This document shows positions 1-37,224 of a stretch of DNA of 37,224 nucleotides, in pieces. Where the stretch lies: contig PWHV01000025.1 in the NCBI GenBank assembly GCA_003555025.1, positions 1 through 37,224 of the forward strand, read 5' to 3'. How positions within the stretch are numbered: the stretch's first letter is position 1; every line of letters starts with the position of its first letter. The position numbers and the translations under genes are program-made. This DNA is from Methanomassiliicoccaceae archaeon (GTDB taxonomy: Archaea > Thermoplasmatota > Thermoplasmata > Methanomassiliicoccales > Methanomethylophilaceae). Below the pieces are notes generated by a model. It did no database searches and had not been told where the DNA came from. It saw nothing but the letters and a program-made list of their open reading frames with translations.

Positions 1-1
1 G

Positions 2-319
2 CTGCCATCCGTCATCGACAACATGGTGTCCAACGCCATCAGGCACGGGAACGCCGACCGAATCGATTTCCAAGTAAACAGCGAAGACCAGCTCACGGTG
101 CTGAGCATAGCGGACAACGGCAGCGGTATACCGCCGGAGATAAAGGACAGGCTTTTCCAGGAGGGCTTCTCCTACGGGAACGCCGCCAACACCGGCCTCG
201 GCCTCTACCTGGCGGACCAGGTCATGCAGCGCTACGGTGGCTCGATATCGGTGGAGGACAACCAGCCCTCGGGCGCCCGTTTCCTGCTCAGATTCCCTCG
301 CTCGGACCCTGTTCGATGA
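2..319 (+). CDS. Histidine kinase, C-terminal ATPase domain (5' truncated)
   Basis: The frame is open from base 2, so the gene starts outside the window and only the last 105 residues are present. They form a HATPase_c domain: an N box (N-x-VSNAIRHGN), a G1 box (DNGSGIP), an F box region (RLFQEGFS) and a G2 box (TGLGLYLA), ending in the usual GGSISVEDN strand and a short tail. This is the ATP-binding half of a sensor kinase that phosphorylates a histidine and then a response regulator. Its sensor and dimerisation domains cannot be seen, so the signal is unknown. The last 32 bases overlap the 3' end of the convergent HEAT-repeat gene. The family call is firm; the partner regulator is unknown. 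Confidence 0.93.
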   Translation: MPSVIDNMVSNAIRHGNADRIDFQVNSEDQLTVLSIADNGSGIPPEIKDRLFQEGFSYGNAANTGLGLYLADQVMQRYGGSISVEDNQPSGARFLLRFPRSDPVR

Positions 320-827
320 GCTCCAGTGCGAACTCGGCGCGCTTCCGCAGGTAAGAAGAGGAGCTCCCTTTCATAATTTCAAGGCGCTCGATGCAACGGG
401 CATCGCTCTTCCCCAGCTTCTGCGCGTACCTGCCCAGCGACCAGGACGCCATCGCTTTGACGTGGTCGTCGAGGTCATCGAGCATATCGATCAGGGCGCT
501 CAGTGAGGCATCGTCGCCGACGCCGGCCCCGGCCAGCTCCCCCATGGCCCAGGCGCTGTTCTCGCGGTTCTCCGCTGACGGGTCGTCAGCGAAGTCCAGA
601 ACCGCCGGTATTGCGCGCGGGTCGCCTATTTTGTTCTGGCCAAGTTTGCCCAGGCACCATATGGCCCTCGCCCTCTCCTCATCGCGGCCATGGCTCAGAA
701 GCTCGCAGAGAGGGCCTATGGCCTCAGCGCCGACCCTGGAACGGCGGAGCAATCCCTCCAACTCATACAGCGAGGCCGACGCCTCCCCCATGTCCTTAGA
801 CCGCAGGCCTTCGAGCACATCTTTCAT
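288..827 (-). CDS. HEAT-repeat protein
   Basis: 179 residues made almost entirely of alpha-helical repeats of about 35 residues. Repeat signatures such as ARAIWCLGKLG, NSAWAMGELAG and AMASWSLGRYA are the helix pairs of PBS-lyase-type HEAT repeats. Such solenoids are usually protein-binding scaffolds; no catalytic domain is visible, so no enzymatic role is claimed. There is no signal peptide, so it is probably cytoplasmic. It lies three bases downstream of the small Cys-rich gene at 831-998 and is probably co-transcribed with it. Its 3' end overlaps the histidine kinase on the opposite strand by 32 bases. Confidence 0.85.
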   Translation of the reverse strand: MKDVLEGLRSKDMGEASASLYELEGLLRRSRVGAEAIGPLCELLSHGRDEERARAIWCLGKLGQNKIGDPRAIPAVLDFADDPSAENRENSAWAMGELAGAGVGDDASLSALIDMLDDLDDHVKAMASWSLGRYAQKLGKSDARCIERLEIMKGSSSSYLRKRAEFALELIEQGPSEGI

Positions 828-830
828 GTC

Positions 831-998
831 TCAGCTCCGGGGAACCGGCTTCTCGATGAAGAACTCGCATTCCTCATAGTCCCGCTCCGGCTCGCAGCGC
901 TCGTAGTCCGGTAGCTTTAGCACATCGAGCCTGATGCGCTTGGCCTTGCAGTTGGAGCATCTACCGTCCGCGGCCCTCCAAAGGCATCTGGTCCTCAT
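831..998 (-). CDS. Small Cys-rich protein, function unknown
   Basis: 55 residues starting MRTRCLWRAADGRC and ending in EKPVPRS. Five cysteines (C5, C14, C17, C35, C44), including a C-x2-C pair, suggest a small metal-binding fold, most likely zinc. That is inference; no named family is recognised. The stop lies three bases before the ATG of the HEAT-repeat gene, which argues for a real two-gene operon rather than a chance frame. It is strongly charged, with many Arg in the first half and Glu/Asp in the second. The divergent AT-rich region 999-1154 would hold its promoter. Confidence 0.7.
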   Translation of the reverse strand: MRTRCLWRAADGRCSNCKAKRIRLDVLKLPDYERCEPERDYEECEFFIEKPVPRS

Positions 999-1091
999 GT
1001 TCGTTGCATGTTAATCGCTCGTTGATTATTAAACCGTATTCAAAATCGTTATATGCTCCGTGAAACCAATAGATTATCAGCAAGGGAAAAG

Positions 1092-1147
1092 TTATATGCA
1101 TCGATTTACAATATATCGCGCAAAACCGTAATAATCCGTATGGAGGT
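1092..1147 (+). promoter_or_regulatory. Promoter and ribosome binding site of the sulfur-relay operon
   Basis: TATA-like TTATATG occurs at 1049-1055 and again at 1092-1098 in an AT-rich gap between divergent genes. A strong Shine-Dalgarno GGAGGT lies at 1142-1147, seven bases before the ATG at 1155. This selects 1155 as the start over in-frame upstream codons, which would place translation through the TATA element. Confidence 0.55.
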
Positions 1148-1154
1148 AGCTAAG

Positions 1155-1379
1155 ATGGTCGATGAGTCTCTGGACTGCAAGGGGATGATGTGCCCCATGC
1201 CCATAGTCCACATAACGAAGAAGATCAAGACGATGAACCCCGGTCAGGTGCTGGAGGTCGTCGCCGATGACGTGGGCTCACTGGAGGACGTCCCCGCATG
1301 GGCGGACCGCACCGGCAACGAGCTCATGGAGAAGAGAGAGGACGGTGGGGAGTTCCATTTCATCATAAGGAAGAGTTGA
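1155..1379 (+). CDS. tusA: TusA/SirA-family sulfur carrier protein
   Basis: 74 residues, the usual size for TusA. It has the family signature LDCKGMMCPMPIV: the Cys of the C-P-x-P motif (C13) carries persulfide sulfur, and a second Cys (C8) sits just before it. TusA-like proteins accept sulfur from desulfurases or rhodaneses and pass it to DsrE-type partners or to tRNA and cofactor thiolation enzymes. Its stop overlaps the next start (ATGA), and four Dsr/Tus-like genes follow, so it is the first gene of a sulfur-transfer operon. The protein class is firm; the final acceptor in this organism is unknown. Confidence 0.92.
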   Translation: MVDESLDCKGMMCPMPIVHITKKIKTMNPGQVLEVVADDVGSLEDVPAWADRTGNELMEKREDGGEFHFIIRKS

Positions 1380-1804
1380 TGACGATGACAAGCAACGATG
1401 CTGACGACAAGGTGGCGATAGTGGTCTCGGAGGGGTCCTACGACAAGGCGATGGCCTCGGTCTTCCTCGGTTCGACCGCCGCCGGCCTTGGTATGGAGGT
1501 GCACCTGTTCTTCACCTTCTTCGGCCTTGAGCTGTTGAAGAAGAACAAGAGGCCCAGGCTCAAGGGCATGTACCGGCCGTTCACCGGCATGTTCGAGAAG
1601 AAGATGAAGGGCATAGGGGTGGAGTCCTTCCAGGATATGATGGACACCTGCTCGGAGATGGGGGTCAGGCTCTACGCCTGCAGCACCTCCATGGAGGCCA
1701 TGGGCCTGAAGAAGGAGCAGCTGCGCGATGGGGTCGATGTGCTAGGGGCTTCGAAGTTCCTTGACATCGCCGCCGGCTCCAAGGTGCAGCTTTTCATAGG
1801 GTGA
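1379..1804 (+). CDS. DsrE/DsrF-like (DsrE2-type) sulfur-relay protein
   Basis: 141 residues from the ATG that overlaps the tusA stop. The sequence begins with a Rossmann-like strand (DKVAIVVSEGSYDKA), then the GMEVHLFFTFFGLELLKK segment typical of the DsrE2 branch of the DsrE/F/H superfamily. Cysteines in MMDTCSEMG and LYACSTS lie where that family keeps its sulfur-binding Cys. DsrE2 proteins often sit beside TusA in sulfur-metabolising prokaryotes and exchange sulfane sulfur with it. A next in-frame ATG two codons downstream (1385) is an alternative start. The operon position supports a soluble sulfurtransferase role. Confidence 0.85.
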   Translation: MTMTSNDADDKVAIVVSEGSYDKAMASVFLGSTAAGLGMEVHLFFTFFGLELLKKNKRPRLKGMYRPFTGMFEKKMKGIGVESFQDMMDTCSEMGVRLYACSTSMEAMGLKKEQLRDGVDVLGASKFLDIAAGSKVQLFIG

Positions 1805-1808
1805 TAGA

Positions 1809-2105
1809 TTGCGTTCGAAGCTCTTCCTCCTGCTGAAGTCCCCGCGTGAATTCTCCGGCCTAGAGGACATCGCCGCCATCGCCGGCGATGCTGACCGGGC
1901 GGCGGTGCTCCTGAACGACGCGGTGCTGTTCGCGGCGCAGGAGAACAAGCTCGAGGGGCTGCTGCAAGTGTGCACTGAGGTCTTCGTCATGAAGGACGAT
2001 CTCCAGGCCCGTGGGGTGGATCCCTGCTCCGGTGCGGTGGAGATAGACTACCATAGGTTGGTGGACCTGATCATGGACGAGTACGACCAGACAGTTACGC
2101 TGTAG
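1809..2105 (+). CDS. DsrH/TusB-like sulfur-relay subunit
   Basis: 98 residues, read from a TTG codon four bases after the preceding stop; TTG is the only start that gives the whole fold. The sequence (KLFLLLKSP at the start, then NDAVLFAAQENK and VCTEVFVMKDDLQARGV) matches the short DsrH/TusB pattern of alternating strands and helices with one central Cys. In bacteria DsrH forms a hexamer with DsrE and DsrF that relays persulfide sulfur. The next two genes are DsrE and DsrF homologues, so the same complex is likely here. It ends with TAG. Confidence 0.82.
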   Translation: MRSKLFLLLKSPREFSGLEDIAAIAGDADRAAVLLNDAVLFAAQENKLEGLLQVCTEVFVMKDDLQARGVDPCSGAVEIDYHRLVDLIMDEYDQTVTL

Positions 2106-2113
2106 GTGATGGC

Positions 2114-2470
2114 ATGTCCACGATGTTGATACAGATACGCTCGGGAACGATGATGAACATGGACACCAACGTCCTGGTGAAGCTGTCGCAGGCCGCCTTG
2201 GACCGGGGGCACGCGGTCAAGGTCTTCGCCTACGGGGAGGGGATAACCGCCCTCAAGGACGGGCAGGAGCCCAAGAGGTTCCCCAACGTGGGCGAGATAC
2301 TGCAAGGGCAGATCTCGCAGGGCCTCACGCTGGTGGCCTGTGAGACCTGCTGCCACGCCCGCGGCATCAAGCGGGGCGAGGAGTTCGAGGGCTCGAAGAT
2401 AGGCAGCATGACCAACGACCTCTCCGTCTTCGTGTCGGAGTGCGACCGCATGGTCACGCTGGCGAGGTGA
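2114..2470 (+). CDS. dsrE: DsrE/TusD-like sulfurtransferase subunit
   Basis: 118 residues. The N-terminal part (MLIQIRSGTMMNMDTNVLVKLSQAA, in two strands and a helix) is DsrE-like. The motif ACETCCHARGI gives C76, C79 and C80 at the position of the catalytic sulfur-binding Cys of DsrE/TusD. By family knowledge this is the subunit of a DsrEFH-type complex that receives sulfur. A Shine-Dalgarno AGGTGA lies just before its ATG, and the next gene starts four bases after its stop. Three clustered cysteines rather than one could allow extra disulfide or persulfide chemistry, which is inference. Confidence 0.87.
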   Translation: MSTMLIQIRSGTMMNMDTNVLVKLSQAALDRGHAVKVFAYGEGITALKDGQEPKRFPNVGEILQGQISQGLTLVACETCCHARGIKRGEEFEGSKIGSMTNDLSVFVSECDRMVTLAR

Positions 2471-2474
2471 CATC

Positions 2475-2834
2475 ATGGCAGAGAACATCGCTGTAATGAT
2501 AACCAAGCCGCCCTACGGCACCGAGGAGGCCTTCGCCGGCATGCGGCAGGCACTGGCGCTGCAGGTCTCCGGCCTCATGGAGAGGACGGTGGTATTGATG
2601 ATGGGGGAGGGCACCCTGAACGCCCTGTCGACGCAGCATCCTCAGGCCTTGTCGATGCCCTCCAACGTCGAATCGGTGGAGGACCTGATCACATTGGAGG
2701 CCGAGGTCTACGTTATATCCGAGGACCTGGAGGCTTTATGCTCCGATGCGCGGTTGATCGAAGGCATCCAAAGTATGGACTGGGATGACGCCCGGGACAT
2801 GCTTTCCGCTATGGATGTCGTTACAACCTTCTGA
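2475..2834 (+). CDS. dsrF: DsrF/TusC-like sulfur-relay subunit
   Basis: 119 residues starting MAENIAVMITKPPYGTEEAF, the characteristic opening of DsrF/TusC (K-P-P-Y-G-x-E-x-A). It completes an H-E-F trio behind TusA and DsrE2. DsrF is normally structural within the DsrEFH hexamer. A single Cys (LEALCSDARL) is visible in the C-terminal third. It is the last gene of the operon: a convergent gene ends 45 bases downstream, and no dissimilatory sulfite reductase genes accompany it. Confidence 0.85.
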   Translation: MAENIAVMITKPPYGTEEAFAGMRQALALQVSGLMERTVVLMMGEGTLNALSTQHPQALSMPSNVESVEDLITLEAEVYVISEDLEALCSDARLIEGIQSMDWDDARDMLSAMDVVTTF

Positions 2835-2879
2835 CCATCGAAAAAATGGGTAAGGGTGTGGAAAAGATTTGTAGCGAGG

Positions 2880-3182
2880 TCAGGCCCTCGTTATGCCTCC
2901 AATCAGCTGGCTGACGGAGACCAACGCATCCTCCTCGTCCTTCCCCACCTGTTCGGCGTAAGTGGCAATCTTCGATCTGAACATCTCTATCTCAGCGTTG
3001 GTCAGATTGTCCTGCTTCTCGGCCAGCTTGGTCTCGGCGAAGGTCAAGGCCTTTCCGAGGGGAGTGCTACCGTAGTCCTTTACTGCAACCTTCGCTGGGG
3101 CAGCCTTGCCAGGCTTCGCGCCCGGGGCCGCTCCAGCGGGCTTCTTCTTAAACAGCGCTTTGATTTTATCTAAAATTCCCAT
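2880..3182 (-). CDS. Small Lys/Ala/Pro-rich protein, unknown
   Basis: 100 residues. The N-terminus MGILDKIKALFKKKP is an amphipathic basic helix of the kind that can lie on a membrane. It is followed by a low-complexity Ala/Gly/Pro/Lys linker (residues 15-33) and a helical, acidic C-terminal region of about 60 residues. A perfect GGAGG lies upstream of the ATG, and a TATA-like TTTATAAA (about 3254-3261, read on the minus strand) lies at a suitable distance, so expression is likely. No named family is recognised. The linker-plus-helix design suggests a peripheral membrane or adaptor protein, but this is a guess. Confidence 0.75.
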   Translation of the reverse strand: MGILDKIKALFKKKPAGAAPGAKPGKAAPAKVAVKDYGSTPLGKALTFAETKLAEKQDNLTNAEIEMFRSKIATYAEQVGKDEEDALVSVSQLIGGITRA

Positions 3183-3420
3183 TTAAATTCCCTCCTGTCT
3201 GAGGTGTGGTTTGTTCGATATTCCACCCATGTATCATGTGTTGAATTATTAGTTTATAAAGATTATCAAATTGAAATCATTTTCGCATGAATCAGGGCAA
3301 AGCGTTGCAAACAGGGTGCCAACACCCCGAGATACAACATCTAATGGAAAGCAACTAACACCAACTATTTATATTATATGTAATCAATAACTATATCGAA
3401 TAAAAAATATTAATTTTTTT
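3183..3420. promoter_or_regulatory. Divergent AT-rich promoter region
   Basis: A 238-base AT-rich gap between divergent genes. On the plus strand, TTTATATTATATG at 3368-3380 is a TATA box whose start site would fall near 3400, close to the GTG at 3421. On the minus strand, a TATA-like element near 3254-3261 serves the 100-residue gene. I see no RNA gene or convincing repeat in it. Confidence 0.5.
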
Positions 3421-4584
3421 GTGGGAAAGATAGATATGATGGCCTTTCCATCACCAACCGTGCGGCCGTCAGAGAGATTGAGTTCAGTCCCGCTTTCAGG
3501 GATACGCAAGCTTTTCGACCTGGCCACTCCGGAGACCGTGAACCTCGGGATCGGAGAGCCAGACTTCCAGCCCCCTGAGGAGGCGATGGAGGGCCTGCGG
3601 CAGGCATGCTCCGAGGGGCGGAACAAGTACGGGCCCACCAACGGGTTGCCGGCCCTGCGGCGGGCCATCGCCGAGTACTCGTCCCGTTACAACAAGGACA
3701 TCGGTGAGAGCAACGTGATCGTCACCCCCAGCGGCACCGCCGCCCTCATGACCATAATGCAGGCTTTCGTGGACCCTGGCGACGAGGTCCTGCTGCCCGA
3801 TCCCGGCTTCGTCGTCTACCGCCCCCACATAATGCTGGCTGGCGGGGTTCCGGTGGATTACAGTCTGACCTCCGGTGATTTCCAGCCATCGCTGGACTCC
3901 ATCCAGGAGGCGCTGGGCCCCAATACCAAGGCCATAGTTGTCAACAGCCCCTCGAACCCCACCGGCGGGGTGATGGACCTTGAAAGGCGCCGGGCGATAG
4001 GCGACATCGCCGCCGACCGGGGCATCATGGTGGTGTCCGACGAGGTCTACGACCGTTTCGTATACGAGGGGGAGCATCACTCCTTCCTTGACGACACGGA
4101 GAACTGCATCGTGGTCAACGCATTCTCCAAATCGATGGCGGCCACGGGATGGAGGATGGGATATGCCATGTCCAATGTCGAGGCCATCGACGAGATGGCC
4201 AAGATGCAGTACCACATGACCGCCTGCCCCAACACTCCGATGCAGTTCGGACTGCTGCAGGCGATGCCCTGCATCGAGAGGTTCATATCGGAGATGGTTC
4301 CGGTGTTCGACAGACGCCGCCAGCTCATCACTGAGCGGTTGAAAGGGATTGACGGCTTCCACCTGGAGCCGCCACGGGGATCGTTCTACGCGTTCCCGTC
4401 CTACGACGCGGACATCGGATCGGTGGACCTGGCGATGATGCTGGTGAAGGAAGGCCTGATAAGCACGCCCGGCTCGGCGTTCGGCGACGCCGGGGAAGGC
4501 CATCTGCGCTTCTCCTACGCCACCAGCGAGGAGATGATAGAGAAGGGAATGGACATCCTCGAGAGGGTGGCCGCCACACTTTGA
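3421..4584 (+). CDS. Class I/II pyridoxal-phosphate aminotransferase (aspartate type)
   Basis: 387 residues, full length for fold-type I aspartate or aromatic aminotransferases. Diagnostic parts: NLGIGEPDF (40-49), NSPSNPTGG with the cofactor Asn (175-183), SDEVY (206-210), the Schiff-base lysine K237 in NAFSKSMAATGWRMGY, and a C-terminal LRFSYA with the substrate-carboxylate Arg. The enzyme moves amino groups between amino acids and 2-oxo acids; the exact substrate cannot be told from sequence. The GTG at 3421 lies about 20 bases after the expected transcription start, so a nearly leaderless message is likely. An ATG at 3436 is an alternative. The next genes follow within 21 and 9 bases. Confidence 0.93.
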   Translation: MGKIDMMAFPSPTVRPSERLSSVPLSGIRKLFDLATPETVNLGIGEPDFQPPEEAMEGLRQACSEGRNKYGPTNGLPALRRAIAEYSSRYNKDIGESNVIVTPSGTAALMTIMQAFVDPGDEVLLPDPGFVVYRPHIMLAGGVPVDYSLTSGDFQPSLDSIQEALGPNTKAIVVNSPSNPTGGVMDLERRRAIGDIAADRGIMVVSDEVYDRFVYEGEHHSFLDDTENCIVVNAFSKSMAATGWRMGYAMSNVEAIDEMAKMQYHMTACPNTPMQFGLLQAMPCIERFISEMVPVFDRRRQLITERLKGIDGFHLEPPRGSFYAFPSYDADIGSVDLAMMLVKEGLISTPGSAFGDAGEGHLRFSYATSEEMIEKGMDILERVAATL

Positions 4585-4605
4585 CATTCAGTAGGAGAGA
4601 CATAA

Positions 4606-5103
4606 ATGGAAGAAGAGAACACGATAAACGACATGTTCGGAGAAGAGAATATCGACATAGAGGCCCAGCTATGGGGAAAGAACCCCAAGCGGTCGCAGGC
4701 CCTCAAAGACCTCTGGCTCGACCTCATGAACGAGACCGTTGACCAGGACGACAAACCGGAGGAGGCCAAGAGGGAGATGATATTCCTCATGACCGCCAAC
4801 AACGTGATGGACATGGTCATGGAGACCCTGCCCGAGGAGCTGGCGGTGGAGCTGAGCGCCAGCATGGACAGCCTCATCGGGCTGTCGATGGTCAACCGGC
4901 GTTTCGAGGTCGACCTGTTGGACGCTAACTACCAGACCCTCACCAAGGTGGACCGGGAGGAGTACTCCAGCGACGAGGAGTTCGAGGAAGCGATCAGAGA
5001 CATGGACGAGCGCTGGTGGACCGTGGGCAAGCAGCTGCTGGGCGGAAGGACACCCAACGACGCCATCCTCGAGGAGATGTCGAAGTACGGGCTCACCCGG
5101 TAG
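4606..5103 (+). CDS. Acidic protein of unknown function
   Basis: 165 residues, rich in Glu and Asp and predicted mostly helical, with no Cys, signal peptide or membrane segment. The start has a Shine-Dalgarno-like AGGAGAG about seven bases upstream. It sits between the aminotransferase and mevalonate kinase, with a 9-base gap to the latter, so the three are probably co-transcribed. I do not recognise a family. The segment RDMDERWWTVGKQLLGGRTP is a distinctive Trp-containing stretch that could be searched for. It ends in TAG. Confidence 0.8.
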   Translation: MEEENTINDMFGEENIDIEAQLWGKNPKRSQALKDLWLDLMNETVDQDDKPEEAKREMIFLMTANNVMDMVMETLPEELAVELSASMDSLIGLSMVNRRFEVDLLDANYQTLTKVDREEYSSDEEFEEAIRDMDERWWTVGKQLLGGRTPNDAILEEMSKYGLTR

Positions 5104-5112
5104 GTCCCGGAC

Positions 5113-6042
5113 ATGGCCATGATGACATCCGCGCCCGGGAAGGTCATACTCCTGGGCGAGCATGCTGTGGTCTACGGGAAGCCCGCCATCGCCCTGGCGA
5201 TAAACCGGCGTTTCCGCTGCCGCGTGGAGCCCTCTGATGCCATGCGCGTTAACGGGCGCCGGATCGAGCCAGGCAAACACCCTTACACCCGTTTCATAAT
5301 CGACAGTTTCTGGAAGGGAGGGCCGCTGGACATCTCCATGGACAGCGAGATACCATCAGGCTCGGGCCTGGGTTCGTCGGCGGCCCTGTGCGCCTCACTG
5401 AACGCCGCCCTTATGGCGATGTCCGAAGGTATGGACCCGGCGGAGTGCGCCCGCCGCTCATTCTCCGCCGAGTTGGGGGTGCAGGGGTCGGCCAGCCCCA
5501 TCGACACCTCGGCGGCGGTCAACGGCGGCGGCATAGCGGTCAACCTCCAGGGGCAAGAGCCGCTGTGGGAGCTTTCCCGCGGGGAGAAGACCTGGAGCAT
5601 CGGAGCTATCCAGGTGCCCGAGATGACCTTGGTGGTGGGCTACACCGGCGTCAACGCCCCCACCGGCCCGTTGGTCGCCAAGGTCGCCCGCTACCGCGAG
5701 CGGAACATCTTCGCCCGCGACATCATCGATGAGATCGGCGACCTCACCCTGGAGGCGGCGGCGGCTATGCGGGCCGCCGACCTCCCGCGGCTGGGGGAGC
5801 TGATGACCGCCGACCACAAGCTGCTTTCCATACTGGGGGTGTCCTGCCGTGAGCTGGACCGCCTGGTGCAGGCGGTCCTTCCCCACTCCTTCGGAGCGAA
5901 GCTCACCGGGGCCGGCGGCGGCGGGAGCATGGTCGCCCTCACCGACCGTCCGCAACAGGCCTGCGAGGCCATAAGGAAGCACGGCGGGGTGCCCTTCATC
6001 GTCAGGACCGGCGAGCCGGGCGCGACGGCCGATGAGGACTGA
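5113..6042 (+). CDS. mvk: Mevalonate kinase
   Basis: 309 residues, typical for archaeal mevalonate kinase of the GHMP superfamily. Motif 1 is APGKVILLGEHAVVYGKPA (7-25), the ATP-binding motif 2 is PSGSGLGSSAA (81-91), the catalytic Asp lies in GSASPIDTSAA (D131), and motif 3 is LTGAGGGGSMVAL near the C-terminus. It phosphorylates mevalonate in the pathway that supplies isoprenoid chains for ether lipids. It follows the unknown acidic gene by nine bases and converges on the geranylgeranyl reductase gene, whose operon acts on the lipid products of this pathway. Confidence 0.95.
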   Translation: MAMMTSAPGKVILLGEHAVVYGKPAIALAINRRFRCRVEPSDAMRVNGRRIEPGKHPYTRFIIDSFWKGGPLDISMDSEIPSGSGLGSSAALCASLNAALMAMSEGMDPAECARRSFSAELGVQGSASPIDTSAAVNGGGIAVNLQGQEPLWELSRGEKTWSIGAIQVPEMTLVVGYTGVNAPTGPLVAKVARYRERNIFARDIIDEIGDLTLEAAAAMRAADLPRLGELMTADHKLLSILGVSCRELDRLVQAVLPHSFGAKLTGAGGGGSMVALTDRPQQACEAIRKHGGVPFIVRTGEPGATADED

Positions 6043-6055
6043 AGGGCGCAACGCC

Positions 6056-7246
6056 TCAGATGAAGGACTCAAACTCGTCTATCAGCTCGGGGTACTTGTC
6101 CTTGATCACCTTGAGGAGGTTGTAGACGTTGACCTCCTCGATATCGGAGTCCTTAATGGCGAGGACCAGCTTGTCCAGGACCTCATCGCTGAGCTCGGCG
6201 AACTTCTCCTTCGCCATCCAGTTGCGGTAGAGCTTGTCCTCCATGCTGTCCCTCCACATATCCTCGTAGTCCTGTAGGGCCTCCTTACTGAAGTCGCCCT
6301 TCTCGGCGCAGTCGCTGAGGACCTTGCCGGCGTACATCCCCGCCCGGCAGGCGTGGCATATGCCGCCGCCGGTGATGGGGTCTATCATCCGCGCCGCGTC
6401 GCCCACAACCACCAGGTTGTCGGCGACCGTCTCTTCGAGGCCCGGGCAGGTGGAGACGCCGCCGCCCACTATCTCCAGGACGCTGCCCTTGCTCAGGCGC
6501 GGGTCCTCGGCTATGAACTTGTCAAGGTGGTGCTTGGGGTCAGCACCGAGCTTGCACTTGCTGCCCTGTACGCCGATGCCCACATTGGCCTTGCCGTCGC
6601 CCTTGGGGAATATCCACAGATAGCCCCCGGGGGCGGCGCTGCCGAGCACGAACTCGCAGTAGCTGGGATCAACATCGATGTTGGCCATGCGGTACTGGAT
6701 GCAGGTGTCGATGTCCTTTAGGTCCAGACTGCTGTCTATTCCGGCCCAGCGGGCCACTTGTGATTCGAAGCCGTCGGCGGCAACCACGCACTTGGCGCGG
6801 ATTTCGAGCTCATCGCCCATGCGGTTTGCGCGGACCCCGGCGACCTTGCCGTCCTCGAAGATCACGCCGGTGGCGGCGGTGCGCATCCATATCCTCGCCC
6901 CCGCTCTGCCCGCCTGCTCGGCCAGGGCCTTGTCGAAAAGGTGCCTCTCCAGCACGTATCCGACCTCGTTACCCGCACGGCTCTCGTCGAGCTTGAAGGT
7001 GTGTCCGCTGGGGGAGACTATTATGGCACCGTCCATGTCGGCGGAGATCCAAGCGGGGTCGGGGGGCATATCTATCTCCTCCAACCATTTCTTGGACACG
7101 CCCTCGGCGCAGCGCAGGGGCGAACCTATCTCCGCCCTCTTCTCGAGTAGTATGACGTCCAGTCCGCCCAACGCCGCGTACTTGGCGGCCATGCTCCCTC
7201 CGGGGCCGGCGCCCACCACCACTATGTCGCACTCATGGGTCTCCAT
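6056..7246 (-). CDS. Geranylgeranyl reductase (digeranylgeranylglycerophospholipid reductase)
   Basis: 396 residues of the FAD-dependent GGR family. It has the dinucleotide fold VVVGAGPGG (9-17), an acidic strand end LLEKR, the archaeal GGR Cys segment LRCAEGVSKKW (C46), and the second FAD motif VVGDAARMIDPITGGGI. The enzyme reduces double bonds of geranylgeranyl chains on archaeal lipids. Its start lies one base after the stop of a two-cluster ferredoxin gene, which in turn follows the tes-like gene. In Methanosarcina a neighbouring ferredoxin is known to support GGR, so this ferredoxin is the likely electron donor. Assignment is firm. Confidence 0.94.
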   Translation of the reverse strand: METHECDIVVVGAGPGGSMAAKYAALGGLDVILLEKRAEIGSPLRCAEGVSKKWLEEIDMPPDPAWISADMDGAIIVSPSGHTFKLDESRAGNEVGYVLERHLFDKALAEQAGRAGARIWMRTAATGVIFEDGKVAGVRANRMGDELEIRAKCVVAADGFESQVARWAGIDSSLDLKDIDTCIQYRMANIDVDPSYCEFVLGSAAPGGYLWIFPKGDGKANVGIGVQGSKCKLGADPKHHLDKFIAEDPRLSKGSVLEIVGGGVSTCPGLEETVADNLVVVGDAARMIDPITGGGICHACRAGMYAGKVLSDCAEKGDFSKEALQDYEDMWRDSMEDKLYRNWMAKEKFAELSDEVLDKLVLAIKDSDIEEVNVYNLLKVIKDKYPELIDEFESFI

Positions 7247-7247
7247 C

Positions 7248-7418
7248 TCACTCGTCCTCCATCGAAAGAGCCCCCACAGGGCATATCTTAATGCAACGGC
7301 GGCAGCGGTTGCAGCTGTCGCTGAACTCCAGCACGTAGTCGTTCAGGTATATGGCGTTCTGCTTGCAGGAGCCAACGCAGCAGCCGCAGTGCAGGCATTT
7401 CTCATAGACCACCTTCAT
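7248..7418 (-). CDS. Two-[4Fe-4S] ferredoxin, likely electron donor to GGR
   Basis: 56 residues. Two cluster motifs are visible: CLHCGCCVGSC (C8, C11, C13, C14, C18) and CNRCRRCIKICP (C36, C39, C42, C46). The second is a standard C-x2-C-x2-C-x3-C-P; the first has an extra Cys beside a shorter spacing. The start has an AGAGGT ribosome binding site. The gene ends one base before geranylgeranyl reductase and begins 12 bases after the tes-like gene, so the three are almost certainly one message. Electron supply to GGR, and perhaps to Tes, is inferred from this arrangement and from the known Methanosarcina GGR/ferredoxin pair. Confidence 0.9.
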   Translation of the reverse strand: MKVVYEKCLHCGCCVGSCKQNAIYLNDYVLEFSDSCNRCRRCIKICPVGALSMEDE

Positions 7419-7430
7419 TTCAAAAACCTC

Positions 7431-8993
7431 TCAGCAATGCTCATCGCCGTGTCTGGCCTTCCATTCCTCCAAGGGTACGGAATGCTCGCTCTCCACCCGT
7501 GAACGGTAATCCGGGCCGCCGTTGTAGGCGCAGAACGGCACCACCTCCATGTCCGGGGTGGCGTAGTGCACGGCGCAGCGGCGTATTCGCTCCACGTCGT
7601 AGTTGTAATCGTCCTGGAAGTGCATACCCCCTACGAACATCATCTTCCAGGAGAATTCCTTCAATGACTCTATGCTCTTGTCCTTGACCACGCCGGCTAT
7701 GATGTCGGCGATGTCGATGTCACTCAGCCCGGACGGGATTCTCTTATGGATGATAGATTTCCTGATGAGCCTGAGTCCGCGGTACTTGTACCATGACTTG
7801 AACCTAGAACTTTTCGCCTTCTCCGAAAGACGGTACATGCCTTTGCAGAAGCTCTCGACATCCATGAACCGCGGTATCGGCGTGACCGACCCGTCCTGGT
7901 CCTTGAACAGGTAGGTGGCGATGCCGCAATGGGGGTGGGTGGTGAAGGTCACCTTCTTCTCTCCCATCATGACGGAGGCGAACTTCGATATGGGGGCCAC
8001 AACCGGCACCGGGTACCAGTCCTCCTTGGTGGCGTAACCGGTCTGTGCATCGATGTCGAAGGCCAGGTCGGTGAGCGTGTAGCGTTCCTTCGCCCTCTCC
8101 TCTTGGTTGATGCGGCCGGTGAAGGCCACCGGCTGGTAGTTGACGCCGCGGACCACATCGCTGTTCTCGAACGCGAAACCGAGGATCGCTCCCACTTGAT
8201 GATCGTTGACGCCCCGCACCACGGTGGGCACCAGGACCACGGAGGGAGCGGACTCCAATTTGCGGAGGTTGTCCAACAGGCGGAGCTTGACGTCGAACAT
8301 CTTCCGGTCCCTCGCTTGCAGGTATATGTCGTCGCTAACGCCGTCGAAGGATAGGTAAATGGTGTTCATCCCCGCCGCCTCGGCGTCCTGCAGCAGCTGG
8401 AAGTTGTTGGCGAAGGACAGGCCGTTGGTGGCCACCTGGATCTGGGCGAAGCCCAGCTCCTTGGCCTTGCGTATCACGTCCAGGAAACGAGGGTATATGG
8501 TGGGCTCTCCCCCGGAGAACTGCACGGCGGTGCAGGGTATGGGCCGCTCCTCGCGGAGCATCACCAGCATATCCACTATGCTTTCGTAGTCAGGCTCGTA
8601 AACGTAACCGGCCGCGTTGGCGTTGGCGAAGCAGATGGGGCAGCGCATGTTGCATCGGTTGGTCAGGTCGATGTTCGCCAGGGAAGTGCCGCTCAGCATC
8701 TCGAAATCCTTTCCTCCGATGTTCACGGTGGCGTTGCAATCCTCACCCTTGCATCTTTTGCTAGTCTTCAGGAGGCCGATGCCATCGTACGCGTAGTCCT
8801 CTGCCTTGAGGAACATCCCAGCATCGGACCAGTACGTGTCGCTGAACTGCCCGTGCTCGGGGCACTCCTTCTCCATGACCGCGGCGCCATCCTTCTCCAG
8901 TATCCACGCCTTGACAAGCCTCTTGCATTCCGGGCATATGGACGTTGTCTCCTTGGGGAGGCCCCTTTTAATCTCGTAATCCCTGGCAGTCAT
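7431..8993 (-). CDS. tes: Radical SAM protein, probable tetraether lipid synthase (Tes)
   Basis: 520 residues, the size of the MJ0619/Tes group. The radical SAM motif is CNMRCPIC (C114, C118, C121), followed by GGEP (161-164). An N-terminal rubredoxin-like part has CPEC (C20, C23) and C44 in CPEHG; further cysteines C81, C86, C356, C383, C473 and C488 could hold auxiliary clusters. Tes joins two archaeol chains tail to tail to make membrane-spanning tetraether lipid. The operon with ferredoxin and GGR fits that role and makes other radical SAM functions less likely. A TATA-like AT-rich stretch (9011-9036) precedes it. Identity with Tes is from family resemblance plus context. Confidence 0.83.
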   Translation of the reverse strand: MTARDYEIKRGLPKETTSICPECKRLVKAWILEKDGAAVMEKECPEHGQFSDTYWSDAGMFLKAEDYAYDGIGLLKTSKRCKGEDCNATVNIGGKDFEMLSGTSLANIDLTNRCNMRCPICFANANAAGYVYEPDYESIVDMLVMLREERPIPCTAVQFSGGEPTIYPRFLDVIRKAKELGFAQIQVATNGLSFANNFQLLQDAEAAGMNTIYLSFDGVSDDIYLQARDRKMFDVKLRLLDNLRKLESAPSVVLVPTVVRGVNDHQVGAILGFAFENSDVVRGVNYQPVAFTGRINQEERAKERYTLTDLAFDIDAQTGYATKEDWYPVPVVAPISKFASVMMGEKKVTFTTHPHCGIATYLFKDQDGSVTPIPRFMDVESFCKGMYRLSEKAKSSRFKSWYKYRGLRLIRKSIIHKRIPSGLSDIDIADIIAGVVKDKSIESLKEFSWKMMFVGGMHFQDDYNYDVERIRRCAVHYATPDMEVVPFCAYNGGPDYRSRVESEHSVPLEEWKARHGDEHC

Positions 8994-9080
8994 TTAAGAC
9001 ATCCCTCTCCATTATAATCCATCACGATTTAATATTTGTGTAGCGTTGATAGCTACATCACCTTGAAGAACTTATTGGGA

Positions 9081-9794
9081 ATGGCCGGCCTCGACCCCGT
9101 CGAGGTGCGGGAGGAGCTGAGCAGGCTGTTGAACCTGCTCAGCAACCTCGGGCTTTCGGAGTATGAGGCCAGGGCCTATGTGGCCCTGATAGCCCTGCGC
9201 GGAGGCAGCGCCAACGATGTCGCCGGCATATCGAAGGTCCCCCGCACATCCATCTACAAGGTCATGAGAGGCCTGGAGGCCAGGGACCTGGTGGGCCACA
9301 GCGAGGGGAAGCCCATGACGTTCTTTGTGAAGAGCCTGGAGCAGGTCGAGGACCAGATAATATCCGATGTCCGAGAAGGCTTCGCCATACTGAAAAGGGT
9401 GGAAGGGCTGCTTTCCGAGGGAGGCACTCCACAACTGGTCTACACCATAGCGGGAAGGGAGCGCATAATGGAGAAGATAGGCGAGACGATCGACGGGTCG
9501 AGGAGCACGCTCTTCCTGTCCTCGCCGGAGATGAAAGTGCTGCGTCTCGAGCACGGCGAACGGTTCAAGGACGCCATCGACCGAGGGGTGGAGGTAACTT
9601 TGGTGATGGGCCCCTTCATCAAGGCCCCGGAATGCAGTCAGGCGATCCGCAAGGAGGGTCTGATGGTCACAGACCTGGTGGTCGATGGGGAGATGACGCT
9701 GATAGCCACCCCCGACTTGGAGATCTGCGGCTTCATCGACAACCCCTTCATCACCCGTCATCTGCTCTCGATATTGAGCTCCAACCTGGAATAA
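9081..9794 (+). CDS. TrmB-family transcription regulator
   Basis: 237 residues from the ATG at 9081. The frame extends upstream to a TTG at 9036, but that region overlaps the TATA-like TTTAATATTT, so I prefer 9081 (TTG at 9063 is possible). Residues near 20-90 form a winged helix typical of TrmB: LGLSEYEARAYVALIALRGG, then VPRTSIYKVMRGLEARDLV. The C-terminal half resembles the TrmB effector-binding region and contains no membrane segment. It is divergent from the tes/ferredoxin/GGR operon with under 90 bases between starts, so control of lipid genes is a reasonable inference. The ligand is unknown. Confidence 0.86.
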   Translation: MAGLDPVEVREELSRLLNLLSNLGLSEYEARAYVALIALRGGSANDVAGISKVPRTSIYKVMRGLEARDLVGHSEGKPMTFFVKSLEQVEDQIISDVREGFAILKRVEGLLSEGGTPQLVYTIAGRERIMEKIGETIDGSRSTLFLSSPEMKVLRLEHGERFKDAIDRGVEVTLVMGPFIKAPECSQAIRKEGLMVTDLVVDGEMTLIATPDLEICGFIDNPFITRHLLSILSSNLE

Positions 9795-9845
9795 GGCTGC
9801 AGGTAGCTGGCGCCGTTAATAACCCCCCGCCCTCTCGATGGAGCG

Positions 9846-12800
9846 ATGCTCCGAGCCCTACATCCGCGAAGCGACCGCAGAGGGCAGATGCCCTTCGCCC
9901 TGGTGGCGGTGGTTCTGTTGGTCCTCACCAGCTATTCGGTGGTGGTGTTGGCAGAGGCGGAGAGGGCCGGCGCCGAGCTGGAGGCGTCCGAAACGGTGCT
10001 GCGGACCCTGGAGGATGCCGCCGGCGAGACGGCGGACCATGTCCGGGCCACCTCGTTGGCGGTGCTGCACTCGATATCCCGGGAGGGCGGGCGACTGGAA
10101 CCCGAAGAGCTGCAAACCCTGTTCCAGCAAAGGCTGGACGAGGCCCTTGAGCACAGCTACCCGCGGGAAGAGGCGGGGGTGCTCAGGACCATAGACGGGC
10201 ACGGGATCGCGGCGCGGACGGTGTTCCTGTCGCTGTCCCCGGGGGAGCCCCATGCCGCCTCCCTGCCCTCGTATGCCAAGGTCGTCGGCACCGTCGAGGT
10301 GAACGTATCCGCTGATGGTGCCGAGCTCGGCAGGAAGCTGCCAGTTGACGCTGAGGCGCCGGTGCCGCTACCTCTCCTCTCCGGCCTTCTCGGGGACCAC
10401 TCCTCCATCCTGGAGGGCAGCCGGTCCGAGCTCGGCAGGCTGATGGCATATCAACTGGGCTCGTTGGCGCAGATGAGGGCCCTCTCCGGGGCCTCTGCCG
10501 TCGGCAGCACGGAGCGGCTCTTGGAAGATGAGGACGCCAGGCGGTCGCTGGATTCGTCCCTGGACATCCTCGAGCGCGGTTCTTTCCGCTCCCATGCCGG
10601 TGACAGCAGCCTCCCCGCCGAAGCATCGCTGCTGGACGCCGCTGAACTCTTCCTCCCCGGCGAGGCGCTGGAGATAGACCTCAACGAACTGCTGGCGCAG
10701 TCATTGTACGCCATCGTGGACCTGACCGTCCTGAGGTGGATGGAGTACCTGGATCTTATCAGGCTTCCTATCGACCTCTTCGACCGCGCCGTCCACGACA
10801 TCTCCCATGTGGTGGAGACTTTCGCAACCGCCCTCGGCGACGGACCCCCCGCCGCGACCTATCTGGAAGAGAGGATGGCGGACGCGGGGCACCGACCTGA
10901 TGAATACCGGCACCTGCACACGGGAGGCGTTGCCGCGCTGCATCTGCCTCCGTTGAGGGCTTCACTGGCCGGGGGCACAACTGTGGAAGGCGGCACCGTC
11001 ACGGTCGAGGTGCCGGAGGTGGACATATTCGATAGTGAGGGCTGGGAGGCGTTCATGCCCATCTACCGGGAGGGCCTTTCGGGCCTCAGCAACAGGCTCC
11101 AGAACATCATGAAGGACGCCGCGGCGCATGCGGCCGCCTCCCACGAGCTGCCGACGGTCTCGGTGGCGGCGGACCCATACGACGACGTGCCCTTCTCCCA
11201 GGCCCTGGCGGAGGCCGTGGAGGAAGCGATGCCTATGGCGAAGCAGGCGTTGAACAGCGCGGTGGAGATGAGCGTTAGGGAGAGCGCCTCCGCCGACCCC
11301 ATGGGGCTTGAACTCGCCTCCTACCTCGAGGAGTACAGGACCTCGCTGCTGCGTGAGGATGCGGCGTACGAGGCCATGCTCGAAGCGGCCACGGAGCATT
11401 ACTTCGACGGGCTGCTGCGCTCCGATGCGGCGGAGGGCTTCGCCGACCCCGATGCCATGAGGGCGTTGCGCAGCGACGTGGAGATGAGCATGATCCGCGC
11501 CGGGACCCATTCCCACATATGGGACGAGAGCCGCGCCGCCGGCGATGCCTCCATAGAACTCATAAACAGGGTGTTGCGCAGCGAGGGCGGCGGCCCGGGG
11601 GCCCTCTCACGGACCTTGGGGGATCTGGCCTCTGGAGCCATCGAAGGCGTCCCCGCCATTGCTGACGAGGTTCTCTCATCGATGCTCTCGGTGGCGGAGT
11701 CCATGGCTGAGGGTAGCGGGCTCTCCACCGGCAAAGGGGTGGAGCTGATGCACGGCGAAGGGATGCGGCTGCATGACAGCAAGGGCGGAGTGCACCTCCA
11801 GGACCTCGAGGTCGAGCGGGAGGGGGAGGGGGACATTGACGTCAGGGTCCTAGCGCCGGAGGACGTCAGGGGAGGGGCGGTCCGCTACATCGGCCTGGAT
11901 CATTGGAGTATGGCGCCGTACATGAGCACGGCCATAGTCAGGGTGCAGGGCGAGATTCTGTACACGCTCTCCACCGCCGAAGGTGACGGACCGCTCCCCG
12001 TCAGCGAGGCTAGCGAAACAGTGAAGCTCGACCTGGAGGTGAGGGTCCCTGTGCATACCGCTTGGCCGCTGCAGGGGGTAGAGTACCGCAACAGCAACAC
12101 CCTGGGCAGCGACATGGCAGCGACGGTGCTGCGCAGCGCCATGCCCATGATGGAGCATCTGCGGGGCGCGTTCAGCGCCTGCGACTCAGTGTTCGCGTTC
12201 GTGGCCGAGGCGGGGATGAAGCTGAACTCCTACGCCACCGATTCCATGTTGGCGGTCACGAAGGCGGTCATGGGCCCGGTGCTGGCGCTGCAGGAGGCTC
12301 TCGAGGAAGGCTTCAGCAGCGTGATGATGCACCTGTTCGAGGGATTCCTCGACGACGCGGGGAATATAAAGCTGTCCACTGACATATTCGGCATGAGACT
12401 GGATTTGGAGACCAACCCGTTGGAGATGGCATTGGGACAGACAAGGGACCTGTTGCGCATGACCTTGAGCGTCAACATCAGCGATGTGCACCTGTCGGCA
12501 TCCTTACGCCTTCTGCGGATGGATGCGGGGGATTATTACGTCCTAGGGACGGGCAACATGGGGATGAACGATTGGTACGTCTCCCTAACCATCGACCCGT
12601 CGATGAGGGTGTACCGGCACCTGGTGGAGGTCAAGGGGAACGTGGGCGACCATGGCTTCCAGATGAACTTCCCTCAGATAAGGCAGTACGAGACCTTCAG
12701 CCTGAGGCTCTCCCAGGTCCCTGCCGTCGCCCCCTTCATCTCCAGCATACCGCTGCCCTTCCCGGGCATGCGGGGCAGCGTCGATGCGGGCATGGAGCTC

Positions 12801-13874
12801 AAGTACGACATCCCCCAGGCCACGAACGTGGTCATCAACGAGGTTGAGACCAACCCCCCCGGTCCCGATTCGGGGAGGGAATGGATAGAGCTGTTCAACC
12901 CTCTCAACAAAGAGGTGGACATCAGCGGATGGACAGTCAGCACGGGATACGGCAACGGACGCCACCATCAGCTGCCTGCGATTGCCCTCGGCCCCGGCGA
13001 GTTCCATGTCCACGTCTTCCCGGTGCGAACATTGTACAACGGGGACGGCCTGGCCCTTCCCCGCGGCGAGTCCGTCATGCTCTGGAACGCCGATGGTGCG
13101 ATGGTCGACTCCACCCCCTGGATCGTCGACACCGACGACGATTCCCGGACCTGGCAGCGGGAGTACGACGGCTCCGACCGCTGGGTCTTCGCTGAGGGAA
13201 CCCGAGGGGAGAGCAACGGCCCCCGGACCGCCACCGCCGACCTGGGGCAATGGTTCGTCTCCGAGCTGAGAGAGTCAGCGCTGACGGCGATGACCAGGAT
13301 GACCAAGTCCGATGCGGACATGACGATATTCGCTGATTTTCTCCATGAGACCATCGAGATACTGATAGACAGGGTGATGAAGAGACTGGCGAGCTGCATC
13401 GTGGAGATGAAGCTGTTCATATACCTGGGCGTCAGCGACCTGACCTCATCCCTCGAAGGAGGGATGGAGCTGTCGCTGGTGGCCGGCAGGGACTTCGCCC
13501 TGGAAGGTCTGAGGTGGATACTGGGGTCGGTCAAAGGCGCCGTGGACGACATACTGAACCCCGGCAACGGCCATAGAGAGGGGGCGGACTTCCTATTGGA
13601 GGAGTCGCATCTGCGCCTGAGTTTCGTGTCCAGCATGGGGCCGCCCGGCTTCGTGGGCCGGCTGAGCGATAACGACCGTTACGAGGTCAGAGCGATGGTG
13701 CAGATGAACCTGGCGGCCTTGGCTTCATTAGGGGGAATGGCCCGGGATGACAAGAGGATAGGATTCGGTGTCCTGATATCCGGTGTCCCGGGCAATCTCC
13801 TCCCGCCGATGTTCAGGGCCGACCCCGGCAGCCCCGCCGACGTATGGATAATGAAGGGCAGCATAACCTATTGA
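9846..13874 (+). CDS. Very large pilin-like surface protein with lamin-tail domain
   Basis: 1342 residues. The N-terminus has the shape of a class III (pilin/archaellin) signal: basic residues and RRGQ, then MPFALVAVVLLVLTSYSVVV (15-34) as the hydrophobic helix. The body is long, Ala/Leu/Glu-rich and mostly helical. Residues about 993-1123 form a lamin-tail (LTD) domain: VVINEVETNPPGPDSGREW, then DISGWTVSTG and a DSTPW segment. LTD domains occur in secreted archaeal and bacterial proteins as binding modules. A second helical part follows. It is probably anchored outside the membrane; its function is unknown. It starts 51 bases after the TrmB gene. Confidence 0.85.
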   Translation: MLRALHPRSDRRGQMPFALVAVVLLVLTSYSVVVLAEAERAGAELEASETVLRTLEDAAGETADHVRATSLAVLHSISREGGRLEPEELQTLFQQRLDEALEHSYPREEAGVLRTIDGHGIAARTVFLSLSPGEPHAASLPSYAKVVGTVEVNVSADGAELGRKLPVDAEAPVPLPLLSGLLGDHSSILEGSRSELGRLMAYQLGSLAQMRALSGASAVGSTERLLEDEDARRSLDSSLDILERGSFRSHAGDSSLPAEASLLDAAELFLPGEALEIDLNELLAQSLYAIVDLTVLRWMEYLDLIRLPIDLFDRAVHDISHVVETFATALGDGPPAATYLEERMADAGHRPDEYRHLHTGGVAALHLPPLRASLAGGTTVEGGTVTVEVPEVDIFDSEGWEAFMPIYREGLSGLSNRLQNIMKDAAAHAAASHELPTVSVAADPYDDVPFSQALAEAVEEAMPMAKQALNSAVEMSVRESASADPMGLELASYLEEYRTSLLREDAAYEAMLEAATEHYFDGLLRSDAAEGFADPDAMRALRSDVEMSMIRAGTHSHIWDESRAAGDASIELINRVLRSEGGGPGALSRTLGDLASGAIEGVPAIADEVLSSMLSVAESMAEGSGLSTGKGVELMHGEGMRLHDSKGGVHLQDLEVEREGEGDIDVRVLAPEDVRGGAVRYIGLDHWSMAPYMSTAIVRVQGEILYTLSTAEGDGPLPVSEASETVKLDLEVRVPVHTAWPLQGVEYRNSNTLGSDMAATVLRSAMPMMEHLRGAFSACDSVFAFVAEAGMKLNSYATDSMLAVTKAVMGPVLALQEALEEGFSSVMMHLFEGFLDDAGNIKLSTDIFGMRLDLETNPLEMALGQTRDLLRMTLSVNISDVHLSASLRLLRMDAGDYYVLGTGNMGMNDWYVSLTIDPSMRVYRHLVEVKGNVGDHGFQMNFPQIRQYETFSLRLSQVPAVAPFISSIPLPFPGMRGSVDAGMELKYDIPQATNVVINEVETNPPGPDSGREWIELFNPLNKEVDISGWTVSTGYGNGRHHQLPAIALGPGEFHVHVFPVRTLYNGDGLALPRGESVMLWNADGAMVDSTPWIVDTDDDSRTWQREYDGSDRWVFAEGTRGESNGPRTATADLGQWFVSELRESALTAMTRMTKSDADMTIFADFLHETIEILIDRVMKRLASCIVEMKLFIYLGVSDLTSSLEGGMELSLVAGRDFALEGLRWILGSVKGAVDDILNPGNGHREGADFLLEESHLRLSFVSSMGPPGFVGRLSDNDRYEVRAMVQMNLAALASLGGMARDDKRIGFGVLISGVPGNLLPPMFRADPGSPADVWIMKGSITY

Positions 13875-13915
13875 GCGGGAAAAGGTTAAGCGTTTCCAAT
13901 CACTAAGAGGAACGT

Positions 13916-14278
13916 ATGCCCGACGGGAGCCCCGCAGAACCGGTAAGAGGAGGCTGCCAAGAGAGGCTGGCGATGGTGGAGCGCACGCTGTTGGCTTTGC
14001 TGGGACTGCATGTGGTGGAGGAGACGGTGGGGCCGGGGGCGTCGCTGAAGAGCTTCGCGGGCTTCGCGGAGGCCCGCGGGGACGAAGGACGATGCCCCAT
14101 ATGCCTGGAGTTCGTCGAGATTGGTGAAGAGGGTTACCGGCTGACCACCATGGACCGCGACGACCATCATTTCCACCGTGCCTGCCTGGACGCCTACATG
14201 GAGTCCCAGGTCCGCAGTCACGGCCGCAGCTCGACAAACAATTTAATCCTAGAAAGGCCTGGTCGGGGGACGGGATGA
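13916..14278 (+). CDS. RING-like (single zinc site) small protein
   Basis: 120 residues. The C-terminal half reads CPICLEFVE (C60, C63) and DDHHFHRACLDAY (82-94). This lines up with a RING-H2 finger (C-P-I-C … C-x-H-x-F-H-x2-C): C60, C63, H87 and C90 match the first zinc site. Of the second site only H84 is present; the third ligand is D82 and no C-x2-C follows. So one zinc site is complete and the other is lost. Residues 18-50 form a helical region. The stop overlaps the next start (ATGA), so it is coupled to the HD protein. Ubiquitin-ligase activity is not implied; a zinc-stabilised binding module is the cautious reading. Confidence 0.72.
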   Translation: MPDGSPAEPVRGGCQERLAMVERTLLALLGLHVVEETVGPGASLKSFAGFAEARGDEGRCPICLEFVEIGEEGYRLTTMDRDDHHFHRACLDAYMESQVRSHGRSSTNNLILERPGRGTG

Positions 14279-15474
14279 GCGGCCTCAGCATCGACCTCAT
14301 ACACCATTTCTTCCAGGCGGCGCATATGCGCCGCTGGAACGACCACCTGCGGCCGGTGGAGCTCATCGAGCTCGATAAACAGGCCCACAAGGCGGTTATA
14401 GCCTGGACCTTGGCCAAGTTCGAGGAGAGCGAGAAGAACGTGCCCATAGATTGGACCGCCATAATCGAGGGTGGGATGTTCGAGTTCCTGCAGAGGGTGA
14501 TACTCACTGACCTCAAGCCGCCCGTCTTCCATCGCATCAAGAGGCAGAAAGGGGAGGAGCTGCAGAGCTTCGTCATGGGGGAGGTTTCCCGTATAGAGGG
14601 CATCGACGAGGCCATGCTGCGAAGGTTCGAGGATTATTTCCAGCAGGAATGCTCCAGCGTGGAGAGGAGGGTCCTGAACGCCGCCCACTACCTAGCCACC
14701 GACTGGGAGTTCAAGATAATCTACGGCGCCAACCCGCGCATGTACGGCATCGAGGAGACCAAGAGGGAGATCGGCCTGCAGATCGAGGACCACTATGACC
14801 TCATCGGCGTCCAGAGGATACTCCTGGAGAAGAAATCGTTCGGTTTCATAGATTTCTGCGGCCAACTGCGCTTCCAAAGCCGCTGGGCCCGCTCGCCGCG
14901 GGTGCCCATGACATCTGTCCTGGGCCATTCGATGATGGTGGCGCTGATGTCGTTCCTGCTGTCCAGCGGCATGGGCGACTGCCCCCGCAGGATCTACAAC
15001 AACCACTACACCGCGCTCTTCCACGACCTCCCCGAGGTGCTGACCAAGGACATCATATCCCCCGTTAAGCGCAACATCGGCGGGCTGCAGGAGATAATCG
15101 ATGGCTTGGAGCGGGAGTTGGTGGAAGAGAAGCTGCTGCCGTTGCTGCCCTCCCGCTGGCATGGCGATATGCGCTACCTGCTCTTCGAGCCGGGCAGCGA
15201 CAAGGTCCGCGTCGACGGGAACGAGCGCCGCATGGAAGGGGACATTCCCGCGAAGCTAAACAACAACGGCAGCGACCCGCGGGACGGCACCATGGTGAAG
15301 ATGTGCGACCTCCTGTCCGCATATCTGGAGGCGACGGTGTCCATCAAGCACGGCATGGCGTCGAGGACCCTCCGGGAGGGTCAGCGGGACATGGAGGAGC
15401 GATTGTCCTCCATGAGGCCACGCGGCATAGACGCCGCTTCCTTGGCGAAGAGCATATCCCGCATCGACGTATGA
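14275..15474 (+). CDS. Tandem HD-domain phosphohydrolase, YfbR-like
   Basis: 399 residues. The second half has the signature of YfbR-type 5'-deoxynucleotidases: R203-W204, then H218 fifteen residues later (GHSMMVAL), H250-D251 with E254 (LFHDLPEVL), and D345 (MCDLLSAYLEA). These are the metal and substrate positions of that family. The first half repeats the pattern weakly: R20-W21, H38, and TAIIEGGMFEFL where the H-D pair has become E-G. It therefore looks like an internal duplication with a dead first copy. Family members remove phosphate from deoxynucleoside monophosphates; the substrate here is unproven. It is translationally coupled to the RING-like gene. Confidence 0.85.
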   Translation: MSGLSIDLIHHFFQAAHMRRWNDHLRPVELIELDKQAHKAVIAWTLAKFEESEKNVPIDWTAIIEGGMFEFLQRVILTDLKPPVFHRIKRQKGEELQSFVMGEVSRIEGIDEAMLRRFEDYFQQECSSVERRVLNAAHYLATDWEFKIIYGANPRMYGIEETKREIGLQIEDHYDLIGVQRILLEKKSFGFIDFCGQLRFQSRWARSPRVPMTSVLGHSMMVALMSFLLSSGMGDCPRRIYNNHYTALFHDLPEVLTKDIISPVKRNIGGLQEIIDGLERELVEEKLLPLLPSRWHGDMRYLLFEPGSDKVRVDGNERRMEGDIPAKLNNNGSDPRDGTMVKMCDLLSAYLEATVSIKHGMASRTLREGQRDMEERLSSMRPRGIDAASLAKSISRIDV

Positions 15475-16737
15475 TCAGCCAATGGTCCGCTGACCTTGCA
15501 TGTAGGGCCTGAGCACCTCCGGCACGGTGACGGTGCCGTCCTCGTTCTGATAGTTCTCCAGGATGGCCACCATGGTGCGGGGGAGCGCCACGCCCGACCC
15601 GTTGAGGGTGTGGACGAACTCGCTCTTGAGATGGGGCTCGGGACGGTACTTCACCATCGCCCTCCGCGCCTGGAAGTCGGTGAAGTTGCTGCAGGAGGAG
15701 GTCTCCAACCAGCGGTCCCCGCCGGGCGCGTGCAGCTCTATATCGTAGCACTTGGAGGCATGGAAGCTCATGTCGCCGGTGCATAGGAGGAGCACCCGGT
15801 AGGGGAGCTCCAGCGCCTTGATCACAGTCTCAGCGTCGAGAAGCAGGCTCTCCAGTTCGTCGAAGGAGCCCTCGGGCCTTACGAACTTGACCATCTCCAC
15901 CTTGTTGAACTGGTGCACCCGGGCGATGCCCCGGGTGTCAGAGTGCCTGCCCGCTTCCCTTCTGAAGGAGGGCAGGTATGCGGTGTAGAGCAGCGGGAGC
16001 TCGGATGCGTCGAGGATCTCATCGCGGTGCAGGTTGGTGACCGGCACCTCGGCGGTGGGGTTCAGCCATAGGCCGTCCTTCTCCATGTGGTACATGTCGT
16101 CCGCCATCTTGGGGAGCTGCCCGGTGCCGATCACCGACTCGTCGTTGACGATTATGGGGGGGAACACCTCGCGGTAGCCCTGCTGGTGATGGAGGTCGAG
16201 CATGAAGTTGATCAGGGCCCTCTCCAGGCGGGCGCCGTCACCCTTGAGCACGTAGAACCCCGAGCCGGCCACCTTGGCTCCGCGGACGAAATCTATTATG
16301 TCCAGATCCTCACCTATCTCGAAGTGCTCCTTCGCCTCGAAGTCGAAGTCGCGCTCTTTCATACAGGTCTTGGATATGATGTTACCGTTCTCGTCAGCGC
16401 CCACCGGGACGCTGTAGTGGGGCAGGTTGGGCATGTTGAGAAGGGCCTCCCGGCGCGACGAGTCCAATTCGGATATCCTGCCGTCCAAGGTCTTGATCTC
16501 CTCGGACACCTGGCGCATCTCCTCGATCTTGGCGGTCTTCTCCTCGCCGCTGAGTCCCGGTATCTGATGCGAAACGCGGTTCCTCTCCTGCTTGAGCCGG
16601 TTGGTGCGGTCCACGGCCTGCCGCCACTCCCCGTCGGCAGCGAGGAAACCGTCCAGTATCGAAACGTCATAGCAACGGTCGATGATGGCGCGGCGGACCT
16701 TCTCGGGATCATCCCTGATAAGATTGGCGTCCAGCAC
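15475..16737 (-). CDS. serS: Seryl-tRNA synthetase (common bacterial/eukaryal type)
   Basis: 420 residues from a GTG start. The first 100 or so residues form the long tRNA-binding coiled coil. Class II motif 2 is FRREAGRHSDTRGIARVHQF and motif 3 is GSGVALPRTMVAILENYQ. It charges tRNA-Ser with serine. It is the widespread SerRS and not the rare form that some methanogens use. The start lies one base after the yhbY stop, so it is the last gene of an rnp4-yhbY-serS operon devoted to RNA processing and translation. Confidence 0.96.
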   Translation of the reverse strand: MLDANLIRDDPEKVRRAIIDRCYDVSILDGFLAADGEWRQAVDRTNRLKQERNRVSHQIPGLSGEEKTAKIEEMRQVSEEIKTLDGRISELDSSRREALLNMPNLPHYSVPVGADENGNIISKTCMKERDFDFEAKEHFEIGEDLDIIDFVRGAKVAGSGFYVLKGDGARLERALINFMLDLHHQQGYREVFPPIIVNDESVIGTGQLPKMADDMYHMEKDGLWLNPTAEVPVTNLHRDEILDASELPLLYTAYLPSFRREAGRHSDTRGIARVHQFNKVEMVKFVRPEGSFDELESLLLDAETVIKALELPYRVLLLCTGDMSFHASKCYDIELHAPGGDRWLETSSCSNFTDFQARRAMVKYRPEPHLKSEFVHTLNGSGVALPRTMVAILENYQNEDGTVTVPEVLRPYMQGQRTIG

Positions 16738-16738
16738 G

Positions 16739-17038
16739 TCAACACCTAGGTTTCCTGTCGGTGAGCTGTTGATGGGTCCTCTTGTCGCTGAAGATGAGCA
16801 CCGACCCCCGCGAGTCCACCAGCACGGTGCCGGAGCGGGAGCTGAGCTCCTCGCCCAGCGCGGAGACCTCCTCCTCTGCCGCGGGCAGCACTTTCACCTT
16901 GACCAGCTTGTTGGATTTCACCTGCTTGACGAGCTCGTCCACCAGTGAGTCGGTGAGCCCCTCCTTGCCGACATGGACGGTGGGCTTGATCTCCGCCCCT
17001 CTCCTAAGCAGTTCCTTTCTCGCTTCCTTCACGGTCAT
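16739..17038 (-). CDS. YhbY/CRM-domain RNA-binding protein
   Basis: 99 residues forming a single CRM domain: a leading helix (VKEARKELLRRG), the loop KPTVHVGKEGLTDSLVDEL in place of the GxxG-type RNA-binding loop, and the VLVDSRGSVLIFSDK strand pair near the end. The bacterial homologue YhbY associates with ribosome precursors, so a ribosome or RNA-maturation role is likely. The gene's first 35 bases overlap the end of rnp4, and its stop lies one base before serS. The start gives the usual family length, so the overlap appears genuine. Confidence 0.88.
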   Translation of the reverse strand: MTVKEARKELLRRGAEIKPTVHVGKEGLTDSLVDELVKQVKSNKLVKVKVLPAAEEEVSALGEELSSRSGTVLVDSRGSVLIFSDKRTHQQLTDRKPRC

Positions 17039-17357
17039 TGGCTCGTTTCTCCTTGATGTACGGCGTCCTGCGCACCGCCCCGCAGTCGAGGCAATGCACG
17101 GCCACCCTTCCCTGCCCTATCCGGACCCTGCAGTTCATGCCCGGCACCATCGGTGACAGGCAGCGCCTGCATTGGCGCACCGTCTTCGGCACGGGGGTGC
17201 GAGTCCGCATCCCGATGCGCCTTGCCAGGTCCACATATCTTCTGGCTCTTTCCCGGCGCCCTTCCGCGGCCTCGCGGTAGGCCATCTCCATAAGGGATTC
17301 CATCCTCTGCTCGGCAATCTCCCTCATTTTCTGCTTGGAGATCCTCCGCTTGGCCAT
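17004..17357 (-). CDS. rnp4: Ribonuclease P protein component 4
   Basis: 117 residues from the ATG at 17357, chosen because GGAGG lies eight bases upstream and the N-terminus MAKRRISKQK matches the family. Two N-terminal helices (about 5-50) precede a zinc ribbon with C63, C66, C89 and C92; an extra C76 lies between. Rnp4 (Rpp21 homologue) pairs with Rnp1 and helps the RNase P RNA cut the 5' leader from pre-tRNA. The last 35 bases overlap the yhbY gene. It ends in TAG. Confidence 0.93.
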   Translation of the reverse strand: MAKRRISKQKMREIAEQRMESLMEMAYREAAEGRRERARRYVDLARRIGMRTRTPVPKTVRQCRRCLSPMVPGMNCRVRIGQGRVAVHCLDCGAVRRTPYIKEKRANDREGSEKGTA

Positions 17358-17388
17358 GGGCGCCCTCCGTTCTCCATTCATGTATCCG

Positions 17389-17398
17389 ATATATATCT
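17389..17398 (-). promoter_or_regulatory. TATA box of the rnp4-yhbY-serS operon
   Basis: The palindrome GATATATATC lies about 35 bases before the rnp4 ATG on the minus strand, the right spacing for an archaeal TATA box with a short leader. Confidence 0.55.
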
Positions 17399-17496
17399 TT
17401 CCTGGAACAGCGACCATGTAGCCATCGCCCGCAGCCCCTATTCCCCCTCCTGCAACCGCCGTTATGGGGCTCAGGGACGGGCGCCGCGTAGAAACA

Positions 17497-17564
17497 TTTA
17501 TATCCGTTCTCTAAATCCAAGGTGATTGACAGCGCCGTCCGCAGTGACACAGGCCTTATATACT
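17497..17564 (+). promoter_or_regulatory. Two TATA boxes upstream of rpl10e
   Basis: TTTATAT at 17497-17503 and CTTATATACT at 17555-17564 precede the L10e start at 17619. The second predicts a start site near 17585 and a leader of about 35 bases. The rest of the 261-base divergent gap (17358-17618) holds no other gene that I can support. Confidence 0.5.
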
Positions 17565-17618
17565 ATACTGGGTTTGTAGGGACCGCTCGCGCATTCAAGC
17601 TCAAAATCGGTGATACAG

Positions 17619-18137
17619 ATGGCAAGGAAGCCCGCAGTGATGTACAGGCAGATAAAGGGACAAGCCTTCACCCGCAGGAAGTACATGGGAGGGGTCCCCA
17701 ACCGGAGGATCAACCAGTTCGACATGGGCAGCGCCAAGGAGGAATTCCCTGTCCAGGTATCCTTGAGGGTCGATACTAAAGTCCAGATAAGGCACAACGC
17801 CTTGGAGGCATGCCGCATCGCTGCCAACCGGGTGATGAGCAAGCGAGTGGGCACCAGCAACTATCATTTGAAGGTCAAGCCCTATCCCCACCAGGTGCTG
17901 AGGGAGAATAAGCTGGCCACCGGCGCCGGTGCCGACCGTGTGTCCAGCGGAATGAGGAACTCCTTCGGGAAGAATGTCAGCATCGCCGCACGGTTGGATA
18001 TCGACCAGGAGGTCATCACCATCCGCTGCAACCCCCAGAACTTCACCCAGGCCAAGAGGGCTCTGTGGAAGGCCTCCATGAAGATACCCTCGACCTCCTA
18101 CATCGAGATTGACAAGGGCGAAGAGCTCCTCAGCTGA
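17619..18137 (+). CDS. rpl10e: 50S ribosomal protein L10e (uL16)
   Basis: 172 residues starting MARKPAVMYRQIKGQAFTRR, the standard opening of archaeal L10e. The conserved GGVPNRRINQFDMG and the segment TGAGADRVSSGMRNSFGK are present. The ATG at 17619 is preferred over a GTG at 17610 because family members begin at MARKP. It is part of the large subunit near the tRNA-binding site. The dph2 gene begins three bases after its stop, so the two are co-transcribed. Confidence 0.97.
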   Translation: MARKPAVMYRQIKGQAFTRRKYMGGVPNRRINQFDMGSAKEEFPVQVSLRVDTKVQIRHNALEACRIAANRVMSKRVGTSNYHLKVKPYPHQVLRENKLATGAGADRVSSGMRNSFGKNVSIAARLDIDQEVITIRCNPQNFTQAKRALWKASMKIPSTSYIEIDKGEELLS

Positions 18138-18140
18138 GAG

Positions 18141-19133
18141 ATGTTCGACCTTTCTTTGGACCAGCTGGCGGCGTGGATAACGTCCAAATGCTGGTCCAGG
18201 GTGGCGCTGCAGATGCCCGAGGGTGTCAAGTCCAGCGCCACTGACGTCATCGACGGGCTCTCCCGCCGCACCGCGGCATCGTTCATCGTGATAGGTGACC
18301 CCTGCTACGGGGCCTGCGACCTTTGCCCCGACCATCGTGAGTACGCGGACGGGCTGATCCATTTCGGCCATTCCCCCATCCCTTCTCTGCCGGCGGGCGA
18401 CGACGTGCTCTTCGTGGAGATGAGGGCGGACGTGGGACTCGGCGGTCTGGTGGAGGACGCCCTCCCCCTCCTCGGGGACAATGTCGGGCTGCTGGCCACT
18501 CTGCAGTATCTAGACCTCGTGCCGGAGGCGGTCAGGAGGCTGGAGGCGGTTGGCAGGAGCGCCGCCGTCGGCGAGGGCGACAGCAGGATAGCCCATCCTG
18601 GCCAGGTGCTCGGCTGCAACCACAGCTCCGCCGCATCCGTTGCTGACAAGGTCGACTCGTTCCTTTTCATCGGCGAGGGGGACTTCCACGCCCTGGCGGC
18701 GGCTTTGGGGACGGAGAGGGAGGTCATCGTGCTCGATCCCGTGCGCCGGGAGCTGCGGCAGACGTCCGAACGGCGGGAGCGCCTGTTGCGGCAGAGGTTC
18801 GCCGCCATAACCGCCGCCTCCGAATCCCAAGAGTTCATGGTCATAGCGTCGTCCAAGACGGGACAGAGGAGGATGCAGGCCGCCGAAGAGGCGGCTGGCC
18901 TCATCCGCTCCAAGGGCCGCAAGGCCTATATGGCAGTGATGGAGGAGATCAACCCCTCCGCCCTGGCCCATTACCGCGTGGGCGCGTTCGTCAGCACCGC
19001 ATGCCCGCGGGTGGCCATCGATGACGCGGGGATGCATCCAAGGCCGCTGTTGACCCCTCCGGAGCTGGAGATAGCCCTTGGAGAGCGGTCATGGGAGGAC
19101 TACGGATTCGACGCCATAATCGGCGGGGAATGA
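18141..19133 (+). CDS. dph2: Diphthamide synthase subunit Dph2
   Basis: 330 residues, the archaeal Dph2 length. Three cysteines that hold the [4Fe-4S] cluster are at expected places: C59 in DPCYGACDLCPD, C159 in VLGCNHS, and C287 in VSTACPRVAID. Dph2 cleaves S-adenosylmethionine in a non-canonical radical reaction and adds the 3-amino-3-carboxypropyl group to a histidine of elongation factor 2. Pairing with the ribosomal L10e gene makes a translation operon. Two further Cys (C55, C62) flank the first ligand; whether they matter is unclear. Confidence 0.94.
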   Translation: MFDLSLDQLAAWITSKCWSRVALQMPEGVKSSATDVIDGLSRRTAASFIVIGDPCYGACDLCPDHREYADGLIHFGHSPIPSLPAGDDVLFVEMRADVGLGGLVEDALPLLGDNVGLLATLQYLDLVPEAVRRLEAVGRSAAVGEGDSRIAHPGQVLGCNHSSAASVADKVDSFLFIGEGDFHALAAALGTEREVIVLDPVRRELRQTSERRERLLRQRFAAITAASESQEFMVIASSKTGQRRMQAAEEAAGLIRSKGRKAYMAVMEEINPSALAHYRVGAFVSTACPRVAIDDAGMHPRPLLTPPELEIALGERSWEDYGFDAIIGGE

Positions 19134-19151
19134 GACCTCGCGGGTAAGTTT

Positions 19152-19159
19152 TTTATAAT
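19152..19159 (+). promoter_or_regulatory. TATA box of purC
   Basis: TTTATAAT lies 22 bases before the purC ATG at 19181, which predicts a leaderless or nearly leaderless message. No Shine-Dalgarno is visible. Confidence 0.6.
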
Positions 19160-19180
19160 CATTCTATTTAGCATCTGCCG

Positions 19181-20089
19181 ATGAATCTGCTACGCGTCGG
19201 CAAGGTGAAGGAAGTTTACGAGGTGGACCAGAACACCTTGGAGTTCGTTTTCACGGACAAGATATCCGTTTTCGACAAGGTCATTCCTTCCGAGATCCCT
19301 TACAAAGGGGAGACCCTGTGCCGCAGCGCCGCATTCTGGTTCCAGTTGCTGAAGAGCAAAGGGATCAAAACGCATTTCACCGAGTACATCCCACCCAACC
19401 GGATGCGGGTGAAGCGTTTCGAGGTGATAGAGGACTACGACCAGATAGGCCCTGACACCCGCAACTACCTCATCCCTCTGGAGATAATCACCCGGCACTA
19501 CGCCGCCGGTTCGCTCATGGACCGTCTCAAGAAGGGAAAGGTCTCCCCCGAGGAGCTCGGCTTCGAGGCAGGCCATGAGGTGGCCTATGGGGAGAAGCTG
19601 CCGCGGACCCATGTGGAGGTCACCACAAAGCTGGAGGCCCACGACCGCCTTCTCGACCTCGACGAGGCCCTGGACATTTCCGGGCTAAGCATGGACGAGT
19701 ACGAGGAGATGGTATCCACCGCCCTGAGGATAGACTCCATCATCGACGACGAGGCCATGGAGAGGCTTTTGATACACGTCGACGGCAAGAAGGAGTTCGG
19801 CTACGATGAGAACCGCCAGTTGGTGGTGATAGACACCTTCGGGACCATGGACGAGGACCGCTGGTGGGACTCCGACTCCGTTGGATCCGGCGGGGGCTCG
19901 GAGGAGCTTAGCAAGGAGTTCGTACGCCGCCACTACCGGGACACCGGTTATTACGACGAGCTGATGGCCGCCCGCGAGATAGGCGCACCAGAGCCGGACA
20001 TACCTCCTCTCCCGGATGAGCTGGTGAAACGGGTCAGCGACCTTTACGTGGAGATGTTCGAAAGGATAACCGGCGAGAGCTTCCGTTGA
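19181..20089 (+). CDS. purC: Phosphoribosylaminoimidazole-succinocarboxamide synthase
   Basis: 302 residues with the SAICAR synthetase pattern: GKVKEVYEVD near the N-terminus, then FTDKISVFDKVIPSEIPYKG, LIPLEIITRHYAAGSL, and the C-terminal LVVIDTFGTMDEDRWW. The enzyme joins aspartate to CAIR with ATP in purine synthesis. It is preceded by its own TATA box and appears to be a single-gene unit. It ends four bases from the convergent UPF0179 gene, which leaves no room for a separate terminator. Confidence 0.96.
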   Translation: MNLLRVGKVKEVYEVDQNTLEFVFTDKISVFDKVIPSEIPYKGETLCRSAAFWFQLLKSKGIKTHFTEYIPPNRMRVKRFEVIEDYDQIGPDTRNYLIPLEIITRHYAAGSLMDRLKKGKVSPEELGFEAGHEVAYGEKLPRTHVEVTTKLEAHDRLLDLDEALDISGLSMDEYEEMVSTALRIDSIIDDEAMERLLIHVDGKKEFGYDENRQLVVIDTFGTMDEDRWWDSDSVGSGGGSEELSKEFVRRHYRDTGYYDELMAAREIGAPEPDIPPLPDELVKRVSDLYVEMFERITGESFR

Positions 20090-20092
20090 GGC

Positions 20093-20518
20093 TCAAGCCA
20101 CCTTGGCGAAGACCAGTCGCAGTCCTTGAGGACAGTCGACATCCCCTTCCAGCGAGGTTATGGTTATCTTGCAGCCCTGCCTCATCCCCACGGGATGGCA
20201 GTTCCTGTGGTTGGCGCAGCCGAGGTCATCGCATTTCGGCTCCTCGTAGGTGATGGTGCTGCCCTCGAGGGCCACCTTCAGCGGCACGGTGAGCATCTGC
20301 GGCCTCTTCTCCACCTCCACAACCTGCACCCCGTCCTCGTGGACGGGGCAGTCATGGCCGACCGGCCGTTGGCCGGTGACCTCGTAGAGGGTGCCTTTCT
20401 CCAGGTTCAGGCAGACTCCCTTGAGACGGCAATCCTTGCACTCGCCCAAAGGCCCCAGGTAGATGAAGCGTGACCCTGGCGTGGCCTGTTTTTTTCCGAT
20501 GAGTGTGATCAAGACCAT
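20093..20518 (-). CDS. UPF0179 family protein, Cys-rich
   Basis: 141 residues from the ATG at 20518, which has GGAGG a few bases upstream. It opens with MVLITLIGKKQATPGSRF. Many cysteines occur in pairs: ECKDCRLKGVC, HDCPVHE, KCDDLGCANHRNC, MRQGCK and DCPQG. This is the archaeal UPF0179 family, whose function is not known; the cysteines suggest metal or iron-sulfur binding. It starts 11 bases after the stop of the glycerol-1-phosphate dehydrogenase gene and is probably its operon partner. Confidence 0.9.
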   Translation of the reverse strand: MVLITLIGKKQATPGSRFIYLGPLGECKDCRLKGVCLNLEKGTLYEVTGQRPVGHDCPVHEDGVQVVEVEKRPQMLTVPLKVALEGSTITYEEPKCDDLGCANHRNCHPVGMRQGCKITITSLEGDVDCPQGLRLVFAKVA

Positions 20519-20529
20519 GTTAAGCCTCC

Positions 20530-21597
20530 TCAGATGACCTTGGTCAAGGCCGCGACCTGCTCGGCGGCCTCGTAGGTCAGACCGTTGTCGCCTAGTATGG
20601 TGAAACGGTCCTGGCGTATGCGATGGGACTCGGTGAGCGCGTGCACCACCTGGTCCGCCTTGAGCCCCAGGTCCTTGGCGTTGGTGGGGGCCCCTATAAG
20701 CCGAAGGGCCTCGCGTATGCGCTGCCAGTCTCCGCCGTGAAGGTACATCATCATTATCGAGCCGACTCCGCACTGCTCTCCGTGCAGGGACTCGTTGGGA
20801 TACAGTATGTCGATGGCATGGGAGAACATGTGCTCAGCGCCGCTGGTGGGTCTGGAGCTGCCGGCCACGCTCATGGCCACCCCGGATATTATTATCGGGC
20901 GTATAGCGATCCACACGCTCTCCTCGAAGCTGGGCCTGATGAACTCCGCGTTATCTATGATCGTTTCGGCAGAGTACTGCGCCAGGGCGTAAGCGGAGCG
21001 GCTGAACTCGATGTTGCGCAGGCGCCTCGCGAACTCCCAGTCCATGAGCGCCGTCGAGTTGGAAACCACGTCGGCGCAACCGGATGCCAGCAGCCGGTAG
21101 GGCGATTTAACGATGACAGCGGAGTCGGCTATCACCGCCATAGGCACGCTGGCATCCACGGACTTGGGCCCCAGGTCCCCCTTCATCGAGGCCCTCCCCG
21201 ATGCGATGCCGTCGTGGGCGGCGGAGGTGGGGATGCTGATGAAGGGCTTCCCCAGCTCTTTGGCGGCCATCTTGCAGAGGTCTATCTTGCTGCCGCCACC
21301 GACAGCCAACAGGAAACCGGCGTCCATCTCGCGCGCGTGCTCGAGCAGCGGCTCCAGGTTCTTGAACGTGGCTCCGCCGGCCTCATGCGCCTGCACTTCG
21401 AAACCAGCGTCCACCATCAGTTCTTTGACCTCGTCCCCGGCCACCTTCATGGTGGCTGGCCCGCTGACGATGAGGCCCTGACCTGAAAGGTCGAAGTCGA
21501 TGCATACCTGGGGGACCTCCTCGATGACGCCATGGCCCGCGATGACGTTACGGGGGAAAACCATGGCCTTAGCGCGCTTGAAAACATGCTTGTTCAT
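20530..21597 (-). CDS. egsA: sn-Glycerol-1-phosphate dehydrogenase
   Basis: 355 residues from the ATG at 21597; upstream ATG codons (to 21633) are in frame but would add a non-conserved extension. The NAD-binding LLAVGGGSKIDLCKMAA, the ISIPTSAAHDGIASG segment, and the metal-binding histidines in TSGAEHMFSHAID and LHGEQCGVGS identify it. It reduces dihydroxyacetone phosphate to sn-glycerol-1-phosphate, setting the stereochemistry of archaeal lipids. UPF0179 lies downstream. Upstream is a 440-base gap with predicted RNA structure, which may be its long leader. Confidence 0.95.
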   Translation of the reverse strand: MNKHVFKRAKAMVFPRNVIAGHGVIEEVPQVCIDFDLSGQGLIVSGPATMKVAGDEVKELMVDAGFEVQAHEAGGATFKNLEPLLEHAREMDAGFLLAVGGGSKIDLCKMAAKELGKPFISIPTSAAHDGIASGRASMKGDLGPKSVDASVPMAVIADSAVIVKSPYRLLASGCADVVSNSTALMDWEFARRLRNIEFSRSAYALAQYSAETIIDNAEFIRPSFEESVWIAIRPIIISGVAMSVAGSSRPTSGAEHMFSHAIDILYPNESLHGEQCGVGSIMMMYLHGGDWQRIREALRLIGAPTNAKDLGLKADQVVHALTESHRIRQDRFTILGDNGLTYEAAEQVAALTKVI

Positions 21598-21660
21598 GGG
21601 TCTAGACCGCCGCAGAGCCATCGGCATCATCACTATTCAAACTATCGGTAATCCAGACCC

Positions 21661-21834
21661 CATATTTCGGCCTCTATCGAGCGTCTGCGGCGTATGCGAA
21701 GCAACGTAGCGGCAGCGGTGCAGGGAGCGTCCCGTCGTTGCCGGGATGTAAGAAGAACTCTTCCGGGAAGGAGCGATTGCAAGGTGGAACATGTACGGTT
21801 CTTAGGAGGAGAACTGTGTACTCCTCCCCGGAAG
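21661..21834. ncRNA. Possible structured RNA or leader, strand uncertain
   Basis: A GC-rich block inside an otherwise AT-rich gap, with nested stems. Stem A is 21760-21767 with 21827-21834 (8 pairs). Inside it, GGAGGAG at 21805-21811 pairs with 21821-21827, and GAAC at 21787-21790 with 21798-21801. A separate hairpin pairs 21711-21717 with 21736-21742, with an inner GGGA/TCCC. A minus-strand TATA (TTATATACT, about 21860-21868) would start a message near 21836, at the edge of stem A, giving a 240-base leader for egsA. No known RNA family is recognised. Confidence 0.35.
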
Positions 21835-22072
21835 GTTAATCAGAAGCAATAAGAAACTAGTATATAATGATTGTTTTATTACAACTGATAACATGAAGGT
21901 CTGATAAAAACCTATATATACACTAATCAGAGAAATTTCCGAAAAAAAGTGGATTCGTTAACGGAAAGACCCTTCTCTTCCTCTCTGATGCTTCGAAGTG
22001 AACCGATATGAACGCTACAATCCATTATTTAATGAATGACTTATATAATACTAAAACGACGGATTCGATGAG
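21835..22072. other. AT-rich intergenic region with an interrupted inverted repeat
   Basis: Several TATA-like elements occur (about 21859, 21912 and 22041). The last, TTATATAATA at 22041-22050, lies 22 bases before the receiver gene and is its probable promoter. An inverted repeat pairs 21926-21933 with 21982-21989 and, inside it, 21936-21941 with 21962-21967. It could be a hairpin or a regulator site. No coding frame is convincing. Confidence 0.45.
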
Positions 22073-22444
22073 ATGAGCGAAAAGTACAAGCTGCTTCTGA
22101 TCGAGGACAACCCCGAGCATCTCGAGCTTATGATAGAGCATCTTCCCAACGAAATCTTCGAAATCGACACCGCCACCACCAAGGCGGAGGCGCTGGAGAA
22201 GGCGATGAAGAAGGAGTACGACCTCATAACCATCGATTATTATCTACCGGACGGGAACGGGCTCGAGGTCTTCACCGCCATACACGATAGGAATTCCGAT
22301 CAGAAGATGATCATGGTGACCGCCGCCGACGACCCTGAGCTCAGCTTCTCGGTCATGAAGGGCGGGGCACTGGATTACATCATCAAGTCCTTCAAGTACT
22401 ACACCCAACTGAAAGAGAGGATTATCGAGAACCTGGAGGAATGA
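22073..22444 (+). CDS. Stand-alone response-regulator receiver domain
   Basis: 123 residues, a single CheY-like domain. The acidic pair E11-D12, the phosphate acceptor D55 (LITIDYYLPDG), T83 (MVTAAD) and K105 (YIIKSF) are all in place, so it should accept phosphate from a histidine kinase. There is no DNA-binding output domain; it must act by protein contact. The TATA at 22041-22050 suggests a leaderless message. Its stop overlaps the next start (ATGA), which couples it to an iron-sulfur flavoprotein. Confidence 0.93.
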   Translation: MSEKYKLLLIEDNPEHLELMIEHLPNEIFEIDTATTKAEALEKAMKKEYDLITIDYYLPDGNGLEVFTAIHDRNSDQKMIMVTAADDPELSFSVMKGGALDYIIKSFKYYTQLKERIIENLEE

Positions 22445-23028
22445 GCATAGTCAAGGTGCTGGGCATATCGGGCAGCCCCCGGGCGGGAGGCAACAGCGAG
22501 ACGCTGCTGGCGGAAGCGCTGAAGGGAGCGTCCTCGCAGGGTGCTGAGGCCAGGATGGTGGAGCTTAGGACGGCGGAAATCACCCACTGCCAAGGATGCA
22601 ACTCCTGCTTCTCCGACGGGGAATGCCGCATCGAGGACGGGATGACCTCGCTCTACGAGCTTTTGACCGAGGCCGAAGTCATAATACTGTCATCGCCGGT
22701 CTACTTCTCCGGGCTGTCGTCGGTGATGAAACAGTTCATCGACCGCTGCCAGTGCCTTTGGGCGAGGAAAGTGGTCCTGGGGCGTACGGTCGGCGCCCCC
22801 GGCAGGAAGGGGGCCCTGATAAGCGTGGGCGGACAGAGTTCGCCGGTCTTCCGCAACTCGATCTCGGTCGCCAGGTCGTTTTTCAACAGCATCGATGTGG
22901 AATACATGGGCGAGCTGACGGCCCCGGCAGTGGACTCCAAGGGCGAGGTCTTCGACAAACCATGGCTGCTGCGGGAGGCCAGGGAGCTGGGCGAGACCCT
23001 GGCGAAGAGATCAGAACCCGCTCCATGA
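22441..23028 (+). CDS. Iron-sulfur flavoprotein (Isf family)
   Basis: 195 residues with a flavodoxin-like FMN fold: VLGISGSPRAGGNSETL at the N-terminus and ILSSPVYFSGLSSVMKQFIDR in the middle. The compact motif C50-x2-C53-x2-C56-x5-C62 is that of archaeal Isf, which binds a [4Fe-4S] cluster near FMN. Isf proteins move electrons and in Methanosarcina can reduce oxygen or peroxide. It is translationally coupled to the receiver domain. The last 18 bases overlap the convergent HisA-related gene. Confidence 0.9.
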   Translation: MSIVKVLGISGSPRAGGNSETLLAEALKGASSQGAEARMVELRTAEITHCQGCNSCFSDGECRIEDGMTSLYELLTEAEVIILSSPVYFSGLSSVMKQFIDRCQCLWARKVVLGRTVGAPGRKGALISVGGQSSPVFRNSISVARSFFNSIDVEYMGELTAPAVDSKGEVFDKPWLLREARELGETLAKRSEPAP

Positions 23029-23796
23029 GCCGTCTGGTGCCGGTGACTTGAAGCTGAACTCGGTCTCCAACGGCCTAACCCCCTCCTCATGCGGCCTCCG
23101 GGAGGGTATGGACGGGTCCAGCACCGCCCCTGCATACCCCTCCCGGGAGAGGAAGGGCAGGTCGGTCTCCGCTATGCCCCCGGCCGCGAAGGCCTCCCAA
23201 TCCGCCTTTCGCACGCTCCTCCACAGATTGCGGTCGATGCTCCTGCCCGCCGATGCTGAGTCGAAAAGGACGCAGCGCTCGTAGCCCATGTCCCTGAGCT
23301 CTGAGGACACCGAAAGGACATCCATGCTGCGCCGGCGGAACCTGACCTTGCCATCTTCGATGTAGAGGACGGGCACGCAGATCTCCGAGACCTCTATAGC
23401 CTCGGCGTAAAGGTCCGTTCCTGGAAGCCTCATCGTGCCGATAAGGGCGGTGTCGGGGTCGAGGGTGAGAACATCGAAGACGTCCTCCACGTCCGAGGCG
23501 CCCGCCTCCAGCCAATAGGGCCCGCCCCGGCGCAAGGCCCTCTTCAAACCGGCGAAGTCGGCATCGCCGCTGTTCACGCCGGCGATGTCGAAGATGAGCT
23601 TCTTCCCCCTCCCGCCGTCCCGCTCGGCGAGGGTCGCGAGGAACTCCTGCCTCTCCGCCATCTCCCCCATCGGTGTGAAACGCCCCTCGTTCCAGGCTAT
23701 GGCACTGACCTTCTCCCCCCCTCCGGGCACGCCGGAACGGGCAGGATTGGACAGCAACGGCATGAGCCTGACGGATTCGAAACCTTCTTGGTCCAT
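23011..23796 (-). CDS. HisA-related TIM-barrel protein, uncharacterised
   Basis: 261 residues. Strand-loop segments such as KLIFDIAGVNSGDAD, the central VPVLYIEDGKVRFR and the late FAAGGIAETDLPFLSREGYAGAV (phosphate-binding GG turn) resemble archaeal proteins related to the histidine enzyme HisA (ProFAR isomerase). It lacks the full HisA signature, so histidine synthesis is not claimed; the archaeal group is uncharacterised. Its start lies four bases after the stop of the second iron-sulfur flavoprotein, so they share a message. Confidence 0.72.
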   Translation of the reverse strand: MDQEGFESVRLMPLLSNPARSGVPGGGEKVSAIAWNEGRFTPMGEMAERQEFLATLAERDGGRGKKLIFDIAGVNSGDADFAGLKRALRRGGPYWLEAGASDVEDVFDVLTLDPDTALIGTMRLPGTDLYAEAIEVSEICVPVLYIEDGKVRFRRRSMDVLSVSSELRDMGYERCVLFDSASAGRSIDRNLWRSVRKADWEAFAAGGIAETDLPFLSREGYAGAVLDPSIPSRRPHEEGVRPLETEFSFKSPAPDGSWSGF

Positions 23797-23800
23797 AGCC

Positions 23801-24370
23801 TTAGCACAGCCTTTCCTTCACGGTCTCGAGGTTCTGTTGCAGGGTAACGGAATCGTCCACCGAATCCAGCTTCGAGGTGCCAGGGACTATGAAGGCGTTG
23901 AAATCCTCCATGCCGAGGAGACCCTTAATGATGCTGGTGTATCGGTTGGTCAGGTAATGGTAGACTATATGGCCCTCTGGTGAGCCGCAGACCAGCATCA
24001 CGGTGGCCGCCTTCCCGGGGGGAAGGCGGCTCTCAAAACCCCCGCCTTCCATCGGGGACAGCAATGAGTACAGCCGGTCGAGGAAGCATTTGAAGACACC
24101 GGTCTCCGAGCCCATGTATATGGGGCTGGCCATTATGATGTGGTCCGACTCCTTTACGGACTTCAGGACTCCGCCCATATCATCGTCCACCACGCAGCCC
24201 CCGGTCCGGTGGCAATCACGGCAGCCGCGGCAGTCCTCGAAGCTCAGGTCGGATAGCCGGGCCCGCTCCACATCGTGACCCATGCCCTCCGCCTCGTCCA
24301 GTATGAGGTCCAAGGCCTTGGCGGTGTATCCGCTTTGGCGGGTGCTTCCATCAATGGCTAGGATTTTCAT
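23801..24370 (-). CDS. Iron-sulfur flavoprotein (Isf family), second copy
   Basis: 189 residues. It has the flavodoxin-like opening ILAIDGSTRQSGYTAKAL, the cluster motif C47-x2-C50-x2-C53-x5-C59 (DCRGCRDCHRTGGC), and IIMASPIYMGSETGVFKCF as the flavin loop. Same family as the gene at 22441 but divergent in sequence, so not a recent duplicate. A TATA-like stretch (about 24393-24404 on the minus strand) precedes it. It is the first gene of a two-gene unit with the HisA-related protein. Confidence 0.88.
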   Translation of the reverse strand: MKILAIDGSTRQSGYTAKALDLILDEAEGMGHDVERARLSDLSFEDCRGCRDCHRTGGCVVDDDMGGVLKSVKESDHIIMASPIYMGSETGVFKCFLDRLYSLLSPMEGGGFESRLPPGKAATVMLVCGSPEGHIVYHYLTNRYTSIIKGLLGMEDFNAFIVPGTSKLDSVDDSVTLQQNLETVKERLC

Positions 24371-24423
24371 GTCCGGTCATCTCCCCAATCCGATAAATGG
24401 TTTATGAATGGTTGTTGCATGGT

Positions 24424-24546
24424 CATTTATTTATTCCGTCAACCTCAATCCATTCGCAGAGAAACGTTGAGACGCTGAGGGGCCAGCCCCCTGTCCACAG
24501 GGAGCTTCGCTCCCGTAGAAGCGTCTGATTTACGGAGGCAGACAAC
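24424..24546 (+). promoter_or_regulatory. Promoter and structured leader of superoxide reductase
   Basis: A TATA-like CATTTATTTATTC begins at 24424. The predicted leader contains a three-way junction: closing stem AGACGCT (24470-24476) with AGCGTCT (24520-24526), hairpin AGGGG/CCCCT (24478-24482 with 24488-24492) and hairpin GGGAGC-TTC-GCTCCC (24500-24514). GGAGG at 24534-24538 and the ATG at 24547 follow directly. All pairs are exact. It may control translation or mRNA stability; no known riboswitch class is recognised. Confidence 0.55.
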
Positions 24547-24924
24547 ATGGCAATAAGGAACGAGATATACCTGTGCGAGAAGTGCGGTAACCTGGTCGAG
24601 GTCCTCGATGGCGGACCGGGGAAGATGGCCTGCTGCGACATTGAGATGGTCCTGTTGGAGGAGAAGACCGCCGACAAGGGCATGGAGAAGCACGTGCCGG
24701 TGATCGAGGAGAAGGACGGCGGAGTGCTGGTCAAGGTGGGCGACGTGCCTCATCCGATGGAGGAGGAGCACCACATAATGCTCATCGAGCTCCTCGACGG
24801 CGAAGACTCCTGCAAGAAGTTCCTAGATCCCGGACAGGCCCCCGAGGCCTTCTTCGAGTGCGCCGACCCCAAAAAGGTCAGCGCCAGGGAGTACTGCAAC
24901 ATCCACGGCCTGTGGAGGGCATGA
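24547..24924 (+). CDS. dfx: Superoxide reductase (desulfoferrodoxin, two-iron type)
   Basis: 125 residues. The N-terminal desulforedoxin site has C10, C13, C29 and C30. The active iron site has H49 (preceded by E47 in EKHVP), H69, H75 or H76, C117 and H120 ([10 protein letters not shown]), all matching two-iron superoxide reductases. It reduces superoxide to peroxide without making oxygen, protecting an anaerobe. The stop overlaps the start of the HdrA/MvhD fusion gene (ATGA), so that protein may supply electrons. A structured leader precedes it. Confidence 0.96.
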
Positions 24925-26048
24925 ACGCACCCGAGGAGTCACCGGCACCTGGTGACAGAGTGGGGGTGTATCTCTGCGAATGCCACAGCCGCGGCCTGAG
25001 CGAGAAGTTCGACTTCGATGACCTGGCCGCATTTGCTAAGGAGTTCCCGCAGACGGTCCTGCTGCGCAGGGACTCCAAGCTCTGCGGCGACAGCTCCCTC
25101 GAGCAGCTGAAGAGCGACATCGTCGACCATGACCTGGACCGGGTTTTGCTGGCCACCTGCGCGCCTGACAAGCACCTCGAGGAGTTCAGGGAGGCTGCCG
25201 GGGAGGCGGGCATGAACCGCTACCTCGTCAACTCGGTCAACATCCGCGAGCAGATATCGGCCATCCATCAGGGCGACCCAGGAAAGGCCCGCGACAAGGC
25301 GAGGGACCAGTTCGCCATGGGTATGGCCGACCTATTGGCCACCAAGCCCTCCAGCAAAGTCTATGCGCTGGTGGACGAGACCATATGCAACGGTTGCGAG
25401 ATATGCTACACGGTCTGCGATAAAGACACCATCAGCATGGTCCCCGACCCTTATGGCAGGGTGAGCAAGGTCGCCAACGTGGCCCCGGAGAAGTGCTGGG
25501 GCTGTGGCGTCTGCGTGACCTCCTGCCCGGTGGACGCCCTGGACATGACGGTGTACTCCAACGCCCAGATGTTGTCCCAGCTGGACACGTTCCTGTCGCG
25601 GATATCGTCCGACTGCACCAACGCGTTGGTGTTCGCTTGCCACTGGTGCGCCTATCAGGCGGCCGATGCCGCCGGCGCGGCGGGCATCCCCATCGACCCC
25701 GACTTCCGCATGATCAGGACCCTTTGCTCCGGAAGGATCGACCCCAATTGGGTCCTGAAGGCGCTGAGCAAGGGGGCCGATGGGGGGCTGCTGATGGGCG
25801 GGAAGCCCACCAAGTGCCATTTCAAGAGCGGCAACCTGCGCACCATGACGCGCATGAAGCTCATCAAGCTTCTTTTGGACCAGATGGGCCTCGATAGGCG
25901 CCGCTTCCGGGTGGAATGGGTGAACCCCGAGGAGCCCGAGGTCTATGCCCAGGTGGTCAACGAGTTCATATCGGACCTGCGCGAGCTGGGCCCCAACCCG
26001 CTGCTGTCCCGGGACAGCGACTACTCCCACGCCAAGGACGGAAAGTAA
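24921..26048 (+). CDS. HdrA-N / ferredoxin / MvhD fusion electron carrier
   Basis: 375 residues in three parts. Residues 12-140 resemble the N-terminal domain of heterodisulfide reductase Hdr[41 protein letters not shown] and [11 protein letters not shown]. Two [4Fe-4S] motifs follow (C156, C159, C162, C166; C192, C195, C198, C202). The end (236-335) is MvhD-like: C240-x2-C243, C269 in TLCSGRIDP, and C299 in [11 protein letters not shown]. The FAD domain of HdrA is absent, so it cannot bifurcate electrons by itself. Coupling to superoxide reductase suggests that it passes electrons to that enzyme; this is inference. Confidence 0.87.
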
Positions 26049-26062
26049 GGCCGAAACTCAAT

Positions 26063-26086
26063 GGGGCAACGCCCCCTCTCTTTTTT
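26063..26086 (+). terminator. Hairpin terminator of the dfx operon
   Basis: GGGGC (26063-26067), a three-base loop AAC, and GCCCC (26071-26075), then CCTCTC and TTTTTT at 26081-26086. It lies 15 bases after the stop of the fusion gene, the form of an intrinsic terminator. Confidence 0.7.
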
Positions 26087-26145
26087 CAAACCACTGTTGA
26101 GATGTCATAGTGACGGACCCGTCATGAAGAGGGTTCTGACCGGCC

Positions 26146-27414
26146 TCACTGGGGCTCAGCCTGCTGAGGCCAGAGCATGGTGTAGACCACGGCGATCCCC
26201 ACGACCCCCAGCAACGCCACGATGATGAAGAAGGGCTGGAAAGAGGCCAGCATGTCCCTGGCCTGGGCGGAGATAATGCCGCCGATTATCGCTCCGGCGC
26301 CGTAGGCCGTGAACACCAGTCCGTAGTTCTTGGCGCTGTCCTTGGCGCCGAACAAGGTCGCTGTCGCCGCCGGCGCGATGGCGAGCCATCCGCCCAGGCA
26401 ACCCCAGAGTATGCTGAACGCGAAGATGTACGCCCACACGCTGTTGTACCCCAGGTACATGACCAGGCAGGCGGTGATTATGAGGAGGAAGGTGACCGCG
26501 GCGGTGTTCCTCACCGAGAACTTGTCGGTGAGGGCGCCGAATATGGGCCTCCCGATGCCGTTGAATATGGCGAAGGGGAGTATCAGTGTGAATATGAGAG
26601 CGCTGGACGCCTCTTGGCCCAGGCCAGCGTTGGCGAAGACCTCCTCCCCCACGGGGCCGGAGATGCCAATCGCCGTCAGTCCGGCCAGCGCACCGATGGT
26701 GTAGCATATCCACAGGCCCTTAAACGCGGTGGTTTTGACCATCTTGTCACGGGTGAGGCTGGGGCCGACAGGGCCGCTAGCGGCCTTGACCCCTCCCGCG
26801 GGCTTCCATCCCGACGGGGGAAACCTCAATTTGAGAGACAGCAGAAGGCTGGCCAGGATGAACACCACACCGAGGAGCTGAAGTATCGACATTACCCCCC
26901 ATCCGCTGTCCAGGAGGAATCTGCTTGCATAGGTTATGACGGCGGATGAGAATCCGAAACCGAGAACGGTGAGCCCCACCGCCAGTCCGCGCTTGTCGGG
27001 GAACCACAGTCCCGATGCGGCGATGGGGGCCCCGTAGGCTATGCCGACGCCGATGCCGCCGATGATGCCGTAGAGAGGTATGAGCATCAGCGGCGATGTG
27101 GCGAACGAGGCCGCTATCCAGCCGAGGCCGCAGAGCGAACCGCCTATCATGCTCACCTTCATGGGGCCGAGCTTCTGAATATAAGGCCCCGCCAGCGGCA
27201 TGGTTATCGAGAAGAACGCCAGGAACACGATGAAAGGCCATGTCATCTCCATGGCGGTGGGCTCCAGGCCCAAGGATACGAAATGCTGCTGCAACGGGTT
27301 CCTCAACACACCGTAGGCATAGATGGAGCCCAGGCAGAGATGTATCATTATCCCCGCGATGACTATCGTCCATCTACCTCCGGCCGGCTCTTGGAAAGAC
27401 GTCCCTTCATCCAT
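26146..27414 (-). CDS. MFS transporter, oxalate/formate antiporter (OFA) type
   Basis: 422 residues from the ATG at 27414, chosen because AGGTGA sits eight bases upstream; a GTG at 27426 is in frame. About twelve membrane segments are seen. Family marks are the first segment with MIHLCLGSIYAYGVLRNPL, GIGVGIAYGAPIA and WFPDKRGLAVGLTVLGFG, plus GRPIFGALTDKF after the central loop. OFA proteins exchange small organic anions such as oxalate or formate; the substrate here is not proven. It is a single gene between two terminator-like structures. Confidence 0.88.
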   Translation of the reverse strand: MDEGTSFQEPAGGRWTIVIAGIMIHLCLGSIYAYGVLRNPLQQHFVSLGLEPTAMEMTWPFIVFLAFFSITMPLAGPYIQKLGPMKVSMIGGSLCGLGWIAASFATSPLMLIPLYGIIGGIGVGIAYGAPIAASGLWFPDKRGLAVGLTVLGFGFSSAVITYASRFLLDSGWGVMSILQLLGVVFILASLLLSLKLRFPPSGWKPAGGVKAASGPVGPSLTRDKMVKTTAFKGLWICYTIGALAGLTAIGISGPVGEEVFANAGLGQEASSALIFTLILPFAIFNGIGRPIFGALTDKFSVRNTAAVTFLLIITACLVMYLGYNSVWAYIFAFSILWGCLGGWLAIAPAATATLFGAKDSAKNYGLVFTAYGAGAIIGGIISAQARDMLASFQPFFIIVALLGVVGIAVVYTMLWPQQAEPQ

Positions 27415-27596
27415 GGCTTTTGTCACCTGCTCAGATTCTCTGATTTGAAACCTTGAGGATACTGGATTGTGCCTATCTATCGACGGCGCGACCGTCAGGT
27501 GCCCGCCGGCGCGTCATCATCATGAACCGGGATCGTAAATCCAAGGCTCTAGTGTCTTCCTCCGTGAGGGGGATTAACCTGGGAAAGCGCTGATTA
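27415..27596. other. Upstream region of the OFA-type transporter
   Basis: This gap holds the minus-strand promoter region of the transporter. A small hairpin GACGG/CCGTC (27482-27486 with 27492-27496) is visible. I see no clear TATA at the ideal distance and no coding frame. Confidence 0.35.
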
Positions 27597-27692
27597 TAAA
27601 AAAATCTATCCACTTCGGCGTTAAGTCCAGAGCAGGTCTGGCCGTATGCGTCGCCGGGTCGCGCCTTGACAATGGCTCCGTTCAGTGGATAG
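27597..27692 (-). terminator. Large structured terminator after the mrp/nifX-like operon
   Basis: Read on the minus strand, CTATCCACT (27692-27684) begins directly after the stop codon and pairs exactly with AGTGGATAG (27614-27606), followed by a T7 run (27604-27598). Inside, 27652-27656 pairs with 27616-27620 and 27637-27641 with 27627-27631. It is far larger than a simple terminator hairpin. Confidence 0.6.
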
Positions 27693-28031
27693 TCATTGAC
27701 GCTTCCTCATCCTCTCCCGTCTTCTGAGGAAATCGGACAGCGCCCTCTCGGCGGGCCCGTCCTCGTCAAAGGAGACGGTGATCCCCGCTTGGGTGAGACG
27801 GTCGTAGCCGTGGGGGCCGATGCCGCCGACGATGACCGCTTCCAGCCCGAGATCAATGATGGCGTCGGAGACCAGCATCCCCGCCCCCTCAGCCGCGTCC
27901 TTGAACTCGTTCTCCACCACCTCGTAGTCCATGGTCTCATCGTCGACGATGAGGAAGTAGGGCGCTCGACCGAAGTCCTCGGCCACGAAGGACGACAGGT
28001 CGTCCCCCTCGGTGACTATTCCCACCTTCAT
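27693..28031 (-). CDS. NifX/NifB-family iron-molybdenum-cofactor-type protein
   Basis: 112 residues. It opens MKVGIVTEGDDLSSFVAEDFG and has the domain core VGGIGPHGYDRLTQAGITV, as in the small archaeal dinitrogenase-cofactor-like family (NifX type). Members bind iron-sulfur or metal clusters; most archaeal copies are not tied to nitrogen fixation, and no nif genes lie here. It is 41 bases downstream of an Mrp/Nbp35-type ATPase that handles iron-sulfur clusters, so a cluster-carrier role is the likely reading. A structured terminator follows. Confidence 0.82.
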   Translation of the reverse strand: MKVGIVTEGDDLSSFVAEDFGRAPYFLIVDDETMDYEVVENEFKDAAEGAGMLVSDAIIDLGLEAVIVGGIGPHGYDRLTQAGITVSFDEDGPAERALSDFLRRRERMRKRQ

Positions 28032-28072
28032 GTCCAGGGGAGCGATGTCGCTGCTGAAATAATGTTCTGTCC

Positions 28073-28888
28073 CTAGAGGAGATGCTGCCGCAGGCCGTCG
28101 ACGATGGCCATCATCGCCTTGCCCGCCGGCCCGCGGCCATCGGTGACCACCGGCTCGCCGCTGTCGCCCCGCAGGGCTATGTCGGCGTCCAGCGGCAGTT
28201 TCCCGAGGAAAGGTACGCCCATCTCGGCGGCCGATCTCTCTCCTCCTCCCTGCTTGAACACCTCCACGGTGCCGTTGCAGTGAGGGCAAATCATGGTGCT
28301 CATGTTCTCCACCACTCCGAGGACCGGGACGCCCATCTGTTTGCAGAAGTTTATGGACTTGCGGCTGTCGAGCAGGGCGACGTCCTGCGGGGTGGTCACC
28401 ACCACCGCCCCGTCGGCGCGGGGGATCAGCTGCATGATGCTCAGAGGCTCGTCGCCCGTTCCGGGCGGAAGGTCGACGATTAGGAAGTCCAGGTCTCCCC
28501 AGCGCACGTCCTCTATGAACTGCCTGATGGCGCCCATCTTGACTGGCCCCCTCCATATGACCGGTGAATCCACGTCCTTCAGCAGGAATGCCATGGACAT
28601 GACCTTCAGGCGGGGCGGGAGCTCCACCGGTAGAAGGCCGTCGTTCTCACTGGCCACCCTCTCCCCCTCCAGGCCGAGCATCTTGGGGACATTGGGGCCA
28701 TGGATGTCGAGGTCCATTATGCCGGTGGGATGGCCCGCCATCGAAAGTCCGAGGGCCAGGTTGCAGGCCACGGTGCTTTTTCCCACGCCGCCCTTGCCGC
28801 TCATCACGATGATTACATGCTTGATTCTGTCCAGACTTTCGTTCAGCTTGAAATTCTCGCTCTTGATCATCGGTTCGGTGGGCGTCAT
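28073..28888 (-). CDS. Mrp/Nbp35-type iron-sulfur cluster ATPase
   Basis: 271 residues. The deviant Walker A is GKGGVGKST (31-39), the switch segment is MDLDIHGPNVPKMLG (58-72), the Walker B region is LIVDLPPGTGDE, and the cluster-binding pair is C201-x2-C204 (ICPHC). Dimers bridge a [4Fe-4S] cluster through this pair and hand it to target proteins. A minus-strand TATA-like ATATTAA (about 28942-28936) predicts a leader of some 23 bases. The NifX-like gene is its operon partner. It ends in TAG. Confidence 0.94.
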   Translation of the reverse strand: MTPTEPMIKSENFKLNESLDRIKHVIIVMSGKGGVGKSTVACNLALGLSMAGHPTGIMDLDIHGPNVPKMLGLEGERVASENDGLLPVELPPRLKVMSMAFLLKDVDSPVIWRGPVKMGAIRQFIEDVRWGDLDFLIVDLPPGTGDEPLSIMQLIPRADGAVVVTTPQDVALLDSRKSINFCKQMGVPVLGVVENMSTMICPHCNGTVEVFKQGGGERSAAEMGVPFLGKLPLDADIALRGDSGEPVVTDGRGPAGKAMMAIVDGLRQHLL

Positions 28889-28991
28889 GGCTATCGAAGG
28901 TGTATCGGCGCCGAGGATTTGAGGTTTACGGCGTTAATATGTACCGTCAGGTCAACGCTGCCCCGCCGAGGCCACCCAAGGGACGGAAAAC

Positions 28992-28999
28992 GGTATATC
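28992..28999 (+). promoter_or_regulatory. TATA box of the VOC gene
   Basis: GGTATATC lies 23 bases before the ATG at 29022, consistent with a leaderless message and supporting that start over the ATG at 29091. Confidence 0.5.
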
Positions 29000-29021
29000 G
29001 CCTCGCGCCGATACATGCTCC

Positions 29022-29411
29022 ATGCCACTAGGCGATCCGCAGGGGGGCGATTTCCAATACGGCGACGAGGGGAAACCGAGAGGCCTGGTAATGGGGACGG
29101 TGAGGGTGTCGGACATCGCCGCAGCCACGGAGTTCTACCGTGACCTGCTCCTGATGGAGCCATTGAGCGAGGCTGACGACCAGGTCATCCTGCGTTGCGG
29201 CGGGCAGTTCATCATGCTCAATCTCTCCCCGGTGGAGTGGACGGGAGGGGACACCGGGCTGTACATCAGCACCCCCAGCATCTATGACCTCCACCGCCGC
29301 CTCGTCGATGAGGCGGTGGTCTTCATGCAGCCCCCTCAGCGGGGGGAGCTGGGCCTGACGGCTGTCCTCAGCGACGACGACGGCAACCTTCTGACCTTCA
29401 TCGAGCTGTGA
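29022..29411 (+). CDS. Glyoxalase/VOC-superfamily protein
   Basis: 129 residues. After a 23-residue leader, the segment VMGTVRVSDIAAATEFYRDLLLMEP is the first beta-alpha-beta unit of a VOC fold; CGGQFIMLNL and the closing DDDGNLLTFIEL complete it. The usual first metal ligand (His or Gln at the start of the fold) is replaced by Val/Arg, so glyoxalase chemistry is doubtful and the substrate is unknown. It converges with sufB, whose stop codon comes directly after its own. Confidence 0.78.
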   Translation: MPLGDPQGGDFQYGDEGKPRGLVMGTVRVSDIAAATEFYRDLLLMEPLSEADDQVILRCGGQFIMLNLSPVEWTGGDTGLYISTPSIYDLHRRLVDEAVVFMQPPQRGELGLTAVLSDDDGNLLTFIEL

Positions 29412-30632
29412 TCAGTGGCCGACGTTGGCCATGTTCACAGCATCGTCTATCTCCTTGCGCAGGCTCTCGGGGAGGCCGCGAATGCTTCCCTCCAGGAAGC
29501 CACGGACTATCATGCCCACCGCCTCGTCCTCGTCGATGCCGCGGGCCATGAGGTACTCCACCTGCTCACGGGCGATCTTGCCCACCGCAGCCTCGTGGGT
29601 CATCTCCACATCGGGGTACATGGCCTCCAGCTCCGGTATCGCCAGGGTCCTTCCCTCCTCCGACATGATGAGCGAGCGGCACTCCAGATGGGCGCGGACG
29701 TCCTTGGCGTTGCCCACCAGCTTTCCGCGGGCGATCATCTCCCCTCCCAGGGTTATGCTGCGCGAGAGTATCTCCGCCGCGGTGCCCGGGGCGTTCATGA
29801 CCACTTGCGAGCCGAGGTCTATCTCCGAGCCGGGATGCGATATCGCGATGCTGTTGAACTTCGCCGACGCCCCTTCGCCGTTGAGATAACAGGTGGGGAA
29901 GCTCTGCACTGAGCCAGCAGGCTTCATTATCACGTAGTTGTTCACGAAGCTGGCGTTCTTGCCCAGCTCCACTCCTGTCCGCGGCCTGACCCCGGTCTTC
30001 TCTCCCCAGTTGTGTATCATGGAGAAGTTGAGCGAGCCGCCTTCATGCACGTAGATCTCCGATATGCCCAGGTGCAGGGACTCGTTGGCATGGGAGCTGG
30101 TGGCGCAGCCGGTTATTATGTCCAGAGATGCGCCCTCCTCCACGATTATGATGTTGTGCGTGTGCTGGGTGCGCTTCTCGGTGTCGATCATCATGCAGGT
30201 CTGCACCGGGAACTTCACCTTCTTCCCCGCCTTGACGCGTATGAAGTAGCCGTTGGCGTTCTCCAGGTAGGCGCGGGCGGTGTACTTGTCCTTGTCCACC
30301 GGCACCGCCTTCCAGGAATACTCCGAGAGCCAGTCGTACTTATCCATGGCGTCCAGGGTGGGGATGAGCTCCAGGCCTTGGTCGGCGGAGCTCTGGTGCA
30401 CCACGGCGTTGTCCATGTACACCAGGCTGCCCGAGCGGTCCTCCGCCTCGGGGAGCACGCCGACGTCCATCATGGTCTGCTTCTGCTCAGGGGAGACCTC
30501 CTCCAGGCTCTCGTAGCTGTCCCGCTCCCTGCTGGCGGCCTCGAACTCGTCCAAGTCGTAGTCCTTCCCGAAGGCGCCCTTGCGATTCAGCGCCTCCTCC
30601 GCCCTTCTCCTCAAAGCTTGACCATCCGGCAT
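29412..30632 (-). CDS. sufB: SufB-type iron-sulfur cluster scaffold
   Basis: 406 residues from the ATG at 30632, which overlaps the end of sufC by 22 bases. The beta-helix core is clear: QHTHNIIIVEEGASLDIITGC, then SEIYVHEGGSLNFSMIHNWG, SIAISHPGSEIDLGSQVV, and the C-terminal GRTLAIPELEAMYPDVEMTHEAA. SufB assembles [Fe-S] clusters with the ATPase SufC. Only B and C are present, as in the minimal SMS-type systems of archaea. Supply of sulfur is not encoded next to it; the relay operon at 1155 is one candidate source, which is speculation. Confidence 0.93.
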   Translation of the reverse strand: MPDGQALRRRAEEALNRKGAFGKDYDLDEFEAASRERDSYESLEEVSPEQKQTMMDVGVLPEAEDRSGSLVYMDNAVVHQSSADQGLELIPTLDAMDKYDWLSEYSWKAVPVDKDKYTARAYLENANGYFIRVKAGKKVKFPVQTCMMIDTEKRTQHTHNIIIVEEGASLDIITGCATSSHANESLHLGISEIYVHEGGSLNFSMIHNWGEKTGVRPRTGVELGKNASFVNNYVIMKPAGSVQSFPTCYLNGEGASAKFNSIAISHPGSEIDLGSQVVMNAPGTAAEILSRSITLGGEMIARGKLVGNAKDVRAHLECRSLIMSEEGRTLAIPELEAMYPDVEMTHEAAVGKIAREQVEYLMARGIDEDEAVGMIVRGFLEGSIRGLPESLRKEIDDAVNMANVGH

Positions 30633-31357
30633 TTTATGCACTCTCCGTAGCCTCTCTCCTGGATGTCCCTGAGTATGTCCCGCGGCCTGCCGGAGCACAT
30701 GATCCTGCCGCCTCTGATAACATAGGCGCAGTCGGCGTCGATGTAATCGAGTACCCGTCCAGTGTGGGTGATCACCAACGCCGACTTGCTGCAGTCCCCC
30801 TTATCCCAGCCGCAGCCTTTCTTGTCGTATAGCAGGTCATGGATCTTCCTTCCCAACAGGTCGATGCTCTCCATGTCCACGCCGGACTCAGGCTCGTCTA
30901 GCAGGAAGAAACATGGTTCCTGCATGATCAGCTGCAGCAGCTCGGAGCGCTTTATCTCCCCGCCGGAGAACCCCACGTTGACGTCGCGCTCCAGGAAGCT
31001 TTTCATGTTCAGCGCTCCCGCGGTCTCATCGGTGTCGAGATGCCCATCACCGGCAGCTTCCACCATGTCGTTGAGACGGAGGCCGACGATGTTGGGGGGC
31101 CTCTGCAGCATTATCCCCATCCCAATCCGCGCCCTCTCGTCTATGGGCTCATGGGTGATGTCGCGTCCGAGGAAGAGGATCCTGCCTTTGGTTATCTTGT
31201 ACTGGCCGAACCCCATTATGGTGTGAAGCAGCGTGGACTTCCCCGATCCGTTGGGGCCGAAGAGCACGCAGGTATGACCGGCCGGGACCTCCAGGTCCAC
31301 GCCGGAGAGCACCTCCTTGCCGTCGACCTCTACATGCAGGTCTTCAATTTGCAGCAA
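30611..31357 (-). CDS. sufC: SufC-type ABC ATPase
   Basis: 248 residues, started by TTG with GGAGG upstream. Walker A GPNGSGKST (34-42), the ABC signature GFSGGEIKRSELLQL, Walker B FFLLDEPESGVD, and the H-loop His in VITHTGR are all present. It powers cluster assembly on SufB. Cys-rich inserts (GCGWDKGDC) and a C-terminal GYGECIKC are noted; the latter occurs in other archaeal SufC proteins as I recall. A TATA-like TTTTAATAAAC lies near 31388-31398 on the minus strand. Confidence 0.94.
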   Translation of the reverse strand: MLQIEDLHVEVDGKEVLSGVDLEVPAGHTCVLFGPNGSGKSTLLHTIMGFGQYKITKGRILFLGRDITHEPIDERARIGMGIMLQRPPNIVGLRLNDMVEAAGDGHLDTDETAGALNMKSFLERDVNVGFSGGEIKRSELLQLIMQEPCFFLLDEPESGVDMESIDLLGRKIHDLLYDKKGCGWDKGDCSKSALVITHTGRVLDYIDADCAYVIRGGRIMCSGRPRDILRDIQERGYGECIKCRMVKL

Positions 31358-31416
31358 TTATAACGCCTCCTGTGATAATGGAAACATCGTTTATTAAAAT
31401 TACAGCTTGATAATGC

Positions 31417-32033
31417 ATGTGTATGCCGAATGAGCAGAGGGATGCGCAAGGTGGCAACGACAACCGCGCCAGCGGCAATACCGGTGATGGACCCAGCCCG
31501 CTGGTGCCGTTGGCCGTCGACGTCATGCGCCGCCACGGATGCAAGGATGTCCTGGAGTCCTTGAGTCCGGTGAGGGGTTCTCCGTCAGCGCCGTGGATCA
31601 CAGCCAGGTATACTGCCGGCAGCTGAACGAGGCTAGCTCTCAGGTCGAGGCACTGTGCTGCGACGTCCGTCACGGACTCCCTTATCCGGACCGCAGCCTG
31701 GATGCCTGCTACTCGCATCTGTTCTTCAGCATCCATTTCCCGGATGAGGAGCTGCATTCGATGATGAGGGAGCTCAGAAGGGTGTTGAGGCCGGGAGGCC
31801 TGGTGGTCTACTCGGTACGCAACAAGGAGGGCCCCTGTTGCGGCCCGGAAGGGCATGCGGCCGGAGGGTCGGAGGGAAAGGAGGAGAAGGATGCTCAGGC
31901 GCAGCGCCGCTTCGATGAGAGGGAGCTGCGTAGATTGGCGGAAGGGTATGAGCTCCTATCCATTGCGAGGATCGAGGAGGGAAGCCATACGGCACCGCTT
32001 TTCGCGGTGGTGATGAGGAAGCCCTTCAGTTAA
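31417..32033 (+). pseudogene. Broken SAM-dependent methyltransferase
   Basis: Two overlapping frames together make one methyltransferase. The first (31417-31626) gives an N-terminus ending DVMRRHGCKDVLE. The second (from about 31563) continues ESGEGFSVSAVDHS, then LPYPDRSLDACYSHLFFS and the LRRVLRPGGLVVYSV core. Between them the SAM-binding motif I (E-x-G-x-G) is missing. The join falls at a repeat, GAGTCC-TT-GAGTCC (31555-31568), so a slippage deletion of some 35-40 bases with a frameshift is likely. A sequencing or assembly deletion would look the same. Confidence 0.75.
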
Positions 32034-32059
32034 ATAAACGGAGACCGTTCCCCGCCAGG

Positions 32060-32632
32060 ATGAAGATAGTCGGCGTGAACGGCAGCCCGAGACTCATCGG
32101 CAACACCTCCTCCGCCCTCAGCACCCTGCTCGACGAGCTGGAGAAGAAAGGCTTCGAGACCGAGCAGCTGCAGATATATGACGAGGAGTTGCTGCCATGC
32201 AACGCCTGCATGTCCTGCCGTCTGCGCAAGGACGGCCGCTGCATCAACGAGAACGACCGCCTCAACGAGTACCTGGAGAAACTGTACGCCGCCGAAGCGG
32301 TCATACTCGCCTCGCCGGTTTATTTCGGCTCGATAACGTCGCAGATGAAGATCTTCCTGGAGCGTGTAGGGCTCTGCTCCCGCTACGGCGACCAGCGCCT
32401 TAGGAGGAAGGCAGGCGTCGCATTGGTGGTGCAGGGTGCGAGAGGGGGCATGATGGCGCACGCCGAGCTGGTGAACTTCCTGCTCGATTGCCAGATGGTC
32501 GTATGCCCCTCTTCCGAATGCGCCGTGCTCACCGCCGAGGGCCCCTCCGACCTAGAGGGGGACCCTCGCAACCTGAGGATAATCAAGGACCTGGGCCGGG
32601 AGATCGATTGGCTCACCGGCCGATTGCGCTGA
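32060..32632 (+). CDS. Iron-sulfur flavoprotein (Isf family), third copy
   Basis: 190 residues with the FMN fold (KIVGVNGSPRLIGNTSSAL) and a cluster motif C47-x2-C50-x2-C53-x7-C61 (PCNACMSCRLRKDGRC). AVILASPVYFGSITSQMKIF is the flavin loop. The spacer of seven before the last Cys is the longest of the three copies in this window and still within the family range (4-7). It probably carries electrons for redox protection; partners are unknown. It starts 26 bases after the broken methyltransferase. Confidence 0.88.
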   Translation: MKIVGVNGSPRLIGNTSSALSTLLDELEKKGFETEQLQIYDEELLPCNACMSCRLRKDGRCINENDRLNEYLEKLYAAEAVILASPVYFGSITSQMKIFLERVGLCSRYGDQRLRRKAGVALVVQGARGGMMAHAELVNFLLDCQMVVCPSSECAVLTAEGPSDLEGDPRNLRIIKDLGREIDWLTGRLR

Positions 32633-32660
32633 TGACTGGACTCAGGGTTCTAACGATAGT

Positions 32661-32670
32661 TTTATATAAA
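32661..32670 (+). promoter_or_regulatory. TATA box of the pilin-like gene
   Basis: TTTATATAAA lies 38 bases before the ATG at 32709. A weak GGAG lies at about 32700. Together they give a short leader. Confidence 0.6.
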
Positions 32671-32708
32671 ACCACATAGCTGATATTCACACGATCACTG
32701 GAGTGTAG

Positions 32709-34481
32709 ATGAAAGGCTTTCGCTCAAAGCCCAAGCATAAGGGCAGGGACAGGAGAGGCGTCTCCGATATACTGGCTAACATACTCATCCTAGGGATGAC
32801 TGTGACCTTGTTCTCCGGTGTGCTGGCGTTCGTGGGCACCGTGCCCGAGCCCGATGACCCGGTGAGGGTGGAGATGAGCGCCAACCTCGACGGCGACCTG
32901 CTCTCGATCAAGCACAACGGCGGAAGCACTCTCCCCGAAGACGAGGACTACACCCGGGTGAAGATAGAGGCTGACGGACTCACCCGTTTCGTGCCTTTGT
33001 CGTTCGGAACCCAATCTCCGGGCGGGGCGCAATGGAGCGGCCAATGGGCGGTGGGCTCTACCTGGTACTTCAATTTCACAGAAAACGACGAACTCTTCGA
33101 TGAGGACGGCACCTACGAACCCGAATCGGTCACCGTCGGCGTCGCCTACGTGGACCAGACCAATATCATATGGTCGGCTACTCTGCGCACCGATGCGGAC
33201 AACCCTCCGGAGATAAGAAGCTTCAAGGTCGAGGGTGAGAACAGCGGCAACGGCGAGATAGCCCGCGGGGACATGGTGACGTTCACAGTGAGAGTCACGG
33301 ACATAGACGACGACCTTGACACCGTGGTGGGGAACTTCAACTCGCTTTTCAAGACTGGAGATTACGAGGAAGTTGCATTCGGGGGCGGACCTGAGATATG
33401 GTCTGTGGAGCTCGGCCCTGTTGATGCGGACAACAGCACCAAGCTAGTTTGGATCACCGCCACGGACGAGATGGGGAACACCGATACCGAGACGTATCAA
33501 TTGAAGGTCTTCACACCGGATGCCGTGACAGACCCGGACGACCCGACCGACCCTACAGAACCCAGCGACCCCACTGTTCCGGGCGGGGGCGATCCCGAGG
33601 AATCCCCTCCGGATTTCTTCCAAGAGGATGTGCCATTTGATTTCTTCGTCTATTCTTACACCGACTGGGAAGGCTTCAAGTCTGCGGTGGAATCCGGAGA
33701 AGACCCGCCATTGTTGAATGAGAAGAGGGCATTCGACGTCGATGACCAGTTCTACCTCGTCTTCAAGATCGACATAACAAAGGGCGGTAAGGACCACAAG
33801 GAAATACAGGCGGCAGAGGTCCAATACCACGACCCCAAGAACCCAGGGAACAATGTCCGTGCCACCGAAACAGGAGATGACCAGTTCACCAACGCGGTCA
33901 CGCTGACTGACAACCAAGACCGGACGATCGACTACTCGGAAAAGGAGGTCACCTTCACCTCGGCAATGGCCGCCAACGGCGTCAAGATAGCCACAGAGAT
34001 CACAACCGGTCCAGGTGGTGCACCTCAGCAGATCGATTGGCACGGGCACGTCACGTTGAATGAGAACGGCTCTCCATCGGTGGTCACTTCGTCCTCGAAC
34101 GACACTGCCGACACCCTTTACTTCAAGCCGGATGATGCGAATGTTAGTATCAACGTGTTCATCGATGACGCTGCTGACAAGTTCCCCCTGCATATTGAAT
34201 CTTCAGTTTTTGAACCGGCCAATATATCCATGACCAAGGATGAGGCCAAGGAGCAACCGGCCAATATAACAGGGGACGATGTTTCTGTGACCAAGGGCAG
34301 CGGCGGCAATTTCGTCCTGCAGTTCAGCAAGGCCCAGATAGTCAATAGTCTTCCTTTGGAGTCTGGTTGGAATTCTGTGTATATCGAGATTCCTAGGTTC
34401 ACCCTTGCGGCAGATGATAACAATGCCAATCCATGGTCACACTATCAATTCGCGCATAAGATCTACATCGAAGTCCCGTGA
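32709..34481 (+). CDS. Pilin-like secreted surface protein
   Basis: 590 residues. The N-terminus is a class III signal: basic KPKHKGRDRRG, then VSDILANILILGMTVTLFSG as the hydrophobic helix, the form cut by archaeal prepilin peptidase. It is followed by beta-rich extracellular domains. A Pro/Asp/Thr repeat linker (TDPDDPTDPTEPSDPTVPGG, about 273-292) divides the protein in two. The first half has Ig/cadherin-like strands (FTVRVTDIDDDLDTV); the second is not recognised. The second half looks more AT-rich than neighbouring genes, as is common for fast-changing surface proteins. Confidence 0.85.
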   Translation: MKGFRSKPKHKGRDRRGVSDILANILILGMTVTLFSGVLAFVGTVPEPDDPVRVEMSANLDGDLLSIKHNGGSTLPEDEDYTRVKIEADGLTRFVPLSFGTQSPGGAQWSGQWAVGSTWYFNFTENDELFDEDGTYEPESVTVGVAYVDQTNIIWSATLRTDADNPPEIRSFKVEGENSGNGEIARGDMVTFTVRVTDIDDDLDTVVGNFNSLFKTGDYEEVAFGGGPEIWSVELGPVDADNSTKLVWITATDEMGNTDTETYQLKVFTPDAVTDPDDPTDPTEPSDPTVPGGGDPEESPPDFFQEDVPFDFFVYSYTDWEGFKSAVESGEDPPLLNEKRAFDVDDQFYLVFKIDITKGGKDHKEIQAAEVQYHDPKNPGNNVRATETGDDQFTNAVTLTDNQDRTIDYSEKEVTFTSAMAANGVKIATEITTGPGGAPQQIDWHGHVTLNENGSPSVVTSSSNDTADTLYFKPDDANVSINVFIDDAADKFPLHIESSVFEPANISMTKDEAKEQPANITGDDVSVTKGSGGNFVLQFSKAQIVNSLPLESGWNSVYIEIPRFTLAADDNNANPWSHYQFAHKIYIEVP

Positions 34482-34519
34482 TGATAGTGCCAAATAGTTC
34501 ATGAGCCATTGACCCCAGG

Positions 34520-35557
34520 ATGATCGGCGCAGTCATCCACGGGGCAGAGCCATTGGACAGCGGGATGTTCCAGGAGATCATCTCCAGCGCAGATGACGTC
34601 GGGCGGATCCTTATGGCCGGCACCACCGGTGCCGCCGCGGTGGTCGACGCCGGGCTCGAGGGCCGCATAGAGATTCTCACCCACAGACTGGTATCATCTG
34701 CGGTCAGGGAGCTCTCCGAGGATCATGAGCTCATTCTCATCGTCAATCAGGGCAAGACGCTGGAAGGCTCGCTGAGGTTCGCATCCGTGGTCAGGCACCG
34801 CTCCTGTCCAAGCGATTCGGCCGTCATCATGCTGGATGACGGCTTCCATTGCGTGCTCAACCCAGGCGCAGAGCAGATATGGCGCCCTATCGCGGAGAGG
34901 TTCTGCCCCGAGAGGATGCCGGTTCCGGATTACCAGGAATCCGAGGTAAGAGTGCTGCACGGGGTCCTCCCGGGCGAAAGCGTATGGGTCAACGGGAACG
35001 TCATCGGCGTGGCGCTCAACGAAAACCCGCGCATTTGGCGGAATCCCGAGGGCGGATTGGAGTTCGATGGCATCGAAATTAGGCGTTCCGCCCTCGCCCA
35101 CGCGGGGGACTTCGACCACCTCGCTGCCAAAATAAGGAGCGGCAAGGTCCGCCGCACCAGCAGCATCCCGGTTTCCCTCCCGCGACAGGGGGGCAGCAGG
35201 GCGATATTCATCGACCATCAGGCGGAGAGGGCCCTTGACGACTGCGATGACGTATGCATCGCCGTCACAGTGGGCGACGACACCACCTGCATCGCCGCCG
35301 GGCTGCTGTACCGCTTCTCGATACCGGTGGTCGGGATCGTCGATGGGGACGTGGACGGTATCTGCGACGAGGAGCTCACCTTCCCCGGGTCCTTCATAAT
35401 CGAGGTCGAGGCCGGGAAAGACGATGTGGTGGGCGAGAGGGTCAAGGAGCTTCTCTTCTCGGGCGGTCACGTGTTGGAGGAGGTGGACTCTAAGAGCATG
35501 ATCGAGATGGTGCGGGACATCGCCTCCTGCTACAAAGTCGACGAGAGGCGATGCTGA
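34520..35557 (+). CDS. DUF2117-like archaeal protein, function unknown
   Basis: 345 residues. The opening MIGAVIHGAEPLDSGMFQEI with AGTTGAAAVVDAGLEGRIEI matches my memory of the archaeal DUF2117 family, which occurs mainly in methanogens. The second half contains SIPVSLPRQGGSRAIFIDHQ, then VTVGDDTTCIAAGLLYRFSIP and GIVDGDVDGI, a nucleotide- or metal-binding-looking core with conserved Asp residues. No enzyme activity is known to me. It lies 38 bases after the pilin-like gene, and 47 bases before the CoA-transferase gene, so co-transcription with the latter is possible. Confidence 0.72.
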   Translation: MIGAVIHGAEPLDSGMFQEIISSADDVGRILMAGTTGAAAVVDAGLEGRIEILTHRLVSSAVRELSEDHELILIVNQGKTLEGSLRFASVVRHRSCPSDSAVIMLDDGFHCVLNPGAEQIWRPIAERFCPERMPVPDYQESEVRVLHGVLPGESVWVNGNVIGVALNENPRIWRNPEGGLEFDGIEIRRSALAHAGDFDHLAAKIRSGKVRRTSSIPVSLPRQGGSRAIFIDHQAERALDDCDDVCIAVTVGDDTTCIAAGLLYRFSIPVVGIVDGDVDGICDEELTFPGSFIIEVEAGKDDVVGERVKELLFSGGHVLEEVDSKSMIEMVRDIASCYKVDERRC

Positions 35558-35604
35558 GCTCGATACCTTGAATTACGACAATCCCGATAGCCGCTCTTGG
35601 GGCT

Positions 35605-37224
35605 ATGATGTATTGGCGTGACGAGTACGAGCGCAAGGTGACCAACGCCCGCAGGGCCATTTCCTATGTGAAAAGGGGCAGGACCATATTCATCGGCACC
35701 GGTTGCGGGCACCCACGCGAGCTGACAGACGAGCTCATCGAGAACTCCGCCGCCTTGGCCGACAACAGCATAATCAACCCTTTCTCGTTCACCACCGGGC
35801 ATTTCGCCGACAAGAGGCTGGAGGACAGCTTCCGTCTCAACTCCTTCCACCTGGGAACGGAGATAGAGGAGGCGATGAAGCAGGGGAGGGCCGATTACAC
35901 ACCGATGCACATGTCGGAGATCCCCCGTCTCATCGAGGACGATCGCATACCCATCGACGTGGCGCTCATCATGGTGTCGCCGCCGGACATGCACGGCTTC
36001 TGCTCCTACGGCGTGTCCGTGGACATCACCAAGACCGCCACCGAGTCCGCGGAGCTGGTGATAGCGGAGGTCAACCGTCAGATGCCCCGCACCCTGGGTG
36101 ACTGCTTCATACACATCAGCGAGATAGACCACCTGGTGGAGGTCGATTACCCGATATCGCACGACCTCTTCGTCGAGGACTCCCGCGACGAGGTGATACA
36201 CACCATCGCTGGCTACGCCGCCACCCTCGTCGACGACGGGGCCACCCTGCAGTTGGGCATGGGCACAATCCCCAACGCCGTCCCTCGCTTCCTCGTCGAC
36301 CGCAAGGACCTGGGGATGCACACGGAGATGTTCTCCGACGGCATAATCGAGCTGGTGGAGCGGGGGGTGATAAACGGGAGCCGCAAGACCAACAACCCCG
36401 AGAAGGTGGTGGCCTCGTTCTGCATCGGCTCCGAGAGGCTGATGGAGTTCGTCGACAACAACCCCATGCTGGAGTTCCATCCCAGCAGATACACCAACGA
36501 CCCACGGTTAATCGGAGGCCAGTACAAGATGGTGGCCATCAACTCGGCCCCGGCGGTGGACCTCACTGGACAGGTAACCGCCGACCGCATGTCAGTGCCA
36601 TACGCGTCGTCGCCGGGAGGGCAGGAGGATTTCATCCGCGGCGCCTCCTACTCCAAGAAGGGGAGGTCGATATTGGCCCTCCCTTCAACCACCATCGACG
36701 GCAAGCACTCCCGCATACTACCCAGCCTCCCCGCTGGCGCCGGCGTCACCTCCACCCGTGAGGACGTCCACTACGTGGTCACAGAGTACGGCATAGCGCA
36801 GCTTCGAGGCAAGACCATAGTCCAGCGCGCCCTCGAGCTCATAAACATCGCCCACCCCGACTACCGCAACGGCCTGCTGGAGGCTGCCAAGGAGCTCAAT
36901 TTCCTGCCCGAGGATCAGAGCAGCCTGCCCTACCGCGGCAAGGTCTATCCGCGCGAGTTCGAGTACTGGGAGACGATCAACGGCCATGAGGCGCTGGTGC
37001 GTCCCATGAGGCCGTCGGACGAGCACCACCTGCGCGACCTGTTCTACTCCTTCTCGGACAAGACCACTTACCAGCGCTTCATGAGCCTCAACCCGCGCAT
37101 CAGCCGCAACGAGCGCATGAAGCTCGCCAACGTGGATTACGATGAGCAGATGGCCTTCGGCGTATTCCTCCTCGACGGCGAGCGCGAGGAGCTGGCGGCC
37201 GTATCGCATTACCAGAAGGACCCC
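35605..37224 (+). CDS. Acetyl-CoA hydrolase/transferase fused to GNAT acetyltransferase (3' truncated)
   Basis: The first 540 residues; the frame runs off the window. Residues 1 to about 440 form a class I CoA-transferase: GTGCGHPRELTDEL near the start, LQLGMGTIPNAV, and LGMHTEMFSDGIIELVERGVI with the active Glu, then LPSTTIDGKHSRILPSLPAGAG and EYGIAQLRGKT. From about 455 a GNAT domain begins (EALVRPMRPSDEHHLRDLFYSF). Proteins with this order occur in several anaerobes. It may move CoA between acids or hydrolyse acyl-CoA; the GNAT part could acetylate a lysine. Start: ATG at 35605 or 35608. Confidence 0.9.
   Translation, partial: MMYWRDEYERKVTNARRAISYVKRGRTIFIGTGCGHPRELTDELIENSAALADNSIINPFSFTTGHFADKRLEDSFRLNSFHLGTEIEEAMKQGRADYTPMHMSEIPRLIEDDRIPIDVALIMVSPPDMHGFCSYGVSVDITKTATESAELVIAEVNRQMPRTLGDCFIHISEIDHLVEVDYPISHDLFVEDSRDEVIHTIAGYAATLVDDGATLQLGMGTIPNAVPRFLVDRKDLGMHTEMFSDGIIELVERGVINGSRKTNNPEKVVASFCIGSERLMEFVDNNPMLEFHPSRYTNDPRLIGGQYKMVAINSAPAVDLTGQVTADRMSVPYASSPGGQEDFIRGASYSKKGRSILALPSTTIDGKHSRILPSLPAGAGVTSTREDVHYVVTEYGIAQLRGKTIVQRALELINIAHPDYRNGLLEAAKELNFLPEDQSSLPYRGKVYPREFEYWETINGHEALVRPMRPSDEHHLRDLFYSFSDKTTYQRFMSLNPRISRNERMKLANVDYDEQMAFGVFLLDGEREELAAVSHYQKDP

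Follow-up and report, generated by a model that had tools for sequence, protein, structure and literature searches.

Two zincs are the defining feature of RING fingers. In the hemiRING of human UBR4, a single zinc is bound through CxxC...HxxC at the proximal site, and the distal site is replaced by hydrogen bonds (PMC10873205). The proximal face of this domain binds E2, the contacts including an Ile at Cys1+2 and a Glu at Cys2+2, and the domain has no working linchpin; its authors termed such a proximal-site single zinc unprecedented in 2024 (PMC10873205). In the SP-RING it is the proximal zinc site that is lost, whereas the distal one is retained (PMC10873205). In archaea, srfp from Caldiarchaeum subterraneum is a RING-H2 E3 with two zinc sites and a linchpin (R69) that is encoded in a ubiquitin operon and is active in vitro (PMC5654768). 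Its Cys1-Cys2 stretch is marked as an interface, the I30Q substitution abolishes activity, and mutations of I30 and W58 abolish or impair it (PMC5654768).

Here, we describe a protein from a Methanomassiliicoccaceae archaeon, hereafter half-RING, that has in common with the UBR4 hemiRING the single site made of C-x2-C and H-x2-C, the loss of the distal site and the absence of the linchpin Arg. The Ile and Glu that contact E2 in UBR4 correspond to I62 and the invariant E65 of half-RING. Furthermore, the residue three positions before the ligand His is conserved in both, being Asn in UBR4 and His in half-RING. However, the UBR4 hemiRING belongs to a protein of 574 kDa in which an 11-helix UZI domain stabilises it, whereas half-RING is a free-standing protein of 120 amino acids. 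The likeness may reflect parallel loss, and the two are compared here by layout rather than as putative homologues. Like srfp, half-RING is archaeal, small and RING-H2-like, and its I62 and Y94 match I30 and W58 by position; unlike srfp, which has two zincs and belongs to a ubiquitin operon, it has one zinc site and is encoded elsewhere in the genome than the operon for the ubiquitin-like protein (Ubl). Half-RING also carries the signature of the Arkadia/ARK2C RING-H2 fingers (zf-RING_2, PF13639), that is C-x-[hydrophobic]-C-L-E followed by H-x-F-H-x2-C-L-D-x-aromatic. It differs from these RINGs by the absence of Cys3, Cys7, Cys8 and the linchpin and by a four-residue insertion before H84.

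Lineage and conserved residues of half-RING

The half-RING gene (13916..14278, plus strand) is located in the window, i.e. the whole stretch of 37,224 nucleotides analysed, which is a 37-kb contig within a 1.4-Mb genome. Besides its translation, the gene has homologues in six further genomes: all five other sampled genomes of its own genus and one sister genus. Its nearest named relative is PUJZ01000047 (Methanomassiliicoccaceae archaeon), with 83% identity. It is absent from the other 95 family genomes searched (102 in the family set). The alignment comprises eight sequences from seven genomes with 50-83% identity, and the dN/dS values of 0.15-0.44 in 15 of 15 pairwise comparisons indicate purifying selection. 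The distribution of homologues and these dN/dS values therefore identify half-RING as a real, selected and lineage-specific gene. The ORF at its 5' side (9846-13874) encodes a protein of 1342 amino acids that combines a lamin-tail domain with a hydrophobic N-terminal stretch and a start weakly resembling DUF7286; this ORF sits immediately 5' of half-RING in both genera. The 3' neighbour is an HD ORF (14275-15474).

Among 390 genomes sampled phylum-wide, one weak extra match (L042 in G342) was obtained and rejected as a further half-RING, since it is a canonical two-site RING protein. This proline-rich protein of 251 amino acids (G342 C59, 952-1704), found in the same phylum, has a RING-H2 scoring above the Pfam cut-off; its appearance is eukaryotic or viral, and its contig may be a contaminant. 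Other zf-RING_2 matches above the cut-off are scattered in Thermoplasmatota (G204, G270, G090, G099, G093, G322 and others; L097-L107), many of those at L097-L107 being embedded in long ORFs (about 800-2800 codons). A viral or phage origin of half-RING was also rejected, since no relatives were found in phage records or IMG/VR contigs.

The initial annotation of this DNA had assigned C60, C63, H87 and C90 to the first zinc site of a RING-H2 finger (Cys1, Cys2, His5 and Cys6). The translation places C60, C63, D82, H84, H87 and C90 where it had them. The four site-1 ligands are invariant in all eight sequences, and homologues lacking them, which it had named as counter-evidence, were thus not encountered. 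It had also noticed that the final C-x2-C is missing, which extends to the whole family, as no homologue has a Cys past C90. The Asp that it had seen in place of a Cys of the second site (D82) is present here but is not conserved, the column containing D/E/N/S/K/H/V in the eight sequences. A complete loss of the second site has to be abandoned: His4 is kept as H84, and three ligands (Cys3, Cys7 and Cys8) are gone.

The first ligand pair, C60-P-I62-C63 (14093..14104, plus strand), has both Cys in 8/8 sequences. Position 62, between Cys1 and Cys2, is hydrophobic (I/M/V/L) and corresponds to an E2-contact position in UBR4 (Ile4840). The second pair belongs to H84-x2-H87-x2-C90 (14165..14185, plus strand), which is invariant in 8/8 sequences and aligns with the HxFHxxC of Arkadia-type RINGs. 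H87 and C90 would complete zinc site 1, and H84 would be the leftover His4 of the lost site 2. Further downstream, Y94 and the tail QxxSHGR...N109 (14195..14242, plus strand) cover the region where Cys7-x2-Cys8 would fall and where Cys is absent. Y94 occupies the Cys6+4 aromatic position, which is Trp in many RINGs. In addition to the ligands of site 1, E65, H84, Y94, H102 and N109 are invariant in the eight sequences, as are S101, G103 and R104.

The ubiquitin-like operon and the HD enzyme as candidate partners

The genome that carries half-RING encodes a UQ_con (E2) protein of 171 amino acids (51.8 bits, above the cut-off; 0/14 control genomes) adjoining a ThiF (E1) protein. Reading of the locus showed an E1(ThiF)-Ubl-E2-JAB operon in a single strand run (G000 C18:4825-7091, locus L062, minus strand). 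The C-terminus of the Ubl is PDPEGG, and the JAB protein (a JAMM protease) bears HSHPGIGCFMSETD. The same gene order is repeated in 20 loci read across Methanomassiliicoccales, one of which is cut by a contig edge within the Ubl gene, so that its E1 is out of view. In loop 4 of E2, YP[FY] (YPF/YPY) with its aromatic residue is kept in 19 of the 20 loci, although loop 7 differs from the canonical SPA. A ubiquitin-like system was not found described for Methanomassiliicoccales in the full-text papers searched, and a prior description may nevertheless exist.

Since the genome encodes this E1-Ubl-E2-JAB set, a ubiquitin-type role is possible for half-RING, and binding of E2 is plausible. After degeneration of the second cross-brace site, H84 would be its remnant, with H102 and N109 perhaps serving as braces. 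Half-RING would then dock partners through the face around the remaining zinc (I62, E65 and Y94), by analogy with the UBR4 hemiRING, the most likely partner being the E2 of the resident system. Being made together with the HD enzyme, it might bring E2~Ubl to this enzyme in order to tag or regulate it. As it lacks Cys7/Cys8 and the linchpin Arg, it would be expected to activate weakly or to serve purely as an adaptor, and not to be a full E3. Taken with its whole mechanism, our preferred proposal, that half-RING is a lineage-specific hemiRING-like protein that docks the resident E2 and acts on the HD enzyme, is a tentative one. That it is a free-standing archaeal hemiRING docking the E2 of an order-wide system and steering it to an HD nucleotide-metabolising enzyme is unlikely.

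Several data argue against docking of E2. I62, E65 and Y94 recur widely among RINGs, and the needs of folding may by themselves explain why they are retained. Loop 7 of the resident E2 departs from the canonical sequence. Furthermore, the half-RING gene is not part of the Ubl operon and occurs in just two genera, whereas most of the 52 relatives (out of 61) with E2 lack it. Lastly, E2 is tracked by a different protein, which has a two-site RING. This protein, which is close to Pfam PF14446 (Prok-RING_1) and occurs order-wide (G000 C7:66615-67268, L063:4607-5374; loci L043-L052 and L084-L095), has a hydrophobic N-terminal stretch, a RING with both sites in C4HC3 order and zinc ribbons. It is present in 50/52 genomes with E2 and in 0/9 without it, the two E2-bearing genomes that lack it being 73% complete. 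In genomes at least 90% complete, 34 have both, eight have neither and none is mixed. This co-occurrence is significant over all 61 genomes (Fisher P 3e-9, uncorrected for phylogeny), and losses by genus look independent at least four times (g2, g4, g13 and part of family f6). The gene is co-directional with the proteasome alpha gene, and located about 400 nt upstream of it, in at least five genera. The two-site RING protein is therefore a better E3 candidate than half-RING and is likely the E3 of the order. It occurs in the same organism as half-RING, and the CxICL and FHxxC stretches of the two look alike. However, a derivation of half-RING from it is not supported: hhalign gave a probability of 11% in the wrong region and BLASTP found no significant match.

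The HD-domain enzyme (14275..15474, plus strand; 399 amino acids) has a YfbR-like 5'-deoxynucleotidase domain at residues 191-305. It matches PF12917 (E 2.7e-20) and PF13023 (E 5.1e-18) in Pfam and YfbR (2paq) in the PDB (E 2.4e-4), and H218, H250-D251, E254 and D345 are intact in an alignment of 10 homologues. Its N-terminal region of about 185 residues (14275-14840 in the window) is strongly conserved order-wide, has zero Pfam matches and could represent a second, degenerate HD domain.

Half-RING and HD genes adjoin in 6/6 species with an intact junction. The ATGA coupling reported by the initial annotation, i.e. an overlap of the TGA stop and the ATG start, is present here but is limited to two of the six species examined, a gap of 5-6 nt separating the genes in the other four. 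Between the stop of the upstream gene and the ATG of half-RING lies a candidate promoter element, AAAANGTTAA (13880..13889, plus strand), which is kept at the same place in 6/6 species aligned and is the sole exact copy in the window. That this conserved element precedes the pair and occurs in exact form nowhere else in the window suggests a single transcript for both genes. The HD gene is found in 43/61 relatives and lies beside half-RING solely in the two genera. Elsewhere, the ORFs upstream of HD (23 loci) encode an aminotransferase, small membrane proteins and others; having read them, we rejected a diverged half-RING 5' of HD in other genera. As the HD enzyme occurs throughout the order, as a rule without half-RING, it is no obligate partner of half-RING.

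From the adjacency of the two genes, half-RING may control the HD enzyme, as the initial annotation had suggested. The main alternative to docking of E2, and one that we consider about equally likely, is that half-RING is a single-zinc treble-clef or RING-derived accessory subunit of the HD enzyme only and acts outside the ubiquitin-like pathway. The adjacency in two genera, with an overlap or a very short gap, is consistent with such a subunit, as is the single transcript suggested by AAAANGTTAA. However, most of the order has the HD enzyme without half-RING, and therefore any control would be a late addition; moreover, no distinctive partner surface was identified on the HD protein.

Resemblance to RING fingers

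In profile searches, which the initial annotation had proposed as a check, RING families were the best sequence matches in both Pfam and the PDB. Half-RING matches zf-RING_2 with an E value of 3.5e-4 and 21.2 bits, below the cut-off of 27.3. Within the family, zf-RING_2 is matched by 7/8 members (best E 6e-5) and zf-C3HC4 by 8/8, every one of these RING matches being below the curated Pfam cut-offs. The RING-like core (residues 59-98; 14090..14209, plus strand) covers positions 2-37 of the 44 of zf-RING_2, the Cys7/Cys8 end being missing. With the family profile, the best PDB chains are Arkadia-type RINGs (E 6.8e-4). Ten shuffles of half-RING with five ligands fixed gave no RING matches, and the likeness to RING therefore exceeds ligand spacing.

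AlphaFold models of the whole protein and of the core (two sequences, from the window and from L009) had pLDDT values of 50.7 and 48.4, which leave the fold unproven. Both low-confidence models show a beta-hairpin, then a helix beginning at HxxC. The ligand pairs lie close to the hairpin and where the helix begins, as would be expected of a treble clef, but at a pLDDT of about 50 this layout is suggestive at most. Foldseek searches with the weak model gave nothing useful.

Compared with the described classes, half-RING has site 1 of a RING-H2, lacks a complete site 2 and scores below the Pfam cut-off. Its sequence fits the hemiRING, with a C2HC single proximal site and without the distal ligands. 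It has no room for the UZI helical subdomain, as it has just 120 amino acids with Pfam matches confined to the zinc region, and it keeps the zinc site opposite to that of the SP-RING, namely the proximal one. Half-RING is thus supported by its sequence as a RING relative that would keep one zinc site. We consider it probable that this small protein combines helices in its N-terminal part with a domain derived from RING-H2 that binds one zinc via C60/C63/H87/C90. The initial annotation had proposed an early or reduced RING relative with one zinc. It was right in substance, the profiles, shuffles and invariant site-1 ligands all pointing this way, and its interpretation is partly supported: of its two terms, "reduced" is the better one, as half-RING is confined to two genera whereas a two-site RING protein occurs throughout the order.

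Half-RING could instead be an unrelated C2HC zinc protein with a convergent likeness to RING, involved for example in nucleic-acid or small-protein binding. The RING scores below threshold, the lack of a confident fold and the lack of a significant alignment with the two-site RING of the same genome would agree with convergence. However, every family member prefers RING models, and the match goes past spacing, CxICLE and HxFHxxCLDxY occurring in RING-like order and spacing, which makes convergence rather unlikely. A cryptic full RING, its site 2 being restored by H84 and H102 together with a ligand that is not Cys or that comes in trans, is very improbable since homologues have no conserved Cys/His past H102 and D82 is variable, even though H84 and H102 are invariant and H102, at Cys6+12, is close to the Arkadia-type Cys7 position.

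Implications for the order

If half-RING is indeed an archaeal hemiRING of 120 residues that docks E2, the half of a RING responsible for this docking can exist on its own. It would then be a small and tractable protein with which to ask what purpose the second zinc serves. The methanogens in which it occurs have genes for E1, Ubl, E2, JAB and the proteasome as well. The two-site RING, which tracks E2 and in several genera neighbours the proteasome alpha gene, may matter more than half-RING: it opens an archaeal route from E1 and E2 through E3 to the proteasome to direct testing beyond the Asgard and Aigarchaeota groups.
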